Positions 1 to 60,241 of a stretch of DNA of 60,241 nucleotides are shown in pieces. Made by a program: the position numbers and the translations under genes. Source of the stretch: Candidatus Poribacteria bacterium. Lineage in GTDB: Bacteria > Poribacteria > WGA-4E > WGA-3G. The notes below the pieces were generated by a model that worked only from the letters and a program-made list of their open reading frames with translations, did no database searches and was not told the DNA's origin. Where the stretch lies: NCBI GenBank assembly GCA_026702755.1, contig JAPPBX010000107.1:1-60241 (forward strand). Direction: 5' to 3'. The stretch's first letter is position 1; the number at the start of each line of letters is the position of its first letter.

Positions 1-1250
1 AAAAAACTTGTCTTAACTTTGCTAAATTGTGGTCTAAATAAACGGTAGCACTTCAGCATCTCATAATAGCGATCGCCCGTTTGAAAATAGGTGCTTCTTT
101 TTCCCTTTCCGGTCTGGGTCAAGTTTGTAGTGATATAAATTAAGGAAGATGTCGGCGTGATTCGAGAGAGCATCTGCCCTAACTGTTCTTGCCGTTCAGT
201 TTCACGTTTATAATCTCGATCCAATTTGTTAGCATAGTTCTGGAATCTCGATCTATATTCCGCTTCAAGGGGTTTCATACGTTCATTAATTTTTTTAGAA
301 ATCTCCCCGCCTATATGTCTGTGCCCCTTCTCATTGGGGGGGATTTCCATGATCATTTTATTTTCTTCCTCTTTGAGTGCTGCGTTGAAATCGTCTCGCA
401 TGGCTGTTTTTTCCATATAGACGCTCTGTGAAGTTTGTGTTGGTGCGATAAATTTGGCAGCAAGGAACCCAACGCGTGGCGTGATCAATACTGCAAACAC
501 CCAGACGGTAAAGGCAACGATGAGGGCTGTCTTAGAATTGTCTAAGTAGGTGGAAATCACTGTGCCGATTGCAAAAAAGACTCCAATATAGAGCAACGAG
601 ATGAGGGTTAAACCGAGGACTCTCGGAAAAATTTCAGGCTCACCGAGAGGGAACCCTTGCCAAACAAGTATCAGTAAGCCGAACAGCAACGATACCAAGA
701 ACGGAACCACAAACACCGCGTATCCGCCAATCAATTTGCTCCATAAAAATAGATCGCGCGGCAGGGAATTAGCTAAGGTAATCCGAAGGGTGCCCGCTTC
801 TCGTTCTCCGGCAACCGCATCGAACGTAAACAGTAACGCGAGTAGACTAAAAACAGTACCGACTATGAATAGAAAATCAAGATGTCCTAACAGATTGGAA
901 AGAGAGGAAACCAAGGCAGGTGCCCCTTGTGTAATCCCATTACGTGTCATGCCGAGATAGGTCGGCAATGTATCTGCTAACCCATTTGCGAAGACGCTCA
1001 AAGGGGTCGGTTTGAGGATGAGTTTGGAAACTTCCAGTTCTGGATCCAGTGGCATCCCTGGATTCATTGTGGTTTCTTCAATGTTTGTGAGTTTAACGGC
1101 TTCTTGGTAATCCACTAAATTTTGGCGATAATTTCGGTAATTTGTAGAAAGTGTCAGCGGGACGAGAAGGAGGCACATCAAAAGAAGCGCGACGAAACGG
1201 ACGCTCAGAATATGATGCATAATCTCTTTTTGAATCAACGTCATTAACAT
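1..1250 (-). CDS. ABC-2 type transporter permease, C-terminus cut by window edge
   Basis: The reading frame is open from an ATG at 1250 to the window edge (416 codons, no stop). A GAAAGGAAG ribosome site precedes the ATG. A membrane helix lies at residues 18-35, followed by a ~90-residue outside loop. Then come helices near 126-144, 173-197, 211-233 and 241-262, and a charged soluble stretch. GEREAGTLR at 148-156 matches the conserved cytoplasmic motif of ABC-2 permeases of the NosY/GldF type (COG1277). It is probably the membrane part of an exporter with an ATPase outside the window. The family call is firm; the substrate is unknown. Leucine- and valine-rich helices and a charged C-terminal part argue against a shadow frame. 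Confidence 0.82.
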   Translation of the reverse strand, partial: MLMTLIQKEIMHHILSVRFVALLLMCLLLVPLTLSTNYRNYRQNLVDYQEAVKLTNIEETTMNPGMPLDPELEVSKLILKPTPLSVFANGLADTLPTYLGMTRNGITQGAPALVSSLSNLLGHLDFLFIVGTVFSLLALLFTFDAVAGEREAGTLRITLANSLPRDLFLWSKLIGGYAVFVVPFLVSLLFGLLILVWQGFPLGEPEIFPRVLGLTLISLLYIGVFFAIGTVISTYLDNSKTALIVAFTVWVFAVLITPRVGFLAAKFIAPTQTSQSVYMEKTAMRDDFNAALKEEENKMIMEIPPNEKGHRHIGGEISKKINERMKPLEAEYRSRFQNYANKLDRDYKRETERQEQLGQMLSRITPTSSLIYITTNLTQTGKGKRSTYFQTGDRYYEMLKCYRLFRPQFSKVKTSF

Positions 1251-1480
1251 TTGAATCTTCCTTTCATTCACTGTTATTGAGGATTGCGTTTTTTTGAAAC
1301 TAATTTCGGTGAAGTGATGTATATTTCCCTTTTATAATTAAGGATACGGGTTTGGAGGGGAAAGGGTGCATAAAACGAAAAAACTGGATTTTCATCTCAG
1401 AAATTGTAAAAATGTTGAAATTGTTGGGTGGCTTTGAGAAGCAGCAATTTCTGATAATCAGATGTTATGTAAACCAAAAC

Positions 1481-1531
1481 AAAAATCGTGCGGAGAACTA
1501 TGTGTATCTTACATGTCTCCGCACGATTTTT
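1481..1531 (-). terminator. Rho-independent terminator after Ycf48 gene, copy 1
   Basis: Two perfectly complementary 16-nt arms (1481-1496 and 1516-1531) flank a 19-nt loop. On the minus strand the hairpin is followed by a T-rich run. It lies 80 nt past the stop of the Ycf48 lipoprotein gene, and a near-identical hairpin follows the second copy at 9330-9380. Confidence 0.85.
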
Positions 1532-1554
1532 AAACGCTTATGAGATAAACAGAT

Positions 1555-1608
1555 TTGACCAAGAACTCGTCTACAGATACTTTTGGTAAAGCGCGAGTTC
1601 TTGGTCAA
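1555..1608. repeat. Second perfect hairpin just after the Ycf48 stop codon
   Basis: The 15-nt arms TTGACCAAGAACTCG (1555-1569) and its exact complement (1594-1608) are separated by 24 nt. The right arm ends 3 nt from the stop codon of the 1611-5471 gene. There is no clear T-run, so it may stabilise the mRNA 3' end or be a small palindromic insertion. Copy 2 has no equivalent: its stop codon (9409) is close to the terminator hairpin. Confidence 0.7.
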
Positions 1609-1610
1609 GG

Positions 1611-4600
1611 TTAACGCTTGGGACGACGCAGCACAACGCCTCCCTGTCCAGCAACCCACAGCGTCTCCCCATCTTTGACCCGCGTGATGGTATATAGGTC
1701 ATTGTCAACGCCGGTATGCTCTCGTTTCCACGTTTCACCGCCATCTGTCGAATGAATGATAGTTCCAGCGGCACCGACGGCGTAGATTTCCTGTTCAGAG
1801 AGTGCCAGAATGTCATAAAGTGTTTCCGACATACCGCTCAACTTTGACTCCCAAGTGAATCCACCGTCAGTGGTGGATAGGATAATCCCAGCGCGTCCGA
1901 CTGCCCATCCCTTTCGTTTGGTGACGAACGATACGCCATAAAGGTCATAACCGGCGTATGTCTCATGGAACTTCCAATATTCGCCACCGTTGACGGTTCT
2001 CTGGATGACACCGTTGGTCCCAACCGCCCAACCGAGCGGTGCAAACTTCATATCAATACCTGTGAGGTTTCGACCGGTTGAGGTGCGCTGAAATTCCCAA
2101 ATCGGACCGCCATCCAGATTGTGAAGAATATCCCCATTTTCACCGACAGCCCACCCTTCAGAAAAATTGCCAAAGGCAACCTCATTTATGGAGATGTCAA
2201 AGCCCGGCGGCAGCTCTTGCCCGTTTTCTGTTGACCAATCCTCACCGTTTGCGGTGTAAAGCATGCCGCCATCGCGTTTCATCGCCCAACCCCATTTCGG
2301 ATCAAGACTGATGAAGTGGACATTAACGATACGGTCAGTCGTGCCGCTCTCCAAACGCTCCCAATTTTTTCCACCGTCCTCTGTTGACAGCAGGACTCCG
2401 TTATCCCCGGCAATCCAACCGTTTTGTTCGTCGAGAAATATCACATCTCGGAAGTTATCGGGTGCTTCGCCAAATTGATGGTGCCAGGTCTTGCCGCCGT
2501 CTGTGGTAGCGTAAATCTGGCCCCCGGATTTTTGTGCCGTCTCGGTCCCACCCGAGTCGGCTCGATACACATGCCCTTCGTAAATTTGTTCCGCACCGAC
2601 AGCCCAACCGTGCCCATCTTCCAAGAAATAGGCATTGGTAATTTGGGTCAAGAGTGGGTCGGCTTGTTGACGTGCCATTCTATCTACCCAACTTACAGGT
2701 TCGCTGTTCTCAGTTTCGCCTCTGGACGAAGTATGGAGCGGCTTCCAGTTTTTACCTTGGTTCTGTGTGGTGAGAATCGCCCCACCAACACCAATTCCCC
2801 ACGCTTCGGCGTGATTTCGGAATTTCACGGTCTGCAGCTGGATATCCAAATACGTTCCTTTAATCTCTCGTTCTGCTTCCAGATCCCGTTTCCAACTCTC
2901 TCCGCCGTCTGTGGTAAACAGCGATGTCCCGTTCTCCATCACCGCCCAACCCAATGTGGCATTTAGGAAATGGACACCGATGCAGCGTTGGTGGGTCCTG
3001 GCTTGAATCTCCCAGTAGTCTCCACCGTCAACCGTGTGTAGAATCAATCCGCCAGTCCGCCGTTGGGGTGCAACTGCCCATCCCTCTTTGCTATTAATAA
3101 AATGCAAGTCCGTAATTGACTGCTGTGTTGCACCGGTTTGCTGAGATGTCCAAGTTTTACCGCCATCGGTTGTCCGCAGAATTTGTCCCCTATCAACGCC
3201 CAGCCATCCCTGTTTTGGGTTAATGAAGTGGATGGCACGAATACTGCCGTAGGATCGCCCGCCTGAACGTGAGGGTTGCAGACCTTCACGAATAACCTGC
3301 CACGCCTTGCCCCCGTTTTCGGTGCGTAGTAGCACACCTTGCCCACCAATCCAACCGTGGTTTTCATCAATGAAAACAATGCGCTGTAATTCTTCTGCCA
3401 CGCCACTCTGTTGCAGCTGCCATGTTTTACCACCGTTTGTGGTGTGCAAAATGGTACCGCTACCTCCCACTGCCCATCCTTCCTGCGTAGATAGGAAGTA
3501 GGTATCGGTGAAATGGGTTTGTAAAGCCCCTTGACGGACGATCTCCCAGTGATATTCAATCGGTTCAATCGGTTTCTCATCGGTTTCCATTTCTTGCGCA
3601 GCAGGCGGCAACTCGGCAATGAACTGCTCCGTGTCCACAGAATAGCGCATCGCAATGCCACCTTCACCCACAAGGAGGATACCATCAGGCGAAAGCGAGA
3701 AACTATAGAGATCGTTGGACGTGCCGCTTTTCTGCGACTCCCACGTCATGCCACCATTGATAGTCGTTAAAATGACCCCTTCATCTCCAACAATTAACCC
3801 GTGATTCGCATCGGCAAAGTAGACTTTATTTAGATTTGTCTGCGTCCCACTCCGTTGAAATTTCCACGTTTTTCCGCCATCGAGCGTGTGTAAAATTTCA
3901 CCGAATTGTCCAACGACCCAACCGATATGTCGGTCAACAAAGTAAGCAGCATAGAGTTCGTTGTAACTGTTGCTATTCTGTCGTTTCCACGTCAATCCAC
4001 CGTCTTGGGTGTGAAAGACGATACCGGGCCACCCGACGACCCACCCCTCTGTCTCGTTGAGGAAAAAGATGCCTTTAATCATTTCGTGGAAATAGCGCGG
4101 TGCTTGTTGGACCCACGTTTCACCACCGTCTGTTGTATGGAGCACAGTCCCCAAATCCCCAACGATCCACCCCTTTTTCGGATTGATGAAGTGGAGTGCA
4201 TTGAGCGTGTACCACCACCCGCTGGTTTGTCGTTCCCACGTCTGACCGGCATCGGTTGTGTGCAGGATAAGTCCGCCGTCCCCAACCGCCCAACCTTCTT
4301 TGTCGGTGGCGAAAGATAGATTACGGATGCGGTGCCATGTGTCCATCTCAATGTTCGTCCAAGTCTTGCCACTGTCGTCACTCGTCGCGATTGTGCCCTT
4401 CTCTCCGACAGCAACCGCACGGTCTGTATCCGCAAACGCGACACTTTGCAGATCATCGGCTGTCGTGCCACTTCTCATGTTCCATGTTACCCCGCCGTCG
4501 GTCGAGTGTAGGAGCGTGCCGTTCCAACCGACTGCCCATGCTTCTTTAGGACTTGTGAAGTGAACCCCCATTAAGTCATTCTTCGTTGGGGTTTCTGATA

Positions 4601-5471
4601 ATCTCCAATTGTCCCCGCCATCTTCGGTTCGAGTGATAAACCCGCCCTGTGCGACTGCCACACCGTAGTTATCATCAATGAAATGAAAATCATTAACAGT
4701 TGGACGGACATGTCCATAAACCGGCGGAAGCCGACTATCTTGTCCTCGCCACTCTGTGCCACCATCGCTGGTATGAAAGATGCTCCCGTCCGTGCCACCA
4801 CTCCATCCGTTGAAAGGGTTCGTAAAAAATACCGTATGGAGGTTACAAACCGTTGATGTTTGATCTTCTCTCACGAAATTATCCTGTTCGCGCCAGGTCT
4901 GACTGCCGTCTGTGGTAACAAAGATTTGATTGTAATCTCCAACTGTCCACCCGCGCTGCTTGTCTATGAACCAGATACCGCCAAGTCCGAATCCCCCAAT
5001 TGCTTCTTGATGGTGCCATGTTTTTCCACCATTTTGTGTATATAGCAGCCCATTCTGTCCAGTGATCCATCCCGTTTTTGAATTAGTGAAAAAGACATCC
5101 ATAAGCAGCGCATGGGCTTGACGTTTTTGAAGGGTCCAGTGTCGCCCACCGTCGTCGGTGATAGCGATTAATCCCTTGTCACCAACTGCCCAACCGTTAC
5201 GGAGATTTGTGAAGTAAACCGCTTTGAAATCTTCATGCGTGTTCACCGTCTGTTTTTCCCAACTTACACCACCATCAGCAGTATGGAGGATCCACCCGTG
5301 ATGCCCCACAATCCATCCGTGTTTGGCATCCGCAAAGTAGATATCCGTAAAATGGGTTTGCCAGTCTGCTATGCGAGTAATCTCCTTTTTTACACAACCG
5401 GTGAACAGGAAAGGAATTCCAAAAAGGATTACCATCCAAAAGCAAGTGATGTATTGAAAAATCTTTTTCAT
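1611..5471 (-). CDS. Giant Ycf48/BNR-repeat lipoprotein (copy 1)
   Basis: 1286 residues. The N-terminus is a lipoprotein signal with lipobox LFTGC near residues 22-26, so the protein should be lipid-anchored outside the inner membrane. The rest is built of units of the form 'F-x-D-x2-x-GWAVG-x2-G-x-I-L-x-T-x-DGG-x-TW'. I count about 28. Such Ycf48-like repeats form multi-bladed beta-propellers. A non-repeat hinge near residue 600 (rich in E and P) divides two arrays. Plant and cyanobacterial Ycf48 has a single seven-bladed propeller; this is several times longer and will not be a photosystem factor. AAGGAGG precedes the ATG. It lies 23 nt downstream of the sigma-propeller gene, so the two are probably co-transcribed. 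Role: unknown, possibly a surface ligand-binding or scaffold protein. Confidence 0.88.
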   Translation of the reverse strand: MKKIFQYITCFWMVILFGIPFLFTGCVKKEITRIADWQTHFTDIYFADAKHGWIVGHHGWILHTADGGVSWEKQTVNTHEDFKAVYFTNLRNGWAVGDKGLIAITDDGGRHWTLQKRQAHALLMDVFFTNSKTGWITGQNGLLYTQNGGKTWHHQEAIGGFGLGGIWFIDKQRGWTVGDYNQIFVTTDGSQTWREQDNFVREDQTSTVCNLHTVFFTNPFNGWSGGTDGSIFHTSDGGTEWRGQDSRLPPVYGHVRPTVNDFHFIDDNYGVAVAQGGFITRTEDGGDNWRLSETPTKNDLMGVHFTSPKEAWAVGWNGTLLHSTDGGVTWNMRSGTTADDLQSVAFADTDRAVAVGEKGTIATSDDSGKTWTNIEMDTWHRIRNLSFATDKEGWAVGDGGLILHTTDAGQTWERQTSGWWYTLNALHFINPKKGWIVGDLGTVLHTTDGGETWVQQAPRYFHEMIKGIFFLNETEGWVVGWPGIVFHTQDGGLTWKRQNSNSYNELYAAYFVDRHIGWVVGQFGEILHTLDGGKTWKFQRSGTQTNLNKVYFADANHGLIVGDEGVILTTINGGMTWESQKSGTSNDLYSFSLSPDGILLVGEGGIAMRYSVDTEQFIAELPPAAQEMETDEKPIEPIEYHWEIVRQGALQTHFTDTYFLSTQEGWAVGGSGTILHTTNGGKTWQLQQSGVAEELQRIVFIDENHGWIGGQGVLLRTENGGKAWQVIREGLQPSRSGGRSYGSIRAIHFINPKQGWLGVDRGQILRTTDGGKTWTSQQTGATQQSITDLHFINSKEGWAVAPQRRTGGLILHTVDGGDYWEIQARTHQRCIGVHFLNATLGWAVMENGTSLFTTDGGESWKRDLEAEREIKGTYLDIQLQTVKFRNHAEAWGIGVGGAILTTQNQGKNWKPLHTSSRGETENSEPVSWVDRMARQQADPLLTQITNAYFLEDGHGWAVGAEQIYEGHVYRADSGGTETAQKSGGQIYATTDGGKTWHHQFGEAPDNFRDVIFLDEQNGWIAGDNGVLLSTEDGGKNWERLESGTTDRIVNVHFISLDPKWGWAMKRDGGMLYTANGEDWSTENGQELPPGFDISINEVAFGNFSEGWAVGENGDILHNLDGGPIWEFQRTSTGRNLTGIDMKFAPLGWAVGTNGVIQRTVNGGEYWKFHETYAGYDLYGVSFVTKRKGWAVGRAGIILSTTDGGFTWESKLSGMSETLYDILALSEQEIYAVGAAGTIIHSTDGGETWKREHTGVDNDLYTITRVKDGETLWVAGQGGVVLRRPKR

Positions 5472-5494
5472 CTGTTTTACCTCCTTGGTTGATT

Positions 5495-7588
5495 TTACTG
5501 TGTTCGAGAGTTCGGGATTACAACCGGATCGAGTAATATTGGAGATTTCTGAGAGGGTGAATAAACACCGACTGCAGCACCCGCATCCGTAGCGAACCAG
5601 ATTTTACCATGGCTGTCTTCAAATACCGACCAAACACGGTTGCTCGGTAGCCCGTCATCTGTGCTAATGTTTTGGAACGTTTCGCCGTTATACACACTCA
5701 CACCAACACCGACCTCAGGGATTGGCACACTATCCGCTGCTCCGTGAACGTCAATCGTTAGCGGTAGTTTTTTACTACCTGCAAACCAGAGGTTGCCGTT
5801 GGTATCTCGCAGGATGCTCTCAACCCTATTCATCGGAAGTTCTTCGCTTTGTGGAAAGTGAACTAATTCTTTGCCATCATAGCGACGGATGCCAGTATAT
5901 TCGTCACCTACGCCTTCTTGGGTAATCCAGAGATTATCCTGTGCATCAAACTGTAGGTTTGTCACTTGTCCCCTTTGCGACTGTCCCATCTCCCTGAAAT
6001 CGTTTAAATTTACATCAAGGTACCGGAAATCAGACGTTTGGAGGTTGTAATAGGTAATGCCGGCGTGGCTGCCGAACCAGAGATTTCCTGCTGTATCTTG
6101 TGCAATCGCTGTAACTTCATTCCACCAATCGGGTAGGACCTCGGTCCCTGTGGGTCCGTTGAGAGTAATACTACTAAACTTTTCACCGTCGTAGCGACTC
6201 ACACCCAACAAGGTCGCGAACCAAAGCGTTCCTGTTTCGTCCTCAAACAGGTCATTAATGCTACCGAAATCGTCTATGGTAAACGTCCGAAACGCTTGTC
6301 CATCATAGCGACTTATACCTTCTAATGAAGCAGGTGTCCGTGTTTTCATCTCCATTCCGTCATCGACGGCATCAGCGAGTTCGCTTAATGGCATATTCAG
6401 GTATGACATATCTATAAACTTCGGTCTCTTCAGCGCATTTGCAAGCATCCCATCCCCAAACCAGAGCATGCCCTGCCGGTCTTCAAAGACAAGACCTGTC
6501 GTGTTCCGTGGTAATCCATCTTCCATTGTGAAGGTTTGGAAGTTATCTCCATCATAACGTGTGATACCGTCGGGTGTGCCAAACCACAGCGCACCTTGAT
6601 TGTCTTCAAAGATTGTGAGCACAGTATTGGATGCTAAACCATCTGCTTGGGTAATTGTTTTTTCTATAAGAAGTTTACCGGCATTGCTGGATGCGGGCTG
6701 CATGCCAGCACCCGTGTTCTGACTCGGGTGAGATGTCTGTCCGATCTGATTCCTAACATCGGGTTTAGCATCCGTATCAAGAACGATGTTGGTATCAATG
6801 ATTTCAATAGTCGGTTCGGATCTCACCTCGAAACTATACGGCTTCTGAAAACGGGAAAGATACTGATTACTGGCACCTATCATCAACAGAATCACGACCG
6901 CGGCACTCCCAAGAGCTGCCCACGGTAATACAGGTTTCCCACTGGGAGGAGATACCGGGGTTATATCAGCAACCTCCCGCATGATACGCGCTGTCAAATC
7001 AGCAGATAATTCAACGCCGCCAAGCACTTCACTCACCAAGGATTCTGACGCTTTTAAACGTTCTCGTCCCCGGCGAAGTCGTCCTTTAATTGCACTCACC
7101 GACACCCCTAAGTATTTGCTAATTTCTTTAGCTGTCATTTCGCCGAGATAGTGGAGTGTCAGCACTGTGCGTTCGCTCTCTGGGAGCCTTTTCAAAAGGT
7201 TTTTAACGACTTCAGAACGGTGTTCCGCGGCTTCTGTCTCGCGTCGCTCCGACATATAATGTTGATACGAGGATTCCTCTATCTCTACCATAGGTGTATC
7301 CTCCAAAGATGGCATCGTGGATTTACGCCTTTTAAGCCAGTTAAGGGCAAGTCGATTTGCTATGACATACAGCCAGCCAGAAAAACATTTCGGATCCTTT
7401 AAAGTCCCGAGTTTTTTGTAGACTTGGATGAAAGTATCTTGCGTGATCTCTTCGGCATGGTGAAAATCACCAATCTTCCGCCAGACGAGGGCATGAACGC
7501 CCTTTTGATGCTTTTCAACTAAGGTGCTGAATGCCGAATCGTCGCCTGACAGAATCCTATAAATCAATTGAACATCATTTTCTAACAT
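5495..7588 (-). CDS. ECF sigma factor fused by one membrane helix to an extracytoplasmic regulator propeller
   Basis: 697 residues. Residues ~8-90 are sigma-70 region 2 (HHAEEITQDTFIQVYKKL, then GWLYVIANRLALNWLKRR). Residues ~128-180 are region 4 with a helix-turn-helix (AKEISKYLGVSVSAIKGRL). A single hydrophobic helix lies at ~221-239. From ~310 to the end come Reg_prop-type repeats (FEDNQGALWFGTPDGITRYD and variants), the periplasmic sensor fold of Bacteroidetes hybrid two-component systems. The predicted topology is sigma inside and propeller outside. No anti-sigma gene is adjacent. The last ~40 residues are nearly identical to the copy-2 propeller (13314-14585). The start has a GAGG site 8 nt upstream. 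Its own promoter and targets cannot be read from the sequence. Confidence 0.88.
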   Translation of the reverse strand: MLENDVQLIYRILSGDDSAFSTLVEKHQKGVHALVWRKIGDFHHAEEITQDTFIQVYKKLGTLKDPKCFSGWLYVIANRLALNWLKRRKSTMPSLEDTPMVEIEESSYQHYMSERRETEAAEHRSEVVKNLLKRLPESERTVLTLHYLGEMTAKEISKYLGVSVSAIKGRLRRGRERLKASESLVSEVLGGVELSADLTARIMREVADITPVSPPSGKPVLPWAALGSAAVVILLMIGASNQYLSRFQKPYSFEVRSEPTIEIIDTNIVLDTDAKPDVRNQIGQTSHPSQNTGAGMQPASSNAGKLLIEKTITQADGLASNTVLTIFEDNQGALWFGTPDGITRYDGDNFQTFTMEDGLPRNTTGLVFEDRQGMLWFGDGMLANALKRPKFIDMSYLNMPLSELADAVDDGMEMKTRTPASLEGISRYDGQAFRTFTIDDFGSINDLFEDETGTLWFATLLGVSRYDGEKFSSITLNGPTGTEVLPDWWNEVTAIAQDTAGNLWFGSHAGITYYNLQTSDFRYLDVNLNDFREMGQSQRGQVTNLQFDAQDNLWITQEGVGDEYTGIRRYDGKELVHFPQSEELPMNRVESILRDTNGNLWFAGSKKLPLTIDVHGAADSVPIPEVGVGVSVYNGETFQNISTDDGLPSNRVWSVFEDSHGKIWFATDAGAAVGVYSPSQKSPILLDPVVIPNSRTQ

Positions 7589-7754
7589 CAGAGAACCTCA
7601 TAATAAACGAGTAAATCAGCACACATCTATGTTCTCCACAGATGAGATCCACGGAGATGCCACATACGCAAACTCTATTTCCAATTTCACCTAATCTTCG
7701 GGCAGGAAGCCCAATGCTTTAGCGTTGGGAGGAATGCCCGCTCCTATATTTTCC

Positions 7755-7783
7755 TTGAAATTCGCACTAAATTGTGGTATAAT
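7755..7783 (+). promoter_or_regulatory. Sigma-70-like promoter for tnpB
   Basis: TTGAAA (7755-7760), a 17-nt spacer and TATAAT (7778-7783) lie about 100 nt upstream of the tnpB start. The minus-strand relic at 17.2-17.7 kb keeps a similar GGTATAAT context. Confidence 0.65.
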
Positions 7784-7882
7784 GATAGCATCAGGTTGGA
7801 GAGCAGCATTCTTAGCGTTGCCACTTGGCAATGTGCTTGCCTCCCCCTAAGAACGGGATAAACGCCTGATACCTGATATACC
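7776..7882 (+). repeat. Nested palindromic leader of tnpB
   Basis: GGTATA (7776-7781) pairs with TATACC (7877-7882), which touches the ATG at 7883. Inside lie TCAGG (7791-7795) / CCTGA (7865-7869), TTCTTAG (7809-7815) / CTAAGAA (7847-7853) and TTGCCA (7818-7823) / TGGCAA (7826-7831). The outer arm includes the -10 box, so the full structure could form only in single-stranded DNA. The inner stems could also form in the transcript. Confidence 0.6.
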
Positions 7883-9148
7883 ATGAAATTAGCCTTTAAA
7901 TATCCTGTGTATCCAACACGGACACAGGAAACAACACTACTACAGTGGCTTGACCACCTTTGTGAACTTCAGAACTCTGCTCGCCATGATCGTAAAGTTG
8001 CTTGGGAGACAGAAGGTCAATGCGTTTCTTGCAACGATCAGCAAAAAAAGTTGAAAGTTGCTCGTAAAAAATATGCTGACTTTCGCGAAGTGCCACAAGA
8101 TATGCAAGTCTGTGCTTTGGAACGCACCGATAAAGCGTTTGACGGTTTTTATAGACGTTGCGAAGCAGGTGCTACGAAAAAAGGGTATCCAAGGCACCGA
8201 AAACAGATTAAGTCTATGTCGTGGAAACTCCGTAAACACACACTTAAGAGTGGTGAACGTGTCCGTCAAAATCCTATTGGTGAAACTGCATGGAAGCATG
8301 ACCGTTTGAAAGTGCCGAAACTCGGCGAAGTCAAGATATACATGCACCGCCCCCTTCAAGGCGATCCAAAAAGCGTTACACTTGTTAAAAAAGCGAGTGG
8401 TTGGTATGCTCATATTACCTGTGAATTCCCTGATACGCCAAAGGTGGAAGCAACCGAAGCGATTGCTGTGGATATGGGAACGACGCATTATTTGACGACT
8501 TCTGAAGGCGAAAAAGAGGACAACCCGCGTTGGTATCGTCAAGCAGAAGGCTTAACCCGAAAACATTCCAAAGACCTTTCTCGTAAGAAAAAAGGTAGCA
8601 ACCGGAGTAAGAAACAACAACATAAACTCGCATTACACCATGAACGAACCGCTAACAAACGCAAAGACTTTATCGGCAAACTCGTCTACAAACTCTACCA
8701 CCACTACGAAAATAATGTATTAGTGGCAGAGGACTTAAGCGTATCTAACATGGTCAAGAACAAACACCTCAGCAAAAGTATCAGCGATGCGTCTTGGAGT
8801 GCATTCTTCAAGTGGGCTGGAAACATAGCCGAAAGAGACGGTTTCCACTTCCACCAAGTTGATCCCAAGAACACCTCGCAAACATGCTCAAGTTGTGGTA
8901 AAAAGTCGCCAAAGAAACTTTCGCTGGCGATACGTACCTTTGATTGTAGGTTTTGTGGCACGTCTTTAGACCGCGACCACAACGCTGCATTAAACATACT
9001 CTTTAGGGCAGCTGCTGCCCTTCGTGGAGAGCGGTGGGTTGCCCCCCTCTATGAAGCGAGAAACAAAAACGAAGCACGAGACACGGGCTTTAAGACTGCT
9101 GAGCAACTTCTGTTGTTTGATGGACTCTTAACAAGCCCAAGTCTTTAG
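7883..9148 (+). CDS. tnpB: TnpB, RNA-guided nuclease of the IS605 OrfB family
   Basis: 421 residues, apparently intact. The N-terminal wedge/REC-like region begins MKLAFKYPVYPT. The RuvC acids are visible: D197 in AVDMGTTHYL, E283 in VAEDLS, and D365 in DRDHNAALN. The zinc ribbon has Cys 335, 338, 355 and 358 (CSSCG, CRFCG). TnpB proteins are programmable nucleases that use an omegaRNA transcribed across the right end of their element. Here the 3' part of the gene plus the 9135-9155 hairpin is the expected scaffold, with the guide starting just after 9161. The reading frame is intact and the catalytic set complete, so activity is plausible. Confidence 0.93.
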   Translation: MKLAFKYPVYPTRTQETTLLQWLDHLCELQNSARHDRKVAWETEGQCVSCNDQQKKLKVARKKYADFREVPQDMQVCALERTDKAFDGFYRRCEAGATKKGYPRHRKQIKSMSWKLRKHTLKSGERVRQNPIGETAWKHDRLKVPKLGEVKIYMHRPLQGDPKSVTLVKKASGWYAHITCEFPDTPKVEATEAIAVDMGTTHYLTTSEGEKEDNPRWYRQAEGLTRKHSKDLSRKKKGSNRSKKQQHKLALHHERTANKRKDFIGKLVYKLYHHYENNVLVAEDLSVSNMVKNKHLSKSISDASWSAFFKWAGNIAERDGFHFHQVDPKNTSQTCSSCGKKSPKKLSLAIRTFDCRFCGTSLDRDHNAALNILFRAAAALRGERWVAPLYEARNKNEARDTGFKTAEQLLLFDGLLTSPSL

Positions 9149-9161
9149 GCTTGGGTAGTTG

Positions 9162-9289
9162 ACTTTATATTAAAGACACATTTTTAAAGCGAAAGGGTAC
9201 ATAATTTGAAAAAAATGCAAAAAATTACTCAAATTTCCGACCTTACTTTATATTAAAGACACATTTTTAAAGCGAAAGGGTACATAATT
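9162..9289. repeat. 45-bp direct repeat abutting the TnpB element right end
   Basis: An identical 45-bp sequence occurs at 9162-9206 and 9245-9289 (start-to-start 83 bp). The first copy begins immediately after the presumed right end of the element. The spacer between copies is AT-rich and non-coding. Confidence 0.85.
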
Positions 9290-9329
9290 AGGAGTTAGGC
9301 AAATTGAACGATGTTATCCAAACCAAAAC

Positions 9330-9380
9330 AAAAATCGTGCGGAGAAGTATGTGTATTTTACATATCCCCGCACGATATTT
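9330..9380 (-). terminator. Rho-independent terminator after Ycf48 gene, copy 2
   Basis: The arms 9330-9345 and 9365-9380 are the counterpart of 1481-1531, with two changes in the right arm. It lies 29 nt past the stop of the second Ycf48 lipoprotein gene. It marks one edge of the duplicated segment. Confidence 0.75.
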
Positions 9381-9408
9381 AAACGCTTACGAAATCAACG
9401 AATGTCGG

Positions 9409-12400
9409 TTAAAGTTTAGGACGACGCAGCACAACGCCTCCTTGTCCAGCGACCCACAGTCTCTTCCCATCTTTAACACGTGTGATGACATATAGGTCAT
9501 TGTCAACGCCGGTATGCTCCTGTTTCCACGTTTCACCACCATCTGTCGAATGAATGATGGTTCCAGCGGCACCGACGGCGTAGATTTCCTGTTCAGAGAG
9601 TGCCAAAATATCGTAAAGCGTTTCCGACATACCGCTCAACTTCGACTCCCAAGTGAATCCGCCATCAGAGGTGGATAGGATAATCCCGGCGCGTCCGACT
9701 GCCCATCCCTTTCTTTTCGTGATGAACGACACGCCGTGAAGGTCGTAGCCTGCGTATGTCTCGTGGAACTTCCAATATTCGCCACCGTTGACGGTTCTCT
9801 GAATTACGCCGTTGCTCCCAACCGCCCAGCCGAGAGGTGCAAACTTCATATCAACGCTTCTGAGGTTTTTACCGGTTGAAGTGTGCTGCAATTTCCAGAT
9901 CGGACCGCCGTCCAAATTGTGGATAATTTCTCCATTCTCACCGACAGCCCATCCCTCAGAGAATTTACCAAAAGCAGCTTCATTTATCGAGAGTGGAGGT
10001 AGTTGATGCTGTGGAAGATCAGGTAGTTCGCGCTGTGGAAGTTCCTGATTGTTGTCTGTTGACCAATCATCGCCATCGGTCGTATAGAGCAGGGTTCCAT
10101 CCCTTTCCATCGCCCAGCCCCATTTCGGCTCAAGACTGATGAAGTGGACATCGACGATGCGGGCCATTGTATTAGTCCGCAACCGCTTCCAATTTATTCC
10201 ACCGTCCTCTGTTGATAGCAAGGCTCCGTTATCTCCAGCGATCCAACCATTCTGCTCATTGAGAAACAGCACATCGCGGAAATTATCAAGCGGTTCACCG
10301 AGTTGATGGTGCCAAGTTTTTCCGCCATCTGTCGTGGCGTAAATCTGACCCGTAGATGCATCTGCTTCATTGGAGCCACCAATATCAGCCCCGACCGATT
10401 CCCTGTCGAAAATTTGTTCTCGACCCACTACCCAACCGCGCCCATCTGGTAGAAAATGCGCGTTGGTAATTTGAATTGAGTATCCAAACGGACGTTCCGC
10501 TGCCATTCTTTCTATCCAACTTTCCGAGTCACCATTTTCACTTTCCTGCCCAGACGATAAATTCAGTGTTTCCCAACTCTGACCTTGGTTTTGGGTGGTA
10601 AGAATCATCTGTCCAGCGTTAATTCCCCAAGCCGTTGCCCAAGCCTCGGTGTGATTGCGGAATTTCACCGTAACCAGATGGATATCCAAATTCAATCCTT
10701 TAATGTCTCGCCCTGTGTCCAGATCTCGTTTCCAATTCTCTCCACCATCTGTGGTAAGAAGTGAGGTTCCGTCTTCCATTATCACCCAACCCGATGTGGC
10801 ATTTAGAAAATGGACACCAATGCAACGCTGATGGGTTGTGGCTTGGATTTGCCAGTAATCACCCCCATCAACCGTGTGTAGAATAAATCCACCAGTTCGT
10901 CGTTGTGGTGCAATTGCCCATCCTTCTTGACTGTTGATAAAATGCAGGTGCGTGATCGGTTGCTGGGTTGTCCCTGTTTGCTGAAGCGTCCAAGTCATAC
11001 CACCATCGTTTGTACGCAGGATTTGTCCTTTATCAACGCCGACCCATCCATCTTTCGGATTGATGAAGTGTATCGCACGAATATTGCGAAAGTTTTTCAA
11101 CCCTTCACGCACAACGTGCCACGTCTCGCCCCCGTTTTCTGTTCGCAGCAGTACGCCTTGACCGCTAATCCAACCGTGTTTTTTATCGATGAAGACAATC
11201 CGTTGTAATGTTTCAGTCACACCACTCTGTTGTGTCTGCCATGTCGTGCCACCATCTGTGGTCCGTAAAATGGTACCGCCGTCACCGACTGTCCACCCTT
11301 CCTGTGTAGAAGAAAAATAGGTATCGGTGAATTTGGATTGCCAACTCCCTTGACGGACGATTTCCCAATGGTATTCAATCGGTTCAATCGGTTTCTCATC
11401 GGTTTCTGTGTCTTGCGCAGCAGGTGGCAACTCAGCGATGAACTGCTCCGTGTCCACAGAATAGCGCATCGCAATACCACCTTCACCCACAAGGAGGATA
11501 CCATCAGGTGAAAGTGAGAAACTATAGAGATCATTGGACGTGCCGCTTTTCTGCGACTCCCACGTCACGCCGCCATTGATAGTCGTTAAAATGACACCTT
11601 CATCGCCTACAATTAAACCGTGATTTGCATCGGCAAAGTAGACTTTGTTCAGATTTGCCTGCGTCCCACTCCGCTGGAATTTCCACGTTTTTCCTCCATC
11701 GAGCGTCCGTAGAATCTCACCGAATTGTCCGACCACCCAGCCGGTATGTCGATCAATGAAGTAAGCAGCATAGAGTTCGTTGTAGCTGTTGCTATTCTGT
11801 CGCTTCCACGTCAATCCACCGTCTTGGGTATGAAAGACGATCCCGGGCCACCCGACGACCCACCCCTCTGTCTCATTGAGGAAAAAGATGCCTTTAATCA
11901 TTTCGTGGAAATAGCGTGGTGCTTGTTGGACCCATGTTTCACCACCGTCTGTTGTATGGAGTACAGTCCCCAAATCTCCAACGATCCAACCCTTCTGTGA
12001 ATTGATGAAGTGGAGTGCATTGAGCGTGTACCACCACCCGCTGGTTTGTCGTTCCCATGTCTGACCGGCATCGGTTGTGTGGAGGATAAGTCCGCCATCG
12101 CCAACCGCCCAACCTTCTTTATCGGTGACAAAAGATAAGTTCCGAATGCGGTGCCACGTGTCCATCTCAATGTTTGTCCAGGTCTTGCCACTGTCGTTAC
12201 TCGTCGCAATGGTGCCCTTCTCTCCGACGGCAACCGCACGATCTGCATCCGCAAACGCGACACTCTGCAGATCATCGGCTGTCGTGCCACTTCTCATGCT
12301 CCATGTTACCCCGCCGTCGGTCGAGTGTAGAAGGGTACCATTCCAACCGACTGCCCATGCCTCTTTAGAAGTCGCAAAATGAACACCCATCAAGTCATTT

Positions 12401-13290
12401 TTGGTTTGGTTTTCTGTTAATCTCCAATTCTTTCCGCCATCTTCGGTCCGAATGATGAACCCGCCCTGTGCAACCGCCACGCCGTAGTCATCGTCAATGA
12501 AATGGAAGTCATAGACAGTTGGACGGACATGTCCATAAATCATCGGGAGTCGACTGTATTGGGTCTGCCATTCTGTTCCACCGTTAGTCGTGTGGAAAAT
12601 GGTGCCGTCTGTGCCACCGCTCCACCCTTTATAAGGGGTCGCAAAAAATACCGTATGGAGGTTGCAAACGTCCGATGTATCGTGTTCCATTCTCTCAAGC
12701 TGATCCTGTCTACGCCAGGTTTTGCTACCGTCTGAGGTGACAAAAATCCTGTCGTAATCTCCGGCGATCCATCCGCGATGCTTGTCTACAAAGTGGATAC
12801 CACCGAGTCCAAATGCGCTCGCTTCCTGATGATGCCATGTTTTTCCGCCATTTTTTGTGTGCAACAACCCATCCTGTCCAGCAATCCAACCGGTCTTTGA
12901 GTTGAGGAAAAAGACATCCATAAGCAGCGTGTGCGCTTGATTCCTTTGCAGGGTCCAGTGTCGTCCACCGTCATCAGTAATAGCAATTAACCCCTTGTCG
13001 CCGACTGCCCAGCCGTTACGAAGGTTTGTGAAATAAACCGCTTTGAAATCCTCATTCGTGTTCACTGTCTGTTTTTCCCAGTTCACACCGCCATCAGCCG
13101 TATGAAGTATCCATCCCCGATGCCCGACAATCCACCCGTGTTTGGCATCCGCAAAGTAGATATCCGTGAAATGGGTTTGCCAGTCCGCTATGCGAGTAAT
13201 CTCCTTTTTTACACAACCGGTGAACAGAAAAGGAATTCCAAAAAGAATTACCATCCAAAAGCAAGTGATGTATTGAAAAATCTTTTTCAT
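9409..13290 (-). CDS. Giant Ycf48/BNR-repeat lipoprotein (copy 2)
   Basis: 1293 residues. It aligns end to end with the 1611-5471 protein, with the same signal, the same LFTGC lipobox and the same repeat order. Several stretches are identical, especially residues ~300-620 and the C-terminal ~150. The copies differ most in repeats around residues 150-270 and 650-1100, where short insertions occur (for example a Pro/Gln-rich segment near residue 1090). It has the same AAGGAGG ribosome site and the same 23-nt spacing to the upstream propeller gene. It is probably a lipid-anchored multi-propeller protein of the same role. Patchy divergence suggests selection for variable surfaces or partial gene conversion; this is an inference. 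Confidence 0.88.
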   Translation of the reverse strand: MKKIFQYITCFWMVILFGIPFLFTGCVKKEITRIADWQTHFTDIYFADAKHGWIVGHRGWILHTADGGVNWEKQTVNTNEDFKAVYFTNLRNGWAVGDKGLIAITDDGGRHWTLQRNQAHTLLMDVFFLNSKTGWIAGQDGLLHTKNGGKTWHHQEASAFGLGGIHFVDKHRGWIAGDYDRIFVTSDGSKTWRRQDQLERMEHDTSDVCNLHTVFFATPYKGWSGGTDGTIFHTTNGGTEWQTQYSRLPMIYGHVRPTVYDFHFIDDDYGVAVAQGGFIIRTEDGGKNWRLTENQTKNDLMGVHFATSKEAWAVGWNGTLLHSTDGGVTWSMRSGTTADDLQSVAFADADRAVAVGEKGTIATSNDSGKTWTNIEMDTWHRIRNLSFVTDKEGWAVGDGGLILHTTDAGQTWERQTSGWWYTLNALHFINSQKGWIVGDLGTVLHTTDGGETWVQQAPRYFHEMIKGIFFLNETEGWVVGWPGIVFHTQDGGLTWKRQNSNSYNELYAAYFIDRHTGWVVGQFGEILRTLDGGKTWKFQRSGTQANLNKVYFADANHGLIVGDEGVILTTINGGVTWESQKSGTSNDLYSFSLSPDGILLVGEGGIAMRYSVDTEQFIAELPPAAQDTETDEKPIEPIEYHWEIVRQGSWQSKFTDTYFSSTQEGWTVGDGGTILRTTDGGTTWQTQQSGVTETLQRIVFIDKKHGWISGQGVLLRTENGGETWHVVREGLKNFRNIRAIHFINPKDGWVGVDKGQILRTNDGGMTWTLQQTGTTQQPITHLHFINSQEGWAIAPQRRTGGFILHTVDGGDYWQIQATTHQRCIGVHFLNATSGWVIMEDGTSLLTTDGGENWKRDLDTGRDIKGLNLDIHLVTVKFRNHTEAWATAWGINAGQMILTTQNQGQSWETLNLSSGQESENGDSESWIERMAAERPFGYSIQITNAHFLPDGRGWVVGREQIFDRESVGADIGGSNEADASTGQIYATTDGGKTWHHQLGEPLDNFRDVLFLNEQNGWIAGDNGALLSTEDGGINWKRLRTNTMARIVDVHFISLEPKWGWAMERDGTLLYTTDGDDWSTDNNQELPQRELPDLPQHQLPPLSINEAAFGKFSEGWAVGENGEIIHNLDGGPIWKLQHTSTGKNLRSVDMKFAPLGWAVGSNGVIQRTVNGGEYWKFHETYAGYDLHGVSFITKRKGWAVGRAGIILSTSDGGFTWESKLSGMSETLYDILALSEQEIYAVGAAGTIIHSTDGGETWKQEHTGVDNDLYVITRVKDGKRLWVAGQGGVVLRRPKL

Positions 13291-13313
13291 CTGTTTTGCC
13301 TCCTTGGTTGATT

Positions 13314-14585
13314 TTACTGCGTTCGAGAGTTTGGGATTACAACAGGATCGAGTAATATTGGAGATTTTTGAGAGGGTGAATAAACACCGACTGCAGCACC
13401 AGCGTCCGTAGCGAACCAGATTTTACCACTGCTGTCTTCAAACACCGACCAGACCCGGTTACTCGGTAGACCGTCATCTGTGTCAAAGTTTTGGAACCTC
13501 TCACCGTTATAGACGCTCACACCAGCATTGACGACATTGTAAAGCATGCTAACACTTTCCTCAGTTTCGTTCAGTGTCGGCGGCAGATTTTTAACGCCAG
13601 TAAACCAGAGGTTACCGCTGCTATCCTGCATGATGTTGTCAACGCTATTCATTGGAAGTGCTTCACTTTGCGGAAAGGTTGTCAATTTTTTGCCATCGTA
13701 TCGACGAATACCGCTGTTTTCCTTGTCCATACCATCCCGGCTCATCCAGAGGTTTTCCTTCGCATCGAACTGCTGATCCGTTATGTTTGCAGTCGGTGCA
13801 TTCCCCATCTCTTGGAAAAGGGTGAAGTCCTCGTCGATAGCAAAGTGACGGAAACGGTTCGTTTGGAGGTTGTAATAGGTAATACCAGCCGTGCTTCCAA
13901 ACCAAAAATTTCCTGCTGTATCCTGTGCAATCGCTTTAATTTCGTCCCACCGATCCGGTAATACTTGCATCCCGATCGGTCCGTTCATAGTGATAGTGTT
14001 GAAAGTTTCCCCGTCATAGCGACTCACACCAGCCGATGTCGCGAACCAAAGCGTACCCGCTTCGTCTTCAAAGATATCCTTAACAGTATCACGGGGGAGA
14101 CCATCGGCGGTCGTGAAAATTCTGAACTTTTCGCCGTCGTAGCGACTCACCCCTCCTAATGGAATGGACCTTCTCATTCCTTTAGGTGCATCATAGGGTG
14201 TGAGATCAAGTTCACTCAATGGCGTTTCCATCCAAGACATATCCATAGGCTTCCCTCTTTCGAGAAAACTTGAAAGCACACCATCACCGAACCAGAGCAT
14301 CCCTCGACGGTCTTCAAAGATAAGACCTATCGTATTTCGTGCTAATCCATCTTCTGTTGTAAAGGTTCGGAAATTCTCTCCATCATAACGGGTGAGTCCA
14401 TCGGTTGTTCCAAACCACATCGTGCCATGACTATCCTCAAAAACAGCGAGGACTGTGTTGGATACCAAACCGTCTGCTTGGGTTAAGGTTTTTTCAATTT
14501 TGAGTTCTGCTGCACTGGCAACATATACTACCCAGTTCAACAGTAGAAACATAGCAAGCCACATTGCATGAGGTCGTTTTCGCAT
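13314..14585 (-). CDS. Secreted regulator-propeller protein, no sigma domain
   Basis: 423 residues. The N-terminal signal peptide is hydrophobic (MWLAMFLLLNWVVYVASAA), then the propeller begins at once with LKIEKTLTQADGLVSNTVLA. It matches residues ~310-697 of the sigma-propeller fusion, and the C-terminal ~40 residues are almost identical. The sigma factor and membrane helix of copy 1 are missing, so this copy should be free in the periplasm or outside. GAGAAGGAG lies 7 nt before the ATG. It is followed 23 nt later by the copy-2 Ycf48 gene. It could act as a soluble competitor or partner of the fusion protein; this is speculation. Confidence 0.85.
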   Translation of the reverse strand: MRKRPHAMWLAMFLLLNWVVYVASAAELKIEKTLTQADGLVSNTVLAVFEDSHGTMWFGTTDGLTRYDGENFRTFTTEDGLARNTIGLIFEDRRGMLWFGDGVLSSFLERGKPMDMSWMETPLSELDLTPYDAPKGMRRSIPLGGVSRYDGEKFRIFTTADGLPRDTVKDIFEDEAGTLWFATSAGVSRYDGETFNTITMNGPIGMQVLPDRWDEIKAIAQDTAGNFWFGSTAGITYYNLQTNRFRHFAIDEDFTLFQEMGNAPTANITDQQFDAKENLWMSRDGMDKENSGIRRYDGKKLTTFPQSEALPMNSVDNIMQDSSGNLWFTGVKNLPPTLNETEESVSMLYNVVNAGVSVYNGERFQNFDTDDGLPSNRVWSVFEDSSGKIWFATDAGAAVGVYSPSQKSPILLDPVVIPNSRTQ

Positions 14586-14775
14586 TGAAAAACTCCTTCT
14601 CTCGGAAATATGGAAGCATTCTAATTTTTAGATTCTTGCTATCCCGAAATGTGTCGTCCATTTGATGTAAGTGGGGTTCAGAATCAGTCGTAGTTCCAGT
14701 ATGGCCGAAAGCAAGGTAACTGATACCGAGTAGTAACAAACAGACGAGAAGTAGGTTAATTATTACAAAGCGCAT
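14494..14775 (-). CDS. Short ORF with membrane/signal segment, possible gene remnant
   Basis: 93 residues. An AAGGAAAG ribosome site precedes the ATG. Residues 1-25 (MRFVIINLLLVCLLLLGISY) form a clear signal or membrane helix, followed by a polar segment. The last 30 residues overlap the start of the propeller gene in another frame and look unnatural (cysteine-rich). I do not recognise it. It may be the surviving 5' end of a gene cut when the propeller copy arrived, or a small coupled leader gene. Confidence 0.35.
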   Translation of the reverse strand: MRFVIINLLLVCLLLLGISYLAFGHTGTTTDSEPHLHQMDDTFRDSKNLKIRMLPYFREKEFFNAKTTSCNVACYVSTVELGSICCQCSRTQN

Positions 14776-14867
14776 TTTCTCTTTCCTTATTTAAAGTTAA
14801 GAATTACGCTGAACTTACAAGCGGTAATTTGCTAAAATTTTATATCTGTTGATTTAGGTGACGTAGC

Positions 14868-15689
14868 TTAGAACTCAAAAAGTTGCATTATTTTGATATC
14901 CGCCCAAGTCGTTGCCACCTTATCGGTTGGTGAAACAGCGAGGAAGTTTCCCGACATTGCTTGTTTGATTTCAGCTTCGCTGAGTGCGCGTCGCCAGACC
15001 GCCGCTTCGTCAATAGAGCCGTTGACAAATGCGTACTTATTTCTTGCGCATCCTATCCAGACACTCGCGATATTGTCGCCAATGAAATTGAATTCCTGCT
15101 TTTCTTCGCCCATGACTTCACCATCTAAATAGATTTTCGTCGTTTTCCCGTCGTAACTTCCCGCAACATGATGCCACCGTTTTTCCTTCATTTTGTGCGG
15201 AACGATGAATTCTTGTCGATCCGAACCACCATGGTCAGTCCGTGCCCCCAGAAGCAACCAGATTTCTGGTCCGCTACCGATGTCAATACTACCGATGCCA
15301 TAAGAGGCTCCCCACTTGACTGCAAACCAATGACAGCCTTTATCAATCCAGTGTACCTTCTTGCCTTTCCACGTTTCTTGATAATAGACCCATGCCATCA
15401 TTGTTATCTCGTCTACGACTTTTAACTTCTCCTGAGAAGGGATATTGACGCAATCCTGTCCATTATTTGTAATATGAATTGCATCTCCATACTTACCCTT
15501 GACAATCTCAGTATTTTCAATGATCTCTGCGTCGAGACCATTGCCGGACGTATCACCAATCGTCTGCTTTTTAACGTTGTCAAAGTCCAGATAAAAAACG
15601 AGATCTTCATCAAGACCCGCGTTCACGTGAGTCGTCACTAACAGAATAACAGCACTAAAAAAGATAGTACCGATGGATAACCGTGCCAT
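14868..15689 (-). CDS. Secreted LamG-domain (concanavalin A-like) protein
   Basis: 273 residues. A signal peptide spans residues 1-24. A LamG/laminin-G-like jelly roll follows (LVFYLDFDN near the start; WHHVAGSYDGKTTKIYLDGE and SIDEAAVWRRALSEAEI near the end, the hallmark closing motif). These domains bind carbohydrate or protein at the cell surface; no catalytic site is apparent. The C-terminal tail contains SPTDKVATTWADIK, a motif shared with two unrelated-looking secreted proteins at 56.9 and 57.8 kb. The ATG follows AGGAGG. It appears monocistronic. Confidence 0.88.
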   Translation of the reverse strand: MARLSIGTIFFSAVILLVTTHVNAGLDEDLVFYLDFDNVKKQTIGDTSGNGLDAEIIENTEIVKGKYGDAIHITNNGQDCVNIPSQEKLKVVDEITMMAWVYYQETWKGKKVHWIDKGCHWFAVKWGASYGIGSIDIGSGPEIWLLLGARTDHGGSDRQEFIVPHKMKEKRWHHVAGSYDGKTTKIYLDGEVMGEEKQEFNFIGDNIASVWIGCARNKYAFVNGSIDEAAVWRRALSEAEIKQAMSGNFLAVSPTDKVATTWADIKIMQLFEF

Positions 15690-16065
15690 ATTTTCCTCCT
15701 ATATAGTTTGTCAAGTTTCTCTTGAAATGGTAAACGTAAATATAATACGCAATTTATGTGCCAACCTGAGAGTGATATTATGGTGAAACGGGAAATATCG
15801 CCTTGATAGTCGGTTGAACGCGGGATTAAGCGGTTTTTAGGAGATAAAAATACTTGAAAGAACACTGCACCAAATAGGGCAGATAATAGGGACAACTGCA
15901 CGAATTTGTGCAGTAACCTCAACGCGGCGCACCTTTTATCTGTCAACATCAGACAAATCGTTTCGTGAAATATAATGACGCGAGCTAAGGGCAAAACGGT
16001 TGCCTAATTCTTCAAGGAATTGGGGAAAATCTAATAAAAGGAATAGATTAAATCTATTCCCTTTG
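15690..16065. other. Non-coding spacer with two hairpins
   Basis: No convincing gene is present. It contains ACTGCAC (15895-15901) / GTGCAGT (15908-15914) with a 6-nt loop, and a near-perfect palindrome GGAATAGATT (16040-16049) / AATCTATTCC (16051-16060) flanked by AAA and TTT, which could terminate transcription in either direction. Confidence 0.6.
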
Positions 16066-16344
16066 GTGTATCCTGAAAGGTAAGCATAGGTGTCAATTTT
16101 AGAAAAAGAGGCGTGCTTTTCACTGTTAATAAAGATCTTTGAGCCGAAGACCCCTCACGGGCCCTGTAAAAACCGTGAGATAGATCCGATGTCTTTAGTC
16201 CCGTAGGGACGGCATCTGTGTAGAAAAGGGACCCCTCCACCCTCAAGCCCCGTAGGGGCGGCATTTGTAAAGATGCCGTCCCAAAATACCGTGAAAAACC
16301 ACTAAATTGACACCTATAGTGTATCCTGAAAGGGAAGTATAGGA
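16066..16344. repeat. Dispersed palindromic repeat element (short form)
   Basis: A 25-bp direct repeat with two mismatches (16066-16090 and 16320-16344) brackets inverted arms TAGGTGTCAATTTTAG / CTAAATTGACACCTA (about 16087-16102 and 16303-16318). Inside are GTCCCGTAGGGAC and GCCCCGTAGGGGC palindromes. The same inner blocks recur at 39.4-39.5 kb, so this is a non-autonomous dispersed element. A 77-codon minus-strand frame across it is not treated as a gene. Confidence 0.7.
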
Positions 16345-16384
16345 AGGAGTTTTCTTGAAAGACTAAAGAGTTGGTAGAGACCGT

Positions 16385-17149
16385 TTAAAGCGAGAGGATT
16401 CCACCCTCAACGAGCATCGGAGCACCTGTCATATATCTTGATTCGTCGGAGGCTAAATAGACTGCTGCCCAAGCGATATCTTCCGGTTCGCCGATGCCCA
16501 ACGGATGCATCTCTTTGATTTCTTTGTTGATTGCCTCTGGGTCTGGCTGCTTGGATAGGAATTCTTGATAGAGTTCAGTGTTGATCGTGCCGGGGCAGAG
16601 ACTGTTAACACGGATGTTATCTTCAGCGTACCGAACCGCCATGCTGCGTGAGAGGTGTACGACAGCCGCTTTGGAAGAGGTATAGGCGGGGTGCATCGGA
16701 AACCCGACGTAGGCAGATTCACTCGCCATATTGATAATCGAACCACCACCGGCTTCGCGCATCAACGGGATTATCGCCCGTGAGACGAGGTAGATGCTTT
16801 TCACATTGACGGCGTATTGCCGATCCCAGTCTGCCTCAGAGATCTCTTCTAATTCACCTACGACAGCAATACCGGCGTTGTTGAACAGCACATTTGGATT
16901 GCCAAGCTCGGACGTGACCTGTGCAACAGCGTTCTCTATTTGTGCTGTGTCTGTTATATCACACTCACAGAAAAGGGCGTTTCCACCGGAGGCTTGAATC
17001 TGTTGCGTAGTCGCTTCGCCGCGCTCGGCGTTGATATCCCAAATAGCGACAGCTGCACCTTCACCTGCGAAAAGTTCCGCGCTTTTCGCACCAATACCTC
17101 GCGCTGCACCTGTAATAACTGCGATTTTGTCCTTAAGTCGGTCTGCCAT
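16385..17149 (-). CDS. SDR-family NAD(P)-dependent oxidoreductase
   Basis: 254 residues from the ATG at 17149, which follows GGGAAAG; a TTG further upstream is less likely. It is a classical short-chain dehydrogenase with cofactor motif TGAARGIG (13-20), NNAG (90-93), and catalytic S143, Y156 and K160 (YTSSK). D38 at the end of beta-2 (IWDIN) favours NAD(H) over NADP(H). The C-terminal GAPMLVEGG is typical of the 3-oxoacyl-ACP reductase/glucose dehydrogenase subgroup. It should oxidise an alcohol or sugar; the substrate is not predictable. It stands alone, beside an IS relic. Confidence 0.92.
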   Translation of the reverse strand: MADRLKDKIAVITGAARGIGAKSAELFAGEGAAVAIWDINAERGEATTQQIQASGGNALFCECDITDTAQIENAVAQVTSELGNPNVLFNNAGIAVVGELEEISEADWDRQYAVNVKSIYLVSRAIIPLMREAGGGSIINMASESAYVGFPMHPAYTSSKAAVVHLSRSMAVRYAEDNIRVNSLCPGTINTELYQEFLSKQPDPEAINKEIKEMHPLGIGEPEDIAWAAVYLASDESRYMTGAPMLVEGGILSL

Positions 17150-17201
17150 ATATTCTTTCCCAGATAGGGAATCTCGCAACCATAGAGGCTTTTACCAGTG
17201 A

Positions 17202-17682
17202 TACCACCCACAACCTAAAGGTTGGGGCTTCGGCTTCGTAGCAGTTAGCATTCTTCCGAAAGGTTGAACGTCTTACGTCTGCTCCACCAGTAGGCAATTC
17301 CCCTATAGACTGAAAAAGCGTCAGTAGGGCATATCGTGCGGAAACTTTCACGGGTATCCCTGCCTACCTCTATCCAAATGGATAGAAATTTGAGAAGGCG
17401 AGACCGCAATACAACGTGCAGACTTTCACCTCTGCTCCGATCCACGCATTACGCGCAATTACGCGTCAACGGTCTCTAATATACTTTTTAAGTGGTATAA
17501 CACTAACACCTTAACCAACTCTGACATTGGCGGGCAACGCCTCTACAGGTTGTAGAGGGTCAGAGTGTTGCCCAAGTGTTTGGTATTAATTATACCACAT
17601 TTTGACTATATTGGCAAGTTTATTTTCAACAGCGTCCTACGCCGTCTTACATCCCCAAGCTAAAGCAGGGGGCTTTAGACGG
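17202..17682 (-). mobile_element. tnpB-deleted IS605-type relic that keeps both ends
   Basis: Read on the minus strand, the left end is a hairpin with outer stem CCGTCT/AGACGG (17642-17682). It has the same design as 7699-7740 of the intact element. The right-end hairpin lies at about 17204-17228 (AACCTTTAGGTT core). Between them is a TGTGGTATAAT context like the intact tnpB promoter, then a structured leader, then ~230 nt that resembles a decayed tnpB 3' end (frame ending EAEAPTFRLWVV). No complete gene remains. This is consistent with internal deletion of a related element. Confidence 0.6.
17494..17596. repeat. Nested, interlocking inverted repeats in relic leader
   Basis: The outer arms are GGTATAA (17494-17500) / TTATACC (17590-17596). 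Inside, ACTCTGAC (17518-17525) pairs with 17559-17566, GGGCAAC (17532-17538) with 17567-17573, and CCTCTACA (17540-17547) with 17551-17558. The first two pairs cross, so they form either a pseudoknot or two alternative folds. The intact element has a leader with the same outer GGTATA/TATACC frame. Confidence 0.7.
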
Positions 17683-17724
17683 AAGAAAGGTAAAGAATCG
17701 CGTCTTTCCCTGAGCAAGTCTGTT

Positions 17725-17934
17725 CTACATTTGATGGTTCCGTTGGATCCGCTTTGCGATCGTCCTGATATCGGGTTCATCACCGATCCACTTCTTGCGT
17801 TCCTCTGTAAAATTACCTGTAGTCGGTTCACACTGCCTAAGAAATCGGACCATACCCGCGGCACCAAGTTTCTCAGAAAGCACTTTAAGCCCGATTTCAT
17901 AAATTTCCTCATCGGTCATCTTTTGTATATTCAT
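17725..17934 (-). CDS. Small antitoxin-like partner of PIN protein
   Basis: 69 residues from the ATG at 17934 (GGAG site upstream). The start lies inside the last 26 nt of the PIN gene, so the two are translationally coupled. The sequence is MTDEEIYEIGLKVLSEKLG, then MVRFLRQCEPTTGNFTEERK. It resembles the small helical proteins that accompany PIN proteins in cyanobacteria and related groups. Antitoxin activity is inferred from the pairing; no DNA-binding motif is evident. Confidence 0.75.
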   Translation of the reverse strand: MNIQKMTDEEIYEIGLKVLSEKLGAAGMVRFLRQCEPTTGNFTEERKKWIGDEPDIRTIAKRIQRNHQM

Positions 17935-18397
17935 GTCCTGTCTCCTCTTGTAGCCATGTGTCTGGGTATTCAACCCGGATGTGAAGCTCTGACTCAACGC
18001 GTTTTGCTGTTTTCAGTAGCGAGTCGTCTGTTGTAAGAAAAATGTCTGCATTGCCACTTTCAGCGCAAGCAAGATGTAAGGCATCTAACCGCTCAAAACC
18101 AAATGCTTCAAGTTGTTCACCTCGTGCTATTTCTGTCTCACCAACCCAAACGATTTGGTGTGCTAAAGATAGCAAAGTTTTGACTTGAGTATGTTTGATT
18201 GGTTCTGTGATTCGATCTATTTCATCAGCGTTGACGCTACTGGCAAGCCATTGCCAGTAACCTATGTCAAAATACTCAAGTATTGTCTCAACAGCCTCGG
18301 CTTCGCGGCGAACCCGAGTTTGTGTTTTAACATCAAAAGGACGATTAAAACAGCACGTATCAAAATAGATTTTTCTGTTTTGTTGAGAACTTTGCAC
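17909..18397 (-). CDS. PIN-domain ribonuclease toxin (VapC-like)
   Basis: 162 residues, GTG start. The acidic PIN residues are present: D13 (YFDTCCFN), E59 (NADEI), D105 (LDALHLA) and D124/D125 (LTTDDSLL). The fold length is slightly above the usual ~135 because of a charged C-terminal tail. PIN toxins cleave RNA using Mg2+. The order is toxin first, then the overlapping small gene. The pair sits directly beside the TnpB relic, a common context for such cassettes. The ribosome site is weak. Confidence 0.82.
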   Translation of the reverse strand: MQSSQQNRKIYFDTCCFNRPFDVKTQTRVRREAEAVETILEYFDIGYWQWLASSVNADEIDRITEPIKHTQVKTLLSLAHQIVWVGETEIARGEQLEAFGFERLDALHLACAESGNADIFLTTDDSLLKTAKRVESELHIRVEYPDTWLQEETGHEYTKDDR

Positions 18398-18552
18398 GCG
18401 TTAATCTCTGGGCTTTTTGGAAATTTCCTTTCTAGCACGCCCAAGTTTAAAGATACCATACGGTTTGTTGTAATGTCAAGCCTTTTGAAAAAAATAGGGA
18501 TGGATTAAGATCCTCCCCATGTATACAGCAAAATAATTACATGAAAACTGTG

Positions 18553-19362
18553 TTAAAGTTCTCGTAGGAGGGATACCCACCGTTCCCATGCGGCTTTGGT
18601 AGCAGCTTTCTGTGCGTCGTTTGCGTCTTCTGCCATACCGCGTCTCAGGAAAGCGTGGCCAACCCCTTCATAAATGACGGGGTCGTAGGTAACGTTTGCG
18701 GCATCGGCTGCGGCTTTGGTGGCATCAATTGTGGCATTGATGCGGTTGTCACTCTCGCCATAAAAGCCATATATGGGTGCTGATATTTTGGGGATGTTTT
18801 CCGGGGCTGCGGCGCGACCGTAGAACACGAAGCCAGCGGCTATTGTATCGGAATCGACAGCGTAGCTGAACGTTTGACCGCCTCCCCAGCAGAAGCCGGA
18901 AACAGCAACCTTTTCATTGGTTGAAGGGAGATCTCTGGCATATTTCTGGATGGCATCCAGATCTGATGTGACTTGAGAGGGTGAGAGTTCTCGGATAGTC
19001 CGTCGGACATCATCACCGGAATCGAAGCTCTCTGTGCCACCGCCATTAGGTCCCATGCCGGAAAGCAAGTCAGGGCAGATTGCGACAAAGCCTTCGGAGG
19101 CAAGTCTGTCTCCCACGAGGCGAATCCAATCGGTGAGTCCGAAAATTTCGTGGATAACGATGATAGCCGTTGCTGGTTCTTTTACCTCTGGATAAACAAC
19201 AAACGTATTGACAACACGCCCATCCGGGGTCGTGACTTTTACCCATTCGCCGTGGCGCGGTGATTTTTCGAGTTCGGTCTTTATGCTGTCAGCCCCTGCA
19301 TTACTAATGAACAATAAACCGGTAACAATGATGCCTAACATGAGGGCGTTGCATATCTGCAT
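18553..19362 (-). CDS. Exported dienelactone hydrolase-family protein
   Basis: 269 residues. An N-terminal signal peptide is present (residues 1-24, cleavage after SNAGA). It has an alpha/beta-hydrolase core with the DLH-type triad: C158 in GFCWGG, D205 in GESDNR and H236 in GHAFLR. E72 in HEIFG is the residue that primes the cysteine in dienelactone hydrolase. The cytosolic enzyme hydrolyses dienelactones; exported family members act on unknown esters or lactones. AGGGAG precedes the ATG. It lies 16 nt downstream of the RseB-like gene on the same strand, so it may be the last gene of the sigma operon. Confidence 0.88.
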   Translation of the reverse strand: MQICNALMLGIIVTGLLFISNAGADSIKTELEKSPRHGEWVKVTTPDGRVVNTFVVYPEVKEPATAIIVIHEIFGLTDWIRLVGDRLASEGFVAICPDLLSGMGPNGGGTESFDSGDDVRRTIRELSPSQVTSDLDAIQKYARDLPSTNEKVAVSGFCWGGGQTFSYAVDSDTIAAGFVFYGRAAAPENIPKISAPIYGFYGESDNRINATIDATKAAADAANVTYDPVIYEGVGHAFLRRGMAEDANDAQKAATKAAWERWVSLLREL

Positions 19363-19378
19363 AGTTTTCTCCCTATTT

Positions 19379-20476
19379 TTATTTTGTTTTGCGAATAATG
19401 GATTCTACGACCTTCTGCATTTCAGTCGTAGGTATTGCGCCGACGAGGAAGAAGTGGATTTTCGCACCCGACCATCTGAAAGCATCCGTTGATCCGAACT
19501 GGTGTTTATAAACCTTTTGACCACCAAGTTCAATCTCACTTTCTTCTCTGCGTTGTCTGTTGTTAAGGCGCGGTGGATCGCCCGTTTTTTCAAATAGTGT
19601 GAAAGTTACCAATCCATCTGTGTATTCGAGAAGAATTGAGTCCTTTTCCCTGCTTCTTATACCACGGACATCCTGCAGTTGGAACCCAGGCGGCATGTAT
19701 TCAGGTTGGACAGGTTTGATCTTAAGCATTTTCCCTGCTTCGGCGAGTGAAATTGGGTCGCTCCGCCATGGTCTCGGCTTTATCTCATTTTTAAGAACTT
19801 TCCATTTGCGTTCCACGGCTTCAGGATCGAAACTAATTCGGTTATAGACAAACATCTCCCGAAGCACACCCTCAGCATCCAGGTCCTCTACCCGCAAGAT
19901 AGCACCGTTTTCGCGGGCAAAGAAGATGCGTTTTGTGGGTCTGTCGGCAAACTTAGGTGTAATCGTTAGGATGTTAGTTTCATGGCCCGCTATCTTTTCT
20001 GCGGATTCCGATTCTTCCAAGTTGTAGTTTTGGGCGATTAGCTCAATCTGTTTTTTGGAGAATTGGCTTCTAACTTGTCGCCATTCGCTCCGATCCCGAT
20101 TTCTTTCCCGACGGTCTCCACGATTTTCGTTATCACCTCTTCTTCTGTTGTCGTTCCGGCGTTCGTCTCTGTCTCGTGAACCTTCAGATGAATGTCGCTC
20201 ACCAACTACGGATGTTACCTTCCGGTACGAGACATCAGGAGGTCTATGAATGACCACCTCTTCAAAAGTACGTGTGCCTCTTGACGAACTAAACGTTTTC
20301 ACGCGGAAACCCACGTAGCTGACTTTATGCTCGGCTTCTGCAATGCGTTCAAGCGTGCTGATGTCAGCAAAAAGTATGTGAGGTGTCCACAGCAAAAAGG
20401 CTAAAATTGCAGACCATAAGAGATGATGTTTAGATCGTCCGTCCGTATGAAGAATTAGATGCTTATGCGTTTGCAT
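19379..20476 (-). CDS. RseB/MucB-like sigma regulatory protein
   Basis: 365 residues from the ATG at 20476 (AGGTGA upstream; a TTG eight codons earlier is less likely). A signal or membrane segment lies near residues 20-40. The lipoprotein-sensing N domain follows (SYVGFRVKTFSS, FEEVVIHRPPDVSYRKV), then a C domain with PEYMPPGFQL and a final KVVESIIRK. Between the first strands and the middle of the N domain lies an unusual ~45-residue run of Arg, Asp, Asn and Glu (about residues 98-140). RseB binds off-pathway lipoproteins and shields the anti-sigma factor. It lies 20 nt after the anti-sigma gene, so the order matches rpoE-rseA-rseB. Confidence 0.8.
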   Translation of the reverse strand: MQTHKHLILHTDGRSKHHLLWSAILAFLLWTPHILFADISTLERIAEAEHKVSYVGFRVKTFSSSRGTRTFEEVVIHRPPDVSYRKVTSVVGERHSSEGSRDRDERRNDNRRRGDNENRGDRRERNRDRSEWRQVRSQFSKKQIELIAQNYNLEESESAEKIAGHETNILTITPKFADRPTKRIFFARENGAILRVEDLDAEGVLREMFVYNRISFDPEAVERKWKVLKNEIKPRPWRSDPISLAEAGKMLKIKPVQPEYMPPGFQLQDVRGIRSREKDSILLEYTDGLVTFTLFEKTGDPPRLNNRQRREESEIELGGQKVYKHQFGSTDAFRWSGAKIHFFLVGAIPTTEMQKVVESIIRKTK

Positions 20477-20496
20477 GGATTCACCTGTTGGAAAAT

Positions 20497-21249
20497 TCAA
20501 TTCTCCACAAAAAAGTCAAGAACCTGTTCTTCAGCCTCTTCGATGGTTTCTGGAGGTAGAGATTCCAGACTGAGCGGGCTGCCGACATTTGACTTCAATG
20601 GGTTGTCTTCAAGTTGCTCAGTATAAAGTCCGTAGTAGAAATCAAGTGTTTCGTCATATTGGGGCGTAGTTGGATAAAAGTAGAGTGCTCCCAAAATCAG
20701 TACGAGCGTTAAGATACCTGTTGCCCCTGCTGTAACGGGACGGAGAAACCAGCGTCCAAAATCCGGTAGCCATTGTCCGATATCTGATAGCCATGGTGTG
20801 CGTGTGGATTCCTCGGACGCCGTCTTTGCGGCTTGTTCGTGTATTTTCGCCATTACTGTGTCAGCAATAGATACCGGAGCGGGACGCGCAAACATTTTGA
20901 TTCGCTCGCGATTTTGGCGGAACGCTGACAGCATTTCGGAGCACTCGTCGCAGGAATGCAGGTGTGCTTCAATCCGCTCGCGCATAGCAGGCACCAATTC
21001 ATCGTCTAAATAGCCTGATAACTCGTCTTGGAATCCAGCATGTATTTTTGCCATCACTGTCTCTTTAAGCGTTGATGGCACCGGCTGCGCGAGGTTTGCG
21101 ATCATCTGACGATTGTTTTGGAACGCCGACAACATTTCGGAACACTCGTCGCAAGAGTGTAGGTGTGTTTCAACCTGCTCGCGCACAGTCGGAGTTAATT
21201 CATTATCTAAATAGGCTGATAATTCCTTTTGAATTTTTTGATGGTTCAT
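20497..21249 (-). CDS. Anti-sigma factor with two tandem zinc-finger domains
   Basis: 250 residues from the ATG at 21249. A GTG at 21285 overlapping the sigma stop is an alternative start, giving 12 more residues. It contains two near-identical ZAS-type domains, each with a Y-L-D-(N/D)-E-L helix and HLHSCDEC (H-x3-C-x2-C). The first is at residues ~9-40 and the second ~75 residues later. One membrane helix (GATGILTLVLILGALYF) follows, then an acidic outside tail. The usual protein has one zinc domain, so an internal duplication is visible. It should hold the ECF sigma inactive at the membrane until the periplasmic tail is cleaved. Confidence 0.87.
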   Translation of the reverse strand: MNHQKIQKELSAYLDNELTPTVREQVETHLHSCDECSEMLSAFQNNRQMIANLAQPVPSTLKETVMAKIHAGFQDELSGYLDDELVPAMRERIEAHLHSCDECSEMLSAFRQNRERIKMFARPAPVSIADTVMAKIHEQAAKTASEESTRTPWLSDIGQWLPDFGRWFLRPVTAGATGILTLVLILGALYFYPTTPQYDETLDFYYGLYTEQLEDNPLKSNVGSPLSLESLPPETIEEAEEQVLDFFVEN

Positions 21250-21278
21250 GTCTTCAATCGAGAATAGAGGTAAAGTGT

Positions 21279-21899
21279 TTACCACTCAACTCGCTCCAGT
21301 TCTTTTTTTAGTGCTTTTCTGGCTTCGTGTAACCGAGATTTGACGCGTCCGAGCGTACATCCCAACATTTCGGATATTTCTTCATAAGGTAGATCTCGCA
21401 GTTCTCTCAGCACCAGAATTTCTCTATGGCTGTCTTTGAGTTTCGCGAGGGCTGCGTGGACAATTTCTTTTTCTTCAGTGCGTAGTGCTGCCTCTTCCGG
21501 TGTTGCTGTATCAAGAGGAACCCACGGTTGTGAATCGTCAATCTCCATTGGGTCGGTTTTTCGACGTTGATACTGGTCCATGTGATTAAGACACTTGTTT
21601 TTGACGATTCGGTAAAGCCATGTGGAAAATCGGGATCGGAATTGAAATTTCCCGATATTTTCCCATGCGGAGAGGAACGCATCTTGTGCGACATCTTGCG
21701 CATCTTGGTGGTGGCCGAGTATACCGTAAGCGATGTTATAAACCCAGCTCTGATACTGAATCACGAGGATGCCCATTGCGTCAGCATCACCTTTTTGACA
21801 CCGCAAAACAATCTCACGTTCCTGTGCGAGATCTAATTCTTCTGTCTTGCCGGTCTCCGAATAGGTTTCCATAGTAATTCTACGGGTTGCAACAGGCAT
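21279..21899 (-). CDS. ECF sigma factor (RpoE-like)
   Basis: 206 residues from the ATG at 21899 (GGAG 7 nt upstream); the open frame extends 28 codons further without a ribosome site. Region 2 reads HHQDAQDVAQDAFLSAWENI and FSTWLYRIVKNKCLNHMDQ. Region 4 reads DLPYEEISEMLGCTLGRVKS. It recruits RNA polymerase to envelope-stress promoters. It heads the sigma/anti-sigma/RseB operon, with the stop within reach of the anti-sigma start. It is distinct from the sigma domain fused to the propeller at 5.5-7.6 kb. Confidence 0.93.
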   Translation of the reverse strand: MPVATRRITMETYSETGKTEELDLAQEREIVLRCQKGDADAMGILVIQYQSWVYNIAYGILGHHQDAQDVAQDAFLSAWENIGKFQFRSRFSTWLYRIVKNKCLNHMDQYQRRKTDPMEIDDSQPWVPLDTATPEEAALRTEEKEIVHAALAKLKDSHREILVLRELRDLPYEEISEMLGCTLGRVKSRLHEARKALKKELERVEW

Positions 21900-22087
21900 T
21901 CTTTTTCTCCAAACTGCAAGGATAAAGAAAGTGCTTTGATTCAATTCAGAACCGTTTGATTTCCCAACAATTTTGATTTCCAAGTCTCGAATTTCGTTTG
22001 TGCCAAGCGAAATTCTGCGTATTGGAGGAAACTAAATGGCTTTCTGATTCAATTAGACATCTTAGGAAACAAAAGGTTCGTATTATT

Positions 22088-24541
22088 TTATTGAAGCGCG
22101 TTTTTCTTCCCTGGCGTGGTTTGGATCTGCTTGAGTTCACCGCTACCGTTCGGCCATCTGCCGAGTGCAACATCCTTCTCCTGTTTTTCAAACGTTACTG
22201 TATCAAGCACTTGATTGCCACGTATATCAGTATCAACGAGCATTACAGTTTCACCGTTACGGGACAATTTGAAGTTCGCATGGAGTCCTACATCGGCTTT
22301 GCCATCTTCATCCAACCACACGAGGAGATAGCCTTGTGCTGGAATCGTCGTATTCTCTGGGAACGCCCATTTTTTAGGGTTGTCCATTTTATCCGTCAAA
22401 TACATCCCAGAGAGATTTACGACATCGTTGGTGAGATTGTGCAGTTCAAGCCAGTCTTCGTGTTGTCCTTGCGGGTCGGCAAGACTTTTGGTATTGGCTG
22501 CCATTAGTTCGTTAATGACGATAGGTGTCTTTTTCGCGACAGGAACACCAACTCGGTACCGCGCCGCACCTTGTTCTGCTCTCACCGGTGAGAAGGCGGT
22601 CGTACCATGCGTCTTCACAGCATTCGCCTCAACGTAATAGTAGACTGTAGTGTCCGCGGGAAAACCGGGAATGTGTCCAACATAACTATTCCCGTCCTTT
22701 GTCATCGGCACCTGCTCGAAAACGACATACCGATTGCTACTATAATACAACAAAACTGCATTTGGCGCAACTGATTTATCAAGTGTTGCTTTGACTGAAA
22801 CAGGTTGATTGGCTATCGGAGAATTTTCAGATCCGATTTCAACGGAGGTAATTTGGGGTGTTGGCTTGTTGAGTTCCGGATGATTACGCAGGTGCTCACG
22901 TCTTTGCGTCACAAAACGTTCGAGGTCCTCTGGAACACCGACCGCGAACTCTTGGTACCCGTAAAGTTTCTTATCGTCTTGCTGCACTTCCGCATCAATC
23001 AGCGTTTGATATTCCTTGATAATCGGTTCAAACACTTCCCAATCAAGCCATTCATCCATAACGGTTCGGACGTGCGCGAGATACCGTGCGCGCCACTCTG
23101 GATTTGAGAGCAATCGGTGAATAAGTGGACGCGCAGTGTTGTTTTCATGTGCAACGGGAGATACCATTCCATTTTCTAAAGTCCCCCACGACCAACCACC
23201 GGGCCCACCGCCACCGGGGCCGCCCCGACCCGATCGACCAAATCTAAGACTTTCATTGTTATCATGCGGGACGAGGTGGAACCTGCCGTTGACATCTTGA
23301 TAGATAGCGTAATCGCCACCTTTATGGATATAACCATCGTCATCCATAAAGACGTTTGAAACGGCGAGCTGCCACAGCACCTGATCTATATTAAGTACGG
23401 ACGGAAGATTTGCCGCAAGTTCTGCATCTGAGGTTGTTTCGTCAAGCATTTTGCTGAGAGCAATAAGGCCATCCCAAGGGTTCTCAACGTCCCTGGTTTT
23501 GAGCTGATACGTTTCTTGATACGTTGCTGGATCATCTCCGGCATAGGTCAAGGCACCGCCTCTGCCGGGACCCACTTTCCAACGGATGCCGCCTTTTGTG
23601 CCGAACCACTCGGCGAGAAAGTCCTTATTGTACTGTTGGAGGTTGATATAAACCCCCCAATTTTCGCCGTTGATAACCAATTTCACAAGGTTTGTTTTCA
23701 TCGCAGGGATGTAGTCTCGTGAAATCTGATTGTAGAGCACTTCACGAAGGAAAGAGCCATCGACATGCCCGTTTAGCAAATTAAGCGTTTTGTAACCGTA
23801 AAGGCGTTGTCCGTCTTCACCATAATCGACAGCAATATTAAAGGATTTTTTGTCTGATCTAACCGTGAAGTAAGAAGAGGTGCCTCGAAAGTGGACCCCA
23901 ACGTCTGAGTAAACTTTTCCATCAACAATTAATTCTGCTGGCACTTCAATATCCGTGCGATAAAATGCGCTCATCTGTTCGGACCAATCTTCGTGATGGA
24001 ATCGGAGATAGAGGGTACGAAGTGTCTGTACGTCGTAGAGTGGCGGTGAACCTTCTGGCGTAGATGCCAGGCTTGCTTGCACATCGTTTTGAACACCATC
24101 ATGTAGATTTTCCTCGGGTATTAGAGACGAACCACTACCACCACGCATCTGTAGTGCTGCTTCTCGTTCAGCACCGGTTAGTTTCCCGTCCTTATCCTTA
24201 TCAAACTGCTCAACCAGTTTTTCCGGTGGTTGGGGTCCGCGTCGTCCACCACCAAAGCCCGGCATCCCGCCGGGTCCCCCGAAGCCTCTATCCGGGACGG
24301 CACTTTGTCGCATCTTCTCAATCTCTTCACGACTGAGTTTATCGCCAGTGAATGCCTCTAAGCCTGTGACTCGAAGCATGAGTTCGTCTTCTTCATTGCT
24401 CAGTTTACCATCTCCATTGAGGTCGAATCGCTTCTGTTCATCCGAGAGTTTTGGCGATTCCTGAGTGTCTTGGGCATCCACATAGGTTACCCAACCCATA
24501 ATTATTAGCGCAATAAGTATTAGAGATTTAAGTTGTTTCAT
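22088..24541 (-). CDS. Secreted CotH-kinase-family protein with EF-hands and lamin-tail domain
   Basis: 817 residues with a signal peptide (1-23). Two EF-hand-like calcium loops follow (DLNGDGKLSNEE near 40; DKDKDGKLTGAE near 115), separated by a Gly/Arg/Pro linker. The CotH domain covers ~190-550, with FRGTSSYFTVRSDKKSFNI, LNGHVDGSFLREVLYNQI, WGVYINLQQYNKDFL and the metal/nucleotide segment HLVPHDNNESLRF. A beta domain comes next, then a C-terminal lamin-tail domain (IVINELMAANT, DWLELHNLTND). CotH proteins are atypical extracellular kinases known from spore coats. AAGGAG precedes the ATG. It is followed on the same strand by no partner; DUF4956 lies just upstream. Confidence 0.9.
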   Translation of the reverse strand: MKQLKSLILIALIIMGWVTYVDAQDTQESPKLSDEQKRFDLNGDGKLSNEEDELMLRVTGLEAFTGDKLSREEIEKMRQSAVPDRGFGGPGGMPGFGGGRRGPQPPEKLVEQFDKDKDGKLTGAEREAALQMRGGSGSSLIPEENLHDGVQNDVQASLASTPEGSPPLYDVQTLRTLYLRFHHEDWSEQMSAFYRTDIEVPAELIVDGKVYSDVGVHFRGTSSYFTVRSDKKSFNIAVDYGEDGQRLYGYKTLNLLNGHVDGSFLREVLYNQISRDYIPAMKTNLVKLVINGENWGVYINLQQYNKDFLAEWFGTKGGIRWKVGPGRGGALTYAGDDPATYQETYQLKTRDVENPWDGLIALSKMLDETTSDAELAANLPSVLNIDQVLWQLAVSNVFMDDDGYIHKGGDYAIYQDVNGRFHLVPHDNNESLRFGRSGRGGPGGGGPGGWSWGTLENGMVSPVAHENNTARPLIHRLLSNPEWRARYLAHVRTVMDEWLDWEVFEPIIKEYQTLIDAEVQQDDKKLYGYQEFAVGVPEDLERFVTQRREHLRNHPELNKPTPQITSVEIGSENSPIANQPVSVKATLDKSVAPNAVLLYYSSNRYVVFEQVPMTKDGNSYVGHIPGFPADTTVYYYVEANAVKTHGTTAFSPVRAEQGAARYRVGVPVAKKTPIVINELMAANTKSLADPQGQHEDWLELHNLTNDVVNLSGMYLTDKMDNPKKWAFPENTTIPAQGYLLVWLDEDGKADVGLHANFKLSRNGETVMLVDTDIRGNQVLDTVTFEKQEKDVALGRWPNGSGELKQIQTTPGKKNALQ

Positions 24542-24605
24542 TGTGTTCTCCTTTCAGTTTTAGACCTGTCTAACCTATAGAGGTTCGCATTTTCTTTCCT
24601 TATTC

Positions 24606-25265
24606 TCATTCTTTATCCATTTTTACCTCTGTAACATTTTCAATTCCTGAGAGTTCGTTAAAAAAAGTGAGCCATTCCTGTGGATTTGCCAATTTAATCC
24701 GGAAGGTTAGTTCAACCAATTGAGATTTTTTGACCCGTTTGTCGATTAAGCGTTCATAAACGAGGTGTTTATCAAAAAGCGGACGGTAAACGGTTTCAAA
24801 ATTCTGGTCGGGCGGCAGACAGAACTCTAAGCTGAATTCGTTATCGCTGTTAAAGCGTTGATGCCAGTGGTATATGGCAAGGATGATGATACCGATAAGG
24901 AATGTCGCCAGAATCGCGACAGATGGATTTCCAGCACCAACTGCCATGCCAACGGCTAACGCGTAAAAAACAAAACCGATGTCCCGCGGGTCTTGAATAG
25001 CAGTACGGAACCGAATAATCGACAGCGCACCTACTAAACTAAATGCCCGTGCGATACTGTCTCCGATAATCACCATCACCACAGAAATCAGCATACACAG
25101 GATGATGAGGGTGTCGGTAAAGGATTTTTGTGGGACTTTAGTGTGGGTCCACTGATAGATGTTAACAATAAAAACGCTGAGCGCGAAGGAAAGTATCAAT
25201 CTAAGAGCGTCAGCACCAAGTGTTACAAGCGGTGGTAGGGTTAAAAAATCGAGTAATGTAGCCAT
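24606..25265 (-). CDS. DUF4956 membrane protein
   Basis: 219 residues. There are four hydrophobic segments in the first ~135 residues. The conserved core is GDSIARAFSLVGALSIIRFR and DPRDIGFVFYALAVGMAVG. A soluble ~80-residue ferredoxin-like tail follows. DUF4956 genes often sit beside CotH and VTC polyphosphate-polymerase genes. Here CotH follows 64 nt downstream, but no VTC gene is present. Biochemical function is unknown. The ribosome site is weak (AATAGGA close to the ATG). Confidence 0.87.
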   Translation of the reverse strand: MATLLDFLTLPPLVTLGADALRLILSFALSVFIVNIYQWTHTKVPQKSFTDTLIILCMLISVVMVIIGDSIARAFSLVGALSIIRFRTAIQDPRDIGFVFYALAVGMAVGAGNPSVAILATFLIGIIILAIYHWHQRFNSDNEFSLEFCLPPDQNFETVYRPLFDKHLVYERLIDKRVKKSQLVELTFRIKLANPQEWLTFFNELSGIENVTEVKMDKE

Positions 25266-25439
25266 TCCTATTTGCCAATTAGAGGTTTGTTATGGTAGTC
25301 TACCACAATTAGACAAACTTGTATAGAAATTGTTGAAAAATTGCGTTAAAAGAATACGTTAGGACAGGTTGAGGGTGTTTCAAGGGCGGATTCCCAGTGG
25401 GTTCCGCCCGTTTTGCAATAGGAAAATTCTGGGCAGTGC

Positions 25440-25871
25440 CTATTCAGATGTGGTTTTCGTTTCTGTCCCGTAGAGGGCTATGCGATCAATCATACCTGTT
25501 GACGATCCTAACACAACGCGGATGGCATCTGTAGAAAGAGGAGCTTGGATAATATAAGGTGATTTCCGAATCGGTGTTTTAATTGCCTTAACAATCCGCC
25601 AGTTATCTTCGCCCATCCGGGCATAAACGGTCATATTTCTCAAGGGTTCGATGGGGTCGAAGTGGATTTCGATTCGATTGATAGAACGTCTTTCTGGAAG
25701 TATCCACTTCTGAATCGAGCCAGTGCCGCTTTCGGACATCTCATAAGCCTCTGTCATACCGCCATCGACGCGAACAGTGTTTTGCGCTGCCATGGAAAGA
25801 CAACCGAGAAGCATGAACGGAAGTAACGCAAATACGAAGAGGCTATAGATGGAATTTTGGGGTGAAATCAT
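25440..25871 (-). CDS. Small lipoprotein with discoidin-like beta fold
   Basis: 143 residues. The signal has lipobox MLLGC (residues ~20-24). The remainder is all-beta in pattern, with WILPERRSINRIEIHF, VYARMGEDNWRIVKAI and IRVVLGSSTGMIDRIALYG. The repeated strand spacing and terminal I-A-L-Y-G recall F5/8-type C (galactose-binding) domains. AGGAGG precedes the ATG. It lies upstream of DUF4956 and downstream of the iron permease. The role is unknown; sugar or surface binding is a guess. Confidence 0.65.
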   Translation of the reverse strand: MISPQNSIYSLFVFALLPFMLLGCLSMAAQNTVRVDGGMTEAYEMSESGTGSIQKWILPERRSINRIEIHFDPIEPLRNMTVYARMGEDNWRIVKAIKTPIRKSPYIIQAPLSTDAIRVVLGSSTGMIDRIALYGTETKTTSE

Positions 25872-25922
25872 AATTTGTTCCTCCTATTATGATAGACGGA
25901 TTTTGATAGTGTTGTGCCTATT

Positions 25923-27488
25923 TTATGTTTCTGCTTCCTGACGAATTAGGATGCCAACGAATATCCCTGAGAAAGCCAGAATTGCAAGCGCGTAAGGTGC
26001 TGCTTCAGCGAACATCGCTTCTGTCGTGTAACTCCAGACGTTAAGCGCGAGCGTTTCATATCCAGCCGGTGATAAGAGAAAGGTAAGCGGCAGCTCCTTC
26101 ATTGTCGCCAGGAAGACAAGCGCGGTGGCGGTAAGCATGCCGCGCATGAGAACTGGAAGAAGTGCCCTGAAAAATGCCTGTATCGGTGAATACCCAAGTG
26201 AGCGAGCTGCCTCCTCCAAGTGTGGGGATGCTTGATAAAGTGAACTCCGCACCGGTCCAATGGCTTCTGCAAGGAAGTGTAGCGTACACGCGTAAATGAG
26301 CACAGGCAATGTTTTGTAAATGAAAGACATCGTGTTTAAAACGAAAAAAATGAGCGACAGTGCGAAAGCGAGTGGCGGTATAGCGTAGACGATATAGGCG
26401 ACACGTGCTAACATGTTTGACAGACGAGATGGATATCGGACACCTACATAGGCAAACGGGACTGCGAGGAACGCGCACAAAATCCCTGCAGGTATTGCGA
26501 TCGACAGCGAACCGATGAGGGAATTCACCAGCCCTTCCAACGCTGTACGATCGAATCCTCTAAACATCCATAAAAGGATAGCACCAGTTGGGACCACTAC
26601 AGTCAGGAATGTGAGCACACCGAGGTACAGATAAGCTGAGATACACCACCCACCGAGTGGAATCTGCGGCAACTGACGGGAAACCCCGGTCCCTGCGCGA
26701 TGGAGGACGACTCGGTTTAGCAATTTTGCCTCAAGGTAAAGCAAGCAGGCGGTAAACCCGAGAAGCATCAGCGCAAGCCACGCCGCGTAAATGTGTTCAA
26801 AAGAGAGTGTATACTCTATATAGAGTGCGTAACTAAAGGTCTCGTAGCGCATCAGCGACACAACACCAAAGTCGCCGATCACATGTAGACTGATGAGCAG
26901 CCCGCTGGCGTAAAGCGCGGGACGCAGCTGCGGAAGAATGACGCGAAAGAAAACCTCGCGGTACCGATAGCCGAGACTTCGGGCGGACTCCTCAAGGCTT
27001 GGATCTAATCCCAGTAGAGCGGTGCGCAGGTTTAGAAAGAGATAAGGGCTTGTATAAGCACTCAGTGCGAGAAGTGCCCCCCAGTAACCGCTGAGGCGCG
27101 GGATACTCGTGCCGAAGAATTGGGCACCGATTCCTGTGTTGCCACCGAGTGCCAAGAGCGCGTAAGCCATCACGTAGCCTGGGATCGCGAGTGGCAGAGC
27201 ACACAGCACCGTGAAGAAACGTTTTCCGCGCAAGTTCACTCTGGTTGTTAACCATGCGGCAGGAGTTACCAAAAGGATGTCTAATCCAAGAACGCCTCCG
27301 GTCAGTAGGAGTGTGTTAAAGAAAAGTTTCGCGTTTCGCCAGCGGAAAACAATTTGCCCAAGCGCGGTACCTTCCGCAGAAAGTGCTTTGACGAGCAGAT
27401 ACGCCAACGGGATAAGCCCACCGATGCCTACAGCGACTGCGGGAATAAGGAAATAGCGGTGTACGCTTACTGATTTTAGTTTTGGCAT
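25923..27488 (-). CDS. Ferric-iron-type ABC transporter permease (FbpB-like fusion)
   Basis: 521 residues with about 12 membrane helices in two homologous halves. Each half has an EAA loop that docks the ATPase: EESARSLGYRYREVFFRV in the first and EEAARSLGYSPIQAFFRA in the second. This double-permease form is typical of FbpB/AfuB/CysTW-like iron importers. It lies 42 nt downstream of the binding-protein gene. No ATPase gene follows; the only MalK-type ATPase in the window is at 44.7-45.8 kb. Confidence 0.9.
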   Translation of the reverse strand: MPKLKSVSVHRYFLIPAVAVGIGGLIPLAYLLVKALSAEGTALGQIVFRWRNAKLFFNTLLLTGGVLGLDILLVTPAAWLTTRVNLRGKRFFTVLCALPLAIPGYVMAYALLALGGNTGIGAQFFGTSIPRLSGYWGALLALSAYTSPYLFLNLRTALLGLDPSLEESARSLGYRYREVFFRVILPQLRPALYASGLLISLHVIGDFGVVSLMRYETFSYALYIEYTLSFEHIYAAWLALMLLGFTACLLYLEAKLLNRVVLHRAGTGVSRQLPQIPLGGWCISAYLYLGVLTFLTVVVPTGAILLWMFRGFDRTALEGLVNSLIGSLSIAIPAGILCAFLAVPFAYVGVRYPSRLSNMLARVAYIVYAIPPLAFALSLIFFVLNTMSFIYKTLPVLIYACTLHFLAEAIGPVRSSLYQASPHLEEAARSLGYSPIQAFFRALLPVLMRGMLTATALVFLATMKELPLTFLLSPAGYETLALNVWSYTTEAMFAEAAPYALAILAFSGIFVGILIRQEAET

Positions 27489-27530
27489 CCCATCCTGTTG
27501 TCTTAACTGCCCGATCGGACGCTGCGACTT

Positions 27531-28538
27531 CTATAAAATCTCAACGCGCCGCAACAGCTTAACTGTTCCATCAAGATCGTCCATATCGTTGAGGTTAAAT
27601 GTTGGAGCCAATTGAAGCAGTTCGGAAAGGGGTAGCAGTTCCACGTGTGGTGTTACACCCTCAATGGCGGGATATTCAAAGACATCGCTGGTGAAATATT
27701 GCTGTGCTTTGGCGGATAACAAGAATTCCACAAACTTCAGGGCTGCCTCTTTATTTTTACTGCTCTTTAACACGCCGACACCGGCAATATTAACAAGATT
27801 TCCTGGATCACTTGCCTTAAAGAAGGTTTGCGCTACAGGAAAGTTGGCATCTTTGCTTTTGAAGCGAAGAAGATAGTAGTGATTCGGCAGCCCGACATCT
27901 ATTTCGCCTGCAGCGAGCGCCTCTATGATGGGTGTATTCTTCGCATATTTTTTCGCGCCGTTCGCCTTCATGTCGCGTAGCCATTTCTCTGTGCGTTCTT
28001 CACCGACTTGCACGCGTAGGAAGGTAACAAACGCTTGGAATGAGGCGTTCGTTGGTGCCCAGCCAACTCTGCCTTTCCACATCGGTTGTGTTAAATCGAA
28101 GATGCTTTGCGGAAGTTCTTTCATTTCAACGCGTTCTGGAGCATAAGCCAGGACACGCGCTCTACCACTTGTTGCTACCCAGAAACTTTCGGCATCTCGA
28201 AAACCTGAAGGCACTTTTGTGAGTATAGTTTCGGGGAGTTTTTCAAACATCGCCTTTTTACTCACTGCACCGAGCGCACCAGCGTCCTGTGCCCAAAAGA
28301 GCGCGGCGGGGCTTTTGTCGCCTTCTGTTAGGAGTGCAGCAGCGAGTTGTGTTGTGTTGCCGTAACTCACTTCTACTTGAATACCGCTTTTCTCTTCAAA
28401 CTGCTTGATGATTGGTTCAACGAGACTCTTACTTCGTCCGGAATAGATAGTCAATGTCTCAGCGTGGACTGTCCCAACGAGAGTGAATAAGAGCAAAATT
28501 AGTGAACAAGTGAACAAATTGGATCGGTCGTTAAACAT
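27531..28538 (-). CDS. Ferric-iron ABC transporter substrate-binding protein (FbpA-like)
   Basis: 335 residues with a signal peptide ending at VHAET (residue ~26). It is a class-D periplasmic binding protein: LTIYSGRSKSLVEPIIKQFE at the start, and the paired tyrosines in PNHYYLLRF (near residue 217) at the position of the Fe3+ ligands. AAAGGAG lies 5 nt before the ATG. It is first in a two-gene unit with the FbpB-like permease. The multicopper oxidase gene ends 103 nt upstream on the same strand. Confidence 0.92.
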   Translation of the reverse strand: MFNDRSNLFTCSLILLLFTLVGTVHAETLTIYSGRSKSLVEPIIKQFEEKSGIQVEVSYGNTTQLAAALLTEGDKSPAALFWAQDAGALGAVSKKAMFEKLPETILTKVPSGFRDAESFWVATSGRARVLAYAPERVEMKELPQSIFDLTQPMWKGRVGWAPTNASFQAFVTFLRVQVGEERTEKWLRDMKANGAKKYAKNTPIIEALAAGEIDVGLPNHYYLLRFKSKDANFPVAQTFFKASDPGNLVNIAGVGVLKSSKNKEAALKFVEFLLSAKAQQYFTSDVFEYPAIEGVTPHVELLPLSELLQLAPTFNLNDMDDLDGTVKLLRRVEIL

Positions 28539-28641
28539 AATATCTCCTTTGCTAAATTAATAAACTGTACATCAGAATCAGAACCGATGTAAGTTTTGTC
28601 TGATTTAATAGAAAAAAGTTCGGAATTGTTGGATAGAAACG

Positions 28642-29784
28642 TCAACGTCTTGGAACGACCCGCCAGCGTGTGTTCATGCCTGCTGTAATATGGTCGGCAA
28701 CGTGGCAATGATAAAGCCAGTTGCCGGGTGTCTTCGCTGTCATGTCAACCGTAACCATCGTGCCAGGTAGTAGCTCTACAACGTCAGTGCGTTTCCCGGC
28801 GTTTAGCACTGTCTGACCGTGCCAGTGCGCGGTGTGCATATCAACTTCAGTGCCTAATCCGATAAGATACCAACGGACCCTGTCGTCCTGTTCAACTTCC
28901 AAACCTTGTAAGTTGCCGAAGATGAAACCGTTGATAGCATGCTTGAGATTTCCTTCTTCTGCTTCTTCGGGTGAATCATAAGCCTCAGTCTGACTATTTT
29001 TGACAATTTCTCGGTCATTCTCGTTAAAGATAAGGAACAGGGTTGTAAATGATTTATCGATATCTTTCGGACGCGGGTCCTCCGGTGAGCGTTCCATCCC
29101 CTTTTTGGTGACGACGACGGTTCCAATTAACCCGTCATAAACCTCTGTGACGGCATCGACGTGCGAGTGGTAGAGCCAGACAATGGACGATGGGTCATTC
29201 GGACCGGGAGCGGCATCACTGTCTGCTTCCCAGTGATAGGTGAAGGTGTCCCCAGGTGGCACAGCGGCACCGGATCCTTTCATATCCGCGCCCTCGTTTT
29301 CTTCATCGTATTGCAACCCATGTACATGGATACTGAGGGGCTTATCTGCGCGGTTAAGAAAGTGCACTCGGACACTATCGCCTTCAACGACGTGCAATTG
29401 CGGTCCAAGGATACCCATCCACACAGGTTGTTCGACTTGGGTCGTGTAAGAGGCATCGGTATATTGAATATAGCGATATTTTTCGTACACAAGTGCTTTG
29501 CCCCAAACGCCCAACCCCATACTCGGTCTGATGAGATTTTGTCCGCTCGGTGCGTAGTTCCATTCAACTCTTTCCGCAGCAATCCAATACTCTCGTATTT
29601 CGGATTCAGCAGGGGTGGTCCAGAAGCACAGCAGCGTACTCATGGTCATAAGAAGCGCGTAAAAGGCAAATGGCAGGTTTCTCACATTAGAAAACAGAAG
29701 GAGTCTACAAATTCTTCCTGTTAAGTTTGGGTTCATGATATTGAGACTCATTTTCAAAAACTGAGACTTTAAAGCAAACCTCAT
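28642..29784 (-). CDS. Two-domain multicopper oxidase
   Basis: 380 residues. A signal/membrane segment lies at ~38-56. Both cupredoxin domains are visible. The trinuclear-site histidine pairs are all present: HVHG (153-156), YHSH (205-208), HTAHWHG (317-323) and HCHVADH (359-365). C360, H365 and M370 are type-1 copper ligands. Classical laccases have three domains; this short two-domain form would need to trimerise. It should oxidise Fe2+ or phenols with O2. Position just before the FbpA/FbpB genes makes a ferroxidase role attractive, but this is inference from context. Confidence 0.9.
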   Translation of the reverse strand: MRFALKSQFLKMSLNIMNPNLTGRICRLLLFSNVRNLPFAFYALLMTMSTLLCFWTTPAESEIREYWIAAERVEWNYAPSGQNLIRPSMGLGVWGKALVYEKYRYIQYTDASYTTQVEQPVWMGILGPQLHVVEGDSVRVHFLNRADKPLSIHVHGLQYDEENEGADMKGSGAAVPPGDTFTYHWEADSDAAPGPNDPSSIVWLYHSHVDAVTEVYDGLIGTVVVTKKGMERSPEDPRPKDIDKSFTTLFLIFNENDREIVKNSQTEAYDSPEEAEEGNLKHAINGFIFGNLQGLEVEQDDRVRWYLIGLGTEVDMHTAHWHGQTVLNAGKRTDVVELLPGTMVTVDMTAKTPGNWLYHCHVADHITAGMNTRWRVVPRR

Positions 29785-29901
29785 AAAATGGTAAACCTCA
29801 ATGGGTTAAATTTGCATCCAATTATACCACAAGAAACAGAGTGTGTCAAAAAATCTTAAGCTTTGGTCGTTAATTTGCTGCCTGTGTGCTTATATGTGCC
29901 C

Positions 29902-30756
29902 TCAATCTATCTGTGGGTCAAGGGCATCTCGGAGCGCATCGCCGAGGAGGTTGAAACCTAAAACGATAAGGAAAATAGCGACACCGGGAGCGGTGACAGC
30001 CAAAGGTGCTTTGCGGATAAACTTTCGGTTTTCGTTGAGCATCGCGCCCCACTCCGGTTCGCCAATCTCTGCACCAAGTCCTAAGAAACTTAACCCTGCA
30101 GCATCTAAAATAGCTGCGCCAATACCTAAAGTTGCCTGAACAATCAGAGGGGCGAGGCAGTTCGGAAGGACGGTGGTCAGAAGAATCCGATTGTCGCTCG
30201 CACCGATCACTTTTGCAGCGACGACATAGTCCAACTCACGGACTTTAAGAACTGCAGCGCGCAAAATTCGGGCGTATTGTGGGATATAAACGATTGAGAC
30301 AGCGATAATCGCGTTGGTGAGACTCTGCCCCAAAATTGTGACAATGACCATAGCGAGGAGGATACTCGGCATTGCGAGCATCATATCCATCACGCGCATA
30401 ATCAGGTTATCAATTCTTTCCCCATAATAGCCCGCGATTGCACCGAAGAGCATCCCAAACCCAACAGAGAAAGTCATCGCGACGAATCCAACCTTTAGAG
30501 ATATACGGGTCCCATAGACAATCCTGCTGAAAATGTCGCGCCCAACGCCATCGGTGCCGAGGTAGTTCACATCTGACCAACCTTTGAGGCGTTCAACGAC
30601 ATTTGCGTGCCTTGGATCGTGTGTTGCAATGAGCGGGGCAAAAATGGCGACGACAATGAAGAACAGTATGATGGATGCACCAATCATGGCAGAACGGTGT
30701 CTTAAGAGTTTGCGGAGGACGAGGTGTTGGTTGGTATTTGTTATTGGGGTATTCAT
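29902..30756 (-). CDS. Dipeptide/oligopeptide-type ABC permease, DppC/OppC family
   Basis: 284 residues with the usual six-helix layout. The N-terminal OppC motif (HRSAMIGASIILFFIVVAIF) is followed by THDPRHANVVERL. NYLGTDGVGRDIFSRIVYGTR is the family signature, and AAKVIGASDNRILLTTVLPN is the EAA loop. The start overlaps the stop of the DppB-type gene by 4 nt (coupled translation). No binding protein or ATPase gene is adjacent, so the complete importer must use proteins encoded elsewhere. Confidence 0.93.
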   Translation of the reverse strand: MNTPITNTNQHLVLRKLLRHRSAMIGASIILFFIVVAIFAPLIATHDPRHANVVERLKGWSDVNYLGTDGVGRDIFSRIVYGTRISLKVGFVAMTFSVGFGMLFGAIAGYYGERIDNLIMRVMDMMLAMPSILLAMVIVTILGQSLTNAIIAVSIVYIPQYARILRAAVLKVRELDYVVAAKVIGASDNRILLTTVLPNCLAPLIVQATLGIGAAILDAAGLSFLGLGAEIGEPEWGAMLNENRKFIRKAPLAVTAPGVAIFLIVLGFNLLGDALRDALDPQID

Positions 30757-31775
30757 CTGGCTTCGTCTCCGAGACGGATGCGCGGATCAAAATAGGCATA
30801 CAACATATCCACGATGAGATTGACGAACATAAAGACTGTTGCAACAAAGAGCACGCCACCTTGCACGGCGCGGACATCGCGCGCCTCAACGGCGGCGCGC
30901 AACCACGAACCGAGCCCGGGCCAGGAGAAAATATGTTCAGTTAAGATCGCTCCGCCCAATAGATAGCCGAATTCCAAGCCGATAATTGTCAAAACAGGCA
31001 CCATGCTGTTTTTCATTGCATGTTTACCGATGACTTTCCACCGCGACAAACCTTTCGCGTATGCCGTCATAATATACGGTTGATTGAGTACTTCGAGGAG
31101 ACTGGAACGAGTCATCCGAGCGATGATTGCTAATGGGATGGTCCCCAATGTTACCGCAGGAAGAATGAGATGCGCGATGGCATTTCGGAAGGCAGCGAAA
31201 TTTCCCATGAGAAGCGTGTCAATAAGGTAGAAACCGGTACGCGATTGGATGTCTAAATCCAATATTACATCGAGCCGTCCTGTGCTTGGTAGTATGGGTA
31301 AGAAATAAGAAAAAAGCAGAATAAGCATCAAGCCTAACCAGAAGATAGGCATAGAGATACCGGCGAGGGATATGGACATTGAGAAATAGTCCAAAAATTT
31401 TCCGCGGAAAATCGCAGCAATAACGCCAGCCCCAATACCGAATATGATGGAAAATGCCATTGCAGCGAGGGTTAGTTCAGCCGTTGCCGGGAAATAGCGT
31501 TTGATTTCTTCAACTACCGGCTGTTTTGTTTTGAACGAGCGTCCAAAGTCAAGATGTGCGACATCCCACAAGAATTTGGCGTATTGGTGATACAAGGGCT
31601 TATCAAGTCCCATCTCTTCTCGAAGTTCGATGAGTGCTTTTTCGGTCGCGCGTTCTCCCAAAACAGCGACGGCGGCATCGCCGGGGATGAGGTGTACCAT
31701 CAGGAAAACGAGAAGCGATACCGCCAAAAGGGATAAACCGATCGAAAGAAAGCGTTGGAGGAGATATGAGAGCAA
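30753..31775 (-). CDS. Dipeptide/oligopeptide-type ABC permease, DppB/OppB family
   Basis: 340 residues from a TTG start; GAAGG lies 8 nt upstream. It starts MLSYLLQRFLSIGLSLLAVS. The family motif VHLIPGDAA is near residue 30, and the EAA loop (AKGLSRWKVIGKHAMKNSMV) is near 245. It is the first gene of a two-permease unit. It pairs with the DppC-type protein as a heterodimer in the inner membrane for peptide, nickel or glycan uptake; the substrate is not predictable. Confidence 0.92.
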   Translation of the reverse strand: MLSYLLQRFLSIGLSLLAVSLLVFLMVHLIPGDAAVAVLGERATEKALIELREEMGLDKPLYHQYAKFLWDVAHLDFGRSFKTKQPVVEEIKRYFPATAELTLAAMAFSIIFGIGAGVIAAIFRGKFLDYFSMSISLAGISMPIFWLGLMLILLFSYFLPILPSTGRLDVILDLDIQSRTGFYLIDTLLMGNFAAFRNAIAHLILPAVTLGTIPLAIIARMTRSSLLEVLNQPYIMTAYAKGLSRWKVIGKHAMKNSMVPVLTIIGLEFGYLLGGAILTEHIFSWPGLGSWLRAAVEARDVRAVQGGVLFVATVFMFVNLIVDMLYAYFDPRIRLGDEAR

Positions 31776-31868
31776 GAGTTGAACCTTCCCTGTTTTTTAA
31801 CGATTCAGTATCTGCATTCTCACTGCGCAGCAAACGCCCGCAGCAACTCAGAAGCAATCGTTAAAAAA

Positions 31869-32699
31869 TTAGAAAAATGGGTTGTGCAATTTCTCCTCAC
31901 CTACGGTAGTGGAGGGTCCATGCCCCGGAAAGAGTCTAACCGCGTCTGGAAGCGAAAGTAGGTTGTCGCGAACGCTGTCGATTTCATCCTGATAAGAGAT
32001 GTTGGGCCCCCCAACGGAACCGGCAAAGATCGCATCACCGACAAAAGCCACATCCTGTGCAATAAAACTACATCCACCGGGGGTGTGTCCGGGCGTATTG
32101 ACGACGCTTACGGTCAGTTCACCGACAACAGTGAGGGCATCACCATGGGCAACCTCACGTAATCTGTTTTCGCTCCGCGGTTTCGGTTCGTTCCTATGGA
32201 TGTAAGTTTCGCATCCGGTAGCGGTTTGAAGTTTCGGTAACCCGTCGGTATGGTCGCTGTGCGCGTGCGTCAGAAGGATCGCAGCGGGATTCACATTGTG
32301 AGCATCCAGTTGTTCCAAGACAAGGTCTGGATGCGCTGCGGTGTCTATAATTGCAGCATCATTGGTTGCTTTGCAAATTAAAAGATAGGCATTGACGGGC
32401 CATCCGCCGACAGGTGCGCTGATTGTGATAACCTCAAGATTTGCGTCGCTACGCTGCGGTGGCGTTTCAGGTTCCCACTGTTCTGTCGCGATGTCAAGCA
32501 GTTTGGTGCCGTCCAAATTCAGTACTTCTGCGAGACGAAAGACTTGCGTTTCGGTAGGTTTTAAGGTATACTGTTCCATACGCGCAAGTTCTGCCTCTGT
32601 AATACCAGCAGCACTTGCAGCTTGACTTTGAGAAAGGTCTTGCCCGCGTCGGGCTTTTCCAATGATGTCACCAAATTCATCTTCGAGTGCATAAGCCAT
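31869..32699 (-). CDS. HTH (XRE) plus metallo-beta-lactamase-fold hydrolase fusion
   Basis: 276 residues. Residues ~11-71 form an XRE-type helix-turn-helix (LSQSQAASAAGITEAELARM). Residues ~88-270 are an MBL-fold hydrolase with THAHSDH (144-150), HTPGGCS, GDAIF and a final PGHGPSTTVGEEK. This is the glyoxalase-II-like subgroup that binds two metals. The joining of a DNA-binding domain to a hydrolase suggests an enzyme that also regulates, or a sensor that binds a thioester or ester. AAGGAG precedes the ATG. The gene is divergent from Uma2 at 32799, so the 99-nt gap holds promoters for both. Confidence 0.88.
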   Translation of the reverse strand: MAYALEDEFGDIIGKARRGQDLSQSQAASAAGITEAELARMEQYTLKPTETQVFRLAEVLNLDGTKLLDIATEQWEPETPPQRSDANLEVITISAPVGGWPVNAYLLICKATNDAAIIDTAAHPDLVLEQLDAHNVNPAAILLTHAHSDHTDGLPKLQTATGCETYIHRNEPKPRSENRLREVAHGDALTVVGELTVSVVNTPGHTPGGCSFIAQDVAFVGDAIFAGSVGGPNISYQDEIDSVRDNLLSLPDAVRLFPGHGPSTTVGEEKLHNPFF

Positions 32700-32798
32700 G
32701 GTGGTGTTCTCCTTAACTTTTTAGTTTAAGGAACATTGTATCAAAAAATCAGGTATGATGCAATTGAAAATAGGTTGCATTGAAAAGGAGAGATTCTG

Positions 32799-33371
32799 AT
32801 GGACATTCCGAAAAATGGATATGAACAAGCGGCAATATCCCTCGCGCCGCTGGAAACTGATATGACGTTAGAAGATTTTCTTGAGAGCGATTTAGAGGGA
32901 TATGAATATGTGAAAGGAAAGTTAATACCGATGGCACCACCGACAATGGAGCACGGTGAAATCAGTATGAGCCTTAGTTTGCTGTTAGGTGTTCATATTC
33001 GTGAAAATGGGTTGGGGCGTTTGTATCCAGCAGATACAGACTTTAAATTGGGGGACCGACTGGTTAAACCGGATGTCGCGTTTGTTTCCACAGCGAGGTT
33101 GCCTGAAAACAGGAACCAGGCATCCCCTATAGCACCAGATCTCGCTGTTGAGGTAGTGTCACCATCAGATGTTTTTCGGCGTGTAATTGAAAAGGCGTTC
33201 GCTTATCTTGAAGCTGGTACACAGATGGTCTGGATTGTCGAACCCACTTCACAAACGGTACGAGTGTATCGATCTGAAACACCTATCAAGGTGTTAGGGA
33301 TTAACGACACACTCACGGGTGAAGATGTCGTTGAAGGGTTTTCGTGTCAAGTGGCACAACTTTTTGAATAA
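32799..33371 (+). CDS. Uma2-family putative endonuclease (DUF820)
   Basis: 190 residues. It has a PD-(D/E)XK-type nuclease core with YEYVKGKLIPMAPP (E in strand 1), VKPDVAFVS, PDLAVEVVSPSD (catalytic E) and FAYLEAGTQMVWIVEP. These genes occur in high copy in cyanobacteria and other environmental bacteria; their cellular role is unclear. AAGGAGAG precedes the ATG. The stop lies 10 nt before the next gene, whose ribosome site overlaps the stop codon, so the two are probably co-transcribed. Confidence 0.88.
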   Translation: MDIPKNGYEQAAISLAPLETDMTLEDFLESDLEGYEYVKGKLIPMAPPTMEHGEISMSLSLLLGVHIRENGLGRLYPADTDFKLGDRLVKPDVAFVSTARLPENRNQASPIAPDLAVEVVSPSDVFRRVIEKAFAYLEAGTQMVWIVEPTSQTVRVYRSETPIKVLGINDTLTGEDVVEGFSCQVAQLFE

Positions 33372-33381
33372 GGAGATTTTT

Positions 33382-34140
33382 ATGAAACTTGGTTTAGTTA
33401 CATATAATATGGCAAAAGATTGGGATGTCCCCACAATCATTGAGAAGTGTGTGGAGACAGGATTTTCAGGCGTGGAATTACGGACAACGCATGCCCACGG
33501 CGTTGAGGTCGAACTTTCGGCAAGCGAACGGGTAGCAGTAAAACAACAATTCGCTGATTCTCCGATTGAGATTGCCGGTTTAGGTTCCGCGTTTGATTAT
33601 CATGCCGTGGATCAGGCAGTGGTTCGTCAGAATATAGAAGGGACGAAAGTATATTCTCAGCTCGCAGCGGATGTCGGGGCACCCGGTGTGAAGGTGCGTC
33701 CGAATGGACTCCCTGAAGAAGTGCCTGTTGAAAAGACGTTGGAACAGATTGGATTAGCGTTACGCGAGTGTGGTGAATTCGCTGCGGATCTCGGTGTGCA
33801 GATTCGATTGGAAGTACACGGCGGTGGCACCTCTGAACTCCGGCATATCCGTACGATTATTGATGTCGCTGATCACGACAACGTCTATGTCTGCTGGAAT
33901 TCCAATTTCGGTGAGGTAGAAAACGGTTCCATTCAAAAGAACTTTGATCTCGTGAAAGGCAGAATCGGCTTGGTGCATATCACCGAACTGCATCGACGTG
34001 AGTATCCGTGGCGTGAGCTTTTTACACTCTTGAGAGATTCAGGGTATTCGGGGTACACCCTCGCAGAAATCGCCGGAAGTTCCGATCCAGAACGCGTAAT
34101 GAATTTTTATCGGGCATTGTGGGAAGAACTGTCAAGGTAA
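33382..34140 (+). CDS. Sugar-phosphate isomerase/epimerase-type TIM barrel
   Basis: 252 residues from the ATG at 33382 (AAGGAG upstream); 21 earlier codons read back into Uma2 and are excluded. It is an AP-endonuclease-2-like TIM barrel with probable metal ligands E in RLEVHGGG, N/D region CWNSN, H in LVHITELH and E in TLAEIAG. The family includes xylose isomerase-like and hydroxypyruvate isomerase-like enzymes. It should isomerise or epimerise a sugar or sugar acid. The function is inferred from the fold. Confidence 0.88.
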   Translation: MKLGLVTYNMAKDWDVPTIIEKCVETGFSGVELRTTHAHGVEVELSASERVAVKQQFADSPIEIAGLGSAFDYHAVDQAVVRQNIEGTKVYSQLAADVGAPGVKVRPNGLPEEVPVEKTLEQIGLALRECGEFAADLGVQIRLEVHGGGTSELRHIRTIIDVADHDNVYVCWNSNFGEVENGSIQKNFDLVKGRIGLVHITELHRREYPWRELFTLLRDSGYSGYTLAEIAGSSDPERVMNFYRALWEELSR

Positions 34141-34193
34141 CAGAAGCGTTCTTGTGATTTGTGTTATCATACTGCCAAAGGAAGTATTCTCTC

Positions 34194-35192
34194 ATGACCA
34201 AACACCATAAAGACTTGAAAAGGTCCTTAAAGGGTATTTTGGAAAGGTATTGCATTATTATGCTCGTCGGAGGACTCGCCCTCGTTATCAGTGGTTGCGA
34301 ACGAGATGACATAACATCGCCAGCGGAAACGATAACATCCCCCTCAGAGAAAAAAACACCGCTCCCGGAGGGAAAAACAGCAATACCGCTCCCAGGGGAA
34401 AAACCTCCACTCCCTAAAGGCATGGTCCTCATTCCCGAGGGTGAGTTTCAGATAGGCAGCAACGATAGGGAGGCGGATGATGATGAGCAGCCAGTGCGCA
34501 CCGTCTATGTAGATGCGTTTTATATGGATGAGACGGAAGTGACGAACGCGCAATTCAAAGAATTTGTGCTTAAAAACCCGCGTTGGCAGAAGAATCGGAT
34601 TGACGGAAAATTTCACAATGGACGTTACCTCTGGGCCTGGGATGGGAATAACTACCCAAAAGGTAGAGACAAACATCCGGTTACTGGTGTGAGTTGGTAT
34701 GCGGCGATGGCATACTCGAAGTGGGTAGAAAAGCGTCTGCCGACAGAGGCGGAATGGGAACGCGCCGCGCGTGGGGGCTTAGTCGATAAGACGTATCCGC
34801 ATGGGAACACGCTAACGCCACGGGATGCAAACTACGGGAACAACATTAAAAATACCACCGCCGTAGGGAGGTATCCTGCGAACGGGTATGGATTGTATGA
34901 TATGGCGGGTAACGCGAGCGAATGGTGTTTAGATCGATACCATAGTGGACTCTATCTTACATTTCCACAGGAGGGTGTTGCGCGCAATCCGTTGGCGGGC
35001 GCGAACACGATTCAGTGGATAGTGGATAACTTCACAAATGTTAATGTTGATGTTTCCCGCGTCCTGCGCGGTGGGCACTGGTTCGACATGGCTCGACTCC
35101 CGCGTGTCGCCGATCGCCGCGACTCCAAACCAAAGAGCGCGTTCTGGGTCATCGGTTTTCGTTGTGTGAGGTCTGTCACTGTAACCCCTTAA
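34194..35192 (+). CDS. SUMF1-domain lipoprotein (copy 1), catalytic cysteines absent
   Basis: 332 residues from the ATG at 34194 (AAAGGAAG upstream). The lipobox VISGC is at residues ~31-35, followed by a repetitive Thr/Pro/Glu/Lys linker, then the formylglycine-generating-enzyme fold (MVLIPEGEFQIGSND, DAFYMDETEVTNAQFKEFV, RLPTEAEWERAARGG, YDMAGNASEWCLD, GFRCVRSV). True formylglycine-generating enzymes carry two active-site cysteines in the segment before GFRC; here it reads GGHWFDMARLP without cysteine. So it is more likely a surface binding protein than a sulfatase activator. A near-identical copy lies at 45939-46937. Confidence 0.88.
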   Translation: MTKHHKDLKRSLKGILERYCIIMLVGGLALVISGCERDDITSPAETITSPSEKKTPLPEGKTAIPLPGEKPPLPKGMVLIPEGEFQIGSNDREADDDEQPVRTVYVDAFYMDETEVTNAQFKEFVLKNPRWQKNRIDGKFHNGRYLWAWDGNNYPKGRDKHPVTGVSWYAAMAYSKWVEKRLPTEAEWERAARGGLVDKTYPHGNTLTPRDANYGNNIKNTTAVGRYPANGYGLYDMAGNASEWCLDRYHSGLYLTFPQEGVARNPLAGANTIQWIVDNFTNVNVDVSRVLRGGHWFDMARLPRVADRRDSKPKSAFWVIGFRCVRSVTVTP

Positions 35193-35208
35193 CGGACTTT
35201 ACCCTTCC

Positions 35209-35236
35209 CAAAATGTTACACAAGTGTAGCATTCTT
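35209..35236 (+). terminator. Terminator-like hairpin after SUMF1 copy 1
   Basis: AAAATGTTACAC (35209-35220) faces a slightly altered complement (AGTGTAGCATTCTTT, from 35223). It corresponds to the perfect hairpin after SUMF1 copy 2, so the duplicated unit includes the terminator. Confidence 0.6.
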
Positions 35237-35285
35237 TAACGGAATAGGTATTGCCAGTTTTTTTGATGAATGAGGATAGACACCA

Positions 35286-37604
35286 TTGCTCAGATCGCGA
35301 TTTTACATTTTATCTATAGGGACACTTCTTTTGAGTGCTATAAGTGTCGGCGCAGCACCTGAAACGGTCTGTCTCAGCAATGCTGCATGGACAGTTGACA
35401 TTGTTCCTCAGTCGCTCGCCGTAGAGACATATCCAGCGGATTCAGAAGTATCCGTGCCGATTTCGTGGGGACAAGCCGGTTTTAGCAATATAACGGAATT
35501 CTCTCAAGAAGACAATACTGTCAGCTGGCGGCTGCCAGAACGTTTTCTTACCGTTCGCTTTGAACTGATAGACGATTCGCTATCCGTTGAATTTATTCAG
35601 GATAAAAGGACAAATGAGGCATTAAGTTTAACATGGCCCGTTATTGAAGATTTTGAATCTCTCCGTGGATACATTTTACCTTTTTTTGAGGGGAGTTACG
35701 TACCGAAAGATGACGTTACATGGTGGGACTTTTTGACCCAACGGGGACCCATAAACACAACCGCAGGTCTCTCAATGCCGTTTTGGGGGTTGCATCTCAA
35801 CGAACGAACGCTCACCTATATTTTAACCAATCCGTTCAACAACCAAATCCATTTCAATAAGACATTAACTCCTGGATTAGGCATGCAGGTATCGCATACC
35901 TTCACACCAAATTGGGAGCAGAAAAGGTATGAGGTGCGTATCACTCTTGATGCAGCATCGCCAGTTGCCCCCGCCAAGCGTTACCGAAAGTGGCTGGAAC
36001 AGAATGCCGAATTCGTTTCTTTTCATGAAAAGATTCAACGGACGCGTGCCGCGAGGAAGTTACTCGGTGCTGCCCATATCTATTTATGGGGCGGTAAACT
36101 TCTTAGCCAGTACGATGTAATGGATTGGAAGACGTTCGCCACAAGACTAAGTGGTGATAGGGGGGTTGCGAGACAGATTTGGACGCAACTGAACACAGAG
36201 GCACGAGAAGCAATTCATGAAATCGCGCAGGCGGACTATCCGCCCAAATACAGTTTACGCGTTGTAAGTCGTGCGATAAGTGAGCAACTTGAAAAGCAAA
36301 GTTTTTACGAGCCAGCCATTTGGACAGAGATTTCTCCTATGTCGGAGACAAAAGCGTTAATTTCGCGGGATGTATCCACGCTATCACTACCAGATGTTTA
36401 CCGGCGCAACTGTCTTATACTATATGCAGCGTTTCCCGATATACTGCGACATCCAGATGAATGGGGGGACGGTCTTTCTGTAAAACTACTGGAACAATTT
36501 GCCGAAAATGGATTGGATAGACTCTGGCTCGGTGTTGATTCATGGCAAGACGGATTTCGGCATCCAACTGCTGTTGCGAAGGCGAAAGAACTCGATTATT
36601 TAATCGGACCGTATGACTCCTATCATAGTATCCATCACCCAGACGAACAGGATACATGGGAAACCGCGCAGTTCGATCTGTCGCTTTATGAGACCGGAGC
36701 GATTGTCAATATAGACGGCACAAAGAACCGAGGATTTAAAAAGAAAGGGTATCATTTAAGTCCGCTCGTCGCACAACCTTATGTTGAGGATCGCGTTAAC
36801 GGTATCGTTGAACAGATGCCATCGGATTTCAATACGTGGTTTATCGACTGTGACGCTTACGGCGAACTCTTCGACGATTATTCAACGTCCCACCCTGCGA
36901 CGCAGTTAGATGATATGAACGCGCGACTCGCGCGTATGGTGTGGATTCGGGATACGCACAACATGGTCGTCGGTTCGGAAGGCGGTGCTGCCTATTCGGC
37001 ATCCACAATTCACTTTGCACACGGCATGATGGTTCCCGTTATCGGATGGGGTGATCCAGATATGAAGACGAAAACCTCGCCTTACTATATTGGTGGGTAC
37101 TGGCCCCCCGAAGGTCCAGCGATTCACATAAAGCAGGTGCCTCTCAAATCGAACTATCTGTATCTCTACTATGATCCGCGTTTTCGCTTACCACTTTACC
37201 AGATTGTGTTTCATGATTCAGTGATAACAACAAACCATTGGGGTTCTGGTAGTCTTAAATTTGAGAATGCAATCGGAACGTTGGCACTCTTAGAGTTGCT
37301 CTACAATGTACCGCCACTATACCATCTGAATATGGCGGAGTTTTCAAAGCATAAAGCGTGGATAAAGCGGCACTACGCCTTCTTCTCGCCGTTGCATCGG
37401 CAAATCGGCGGACAGGCAATGACCGATTTTGAGTGGTTGAGTCATGACAAACAAATTCAACGTACCGAGTTTGGGAATACAGTTGAAATGTACGCTAACT
37501 TCGGGATGGATCCATTCAGATATAAAGGCGTGATAATTATGGGACGAAGTGTGGTAGCCAGATGGATGGATACCGGTAAAATTGAAGTGTTTTCTGTAGA
37601 GTAA
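35286..37604 (+). CDS. Large secreted glycoside-hydrolase-like protein
   Basis: 772 residues from a TTG start; GAGGA is 9 nt upstream. A signal peptide is present (residues 1-23, ending SVGAA). A beta-rich N-terminal ~240 residues is followed by a likely TIM-barrel region with DRLWLGVDSWQDGF, FNTWFIDCDAYGELFDDY and NMVVGSEGGAA. The Asp in IDCDAYG and Glu in GSEGG are placed like the nucleophile and acid of GH101/GH129/GH36-type alpha-glycosidases. The C-terminal ~130 residues look like a beta domain. Activity on an alpha-linked amino sugar or glycan is a guess from fold; the relation to a defined GH family is uncertain. Confidence 0.7.
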   Translation: MLRSRFYILSIGTLLLSAISVGAAPETVCLSNAAWTVDIVPQSLAVETYPADSEVSVPISWGQAGFSNITEFSQEDNTVSWRLPERFLTVRFELIDDSLSVEFIQDKRTNEALSLTWPVIEDFESLRGYILPFFEGSYVPKDDVTWWDFLTQRGPINTTAGLSMPFWGLHLNERTLTYILTNPFNNQIHFNKTLTPGLGMQVSHTFTPNWEQKRYEVRITLDAASPVAPAKRYRKWLEQNAEFVSFHEKIQRTRAARKLLGAAHIYLWGGKLLSQYDVMDWKTFATRLSGDRGVARQIWTQLNTEAREAIHEIAQADYPPKYSLRVVSRAISEQLEKQSFYEPAIWTEISPMSETKALISRDVSTLSLPDVYRRNCLILYAAFPDILRHPDEWGDGLSVKLLEQFAENGLDRLWLGVDSWQDGFRHPTAVAKAKELDYLIGPYDSYHSIHHPDEQDTWETAQFDLSLYETGAIVNIDGTKNRGFKKKGYHLSPLVAQPYVEDRVNGIVEQMPSDFNTWFIDCDAYGELFDDYSTSHPATQLDDMNARLARMVWIRDTHNMVVGSEGGAAYSASTIHFAHGMMVPVIGWGDPDMKTKTSPYYIGGYWPPEGPAIHIKQVPLKSNYLYLYYDPRFRLPLYQIVFHDSVITTNHWGSGSLKFENAIGTLALLELLYNVPPLYHLNMAEFSKHKAWIKRHYAFFSPLHRQIGGQAMTDFEWLSHDKQIQRTEFGNTVEMYANFGMDPFRYKGVIIMGRSVVARWMDTGKIEVFSVE

Positions 37605-37620
37605 TTTAAGTCTCAGGACT

Positions 37621-37764
37621 ATTTAGTTTTATAGTTTGGAAACTTATTTTCAATGCAAATCCTGACTATTGATACGCAGGGAATCTTTGTAGCATAGGAA
37701 ACCGTTAGCCTGTGCATCAATTAGCGCAACCTAACAGGATACGCTACAAAATAGAAAACTAAAT
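37621..37764. repeat. Small palindromic element upstream of HEPN gene
   Basis: The outer arms ATTTAGTTTT (37621-37630) / AAAACTAAAT (37755-37764) enclose TTTGTAGC (37686-37693) / GCTACAAA (37743-37750) and a looser GTTAG/CTAAC pair. It resembles a short non-autonomous element. It ends 27 nt before the -35 box of the HEPN gene. Confidence 0.55.
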
Positions 37765-37790
37765 GAACCTGATTTAAGTCTCATTTGTGA

Positions 37791-37819
37791 TTGACAGAGA
37801 TAGAAAAATGTGATACACT
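37791..37819 (+). promoter_or_regulatory. Strong sigma-70-like promoter for HEPN-DUF4268 gene
   Basis: TTGACA (37791-37796), a 17-nt spacer and TACACT (37814-37819) lie about 40 nt before the ATG at 37859. The -35 is a perfect consensus. It supports independent expression of this gene. Confidence 0.75.
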
Positions 37820-37858
37820 TCTGAAAATTTCTCTACATGGAGGTTTATAGGTAGCAAC

Positions 37859-39148
37859 ATGACGGAATTTCCTAACCAAGAAGGACTCAATAGAGCGTTT
37901 AACATATATCGAGCTGCCATGCGAAAGTTCATCATTTCGCGCTTAAGACAGATTCCAGGCACAAACGTTGAATCTGTAGTTACTAATTCTTTGGGATATA
38001 GACGAGCTAACGAAGTTAAACGTGTTTTGACTCACTCCGATCGAAATATTGAATCTGCAATTGACATTAACGATTTTCCACACCTTGTTCACAAAAACTG
38101 GAGCGAAGCCTTTGAAATACAACTCAATGACGACAAAACTTTTCGGAATCAACTTTGGCTGATAGTGGAATGTCGGAATGCCGATTGGGCGCACCCACCT
38201 GAAGGGGATGCTGAATCCGAAGGTACTCGAGCACACTTGTTTCTTATTGCTGATGTACTTAGTAAAATTAATGAATCAGATGCGAAACGTGTTAAAGAAA
38301 TTCGAGAGCAGCTTTTTTCTGATGAAGCTGAAGAACACATCCCAGATGTGTCTGAACAACTGGAAATAGCGAGAGCAGAGAATGCTGAATTTGAGAAACC
38401 GCTCAAGGGTAAATCAGAAATTCAAGAACGACGAAAAAAATTCTGGAAGAACTTGTGCGACTATGCAGCTCAAAAGGACACTCCAGTTAGATTTCATAAA
38501 CCGGGTTCGGAAAATTACTTAAACGTTAGCAGAAATTTGATAGATCTTACTGGCTTTAAGATGCAGGTGTGGTTGGGCACGGACAATAGGGAAATTGCCG
38601 TACGCCTTTACATGTCACATCAAAACTTCTACTTGCTTGGGAAACAACGCGAGGAAATTGATAAAGAATTTGGCGAACCTCTTGAATGGGAGGAGTTACC
38701 TCAGCGCAAGGAAAGTCGGGTGTCCTTGCATAAGGATATAACTAATCCAATTGACGAAGCAGATTGGCAAAATCAGCACAAATGGATTGTCTCAAAAATT
38801 GAAAAGTTCCGCGAAAAGTTCAACGCGGTTTTCTTACCACGACTTCAGGAACCTATAAAAGTAGCCGTAGCAGGAAAAACCGTCGCTGAGGAACGCTTAT
38901 CAGATATATCAAATCGGTTTGAAGAAGCCGAAGGGCAACAACCCATCCAAAGTACACTGCCATCCAATTTGACTCCAGATGAGAAAATAGTCTTCGACGT
39001 TATAGAAGCTCCATCATCGCATATTGACACTATCATTCGGGCGACACAGCTACCGATTAGTCGGGTCTCAAGTCTGCTACTGATGTTGGAACTCAAGGGC
39101 ATCGTTCAACAATTACCGGGGAAACAATTCGCTAAGGCTAATCAATAA
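37859..39148 (+). CDS. HEPN (Swt1-type) - DUF4268 - DprA-type winged-helix protein, probable defence factor
   Basis: 429 residues in three parts. Residues ~8-150 look like a Swt1-type HEPN domain (FNIYRAAMRKFIISRLRQIP). Its catalytic R-x(4-6)-H motif is intact as R106-N-A-D-W-A-H112, with the typical polar residue after Arg. Residues ~195-330 match DUF4268 (FWKNLCDYAAQ, IAVRLYMSH, FGEPLEWEELPQRKESRV), a domain common in nuclease and restriction contexts. Residues ~368-425 match the winged helix at the end of DprA (LTPDEKIVFDVIEAPSSHID, LLMLELKGIVQQLPGKQF). HEPN domains are usually RNases in immunity or toxin systems. It stands alone between repeat elements with its own promoter, and looks more AT-rich than its neighbours (not computed). 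Confidence 0.82.
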   Translation: MTEFPNQEGLNRAFNIYRAAMRKFIISRLRQIPGTNVESVVTNSLGYRRANEVKRVLTHSDRNIESAIDINDFPHLVHKNWSEAFEIQLNDDKTFRNQLWLIVECRNADWAHPPEGDAESEGTRAHLFLIADVLSKINESDAKRVKEIREQLFSDEAEEHIPDVSEQLEIARAENAEFEKPLKGKSEIQERRKKFWKNLCDYAAQKDTPVRFHKPGSENYLNVSRNLIDLTGFKMQVWLGTDNREIAVRLYMSHQNFYLLGKQREEIDKEFGEPLEWEELPQRKESRVSLHKDITNPIDEADWQNQHKWIVSKIEKFREKFNAVFLPRLQEPIKVAVAGKTVAEERLSDISNRFEEAEGQQPIQSTLPSNLTPDEKIVFDVIEAPSSHIDTIIRATQLPISRVSSLLLMLELKGIVQQLPGKQFAKANQ

Positions 39149-39275
39149 CCCAAGTTGCTACTAACAGATTTTGCACACTTCATAAAGGTTTTTCTGCTCT
39201 CTCCCTACCCCAGAGGGGTGATATATCTATAGAAAATAGCGTATTGATGCGATTGCACTCCAGCGGAGTGCTATG
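39149..39275. other. Spacer with palindrome
   Basis: No gene. GCACTCC and GGAGTGC (39256-39272) form a perfect 7-bp hairpin with a 3-nt loop, a type of dispersed short palindrome. It lies between the HEPN stop and the 38-bp inverted-repeat element. Confidence 0.5.
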
Positions 39276-39619
39276 TGTATAAAAAGGTGGCAACCATAAG
39301 TGTCAATTTTAGAGCAAATAACCGTTGTGGTCCCAGGTCCGGTAGGTGCTGTTTTCAACTGCGCCGGATTTCACCCACAACCCTTGAATACTTCAGAACC
39401 CTCTTTAGTCCCGTAGGGACGGTATCTGTGTAGAAAAACGGTCGCGCCCCCGATCAAGCCCCGTAGGGGCGGCATTTGCAAAGATGTCGTCCCAAAATAC
39501 CGTGAAAAACCCCTAAATTGACACCTATGGTGCGGTCTCCTAACCGAACCTACCGGGTCTGGGGCCGCGGCGGCTATTTTTTCTAAAATTGACACTTATG
39601 GTTGCCACCTTTTTATACA
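39276..39619. repeat. 344-bp MITE-like element with 38-bp perfect terminal inverted repeats
   Basis: The arms 39276-39313 and 39582-39619 are exact reverse complements over 38 bp. The interior has no gene. It contains GTCCCGTAGGGAC and GCCCCGTAGGGGC palindromes and the block ending ATTGACACCTAT, all shared with the element at 16066-16344. It also holds two units of a CCGAACCTACCGG-type repeat in opposite orientations (near 39333 and 39543). Perfect arms suggest recent arrival or constraint. Confidence 0.85.
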
Positions 39620-40016
39620 CCATAGGTGTCAATTTAGGGGTTTTGATAACGTTTTAGCAAGTGTAGATATAAACATGCTGAAGAAACACCCAAGCAAAAA
39701 CCCCTTACAGGGCTGAATACTTCTTTGAAACGCATTTCTATAAAAATAATGAAGAAACACCCAAGCAAATAAACCTTACAGGACTAAAGAGGTTTTTGAA
39801 GTCTTTAAGGTTTTCGCATAGTATCCGGTTCGGTTAGGAAACCGAACCTACCGGGCCTGGAGAAAATCAGGAATTACCGAAATATTTTCTTAAACTTCAT
39901 CAAACCGAACCTACCGGACCTGGGTCTGAGACGGTTATGTTTTCTAAAATTGACGCTTATAGTGTGTAGTAACTATAGATATAGAAGATATAGATTATAA
40001 AGGTTCTCTACATACA
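39620..40016. repeat. Repeat island before the BolA-like genes
   Basis: No gene. It holds two more GAACCTACCGG(G/A)CCTGG units (about 39840 and 39904) and two direct copies of AAGAAACACCCAAGCAAA (39681-39698 and 39752-39769). Each of the latter is followed by a CCTTACAGG block. The same 16-nt core appears in the leader of the ABC permease at 47.2 kb. Confidence 0.65.
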
Positions 40017-40028
40017 TTGGAAGCAATA

Positions 40029-40292
40029 ATGGCATGTGAAATATTAAAGCAGAAAATTCATGATACGCTCAGGGGTGGATACTTTAGCGATGCAAAAGAT
40101 TTTGTGGATGTTTCTGATGGTTCCGCAGATCATGTCCATATTGTCATTGTTAGCCGAAAATTCAATGGACACACCATGGGAGACAGAAGTGATATCATTT
40201 GGGGTGAATTGGTAAAGAATCTTTCTCAAGAGGAATGGGGACATGTATTCCTTTCTATTGGCGTGCCGCCTGAAGAGGTCATTCTCCAATAA
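40029..40292 (+). CDS. BolA-like protein, tandem copy 1
   Basis: 87 residues from the ATG at 40029 (GGAAG site); a TTG four codons earlier is less likely. The pattern fits the BolA fold: an N-terminal helix LKQKIHDTL, DVSDGSADHVHIVIVSRKFNG (strand pair and H-x-H near residues 36-38), the recognition helix DRSDIIWGELVKNL and the final strand FLSIGVPPEEV. BolA proteins bind monothiol glutaredoxins or DNA. The usual invariant His of BolA (RHR motif) is replaced by DRSD. It is first of three tandem paralogs. Confidence 0.7.
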   Translation: MACEILKQKIHDTLRGGYFSDAKDFVDVSDGSADHVHIVIVSRKFNGHTMGDRSDIIWGELVKNLSQEEWGHVFLSIGVPPEEVILQ

Positions 40293-40308
40293 TTGAGGTA
40301 GAGGTATA

Positions 40309-40569
40309 ATGCGTGAAGTGTTAAAGCAGAAAATTCACTCTTTGCTTAAAACAGGCTACTTCAGCGATACGAAAGATTTCGTTGATGTTTCTGATGGAGC
40401 CGCCGATTTCATCCACGTTGTGGTTGTCAGTCGAAAATTTAATGGATACACGATGATGGACAGAGGTGATATTATCTGGGATGAACTCTTAAAACATCTT
40501 TCAGATGAGGAATGGGGACACGTTTCTTTATTGATTGGTGCAACACCTGAAGAGGTCCAACTCTGGTAA
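40309..40569 (+). CDS. BolA-like protein, tandem copy 2
   Basis: 86 residues. It is about two-thirds identical to copy 1 by eye, with the same helix LKQKIHSLLKTGYFSDTKDF, the strand VVVVSRKFNGYTM and MDRGDIIWDELLKHL. GAGGT-rich ribosome site; 16 nt after copy 1. The terminal L-W differs from copy 1 only at the last residues. It is probably co-translated with both neighbours. Confidence 0.72.
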   Translation: MREVLKQKIHSLLKTGYFSDTKDFVDVSDGAADFIHVVVVSRKFNGYTMMDRGDIIWDELLKHLSDEEWGHVSLLIGATPEEVQLW

Positions 40570-40583
40570 GTAGAGGCTAACAG

Positions 40584-40856
40584 ATGGCATCCGAAACACT
40601 AAAACAAAAAATTCACGATATTCTCAAAGCAGGCTCTTTCCCCGATCCAGACTACTTCGTTGATGTTTTCGACGATGACGACGAACACATCCGCATCCTT
40701 GTCATCAGCCGTAAGTTCGACATCTACAAATATAAACGCTCAGAACGCGAGGACAGGGTCTGGGCAGATATTGTCCAGGTGTTATCCGAGGACGAACTGG
40801 AGTATATTTCTCGTATCGTCGCTGTAAACCCAGAGGAAATTAAGATATATACCTGA
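40584..40856 (+). CDS. BolA-like protein, tandem copy 3 (divergent)
   Basis: 90 residues. It keeps LKQKIHDILKAG, DDDEHIRILVISRKFD and EDRVWADIVQVLSEDELEYIS, with the final NPEEIKIY. It lacks the glycine after FD (FDIYKYKRSEREDR in place of FNGYTMMDRGD) and carries an extra charged loop, so it is the most divergent of the three. AGAGG ribosome site, 14 nt after copy 2. Confidence 0.7.
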   Translation: MASETLKQKIHDILKAGSFPDPDYFVDVFDDDDEHIRILVISRKFDIYKYKRSEREDRVWADIVQVLSEDELEYISRIVAVNPEEIKIYT

Positions 40857-40916
40857 GACTATGCAACCTTCCCCTATAGCATCTGCGTTTCCTGAACTTC
40901 GCTGGAGGTGAGAACC

Positions 40917-41252
40917 ATGTTCATAAAGACAGTCAAAGCCAGCCCTCGATTTCTCGGAATTCTGTTTGTTAGGATTTTGGCGGGAGTGGTAGTGGGGCAC
41001 TTGTGGGTTGTCGCTGTGGCACTTATTTTTCATCACACAGGTGAGAACATAGTATCTCAACACGCTGAAATAGGTCCCCATCGCGGTCTTTATGACTATT
41101 TTGATTCAAGATACGACATAGGTCCTATTTTTCGTATTGTCGCTTGGGTCGCATGTATAGGAAACTTGGGGTGTATGTTTCTTGGTATTCTCTGGGGTTT
41201 TTCTCAAGGGAAATTGGATTTGCGGAGGTGGATAAGGAAGCGGTATGCTTAA
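40917..41252 (+). CDS. Small two-helix membrane protein
   Basis: 111 residues from the ATG at 40917 (GGAGGTGAG upstream). Hydrophobic segments lie near 12-35 (FVRILAGVVVGHLWVVAVAL) and 75-100 (FRIVAWVACIGNLGCMFLG), with a polar loop between and a basic tail. I do not recognise the family. It is 60 nt after the third BolA-like gene and 28 nt before the rhodanese gene, so it may share their transcript. Confidence 0.65.
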   Translation: MFIKTVKASPRFLGILFVRILAGVVVGHLWVVAVALIFHHTGENIVSQHAEIGPHRGLYDYFDSRYDIGPIFRIVAWVACIGNLGCMFLGILWGFSQGKLDLRRWIRKRYA

Positions 41253-41280
41253 ACAGCAGTACTATCTTTGAAAGGAAGTT

Positions 41281-41670
41281 ATGAATCATATTGAATTTTA
41301 TCAAGCGAAATTAAACCACGAAACGGATTCTTGGGATCTTTATGAAGCACTCAATAACGGGGAACCTATCGTTGTTATAGATGCCCGTTCCGCAGAGGCT
41401 TATGCGCTTGAACACATACCAACATCAATAAATATCCCGCATCGAACAATGTCTGAGGTAACCACAAGCGAACTCGACAAATCAAAATTATATGTGACAT
41501 ACTGTGATGGTATTGGCTGTAATGCTTCTACAAAAGGTGCCTTGAATATGGCGAAGTTGGGGTTTCAGGTGAAAGAGTTGATGGGTGGCTTAGATTGGTG
41601 GAAACGTGATGGCTATGAAACCAAAGGTAAACAAGGCGTTCCGGGGACTGAGGTTGTGTGTGGATGCTAA
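41281..41670 (+). CDS. Single-domain rhodanese-like protein
   Basis: 129 residues. The rhodanese fold shows VVIDARSAEAYALEHIPTSI and the active-site cysteine C75 in YCDGIGCNAST (an elongated loop, C-x4-C). It should transfer sulfane sulfur, with C80 as a possible resolving cysteine. GAAAGGAAG precedes the ATG. It is last in the string of BolA-like, membrane and rhodanese genes, all with possible sulfur/redox links. Confidence 0.88.
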   Translation: MNHIEFYQAKLNHETDSWDLYEALNNGEPIVVIDARSAEAYALEHIPTSINIPHRTMSEVTTSELDKSKLYVTYCDGIGCNASTKGALNMAKLGFQVKELMGGLDWWKRDGYETKGKQGVPGTEVVCGC

Positions 41671-41692
41671 ATACGGTCGTAGAAAATTTAAT

Positions 41693-41721
41693 TTGCAATT
41701 GCGAACCGGATAGGGTATAAT
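41693..41721 (+). promoter_or_regulatory. Promoter of tRNA-Asn
   Basis: TTGCAA (41693-41698), a 17-nt spacer and TATAAT (41716-41721) lie 11 nt upstream of the mature tRNA start. Consensus -10 with near-consensus -35. Confidence 0.75.
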
Positions 41722-41732
41722 TAAATTACCAT

Positions 41733-41805
41733 TCCCCCATAGCTCAGTCGGTAGAGCAGATGGCTGTTAACCATCGTGTCGGCGGTTCGAGTCCGTCTGG
41801 GGGAG
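41733..41805 (+). tRNA. tRNA-Asn (GTT)
   Basis: 73 nt with a full cloverleaf. The acceptor is TCCCCCA/TGGGGGA with discriminator G, the D arm AGCTCAGTCGGTAGAGC, the anticodon loop CTGTTAA (anticodon GTT) and the T arm GGCGGTTCGAGTCCGTC. CCA is not encoded. Confidence 0.95.
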
Positions 41806-41906
41806 TTTTGAATTTTGCTGGCGGGCTTTGGTGGTCAAGGTTCGTCAGCAAATTTTTTTAATCTGTTCTTGTCCAAATTCGTGCCGTTTCTCCAATGGAG
41901 GTCAAT

Positions 41907-42731
41907 ATGCCTAAGAAATTTACCGATGCACAGCTTGATGAGCTCTTAGCGAAAGGCTACTTAATTGTACCCGACTACTATTCAGGTGAACAACTGGCGG
42001 AGATGCAAGCTGCCCAACGCCGTGTACTCCCGACATGGGAAGAAGTTAAGGATGATCCACCCCCCGGTAGAGCAACTTTGACCGAATTCCCGCCCGCTGA
42101 AATGGCTTTATTACGTGCGACCGTGGACCACCATGCATGGGAATTCGCACGTAAATTTCTGAAAACGGAGCATATTCACTTCCGTGCTGGGTGTATGATT
42201 GCACGCTATCCCGGATTTAAAGGTCCAGGTGTCGGTAGCGATCCGAGCAATTTACACATTGATAACGGTAACAACTCGCTGCTCCCACAGTCGGAGAGTG
42301 CTCGTGAATTCGGGCAAATCGGTTTTTGGGTACACCTTGAGGATGTTGACGAAGATCAGGCACCGCTTAGACTACTTGCCAAGGAACACGGAGGAGATAC
42401 CTCTAAATACGAGCCCCTCGTTTGTAAAGGCGGAACCGTCTGTATTTTTAACAACTATACATTGCATTCAGCGAGCGATTATCTGCGGGAAGATGGACAA
42501 CGCTTCACGTGGGGATTCGGTTTAGGACGGGCAGACCACTATTGGGAAGGTTTTCGACACTACACAGACAAAGGTCGAAATCCAACGTTCTCGAAATTCA
42601 TCGGCACACTGACAGCGACAGAGCGTGAAGTATTTCGGTTTCCATCTGCCGGGCATCCCTACTACACGCCACAGACACTTGAGGCGTTAGAAGAACAGTA
42701 CCCGGGTTGGAACGCCCGCGGAGAATATTGA
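41907..42731 (+). CDS. Phytanoyl-CoA dioxygenase-family protein
   Basis: 274 residues from the ATG at 41907 (GGAGGT upstream; an earlier ATG overlaps the ribosome site). It is a double-stranded beta-helix Fe(II)/2-oxoglutarate oxygenase with facial triad H117-x-D119 (NLHIDN) and H187 (YTLHSAS), and a likely 2-oxoglutarate Arg in the following GQRFTWG. The family hydroxylates unactivated carbons. The substrate is unknown. It is monocistronic, facing a convergent TPP enzyme gene 10 nt away. Confidence 0.92.
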   Translation: MPKKFTDAQLDELLAKGYLIVPDYYSGEQLAEMQAAQRRVLPTWEEVKDDPPPGRATLTEFPPAEMALLRATVDHHAWEFARKFLKTEHIHFRAGCMIARYPGFKGPGVGSDPSNLHIDNGNNSLLPQSESAREFGQIGFWVHLEDVDEDQAPLRLLAKEHGGDTSKYEPLVCKGGTVCIFNNYTLHSASDYLREDGQRFTWGFGLGRADHYWEGFRHYTDKGRNPTFSKFIGTLTATEREVFRFPSAGHPYYTPQTLEALEEQYPGWNARGEY

Positions 42732-42741
42732 ATAAAGCGCG

Positions 42742-44376
42742 TTAAAAAGTGGTTTTTCGGAGCGGTTCGGACATCAACCATCCGATGACGTTGACAATAT
42801 CGTCCTGCCGTTCCTGTAGCATTATTTCAATGAGTGCCGGTTTTTCAGCAGCAAGCGCGTCCCGTAAAGTGTCCTTGAAATCACCCAAATTCTCAACCCG
42901 CTTGGTGTATGCCCCGAAAGAGTTTGCGAATTCAACGAAATCGGGATTGAGCAGATCGGTATCAATCGTACGTCCCTCACACCCCTTCTGTTGAGATCCC
43001 TTAATCGCCGACAGCGCGCCGTCATTCACCACGATCGCCACGACGTTAATGCCGTATTTCATAGCGGTTGCCATCTCCACAGCCCCCATCAGAAACCCAC
43101 CATCGCCACTGAAGCAGATAACTGGTCGATCAGGATGTGCGACTTTGGCACCGATGGCTGCAGGATACGCGTGCCCTAACGCCACACCGATATTCGGATA
43201 GAGGAAGGTTCTCGGATCGTAGATAGGAAACTCGGCAAAGGAAGCGTAACCGAGCGCGTGGACATCAATCGCGTAGATAGTGTCTCGTGGAAGCACGTCT
43301 TGCAATTCGTGAATAATTGGCAAAGGCGGTTGGGCATCAAACGCTGTTCGGAGTTCTGCCAACGTCTCGTTCCATCCGTTTTCACCGGGAGCAACATCCT
43401 CAATTAGTGCTTGCAAGGTCAGTTTCAGGTCACCGACGACACCCACGTCACACGGGTATTCAAGCCCAATCTCGTCCGCGTCCTCATCAATTTGGATGAA
43501 GGGTTGTGGTAACTCCAGACTCCAATTTCGGGTATCAATGGAGGTAAAGCGCGGTCCGATACCAATTAGACAGTCAGCACTTTGCAGTGCCTCGCGTCCG
43601 AGATAGCCGTAGCAAATTTGGAGTGCTAACGGATGATCCTCCGACAAAACGCCTTTTCCGTTGCGGGTGACGATAACTGGTGCGTTTAGTTTTTCAGCAA
43701 GGAGACGTAACTCATTTTGGGCGTTTGAGTGGAAAACAGCAGAACCTGCAAAAATCAGGGGCATCTTCGCATTACGGATTGTCTCAACGGCGGTACTGAG
43801 ATCAGCATCATCAGGTGGCGGTAGTTCGGCACGTTCTACACGTGGTGGAATCCGAACATCCCCGTCTCCTGTAACAACATCCATTGGGAATTCCAACATT
43901 GTCGGTCCCGGTCTCCCGTTGCGCATCGCTTTAAAGGCATTTTCTACAACGACGGGAATCTCAGGGACAGTGTGGGCGATAGCACAGTATTTGGTAATCG
44001 ATTCAAAGAACCGCATCTGATCCAAACCGTGGAACATTTTACTGGGGTGTTTACTATAGAGACTGGAATCGCTCTGTCCGGTAATCAGTAGAACGGGTGC
44101 ACAATCGGTGAACGCTTCTAAAATCCCTGTAGAGGCATTACTGGCACCGGGACCCGGCACAGTGATAGCCACACCGACCTCTCCCGTTGCGCGGGCGAAC
44201 CCGTCTGCCATCTGTGTCGCCGCATACTCGTGCCGGACGAGATAGTGGTCAATCGTGCCTTTCCCGCGTCGCAGCAAAGCATCATAAATCTGAATATTTT
44301 GGGTACCGGGCATCCCGAAAACTGCTGAGACACCTTGTGCTTTCAAGCATTCAATGAGAATATCTCCGCCTTTCAC
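42742..44376 (-). CDS. Thiamine-pyrophosphate enzyme (acetolactate synthase-like)
   Basis: 544 residues from a GTG start (AAAGGAG 8 nt upstream). The layout is the usual Pyr-domain / middle domain / PP-domain. The catalytic Glu is E50 (HYLVRHEYAAT). The TPP-binding motif starts at GDGGFLMG and ends NDGALSAIKGSQ. It resembles the large subunit of acetolactate synthase, benzoylformate decarboxylase or oxalyl-CoA-type enzymes. No small regulatory subunit gene is nearby, arguing against branched-chain biosynthesis. A tiny ORF precedes it. Confidence 0.9.
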   Translation of the reverse strand: MKGGDILIECLKAQGVSAVFGMPGTQNIQIYDALLRRGKGTIDHYLVRHEYAATQMADGFARATGEVGVAITVPGPGASNASTGILEAFTDCAPVLLITGQSDSSLYSKHPSKMFHGLDQMRFFESITKYCAIAHTVPEIPVVVENAFKAMRNGRPGPTMLEFPMDVVTGDGDVRIPPRVERAELPPPDDADLSTAVETIRNAKMPLIFAGSAVFHSNAQNELRLLAEKLNAPVIVTRNGKGVLSEDHPLALQICYGYLGREALQSADCLIGIGPRFTSIDTRNWSLELPQPFIQIDEDADEIGLEYPCDVGVVGDLKLTLQALIEDVAPGENGWNETLAELRTAFDAQPPLPIIHELQDVLPRDTIYAIDVHALGYASFAEFPIYDPRTFLYPNIGVALGHAYPAAIGAKVAHPDRPVICFSGDGGFLMGAVEMATAMKYGINVVAIVVNDGALSAIKGSQQKGCEGRTIDTDLLNPDFVEFANSFGAYTKRVENLGDFKDTLRDALAAEKPALIEIMLQERQDDIVNVIGWLMSEPLRKTTF

Positions 44377-44379
44377 GTA

Positions 44380-44514
44380 TCAGTCTCCTTTGTGTTTGCT
44401 GAGAAAATTTTCCAACCACGCATCAGGATCGTATCCCAGTCGGCGTAGTGATTGACAGCCGATCCGTTTTAGAAAATTTGGGATGAGGTTAAAGAGCTTA
44501 AGTCGCCAAGTCAT
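44380..44514 (-). CDS. Very short ORF upstream of TPP enzyme, possible gene remnant
   Basis: 44 residues, ATG at 44514, stop just upstream of the ribosome site of the TPP enzyme gene. It reads MTWRLKLFNLIPNFLKRIGC, then QSLRRLGYDPDAWLENFLSK. The sequence looks protein-like and basic. The same frame stays open about 16 codons upstream of the ATG, and no good ribosome site is seen. It may be the C-terminal remnant of a lost gene or a coupled small protein. The rest of the gap (44515-44668) shows nothing. Confidence 0.35.
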   Translation of the reverse strand: MTWRLKLFNLIPNFLKRIGCQSLRRLGYDPDAWLENFLSKHKGD

Positions 44515-44668
44515 AATCGGTAACACCATTTCTACTTGCAGAGTTCCTATAACCGATCGTTTTCAGAGATCCATCCACTTGCTTGCAAGGATTAGAGGGT
44601 ATCACTTGAGAACGTTTCCGCCAATAGTATTATCATGGCAATCACAAAAATCACAGTTCAAATCCCGC

Positions 44669-45796
44669 CTACAAGATAGCGTTGCCAGTGGTTTTATCAA
44701 AGAAATGCATTCGCTCAGGAACAAATGTGACGTAGAGGTGCTGTCCGATTTCCGCTTCAAAGTTGGGGGCTGTGGACGCTTTAAGTATCGCATGTGTACC
44801 TGAGGTATCTGTTCCGAGAGTTATCTCAACGATTGTCTCTGCACCGAGCGGTTCAGCACTATAAATTTCAGCCTGAAATGCATTCGGGATTGACTGATGG
44901 CTAACAACGATGTCTTCAGGGTGCACACCAAAGACAAGATCCCTTTCTGAGTCTCTATCGTTTAGCATTTTAGAAATCCTTGTGTCCTGAATTGTTACCG
45001 AATTGTCCGTTCCAAGATCGTGTGCTAATCTCAACTGAAGCTCACCGTTGGTCCTGGAGATGTCGCACGGAATGCAATTCATACTCGGATTTCCGACAAA
45101 ACCGGCGACAAATAGGTTTTCGGGATGATTATAGATTTCGGCAGGTGTTCCGAGTTGTTGGATTTTGCCCGCTTCAAGGACAGCGATCCGGTCCGCCATC
45201 GACATCGCTTCGGTTTGATCGTGCGTCACATAGAAAGTCGTTGTACCGAGCTCCTGTTGCCGCCAACGAATTTCCGAACGCATTTCCGCCCGGAGTTTTG
45301 CATCGAGATTAGAAATCGGTTCATCCATGAGGAATACTTGAGGGCGCCGCACCATTGCGCGTCCGAGTCCGACCCGTTGTGTTTCACCACCGCTCAACTG
45401 GTTCGGTGTGCGCATGAGTAAATGTTCGATATGAAGCATCTGTGCAATATCTCTGACACGCCGATCGATTTCCTCTGCCGAGAGTTTTCTCGGATGCAGT
45501 GGGAACGCCATGTTCTCGTAAACGCTCAGGTGCGGGTAGAGGATATGCGATTGGAAAACGAAAGCGACATCACGTTCTGCGGGAGTTTTGTCGTTGACAC
45601 TCACGTCGTCGAGATAGATTGTGCCTTCCTCGGGTTTGTCCAAACCTGCGATACACCGAAGTGTCGTCGTTTTTCCAGCACCTGTCTGACCGAGGAGCAC
45701 GAAAAACTCCTGATCTTGGATATCGAGCGTGATGTCGTCAAGCGCGATTAGGTCGCCGAACCGCTTTGTAATGTTTTCGAGTCGGACTGTTGCCAT
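44669..45796 (-). CDS. MalK/UgpC-type ABC transporter ATPase
   Basis: 375 residues. Walker A is GQTGAGKTT (36-44), the signature LSGGETQR, Walker B VFLMDEP with D-loop SNLDA, and switch VTHDQTEA. The C-terminal ~130 residues are a TOBE-type regulatory domain (LVFGVHPEDI). It powers uptake of sugars, iron or glycerol-phosphate. It is divergent from the SUMF1/ABC-permease side; no permease gene is in the same operon. It could serve the double permease at 47.4-49.2 kb or the iron permease at 25.9-27.5 kb. Confidence 0.93.
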   Translation of the reverse strand: MATVRLENITKRFGDLIALDDITLDIQDQEFFVLLGQTGAGKTTTLRCIAGLDKPEEGTIYLDDVSVNDKTPAERDVAFVFQSHILYPHLSVYENMAFPLHPRKLSAEEIDRRVRDIAQMLHIEHLLMRTPNQLSGGETQRVGLGRAMVRRPQVFLMDEPISNLDAKLRAEMRSEIRWRQQELGTTTFYVTHDQTEAMSMADRIAVLEAGKIQQLGTPAEIYNHPENLFVAGFVGNPSMNCIPCDISRTNGELQLRLAHDLGTDNSVTIQDTRISKMLNDRDSERDLVFGVHPEDIVVSHQSIPNAFQAEIYSAEPLGAETIVEITLGTDTSGTHAILKASTAPNFEAEIGQHLYVTFVPERMHFFDKTTGNAIL

Positions 45797-45938
45797 ACAA
45801 TTCTACAATTCTGTGTTGTGGATATTGCTAAAGTATAACACAAATAGTGCTCAGGGGTCAACAAGAATTCTCTGATGAAAAAATAATTCGGTAATATTGT
45901 GACTTGTGTTATCATACTGCCAAAGGAGGTATTCTCTC

Positions 45939-46937
45939 ATGACAAAACACCATAAAGACTTGAAAATGTCCTTAAAGAATATTTTGGAAAGGTATTGCCT
46001 CATTATGCTCGTCGGGGGGCTCGCCCTCGCTATCAGCGGTTGCGAACGAGATGACATAACACTTCCATCGGAAACAACAACATCGCCCCCAGAGAAAAAA
46101 ACACAGCCCTCAGAGGGAAAAACAACAACACCGCCCCCAGAGAAAAAAATACCGCTCCCTAAAGGCATGGTGCTCATCCCCGCAGGCGAGTTTCAGATAG
46201 GCAGCAACGATGCGGAGGCAGATGATGATGAGCAGCCTATGCGCACCGTCTACGTAGATGCGTTCTATATGGACGAAACAGAAGTGACGAACGCGCAATT
46301 CAAAGAATTTGTGCTTGAAAACCCGCGTTGGCAGAAGAATCGGATTGACGGAAAATTTCACAATGGGCGTTATCTCTGGGACTGGAACGGGAATAACTAC
46401 CCAAAAGGTACAGACAAACATCCGGTTGTTAATGTGAGTTGGTATGCGGCGATGGCATACTCGAAGTGGGCAGGAAAGCGTCTGCCGACAGAGGCAGAAT
46501 GGGAACGCGCCGCGCGCGGGGGCTTAGTCGATAAGAAGTATCCGCATGGGAACACGCTAACGCCGCGGGATGCGAACTACGGCAACAACGTTAAAGATAC
46601 CACTGCCGTAGGGAGGTATCCTGCGAACGGATATGGATTGTATGATATGGCAGGTAACGTGAGCGAATGGTGTTTAGATGCATACCATAGTGGACTCTAT
46701 TCTACATTTCCACAAGAGCGGGTTGCGCGTAATCCGTTGGCGGGTGCGAACACGATTCAGTGGATAGTGGATAACTTCACAAATGTTAATGTTAATGTTT
46801 CCCGCGTCCGGCGCGGTGGGAACTGGTTCGATACAGCTCGACTTCCGCGTGTCGCCGATCGCCGCGACTCCAAACCAAAGAGCGCGTTCCACGTCATCGG
46901 TTTTCGTTGTGTGAGGTCTGTAACTGTAACCCCTTAA
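45939..46937 (+). CDS. SUMF1-domain lipoprotein (copy 2), catalytic cysteines absent
   Basis: 332 residues from the ATG at 45939 (AAAGGAGG upstream). It is nearly identical to the 34194-35192 protein, including 5' and 3' flanks. The lipobox is AISGC. The linker differs (more Thr, Ser and Pro). The segment before GFRC is GGNWFDTARLP, again without the cysteine pair of true formylglycine-generating enzymes. The two copies lie 11.7 kb apart in the same orientation. Confidence 0.88.
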   Translation: MTKHHKDLKMSLKNILERYCLIMLVGGLALAISGCERDDITLPSETTTSPPEKKTQPSEGKTTTPPPEKKIPLPKGMVLIPAGEFQIGSNDAEADDDEQPMRTVYVDAFYMDETEVTNAQFKEFVLENPRWQKNRIDGKFHNGRYLWDWNGNNYPKGTDKHPVVNVSWYAAMAYSKWAGKRLPTEAEWERAARGGLVDKKYPHGNTLTPRDANYGNNVKDTTAVGRYPANGYGLYDMAGNVSEWCLDAYHSGLYSTFPQERVARNPLAGANTIQWIVDNFTNVNVNVSRVRRGGNWFDTARLPRVADRRDSKPKSAFHVIGFRCVRSVTVTP

Positions 46938-46954
46938 CAGACTTCACCCTTCCA

Positions 46955-46980
46955 AAAATGTTACACGAGTGTAACATTTT
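46955..46980 (+). terminator. Terminator hairpin after SUMF1 copy 2
   Basis: AAAATGTTACAC (46955-46966) and GTGTAACATTTT (46969-46980) are perfect complements with an effective small loop, ending in TTTT. It matches the weaker hairpin after copy 1. Confidence 0.75.
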
Positions 46981-47122
46981 GAGCGGATAAGTGTTGCCTG
47001 TTTTTCCCGTGCGAAGGCATCTGTCACTCCGACGGCGAAATGTTACCCCCAAACTTTTTGACAAAATATTTACACCCCTTTCTGACCGCTCCCGCCCGAA
47101 TGTACGTTAGGGAAAAAAATAG

Positions 47123-47151
47123 GTGCAATTCGACAGTGTATCGGGTATAAT
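47123..47151 (+). promoter_or_regulatory. Probable promoter for ABC permease leader
   Basis: GTGCAA (47123-47128), a 17-nt spacer and TATAAT (47146-47151). Same architecture as the tRNA-Asn promoter. Transcription from here would give a leader of about 200 nt before the permease start at 47357. Confidence 0.55.
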
Positions 47152-47188
47152 TACAATAAAACTTGGAATTACCTACACACCAACGCAA

Positions 47189-47250
47189 GGGCGAGGATAC
47201 CAGCAGAAACACCCAAGCAAAACTCCCTCGCCAGCGACGGTGAGGCTTTT
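47189..47250 (+). promoter_or_regulatory. Attenuator-like leader with alternative stems
   Basis: GGCGAGG (47190-47196) can pair exactly with CCTCGCC (47226-47232). The same CCTCGCC can instead pair with GGTGAGG (47239-47245, one G-U), which is followed by CTTTTGTT. The first loop carries the repeated AGAAACACCCAAGCAAA motif. This is the layout of a conditional terminator; no known riboswitch class is recognised. Elsewhere in 46981-47356 I see nothing. Confidence 0.45.
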
Positions 47251-47356
47251 GTTCCCTGATAAACTGTAAACTTATTTTCGGATTTTACTCTAAAGCGTAA
47301 CTTGCACGTTTTTTCGATTGTGAGCCAAAAAGTACACCTATAAATTGGAGAAAAGG

Positions 47357-49156
47357 ATGCTGGATCGCCCAGAGACAGAGCAGAGCACACATAGAAGTCT
47401 GTCTTTAATGGATAAAATTAAACGACAATACGATTTAACGCCATCAATCACACTGATTTTCGGGCTGACAGCGTTGTTCTTTGTCGTCTTCCTCATATAT
47501 CCACTCCTCTATGTTTTCAAAGAAGCGTTCTGGATTGAAAATAAATTCAATCTTACATACTTCAAACTGATGGTGACCGATCCGAACATCCGAGAACTGG
47601 TTATCAATAGTCTCGAAATCGGTGTGATGGTCACGATAATGACGAGTATTGTTAGCTTGCCACTCGCGTATTTTTTGACACGGTACCGGTATCCCGGACG
47701 CGATATGTTGCGCGCTATCATCTTAATTCCGATGATTATGCCACCTTTCGTAGGCGCAATTGGAATGCAGCAGTTTTTCGGGTTGTTCGGAAGCGTGAAT
47801 ATGCTTCTCGTGAAACTCAATCTAATTGATATATCCGAAACCATAGACTGGTTCGGTGGCGGGTTCTGGGGTGTGGTGATGTTGTCAACGCTGCACCTAT
47901 ATCCGATAATGTATCTCAACATTGTTGCTGCGCTTGCAAACGTCGATCCGAGTTTAGAAGAAGCCGCAGAGAATATGGGGGCATCTCGGTTTCAAGTTTT
48001 CCGTCAAATAACATTGCCGTTGATGATGCCGGGTTATTTCGCTGGAGCGATTCTCGTCTTTATCTGGGCATTTACGGATCTCGGCACGCCTCTAATCTTT
48101 AATTACAACGAAGTCGTTGCGGTGCGAATCTTCCGACAAGTAACGGAAGCGAATCAGAACCCGATGGGGTACGCCCTTGTTGTGCTAATCATCGTCCTGA
48201 CGGCACTCGCCTTTTATGTTTCTAAGCGGTGGACGGGCAGTAGACACTATGAAATGCTTGGCAGAGGACATGTGACTTCACGCGAAGTAGATACAAAATG
48301 GGCGATGCGTGGTATTATCTACCTCTTTATCGGTGGACTGACGTTTACGGCGTTGTTACCCCATATTAGTGTGATTCTGATCTCCTTAACCCCGGATGCA
48401 AGCCAGTGGCGATTGAGTGTGCTACCGCAATCTTTGACCTTTGCGCATTATATTGAAACCTTCACACATTCCGATACGCTGCCGAGTATCCTCAACAGCC
48501 TAAAATACAGTGTTTTCAGTACACTATTGGCACTTTTGGTAGGTGTCGTGGTGTCGTATCTACTCACTCGCAAACGTCTTCCGTTTCAAAATCTGTTGGA
48601 TGCAATCGCGATGTTACCCTTAGCATTACCGGGGGTAGCGATAGCATTCGGATACATGGGCAGTTTCGCAGATACGACGCTTTTACTGAAACATCTTCCA
48701 GAAACGCTCATCAATGTGATTGATCCGAGAAAGAATCCGACGTTCCTGTTAATTATCAGCTATGCAGTGCGGCGGTTACCGTATATGCTACGTTCCATCT
48801 ACGCAGGACTTCAGCAGACGAGCGTGTCGTACGAAGAGGCATCACAAAACGTGGGCGCAACACCGATCAGAACCTTGTATAAGATTACCTTGCCCTTGGT
48901 CATCGCGAATATCCTCGCCGGTGCGATTCTCGTGTTCTCATTCTCCATGTTGGAAGTGAGTGATAGCTTAATCTTGGCAATGCAGGATAAGTACTACCCA
49001 ATTACAAAAGCGATTTGGGCACTCTCCCAACGTCCCGATCACGGCGCATATACAGCAAGTGCATTAGGTGTGGTGGGGATGTTGATTTTAATCGCGTGTT
49101 TGCTCGGTGCGGGACGTGTACTTGGTGGAAAGTTAGGAGAAATTTTCCGCATTTAG
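47357..49156 (+). CDS. ABC transporter permease, FbpB-like double unit
   Basis: 599 residues from the ATG at 47357 (TGGAG upstream; a TTG four codons earlier is less likely). There are about 12 helices in two halves. The EAA loops are EEAAENMGASRFQVFRQI and EEASQNVGATPIRTLYKI. It resembles the iron/putrescine/2-aminoethylphosphonate permease group. Its 5' leader may form an attenuator. It could work with the ATPase encoded on the other strand at 44.7-45.8 kb; the SUMF1 copy sits between them. No binding protein gene is present. Confidence 0.9.
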   Translation: MLDRPETEQSTHRSLSLMDKIKRQYDLTPSITLIFGLTALFFVVFLIYPLLYVFKEAFWIENKFNLTYFKLMVTDPNIRELVINSLEIGVMVTIMTSIVSLPLAYFLTRYRYPGRDMLRAIILIPMIMPPFVGAIGMQQFFGLFGSVNMLLVKLNLIDISETIDWFGGGFWGVVMLSTLHLYPIMYLNIVAALANVDPSLEEAAENMGASRFQVFRQITLPLMMPGYFAGAILVFIWAFTDLGTPLIFNYNEVVAVRIFRQVTEANQNPMGYALVVLIIVLTALAFYVSKRWTGSRHYEMLGRGHVTSREVDTKWAMRGIIYLFIGGLTFTALLPHISVILISLTPDASQWRLSVLPQSLTFAHYIETFTHSDTLPSILNSLKYSVFSTLLALLVGVVVSYLLTRKRLPFQNLLDAIAMLPLALPGVAIAFGYMGSFADTTLLLKHLPETLINVIDPRKNPTFLLIISYAVRRLPYMLRSIYAGLQQTSVSYEEASQNVGATPIRTLYKITLPLVIANILAGAILVFSFSMLEVSDSLILAMQDKYYPITKAIWALSQRPDHGAYTASALGVVGMLILIACLLGAGRVLGGKLGEIFRI

Positions 49157-49218
49157 TAGTCGTGTGGAAAAGGGCAAAACAGTTTTCAGACATATTCAAG
49201 CCGCTGGTAGGAGATATA

Positions 49219-49806
49219 ATGGACATTTTGCATAGCATTCGTGATGCATTAGTGGAAGCACAAGAGGTTCTCAATCGGTTTATCCAAAACCCTGAGAACA
49301 TCGCAACCATCGCGGAAACAGCGGAGATGATGCGAGACGTTTTTGAACGGGAGGGGAGAATCTTCACCTGCGGAAACGGTGGGAGTTTGTGCGATGCCGT
49401 CCATTTTGCTGAAGAATGCACAGGCAAATTCCGCAGTGATAGAAAGCCGCTTTCGGCAATTGCACTCGGCGACGCGGGACATATCACCTGCACAGCAAAC
49501 GATTTCGGGTTTGCAGAGATCTTCGCGCGTCCACTCTTGGCACTCGGTCATCCCGGTGACTTGCTTATCGTTCTCTCGACCAGCGGAAACTCTGAAAATG
49601 TTGTGCGTGCTGCGGTGGCGGCGAAATCACGGGGGATGCAGGTGTTTGGGCTGCTCGGTGGGGATGGTGGAGACCTTAAGCAACACTGCAATATTTGTCT
49701 AATCGCACCCGGAAACACCGCAGATCGGATTCAGGAAATCCATATAAAGGTATTGCACATCTTGATAGAGCATATTGAGCGGTTGATGTTCCCAGAGAAT
49801 TATTGA
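49219..49806 (+). CDS. gmhA: Sedoheptulose-7-phosphate isomerase (SIS domain)
   Basis: 195 residues from the ATG at 49219 (AGGAGA upstream); the open frame runs 68 codons further up into the permease and is excluded. The SIS fold shows RIFTCGNGGSLCDAVHFAEE (glutamate base near residue 65), LSTSGNSENVVRAA and the C-terminal helix EIHIKVLHILIEHIE with a conserved His. It converts sedoheptulose 7-phosphate to D-glycero-manno-heptose 7-phosphate, the first step of heptose supply for LPS or glycoproteins. No other heptose genes are nearby. Confidence 0.88.
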   Translation: MDILHSIRDALVEAQEVLNRFIQNPENIATIAETAEMMRDVFEREGRIFTCGNGGSLCDAVHFAEECTGKFRSDRKPLSAIALGDAGHITCTANDFGFAEIFARPLLALGHPGDLLIVLSTSGNSENVVRAAVAAKSRGMQVFGLLGGDGGDLKQHCNICLIAPGNTADRIQEIHIKVLHILIEHIERLMFPENY

Positions 49807-49880
49807 CAGTAACACCGTTCTTTGATACGGTTTTGTGAAGATTTCTTTAGGGTTTGCAACTTAACAGCGGAGGGCAATTT

Positions 49881-50162
49881 ATGGAAACATCGGAAAAAAA
49901 TAAGGTATATTGGCGGAAAAACCTGCAATATCTCGCTATTTTATTGGGAATTTGGTTTATCACCTCGTATTTATGCTCAATTGTATTTGTTGATCAACTG
50001 GACAAAATCCAAATCAGAGGCTATCGTCTCGGTTTTTATTTTGCGCAACAGGCATCCATCTGGATTTTCGTTGAACTTATTTTTGTTTACGCATGGTTGA
50101 TGAACCGTCTGGAGAAGAAATATACACAACAGGAAGATGAGGAGGGCGCAGAACAATCATGA
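49881..50162 (+). CDS. DUF4212 small subunit of sodium/solute symporter
   Basis: 93 residues from the ATG at 49881 (GGAGGG upstream). Two helices (YLAILLGIWFITSYLCSIVF and ASIWIFVELIFVYAWLM) separated by QIRGYRLGFYFAQQ, the DUF4212 signature. DUF4212 proteins pair with VC_2705-type symporters. The stop overlaps the next start by 4 nt (ATGA). Confidence 0.92.
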   Translation: METSEKNKVYWRKNLQYLAILLGIWFITSYLCSIVFVDQLDKIQIRGYRLGFYFAQQASIWIFVELIFVYAWLMNRLEKKYTQQEDEEGAEQS

Positions 50163-51856
50163 ACGTACAAGCATGGACATTTGTGATGGTGGGCCTCTCC
50201 TTCGCGTTGTATATCGGTGTGGCACTCTGGTCCAAAGCGCGTTCGACAGGGGATTTCTATGTCGCAGGAAGCAATGTGCATCCAGTTGTCAACGGGATGG
50301 CGACAGCGGCGGATTGGATGAGCGCGGCATCCTTCATCGCAATGGCAGGGATGATCTCCTTCATGGGACGTGATGGCTCTGTCTATCTGCTCGGATGGAC
50401 AGGTGGCTACGTGCTACTCGCGTTGTTACTAGCACCCTACCTCCGTAAGTTCGGTAAGTACACAGTCCCCGATTTCGTTGGTGACCGCTATTATTCGCAA
50501 TTGGCTCGGATTGTTGCCGTGGTGTGTGCGATTTTTGTCTCCTTTACTTACGTAGCCGGACAGATGCGCGGTGTCGGCATTGTCTTTTCTCGGTTTCTGA
50601 ATGTCAATGTTGAAACCGGCGTACTTATCGGTATGGGAATTGTGTTCTTTTACGCCGTTCTTGGGGGTATGAAGGGCATTACGTATACACAAGTTGCGCA
50701 GTACTGCGTGTTGATTTTCGCATATCTCGTACCTGCAATTTTTATCTCTATCCTCATTACAGGCAACGCTATCCCTCAGCTGGGATTAATGGGAAAGGTA
50801 GCAGATGGTTCAGGGCTATATCTCTTAGATCGACTCAACGGTTTGAACGAAGAATTGGGGTTTCACCTATATACGGGTGGTAGTAAAGCCACCATTGATG
50901 TCTTTTTTATCACGGCGGCGTTGATGTTGGGGACAGCAGGACTCCCGCACGTGATTATCCGCTTCTATACGGTGCGAAAAGCCTCGGAAGCACGGATCTC
51001 TGCTGGATGGGCGTTGCTGTTCATCGCGATTCTCTATACCACCGCCCCAGCAGTCGCTGTGTTTGCCCGGACAAATCTCCTCAAAACTGTTAGATATGAA
51101 CAGAACGGTGAATTGAAAGATGTGAGATATGAAGATGTGCCGACGTGGTTTAAAAATTGGGAAGCAACGGGGTTAATTGAGTTCAAAGATTTGAACGGTG
51201 ATGGTGCTATTCAGTACCGAGGACCGAAATCTGATGTCGAGAATGAACTCACAATTGATCGGGACATCATGGTATTGGCGAACCCTGAGATTGCGAAACT
51301 TCCGAACTGGGTTGTCGGGTTGGTTGCTGCTGGTGGTTTGGCAGCGGCACTTTCAACAGCGGCAGGCTTGCTGTTAGTGATTTCCACCGCGGTCGCGCAT
51401 GATCTCCTCAAGGGGGCAATTATACCAACGCTACAGGAGAAGCAGGAGTTGGTTGCCGCACGCATCGCTGCAGGTGTCGCCGTCTGTATCGCTGGATATT
51501 TCGGTATAAACCCACCGGACTTTGTAGCCCCGGTCGTAGCGTTCGCTTTTGGACTTGCGGCGAGTTCATTCTTCCCTGCGATTGTTATGGGCATCTTTTC
51601 CAAACGCATGAACAAGGAAGGCGCCATCAGCGGTATGATTGTCGGTATCACCTTTACAGCAGCGTATATCATCTATTTCAAATTTATCAGTCCGGAACTC
51701 AACATATCGGAGCACTGGTTATGGGGCATTTCGCCTGAAGGGATCGGAACCCTTGGCATGGTGCTAAACTTCATAGTGTCTATCGGGATGGCTGCTCTAA
51801 CCCCACCACCGCCAGCTGACGTGCAAGCACTCGTTGAGGACATTCGGGTGCCTTAA
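50159..51856 (+). CDS. Sodium/solute symporter large subunit (VC_2705 type)
   Basis: 565 residues with about 13 helices of the SSS family: FYVAGSNVHPVVNGMATAAD (early loop), MSAASFIAMAGMISFMGRDG and YTVPDFVGDRYYS. A long hydrophilic insert near residues 315-370 (QNGELKDVRYEDVPTWF, DLNGDGAIQYRG) is typical of this subgroup, related to acetate permeases. It takes up an organic acid with Na+. It is translationally coupled to DUF4212. Confidence 0.92.
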   Translation: MNVQAWTFVMVGLSFALYIGVALWSKARSTGDFYVAGSNVHPVVNGMATAADWMSAASFIAMAGMISFMGRDGSVYLLGWTGGYVLLALLLAPYLRKFGKYTVPDFVGDRYYSQLARIVAVVCAIFVSFTYVAGQMRGVGIVFSRFLNVNVETGVLIGMGIVFFYAVLGGMKGITYTQVAQYCVLIFAYLVPAIFISILITGNAIPQLGLMGKVADGSGLYLLDRLNGLNEELGFHLYTGGSKATIDVFFITAALMLGTAGLPHVIIRFYTVRKASEARISAGWALLFIAILYTTAPAVAVFARTNLLKTVRYEQNGELKDVRYEDVPTWFKNWEATGLIEFKDLNGDGAIQYRGPKSDVENELTIDRDIMVLANPEIAKLPNWVVGLVAAGGLAAALSTAAGLLLVISTAVAHDLLKGAIIPTLQEKQELVAARIAAGVAVCIAGYFGINPPDFVAPVVAFAFGLAASSFFPAIVMGIFSKRMNKEGAISGMIVGITFTAAYIIYFKFISPELNISEHWLWGISPEGIGTLGMVLNFIVSIGMAALTPPPPADVQALVEDIRVP

Positions 51857-51872
51857 AAAACGGAGGTTTTCA

Positions 51873-53549
51873 ATGAACGCAAAATTTTCATGGCGAAGTA
51901 GGAGATGCCATATAAAAGCGACTTCCAAAATTTGCGGTGTGATGCTACTACTGGTGATGGCTGGCGTTGCGAATGCTGCGGAAGTGGAAGATTTCATGCC
52001 GAAAGAGAGTATTCTTTATCTGAAACTCCAAGATATAGATGAAGTCTACGGCGAAATTGAGATTTCGGAAAATTGGGAAAAAGCACTTGCACTATTACCA
52101 GACGTGCCGGACTGGCAGGAGATGCAGCAAGGACTTTCTATGTTCCAAGCAATGCTGGGAACTGACCTGCTGGGTCTCATAGAGACGGTGGGTTACCGAA
52201 CGGCATTAGCAATATGGCTGGAGGGAGCAAACAGTTCGGAAATCGAAACTGGTGTCGTGATACATTCGGGCGGAAATCTGGACAAACTCCAGCAGTTGAC
52301 CAAAATTGTGGAAGGACTCCTTGGGATGGGTGGCGAAAATACTCTACGCTTGAATGCGGGTGTGTACCAGCGCGTTCGCTACAACGCGATAGAAATCCCC
52401 GGTGGTATTGCTAAATATGGGTTCGTAGATGATTTCCTTGTGATCGGTACGGGCGAGGGAAGTTTTGAAAGATTGATGGATACCTACCGGACGGACATGC
52501 CTTCTATTCAGGAGAACAAAGAATTTGACAGGGCATTGGAAGAAACGGGATCAGGGGAAGTTGTCGTCTATGCGAACGTTCCACCTATTTTGTCTGTGAT
52601 GAAGAATAACATAGAGGAATCGCTCGGAACGCGCCTCGCTATTTTTCAATCTGTATTTGGACGGCTCAATTTGCTGGAGACCGGTCCCTTCCTTCAAGTC
52701 GCTGCGCAATTCAATCCTGACTTGCCTGAAAACGAGATAGGTCTGTTTTTAAGAGAGGGACAAAAACTCGAAACCCTAAACGCATTATCCGTTGAAGACG
52801 ATCTGTTTGTCACTGTAGCACCCAAAATTGTGGGGAGTATGTGGGAGTTTGTTCCCACTGATGACGCTGCCGAAGGAATCTCTTTTTTAGAGGGAATGTT
52901 GAATCTCAATCTGGAAGAAGATATTATGGTTGGGTTGACGGGTGAACTCGCTTTGTCCGTGCCTGACTTCACACGTTTTGATCCAGAAGCCTTGAGCGGC
53001 TTTCAGTTTGCGTTTGATGGCGCAATTACGCTTGATGCCGGTGATGTGGAGACCGATGGTGGCATTATTTTCAATCCCAAACACCGGATGAAGTGGAATC
53101 AGGTTGGCAACAGCATTTCTAACCTACAAAATGCCTCTGTTTCTCAAACGAATTACAAGGGTGAGACGGTGTCAGAGGTTTCCTCAAATATTTTTCATAG
53201 TGAAGTAGATGGACTGTTTCTTATCGGTTTCTCAGAAGAGCAGGTGTACGCGCTCATTGATGGAATAAAAGAAAAAAAGAAGCCACCCTACTTAAAGCAG
53301 GTTCCAAAAACACCTACAGCGTTTGCCCAACTGAACTTAGCACGGGTTCTGGAGACCCAAAACGGATCGCCACCAACTGACAAGCTACTTGTCGATTCTG
53401 AAGAGATGGCACTCCTGCTCGCTTGGCTTTCTATCGAAGGTGATGCAGCTTTGTTGGAAGTAACACTGTCGAAAAAAGAAACACCCATTGAAATGATAGC
53501 AAAACTGGTTCCATTTTTTCTTTGGAATATGGATGTAGAGTGGGAATAG
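51873..53549 (+). CDS. Secreted DUF3352-family protein
   Basis: 558 residues from the ATG at 51873 (GGAGG upstream). A signal peptide is present (ends GVANAAE near residue 36). DUF3352-like features are the opening DFMPKESILYLKLQDIDEVY and repeated FLVIGTGEGSFERL-type units. Such proteins measure 500-600 residues and are common in Planctomycetes-like and related bacteria. The function is unknown. It is 16 nt after the symporter stop and may be in its operon. Confidence 0.75.
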   Translation: MNAKFSWRSRRCHIKATSKICGVMLLLVMAGVANAAEVEDFMPKESILYLKLQDIDEVYGEIEISENWEKALALLPDVPDWQEMQQGLSMFQAMLGTDLLGLIETVGYRTALAIWLEGANSSEIETGVVIHSGGNLDKLQQLTKIVEGLLGMGGENTLRLNAGVYQRVRYNAIEIPGGIAKYGFVDDFLVIGTGEGSFERLMDTYRTDMPSIQENKEFDRALEETGSGEVVVYANVPPILSVMKNNIEESLGTRLAIFQSVFGRLNLLETGPFLQVAAQFNPDLPENEIGLFLREGQKLETLNALSVEDDLFVTVAPKIVGSMWEFVPTDDAAEGISFLEGMLNLNLEEDIMVGLTGELALSVPDFTRFDPEALSGFQFAFDGAITLDAGDVETDGGIIFNPKHRMKWNQVGNSISNLQNASVSQTNYKGETVSEVSSNIFHSEVDGLFLIGFSEEQVYALIDGIKEKKKPPYLKQVPKTPTAFAQLNLARVLETQNGSPPTDKLLVDSEEMALLLAWLSIEGDAALLEVTLSKKETPIEMIAKLVPFFLWNMDVEWE

Positions 53550-53585
53550 CCTAATTAGGCGCAACCGCTTGAGGAGAAAACAACA

Positions 53586-54764
53586 GTGATTCAGAAAAGA
53601 TTTGGACAGAATGCAAACATGAAACGATGGTTTTGGATGATAACAATTGCCGTTGTTTTGTTATTCAGTTTCGGAATGAGTCGAGTGCTTCAGTTTCAAG
53701 AGGCGACTGCAGAGTCACAAGAGGATGACTTATCCGAACTGGCTGCGGAACTTGACGCGCTCAAAGCAGAACATAAAAGGATACAGGCGAAGTGGCAGTC
53801 GGAATTGCTTGCCCAAGTCGTTCCAACCTTAGGGGACGAGTCTAATGCCGTAAAACGCCAATTTGTGGATTTCCTTGAAGAACTTGGAAGTCCCGGCACC
53901 CCTGCCCTTGTTGCGATGCTCCAAGACCCGTCTAAACAGGTACGTAAGAAGGCGGTTGACAAGTTGGGCAAAATCGGTGAAGATGAGCGGAAAGCAGGCA
54001 AAAATTATGATGCCGCTGCAATCGGATTGGCAATGGCACTTAAAGATACTTCTGATGATGTTTTTCGTGAAGCAATCGCAGAATTGGGTGACGTTCGTCC
54101 GACATCTGCGGAATCAATTGCTGTCGTTATACCAGCACTCATCGCTGTACAAACGAAAGGCTCATCAAGCGCGCGCGACGATGTTCTTGAGGTCTTAGGA
54201 CAGATCGGCGAAAACCTCGCAAAAAGTGGGCAATCCACCGACACAATCCGAGACGCTCTAATTCTTGGTCTAAATGATAATTCGACAAAAGTCCGAACCA
54301 ATGCGATAGAGGAGTTGTCTGACATACGAGCCGCGTCCACTGAAACGTTCACGGCGTTGATAGGTGTGTTGTCAGACAAATCTAAATCCGTCCGGGCACG
54401 CGCCGAAGACGTGTTGATTAAATTGGGTAAAGGTGCTGCTGCAACTGTCGCACCGATGTTGGCGGATGCGCTTACGAGCAGTGAATCAGCCGTAACGCGT
54501 GGACATATTGTTGATGTGCTTGGCGCAATCGGTGAAGAACTCATAGAGAACGGAGATTCTGGTGAGATGGTCCTTAAACCGCTCCTTGTCGCATTAGAAG
54601 ATAGTGTTGATGATGTCCGACGCAACGCCGCTGATGAATTGGGCGAAATGCGTGCAACGTCGCCTGACGTGCGGGCTGCATTGACGCACGCGCTCAACGA
54701 TAGTTCCAAAGCCGTTCGCAATGCAGCGAAAAAGGCGATTCGACGGATAGAGGCGGTTGAATAA
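53586..54764 (+). CDS. Membrane-anchored HEAT-repeat protein
   Basis: 392 residues from GTG at 53586 (GAGGAG 9 nt upstream). A membrane/signal helix (FWMITIAVVLLFSFGM) lies near residues 16-31. A coiled coil follows (LAAELDALKAEHKRIQAKW), then about seven HEAT-like repeats (e.g. PALVAMLQDPSKQVRKKAVD, GLNDNSTKVRTNAIEEL, ALNDSSKAVRNAAKKAIRRI). HEAT arrays are binding scaffolds. It is 36 nt after DUF3352. Function unknown. Confidence 0.85.
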   Translation: MIQKRFGQNANMKRWFWMITIAVVLLFSFGMSRVLQFQEATAESQEDDLSELAAELDALKAEHKRIQAKWQSELLAQVVPTLGDESNAVKRQFVDFLEELGSPGTPALVAMLQDPSKQVRKKAVDKLGKIGEDERKAGKNYDAAAIGLAMALKDTSDDVFREAIAELGDVRPTSAESIAVVIPALIAVQTKGSSSARDDVLEVLGQIGENLAKSGQSTDTIRDALILGLNDNSTKVRTNAIEELSDIRAASTETFTALIGVLSDKSKSVRARAEDVLIKLGKGAAATVAPMLADALTSSESAVTRGHIVDVLGAIGEELIENGDSGEMVLKPLLVALEDSVDDVRRNAADELGEMRATSPDVRAALTHALNDSSKAVRNAAKKAIRRIEAVE

Positions 54765-55120
54765 GTGAGCAATATTGAGAAACGAATTTTAGGTTTTTGA
54801 GGATGGATGGAAGGGAAGGAAGACTGGAAGAAACAGCGTCCCGTCTCTCTTCCATCCTTCCAATCTTCCAACGGATATGGAAATTAAAAATATAAATTTA
54901 ATATTGAAACTTGCTTAGAAGGGTAAATGCCTACACAGTACGTGCCTGCAATATGTCTCTCAAAATGGGAATTGTAGCCAGTTCGTTAAACTTATTTCCA
55001 ACCTTTGCGTCTTAATTATCAACAGTAGACACCCACAGATAGATTTAATAAAGAAAAATAAAATAGAGGCTACTCCTCGCGTGAAGGACAGAATTCCGCG
55101 ATAGGTAGAGCATTTACACC
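54765..55120. other. Spacer with polypurine/polypyrimidine hairpin
   Basis: No gene. A purine-rich stretch (about 54803-54834) is followed by its imperfect pyrimidine complement (about 54845-54870), so a long imperfect hairpin forms after the HEAT gene stop and may terminate transcription. The rest up to the pilus ATPase is AT-rich without a clear promoter that I can support. Confidence 0.5.
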
Positions 55121-56884
55121 ATGCAACAGACACTGAATACGGCTTCACTCGTCGAGGTGATGCGACAGGCATCTCTCATTTCGGAACAGGACTATACGGA
55201 CATCATCGCAGAAATAGAACAAACCGGAGCGTCAGAGGCAGCTGTGCTTTCTAAACACGGCGTATCATCTGATGTTCTCGCGCTCGCTACAAAGAGCGTT
55301 GAATACGGAACACCCTTCATCCAATTAGAGGATGTTGCGCCTGAACCTGACGTACTTGAAAAGGTTTCACCGGGGTTCGCATACCGAAATAAAATCGTAC
55401 CTATTGCGTTGACAGACGATCAACTGACCATCGCAATGGTAGATGTTCAGGATGTCATTCTCATTGACGAGATTGAACTCATCACAGGCTACCAAATTAC
55501 GCCTGTCCTTGCAGATGAGGGAAATATTGATGAGGCAATCGTTCGTCTCTATGGACGCACTGCTGAGAGTTTGCTCAGTGCTGGTATCAAGGGACCCGTC
55601 GGCGCAACTGCCACGCTTGAACGCGAGACGATTGAAGACTTCGGAATTGATGAGAAGGATCTCAGCCAAGATCCGACGGTTATACACGCCGTTGACCAGA
55701 TGATTATTGACGCCGTCCGGATGGGAGCAAGTGATATTCACATTGAACCCTATCCGACCCAATTGAAAATCCGGTTCCGCGTTGATGGTGTATTAGAAGA
55801 CCAACCGCAACCCCCTGCCTATCTCCAATCCGCAATCACTTCCCGAATCAAAATCATGGCGGGGATGGATGTCGCAGAACGGCGCCGTCCGCAAGATGGC
55901 AAAATCAGTAGGCAGATTGCCAGCGTCGGCAATCGGCAAATAGACCTCCGTGTTTCCACTGTACCGACGGTCGCAACGCTCCATGGCGAAAGCGTTGTGC
56001 TCCGTATCCTCGACCGACAGTCTATTGAATTTGGACTCACAGAACTCGGATTAACCGAGGACAACCTCCAACTCTTTGAACGCATGATTCGTAAACCGCA
56101 CGGTATCATCCTTGCAACCGGACCTACCGGTAGTGGGAAGACCACGTCGCTTTACGCCTGTTTGAAAGAGATTAACTCGCCGGATGTCAAAATCATCACG
56201 CTCGAGGATCCAGTGGAGTATGAATTAGAGGGCATCAACCAGATCCAGGTCAATTCAGATATAGGCTTTACCTTCGCTCAGGGACTCCGCCATATCCTGC
56301 GGCAGGACCCAGATAAGGTATTGGTCGGTGAGATTCGTGACTACGAGACCGCGGAGATGGCAATTCATACCTCACTTACGGGACACCTTGTCTTTAGCAC
56401 ACTTCACACAAACGATGCTCCCGGCGCAATCACGCGACTTATTGATATGAACGTTGAACCCTATCTCGTTGCCTCCACGGTAGAGGGTGTCATCGCCCAA
56501 AGACTTGCTCGCCGTGTCTGCAGGGCGTGTTGTGAGATGCATTCCCCTGACATGCACGAACTGGAGGGACTTATGGGTAATGGCAACAGCACCGCCATCC
56601 CTTACGATCTGAAAATTCCGCGCGCAGTCGGATGTAAGGAGTGCCGTGGGAGAGGTTACAAAGGTAGAATCGGTATCTTTGAAGTTTTGTTCATGACTGA
56701 TGAGATTCGCTCTGTGGCACTCAAGCAGGCATCGACGAGTGAGATTCGTCGTCTCGCTGTCCAGATGGGCATGAAAGGTTTACGTGAAGATGGTTGGCGT
56801 AAGGTCGCTGCAGGATTGACAACGGTTGACGAGGTCGTCCGGTTAACACAGGAAGACGAATTCGATTTCGTGGAAGTTGTATAA
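55121..56884 (+). CDS. Type II secretion / type IV pilus assembly ATPase (GspE/PilB)
   Basis: 587 residues. The N-terminal GspE-N-like domain (~1-150) is followed by the ATPase core: Walker A GPTGSGKTT (near 334-342), Asp box LEDPVEYELEGINQIQVN, Walker B VLVGEIRD, His box TGHLVFSTLHTND, and a four-cysteine zinc knuckle (CRACC, CKECRGRGYKGR). It powers assembly of a pseudopilus or pilus. The ribosome site is weak. It heads a run E, two paralogs, F, G. Confidence 0.93.
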   Translation: MQQTLNTASLVEVMRQASLISEQDYTDIIAEIEQTGASEAAVLSKHGVSSDVLALATKSVEYGTPFIQLEDVAPEPDVLEKVSPGFAYRNKIVPIALTDDQLTIAMVDVQDVILIDEIELITGYQITPVLADEGNIDEAIVRLYGRTAESLLSAGIKGPVGATATLERETIEDFGIDEKDLSQDPTVIHAVDQMIIDAVRMGASDIHIEPYPTQLKIRFRVDGVLEDQPQPPAYLQSAITSRIKIMAGMDVAERRRPQDGKISRQIASVGNRQIDLRVSTVPTVATLHGESVVLRILDRQSIEFGLTELGLTEDNLQLFERMIRKPHGIILATGPTGSGKTTSLYACLKEINSPDVKIITLEDPVEYELEGINQIQVNSDIGFTFAQGLRHILRQDPDKVLVGEIRDYETAEMAIHTSLTGHLVFSTLHTNDAPGAITRLIDMNVEPYLVASTVEGVIAQRLARRVCRACCEMHSPDMHELEGLMGNGNSTAIPYDLKIPRAVGCKECRGRGYKGRIGIFEVLFMTDEIRSVALKQASTSEIRRLAVQMGMKGLREDGWRKVAAGLTTVDEVVRLTQEDEFDFVEVV

Positions 56885-56920
56885 GCCGTTCTAAATGTTT
56901 CTATCTGAGGAGTGCCCCTC

Positions 56921-57706
56921 ATGAAATTAGTAGTGATTGGAAGTATAATTTTACTCTTCACACTCTCGGCAGGGGCAGGGGTGTTTTTGGAGGATTTTGA
57001 TAATAACTTGGGCGTATGGCAAGAACTTCTCATGGCTGATGCCGTGCCGGGCTCTTGGGAAATCGTTGACGGTGAACTTCATGCGGTAAGTCCTGATGGT
57101 TGGACCCGTTTACTTACAGTTGGTGATAAGACGTGGCGAGATTACACCTTTGAATTTGATGTCAAACCGCTTGATAATCGAGGTCCCAGCAATATTGTTA
57201 TTACCGCTCGAATCAAGGGGAGTTGGCTTGTATGGTGTCTCATCGGTGATTTGCCATTTGTTGACAACATCTCCGAAGTTAAGTTCGCTGCTGGCAATTT
57301 TCAGGACCCAAATACATTCTTATTTTCGCATAGCAAACGCTTTCGATTTTTGAAGTTAAACAGATGGTCGAAACTAAAGTTGGACGTTAAAGAAAACATT
57401 CTAAATTTTTGGATTAATGGAAATCAGGTTATTGGACCTGTCCAACTTCCAAACCGTAGAAGTTTTGAGCGTTTTGATGCTATCAGAAAGGAGCATGCAG
57501 CTGAAGAAGGGAAGGAATTGCCAGCATTGCAGCTGAACGGGCTCCAAGACTTTTTGACAGGCGCAGCAGGCTTAGGGCTTTCAAATCAAACAGCGAGATT
57601 TGACAACGTTGTGATCACCGGCGACAGTATCCCGAACAGAAGTGGGTTGTCGGTAAACCCCAGAACTAAACTCACTACGATGTGGAGCAGTCTAAAGCGT
57701 TTTTAA
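56921..57706 (+). CDS. Secreted beta-sandwich protein A, between secretion genes
   Basis: 261 residues from the ATG at 56921 (GAGGAG 8 nt upstream; a GTG three codons earlier is less likely). A signal peptide is present. A single concanavalin A-like/DUF1080-like sandwich runs through (FLEDFDNNLGVWQ, SWEIVDGELHAVSPDGWTR, WRDYTFEFDVKPL, NILNFWINGNQVIGPVQLPN, GAAGLGLSNQTARFDNVVI). No catalytic motif is visible. The C-terminal tail LTTMWSSLKRF resembles the LamG protein at 14.9 kb. Paralog of the next gene. Confidence 0.8.
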   Translation: MKLVVIGSIILLFTLSAGAGVFLEDFDNNLGVWQELLMADAVPGSWEIVDGELHAVSPDGWTRLLTVGDKTWRDYTFEFDVKPLDNRGPSNIVITARIKGSWLVWCLIGDLPFVDNISEVKFAAGNFQDPNTFLFSHSKRFRFLKLNRWSKLKLDVKENILNFWINGNQVIGPVQLPNRRSFERFDAIRKEHAAEEGKELPALQLNGLQDFLTGAAGLGLSNQTARFDNVVITGDSIPNRSGLSVNPRTKLTTMWSSLKRF

Positions 57707-57771
57707 GATATACGTGTGATCCTGAGATGTGCCTAACTGCTAATAATTGACGGCTACTAAAGGAGGCCGGT

Positions 57772-58596
57772 ATGAAGTTGGTAGTGATTGCAAGTATTGT
57801 TTTCCTCGCTGCCTTTTCGACGAGGGCAGGAACATATCTGGAAAACTTTGATAACGGAAACTTGAAGGCGTGGCAGGAGCTTATTTTGACGCAGGATTTT
57901 CTTTTTTTGGATGTAGATGATCCGCCGCCCGGTTCTTGGGAAATCGTTAATGGTGAACTTCACGCGGTAAGCCCCGATGAAAGCACACGTTTGCTCACAA
58001 TTGGTGATGAGACATGGCGCGATTACACCATCGAATTTGATGTCAAACCGCTTGAAAAACCGGGTCCCAGCAATATCGCTATTGCCGCTCGAATCAAGGA
58101 GAGTTGGGTGGTATGGTGTCTCATCGGAGATTTGCCAGGATTTCGCAAAAACGCCTCTGAAGCTTTGTTTGCTGCTGGCAATTTTCATGACCGAAACACA
58201 ATCTTCTATACACATGCCGAACTCCATCGATCATTAAAATTAAAGAAGTGGTCGAAGTTGAAGTTGGCAGTTGAAGAAAATACCCTAAACTTTTGGATTA
58301 ACGGTGAGCTGGTTATTGGACCTGTCCGACTGCCAAACCGTAAAACCTTCGAGCGTTTTGAAGCTGTCAAAAAGGCGCACCCACCTAACCCTGGAAATAT
58401 AAAGATATTTCACCCATTACAGTTAGACGGATTCCATGACTTCTTGACAGGAGCGGCGGGTTTGGGTCTCTCGAACCAGACGGCGAGATTCGACAATGTT
58501 GTGATCACCGGCGACAGTATCCCGGAAAATGCTGGGTTATCAGTAATGCCTAAAGCGAAACTCGCGACAATGTGGGGAAGCCTGAAGCGTCTTTAG
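57772..58596 (+). CDS. Secreted beta-sandwich protein B, paralog of A
   Basis: 274 residues (AAGGAGG upstream). It aligns with protein A across its length, with insertions near residues 42-50 (FLFLDVDDPPP) and 215-225 (PPNPGNIKIFHPLQL). The signal peptide ends STRAG. The tail reads LATMWGSLKRL. A clear tandem duplication, diverged by many substitutions. Placement inside the E-F gene run suggests substrates or accessory proteins of the secretion system, unproven. Confidence 0.8.
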   Translation: MKLVVIASIVFLAAFSTRAGTYLENFDNGNLKAWQELILTQDFLFLDVDDPPPGSWEIVNGELHAVSPDESTRLLTIGDETWRDYTIEFDVKPLEKPGPSNIAIAARIKESWVVWCLIGDLPGFRKNASEALFAAGNFHDRNTIFYTHAELHRSLKLKKWSKLKLAVEENTLNFWINGELVIGPVRLPNRKTFERFEAVKKAHPPNPGNIKIFHPLQLDGFHDFLTGAAGLGLSNQTARFDNVVITGDSIPENAGLSVMPKAKLATMWGSLKRL

Positions 58597-58631
58597 TCTA
58601 TTCTTCCTGAATTGCGATAGAGAGGTTGATT

Positions 58632-59858
58632 GTGCCAATATTCCGATACGAAGCACTCACCCATGGTGGAGACACCGTTAATAACACACTTGAAGCCGAT
58701 TCCAAAGCCGAACTTATCTCTCGATTACGGCAGATGGGCTATTGGCCCACACAGATCGTTGAGGAGGTTGAGGAGGCGGTCCCAAGTAATGTACGTCGGT
58801 GGCTTGAAATTGGACGCAGCAGAATCAAACCCGCGGATGTTGAGTTCTTCACATATCAACTGGCAACACTGGTAAACGCGCATGTTCCGCTGCCGCGTGC
58901 ATTAGAGGTTACACTTGGGCAAATCCAAAATCCAGCACTCCATCGTATTGTGTCGCAAGTGAAATACGATGTGGAACACGGTGCGGCTTTTCATGATGCC
59001 CTCACCCAACATCCGAAAGTGTTTTCAGACCTTTATGTCAACATGGTGAGAGCCGGCGAGAGTGGTGGTGTCCTCGGCTTAGTTCTGGAACGTCTCGCAG
59101 AATTCGCAGAACGCCAACGACTTCTTAAAAACGATGTCGTCTCAGCACTCTTCTACCCGGTTATCTTATTGACCCTCAGTGTTACTGCTGTCGCCGTACT
59201 CATGATTCTTGTGATACCGAAATTTACCGCAATGTTCAACGATCTCGGTGTCGCCTTACCGCTGCCAACACGAATTCTCATTGGGGCGACCGGTGCCTTC
59301 CAAACCTATTGGTGGGTTCTATTGGTCGTTGTTGTCTTGGGTATAGCAGGATTAAAACAATACCTCCGGCGTGAAACTGGACAAGTCTGGTTTGACCGCC
59401 TGAAACTTAAATTACCACTTATCGGACCAATATTTAGCACCTTTGCCATTGTGCGTTTCACCCGAACGATGGCAACACTTTTGGAAAACGGCGTGCGGAT
59501 GCTGCCCGCCCTACAAGTCGTCAAAGACACTATAGGGAACAAGGTGTACAGTAACGTCGTCGCTGCAGCCGAAACAGAAGTTGAACAAGGTTCCACGCTC
59601 TCTCGTGAACTCGGTAAAAGTGGGGATTTTCCTGAATTTGTCACGCACATGGTGGCTGTCGGCGAGGAATCCGGCGAACCTGTTCACATGCTCAGTAAAC
59701 TCTCTGAATATTACGATTTAGAAATAAAAAAGAGCCTTGAACGTTTGACGAGTTCCATCGGTCCGTTAGTCATTCTGCTGATGGGAATTGTTATCGGGTT
59801 TATCGCTGTTGCGATGATCCTCCCGATTTTCGAGGCGAACCAATTATTAAGCAACTAA
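58632..59858 (+). CDS. Type II secretion inner-membrane platform protein (GspF/PilC)
   Basis: 408 residues from GTG at 58632 (AGAGAGG 6 nt upstream); a TTG two codons earlier lacks spacing. Opens with the GspF fold MPIFRYEALTHGGDTV. Two T2SSF domains: residues ~65-190 (FTYQLATLVNAHVPLPRALE, VRAGESGGVLGLVLERLAEF) and ~270-395 (FTRTMATLLENGVRMLPALQ, AVGEESGEPVHMLSKLSEYY), with three membrane helices (~170, ~220, ~380). It pairs with the GspE-type ATPase upstream. Confidence 0.93.
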   Translation: MPIFRYEALTHGGDTVNNTLEADSKAELISRLRQMGYWPTQIVEEVEEAVPSNVRRWLEIGRSRIKPADVEFFTYQLATLVNAHVPLPRALEVTLGQIQNPALHRIVSQVKYDVEHGAAFHDALTQHPKVFSDLYVNMVRAGESGGVLGLVLERLAEFAERQRLLKNDVVSALFYPVILLTLSVTAVAVLMILVIPKFTAMFNDLGVALPLPTRILIGATGAFQTYWWVLLVVVVLGIAGLKQYLRRETGQVWFDRLKLKLPLIGPIFSTFAIVRFTRTMATLLENGVRMLPALQVVKDTIGNKVYSNVVAAAETEVEQGSTLSRELGKSGDFPEFVTHMVAVGEESGEPVHMLSKLSEYYDLEIKKSLERLTSSIGPLVILLMGIVIGFIAVAMILPIFEANQLLSN

Positions 59859-60004
59859 ATGGCTCTCGGCTATCGGGTCGCTTTGCTTTCGACTTTCGAT
59901 AAAAAGAACGTTGTGACGAGGGAAACATTAGCAATAACCACAACGATTGACTGACAACCGATAATCAATTGCTGACAGTCATTTCTATAGGAGAAAAAAT
60001 TATA

Positions 60005-60190
60005 ATGTTCATGCAATTAAAATCCGATGAATCCGGATTAACCCTAATTGAACTAACGATTGTCATTGTCATCTTAGGCATTTTAGCAGCCTTCATCGCT
60101 CCGCGAGTTATAAACGCGCCTCAGCAAGCGAAGGTTGCGAAGGCACAAACAGAAGTTAACGCTATCAAAACCGCTCTGGAACAGTATTAG
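60005..60190 (+). CDS. Very short GspG-like major pseudopilin, C-terminus missing
   Basis: 61 residues from the ATG at 60005 (TTCATG a second option); GGAG site at 59989-59992. The prepilin peptidase motif is SGLTLIE followed by LTIVIVILGILAAFIAP, then PQQAKVAKAQTEVNAIKTAL. GspG proteins are usually ~140 residues and continue with a DNG-x-YPTTEQGL region; here TAG follows EQY. Downstream 50 nt show no such sequence. It is a truncated gene, a natural short pilin, or a sequence error; follows GspF in order E-F-G. Confidence 0.72.
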   Translation: MFMQLKSDESGLTLIELTIVIVILGILAAFIAPRVINAPQQAKVAKAQTEVNAIKTALEQY

Positions 60191-60241
60191 TCTGTCACAT
60201 TTATATTGCTGGATATAATTTGTTGAGTTTGATGCGTGCGT

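Follow-up and report, generated by a model that had tools for sequence, protein, structure and literature searches.

The window, as we call the whole stretch of DNA analysed here (60,241 nucleotides from a Candidatus Poribacteria bacterium), carries on its forward strand three co-directional open reading frames encoding small BolA-like proteins. Copy A (40029..40292) encodes 87 aa from its ATG, the mechanically derived frame beginning at a TTG four codons upstream, and is followed after 16 nt by copy B (40309..40569, 86 aa) and, after a further 14 nt, by the divergent copy C (40584..40856, 90 aa). A and B are 71% identical, as against 41% for A and C, and all three proteins are acidic (8, 9 and 13 Lys plus Arg vs 14, 15 and 21 Asp plus Glu residues in A, B and C, respectively). 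The original prediction of three tandem paralogs of 86-90 residues, separated by 14-16 nt and with a divergent third member, is thus borne out by coordinates and identities. It is also borne out by a protein tree of 90 columns, of which, with 33 of 67 inner branches open, only one split is used here, the one that sets the C-type sequences apart as their own clade from the A, B and S types (SH-aLRT 99-100). In the host genome, which measures 5.84 Mb and carries the array on contig C107, a search with B recovers A (1.8e-37), C (2.1e-16) and a fourth copy on contig C31 (2.3e-29). This solo paralog, S (L083:6797-7060, reverse strand), stands alone on its contig and is syntenic in ten genomes, with an enolase-like gene on one side and a gene for a 661-aa membrane-type protein on the other.

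Outside the array, a gene for a small hydrophobic, probably membrane protein (40917..41252, forward strand, starting at an ATG 9 nt inside a GTG frame) separates it from a single-domain rhodanese gene (41281..41670, forward strand; Pfam Rhodanese, 1.1e-15). The product of the small gene has no Pfam or NCBIfam match, and in the corresponding slot of relatives it is present, absent or doubled, and often only 36-40% identical. Throughout most of the genus, the array is found between the gene for a conserved 772-aa protein and the rhodanese, tRNA-Asn and PhyH genes. Two array-less loci, L116 and L117, have the rhodanese about 20 nt behind the 772-aa gene, so that the array occupies a variable slot between both. 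None of the genes flanking the array was recognised as an Fe-S gene. The region upstream of it (39500-39960) holds a cluster of short dispersed repeats, with three exact copies of CCGAACCTACCGG (a fourth, with one mismatch, at 56118; 0.06 expected) and two exact copies of GAAGAAACACCCAAGCAAA (a third, with one mismatch, at 47203). Further upstream, a gene at 37859-39148 encodes a 429-aa protein combining a sub-threshold Swt1-like HEPN match, DUF4268 and a DprA-type winged helix; its slot holds pieces or diverged versions in relatives, and the gene is possibly defence-related.

In single-sequence searches, the relationship of these proteins to BolA stays under the cut-offs. Against the Pfam BolA family (PF01722, gathering score 25.7 bits), A and B score 15.9 bits (E 0.017) and 14.2 bits (E 0.057), C has no match, and no protein of the host genome exceeds the cut-off; 18 of 33 family members match at E up to 1, the best at 0.0018. 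The NCBIfam BolA model finds A at 5.9e-5, also under its own cut-off. A profile of the 33 members is more informative: of the 15 PDB sequences that it matches at E up to 1, 12 are BolA-type, including the top 11, with E. coli BolA (2dhm) at 1.4e-5 and the best non-BolA match at 0.27 (matches were called BolA-type by molecule name, and PFE0790c and the SufE1 domain by entry title). Alignment of the family with E. coli BolA plus IbaG by hhalign gives a probability of 87 and an E value of 4e-6, and a profile of six S sequences reaches four BolA-type chains in the PDB at 0.0012-0.0075. With the matches of the S and whole-family profiles, the sequence link to BolA is clear for S and for the family as a whole. 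A profile of C-type sequences gives no significant BolA match in the PDB, where 2dhm appears at E=1 and is outranked by a glycosyltransferase (0.037). Judged by its sequence, S is the most BolA-like paralog, and it retains, with His54 in 10 of 10, the Arg-His pair seen in the helix of E. coli BolA.

Predicted structures point the same way. The AlphaFold2 (AF2) model of A (pLDDT 93.0, pTM 0.83) returns BolA-type chains in the top 13 rows of a Foldseek search, with a best E of 1.6e-3, and aligns with AtBolA1 by VIA-align over 78 residues (Z 10.2, rmsd 2.4). The model of C (pLDDT 87.8, pTM 0.77) returns BolA chains in the top nine rows and aligns over 78 residues of AtBolA1 as well (Z 9.3, rmsd 2.5). 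BolA chains also head the VIA-align results for both models, but no Foldseek row for either model falls below an E of 0.001. Both models have the alpha-beta-beta-alpha-beta topology (class II KH-like) of BolA, and no mismatch with that fold was seen; together with the 33-member profile, these searches uphold the BolA-like assignment originally made from the letters of the sequence. C is linked to BolA through its paralogs and its predicted fold. A close known parallel is Sinorhizobium meliloti YrbA (5nfk, 5nfm), which aligns with 72-73 residues of A at a VIA Z of 9.1 and whose two-His site falls at probably equivalent places in A; it differs in sharing only 19-21% identity and in coming from a host that has a monothiol glutaredoxin partner, according to the available text of PMC7538681.

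The original prediction held that the invariant histidine of BolA is out of place. BolA proteins ligate metals or clusters with a His or Cys in a loop and with an invariant His where strand 3 starts, as described in the available portions of PMC7538681 and PMC6558291, and the motif given in that of PMC10051749 is SxxF(x18)E(x5)H. None of the 72 family members contains this motif, but 41 contain SxxF(x26)H (A 13/13, B 11/12, S 10/10, C 0/25, other 7/12), in which the spacing from Phe to His is 26 residues, two above the 24 of BolA. Position 72 is His in 13/13 A, 11/12 B and 10/10 S sequences and in 4/25 of the C type, where the equivalent position is Arg in 17/25 and Tyr in the window's C. Position 35, in the loop between strands 1 and 2, is His in 13/13 A and 23/25 C sequences, Phe in 12/12 B and Leu in 10/10 S sequences, with no His in the last two types; A, B and 'other' sequences were sorted by this residue, so that its counts hold by construction for A and B and independently for C and S. 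These counts were made without six fragments or odd-length rows and skip loci L018, L075 and L085 (duplicates) and L039 (a distant partial match). In VIA alignments of A extended from their ends by gap-free extrapolation, residue 72 is where the invariant His lies for four of the six BolA proteins with published His numbers (SmYrbA, AtBolA1, BOLA3 and Fra2), and residue 71 for the other two (AtBolA2 and BOLA1); for C, five of six place it on residue 74, the Tyr of the window. MAFFT instead sets Gly71 of A opposite the invariant His, so that the register of the strand-3 His is uncertain by one residue; being extrapolated from alignment ends and not from superposition, it is the weakest structural point of the analysis. 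The histidine described as missing is therefore probably present in A and B as His72, within this one-residue doubt, and the description holds for C, with its Tyr or, in most relatives, Arg. A is the only type with both candidate ligand histidines, His35 and His72; B retains the equivalent of His72, and the window's C retains the loop His.

These comparisons define the family as a divergent BolA-like branch, with the BolA fold, scores below Pfam's cut-off and an unusual motif spacing. It shares with the BolA / IbaG (YrbA) family the predicted fold, the SxxF motif, the Arg of the next helix, a candidate loop His (in A and C) and a probable strand-3 His (in A, B and S). It departs from that family in its PEE[VI] terminus, where BolA commonly has a TPEEW-like end, in the absence of a strand-3 His from C, and in the arrangement of its genes as a tandem pair or triplet.

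The family is present in 30 of 84 genomes of the phylum and 26 of 38 of the genus, 24 of which carry an array; it is absent from 12 genus genomes, including the single-contig G021 and G028. Named loci were paired with genomes by coordinates and sequences. All 23 named loci from the family search come from Poribacteria MAGs. A wider profile search of 386 genomes added six more, labelled only as belonging to the same domain, whose matches resemble ordinary BolA, all six having IHA[LI] at the position of the invariant His. Within this survey, the divergent family is confined to Poribacteria. A search for similar arrays, which the original prediction had proposed as a check, yielded 25 intact examples, 20 of two copies and 5, the window's among them, of three; the last gene is of the C type in all of them, and 29 of the 30 intergenic gaps measure 13-16 nt, the remaining one 52 nt. 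Tandem expansion is thus supported among relatives, but what they conserve is a pair of closely spaced and probably co-translated genes, in which a His72-bearing A/B-type gene precedes a C-type gene, with an optional extra copy. Among the papers listed by literature searches on BolA with Poribacteria, rhodanese, paralogs or tandem duplication, there was no report of tandem bacterial BolA arrays and no title or abstract on BolA in Poribacteria.

Purifying selection on all intact copies is strong (median dN/dS 0.091 for A, 0.082 for B, 0.074 for C and 0.047 for S). A and B of the window, both intact, are separated by a dS of 1.34, so that the triplet did not arise recently; the duplication behind A and B is old, and genomes retain one, the other or both. 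The recurrence of the array in 24 of 38 genus genomes, together with the low dN/dS of its copies, shows that the arrangement is not a product of chance, and A, B and C are genuine, selected, divergent BolA-like genes. The array is nevertheless fluid among relatives: L047 carries a B fragment upstream of it, L052 an in-frame A/C fusion, L061 a broken third copy, L049 an A gene whose front part is B-like and the array-less L119 a C remnant. Such remnants and chimeras are what redundant duplicates drifting toward decay would leave, but the purifying selection on each intact copy (median dN/dS 0.07-0.09) and the survival of both A and B over so long a divergence make that explanation hardly credible. 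Of the identity of the array as a divergent BolA-fold family, and of its evolution as described, we are highly confident.

The best explanation, to which we give close to an even chance, is that this divergent BolA-fold pair array acts as a set of metal or Fe-S accessory proteins. The iron-handling role itself, as we infer it, is tentative and falls somewhat short of even. His35 and His72 would serve the A type as ligands for a metal ion or cluster, by analogy with S. meliloti YrbA, in which metal is bound through two conserved histidines, as stated in the available text of PMC7538681. C, for which that metal site would be dispensable, would serve as a structural or regulatory partner, and the most plausible cellular contact would be the SUF machinery, whose gene cluster in the host includes a gene for a CGWS-type glutaredoxin-like protein. 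Several observations count against this role: the C-only profile fails to reach BolA on its own, Fe-S genes are lacking among the recognised neighbours of the array, and an A-type gene is absent from 13 of the 25 intact arrays, so that in these no single array protein has both histidines at the expected places.

In the usual description, BolA proteins partner monothiol glutaredoxins that depend on glutathione, and a second possibility is that the array proteins are classical [2Fe-2S] chaperones working with such a glutaredoxin and glutathione. A has both BolA_H-type ligand positions, and the host genome has a sufC-sufB-sufD cluster, with sufS and sufU nearby, in which a glutaredoxin-like gene with the single-Cys motif CGWS adjoins sufD (L105:6457-6798, reverse strand). 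This is the only glutaredoxin-like gene recognised in the cluster, and its product scores 20 bits against TIGR00365 (cut-off 117) and is closer to YruB, itself matched below the cut-off; it is not a canonical monothiol glutaredoxin, and a literature search for CGWS with monothiol glutaredoxins found no paper. The gene occurs in 67 of 82 relatives, with or without an array, and in 37 of the 38 genus genomes; as 12 of these 38 lack the family, the array is not an obligate partner of the CGWS protein, which also weighs against the metal or Fe-S role. For glutamate-cysteine ligase, there is no match to GCS2 (PF04107) in the host genome and none to PF04262 in 37 genus genomes. PF02955 is matched in the host above its cut-off but partially (1.4e-15, positions 13-154 of 175), a full strong match being found in 14 of 37 genus genomes; a link between glutathione synthesis and the array was rejected, strong PF02955 matches occurring in 11/24 array and 3/13 array-less genomes (p=0.29). 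With no glutamate-cysteine ligase found, the host may not make its own glutathione, judging from its gene content, and may rely on uptake, another type of ligase or another thiol, which the CGWS protein may likewise use; a classical glutathione-dependent complex is accordingly doubtful. B, C and S, moreover, each lack one of the ligands. We consider this alternative decidedly unlikely. A variant in which function is split over an obligate pair, the A/B-type protein giving the strand-3 His and the C type the loop His, with their heteromer building a metal or [2Fe-2S] site that needs no glutathione and docks with the CGWS protein of the SUF cluster, is less probable again.

The main rival to the metal or Fe-S reading, unlikely but to be taken seriously, is that these are apo-BolA-like regulators that bind DNA or RNA through their class II KH-like fold, the paralogs differing by now in their targets. 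The fold-search matches include chains of the KH-type ribosomal protein S3 and a mitoribosomal protein, Ser42, Phe45 and Arg53 never vary among 33 members and Arg43-Lys44 hardly do, and C is conserved despite having no strand-3 His; the S3 chains nevertheless rank lower than most BolA chains, and the acidity of all three proteins fits poorly with binding nucleic acid. The original prediction read the nearby rhodanese as a hint of sulfur handling, and a BolA-rhodanese operon has a precedent in Pseudomonas fluorescens, where the available text of PMC10051749 places bolA in an operon with sulphurtransferase and disulphide isomerase homologues. The two cases share a bolA-type gene adjoining a rhodanese-type gene, and in six loci (L045, L047, L053, L056, L059 and L068) the rhodanese begins 8-22 nt past C; that text has one bolA and mentions no array, whereas the rhodanese here is inconsistently linked. 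Across the 38 genus genomes, 16 of the 24 with an array and 6 of the 14 without one have a rhodanese (Fisher p=0.19). The gene is missing from six array loci that extend to PhyH (L043, L044, L046, L049, L051 and L055), has no relative in the available flanks of L057, L058, L060, L061 and L062, and in L116 and L117 follows the 772-aa gene with no array at all. With presence of rhodanese and array independent of each other, the rhodanese is a neighbour and not a demonstrated partner; neither co-occurrence nor synteny supports the partnership, which was rejected, and a sulfur-handling operon is very improbable.

For the family, proteins that lie under Pfam's BolA threshold gain a probable fold and a probable function class. 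A selected pair with divided ligand residues, in genomes where no glutamate-cysteine ligase was found, would moreover offer a natural test of essential BolA chemistry.
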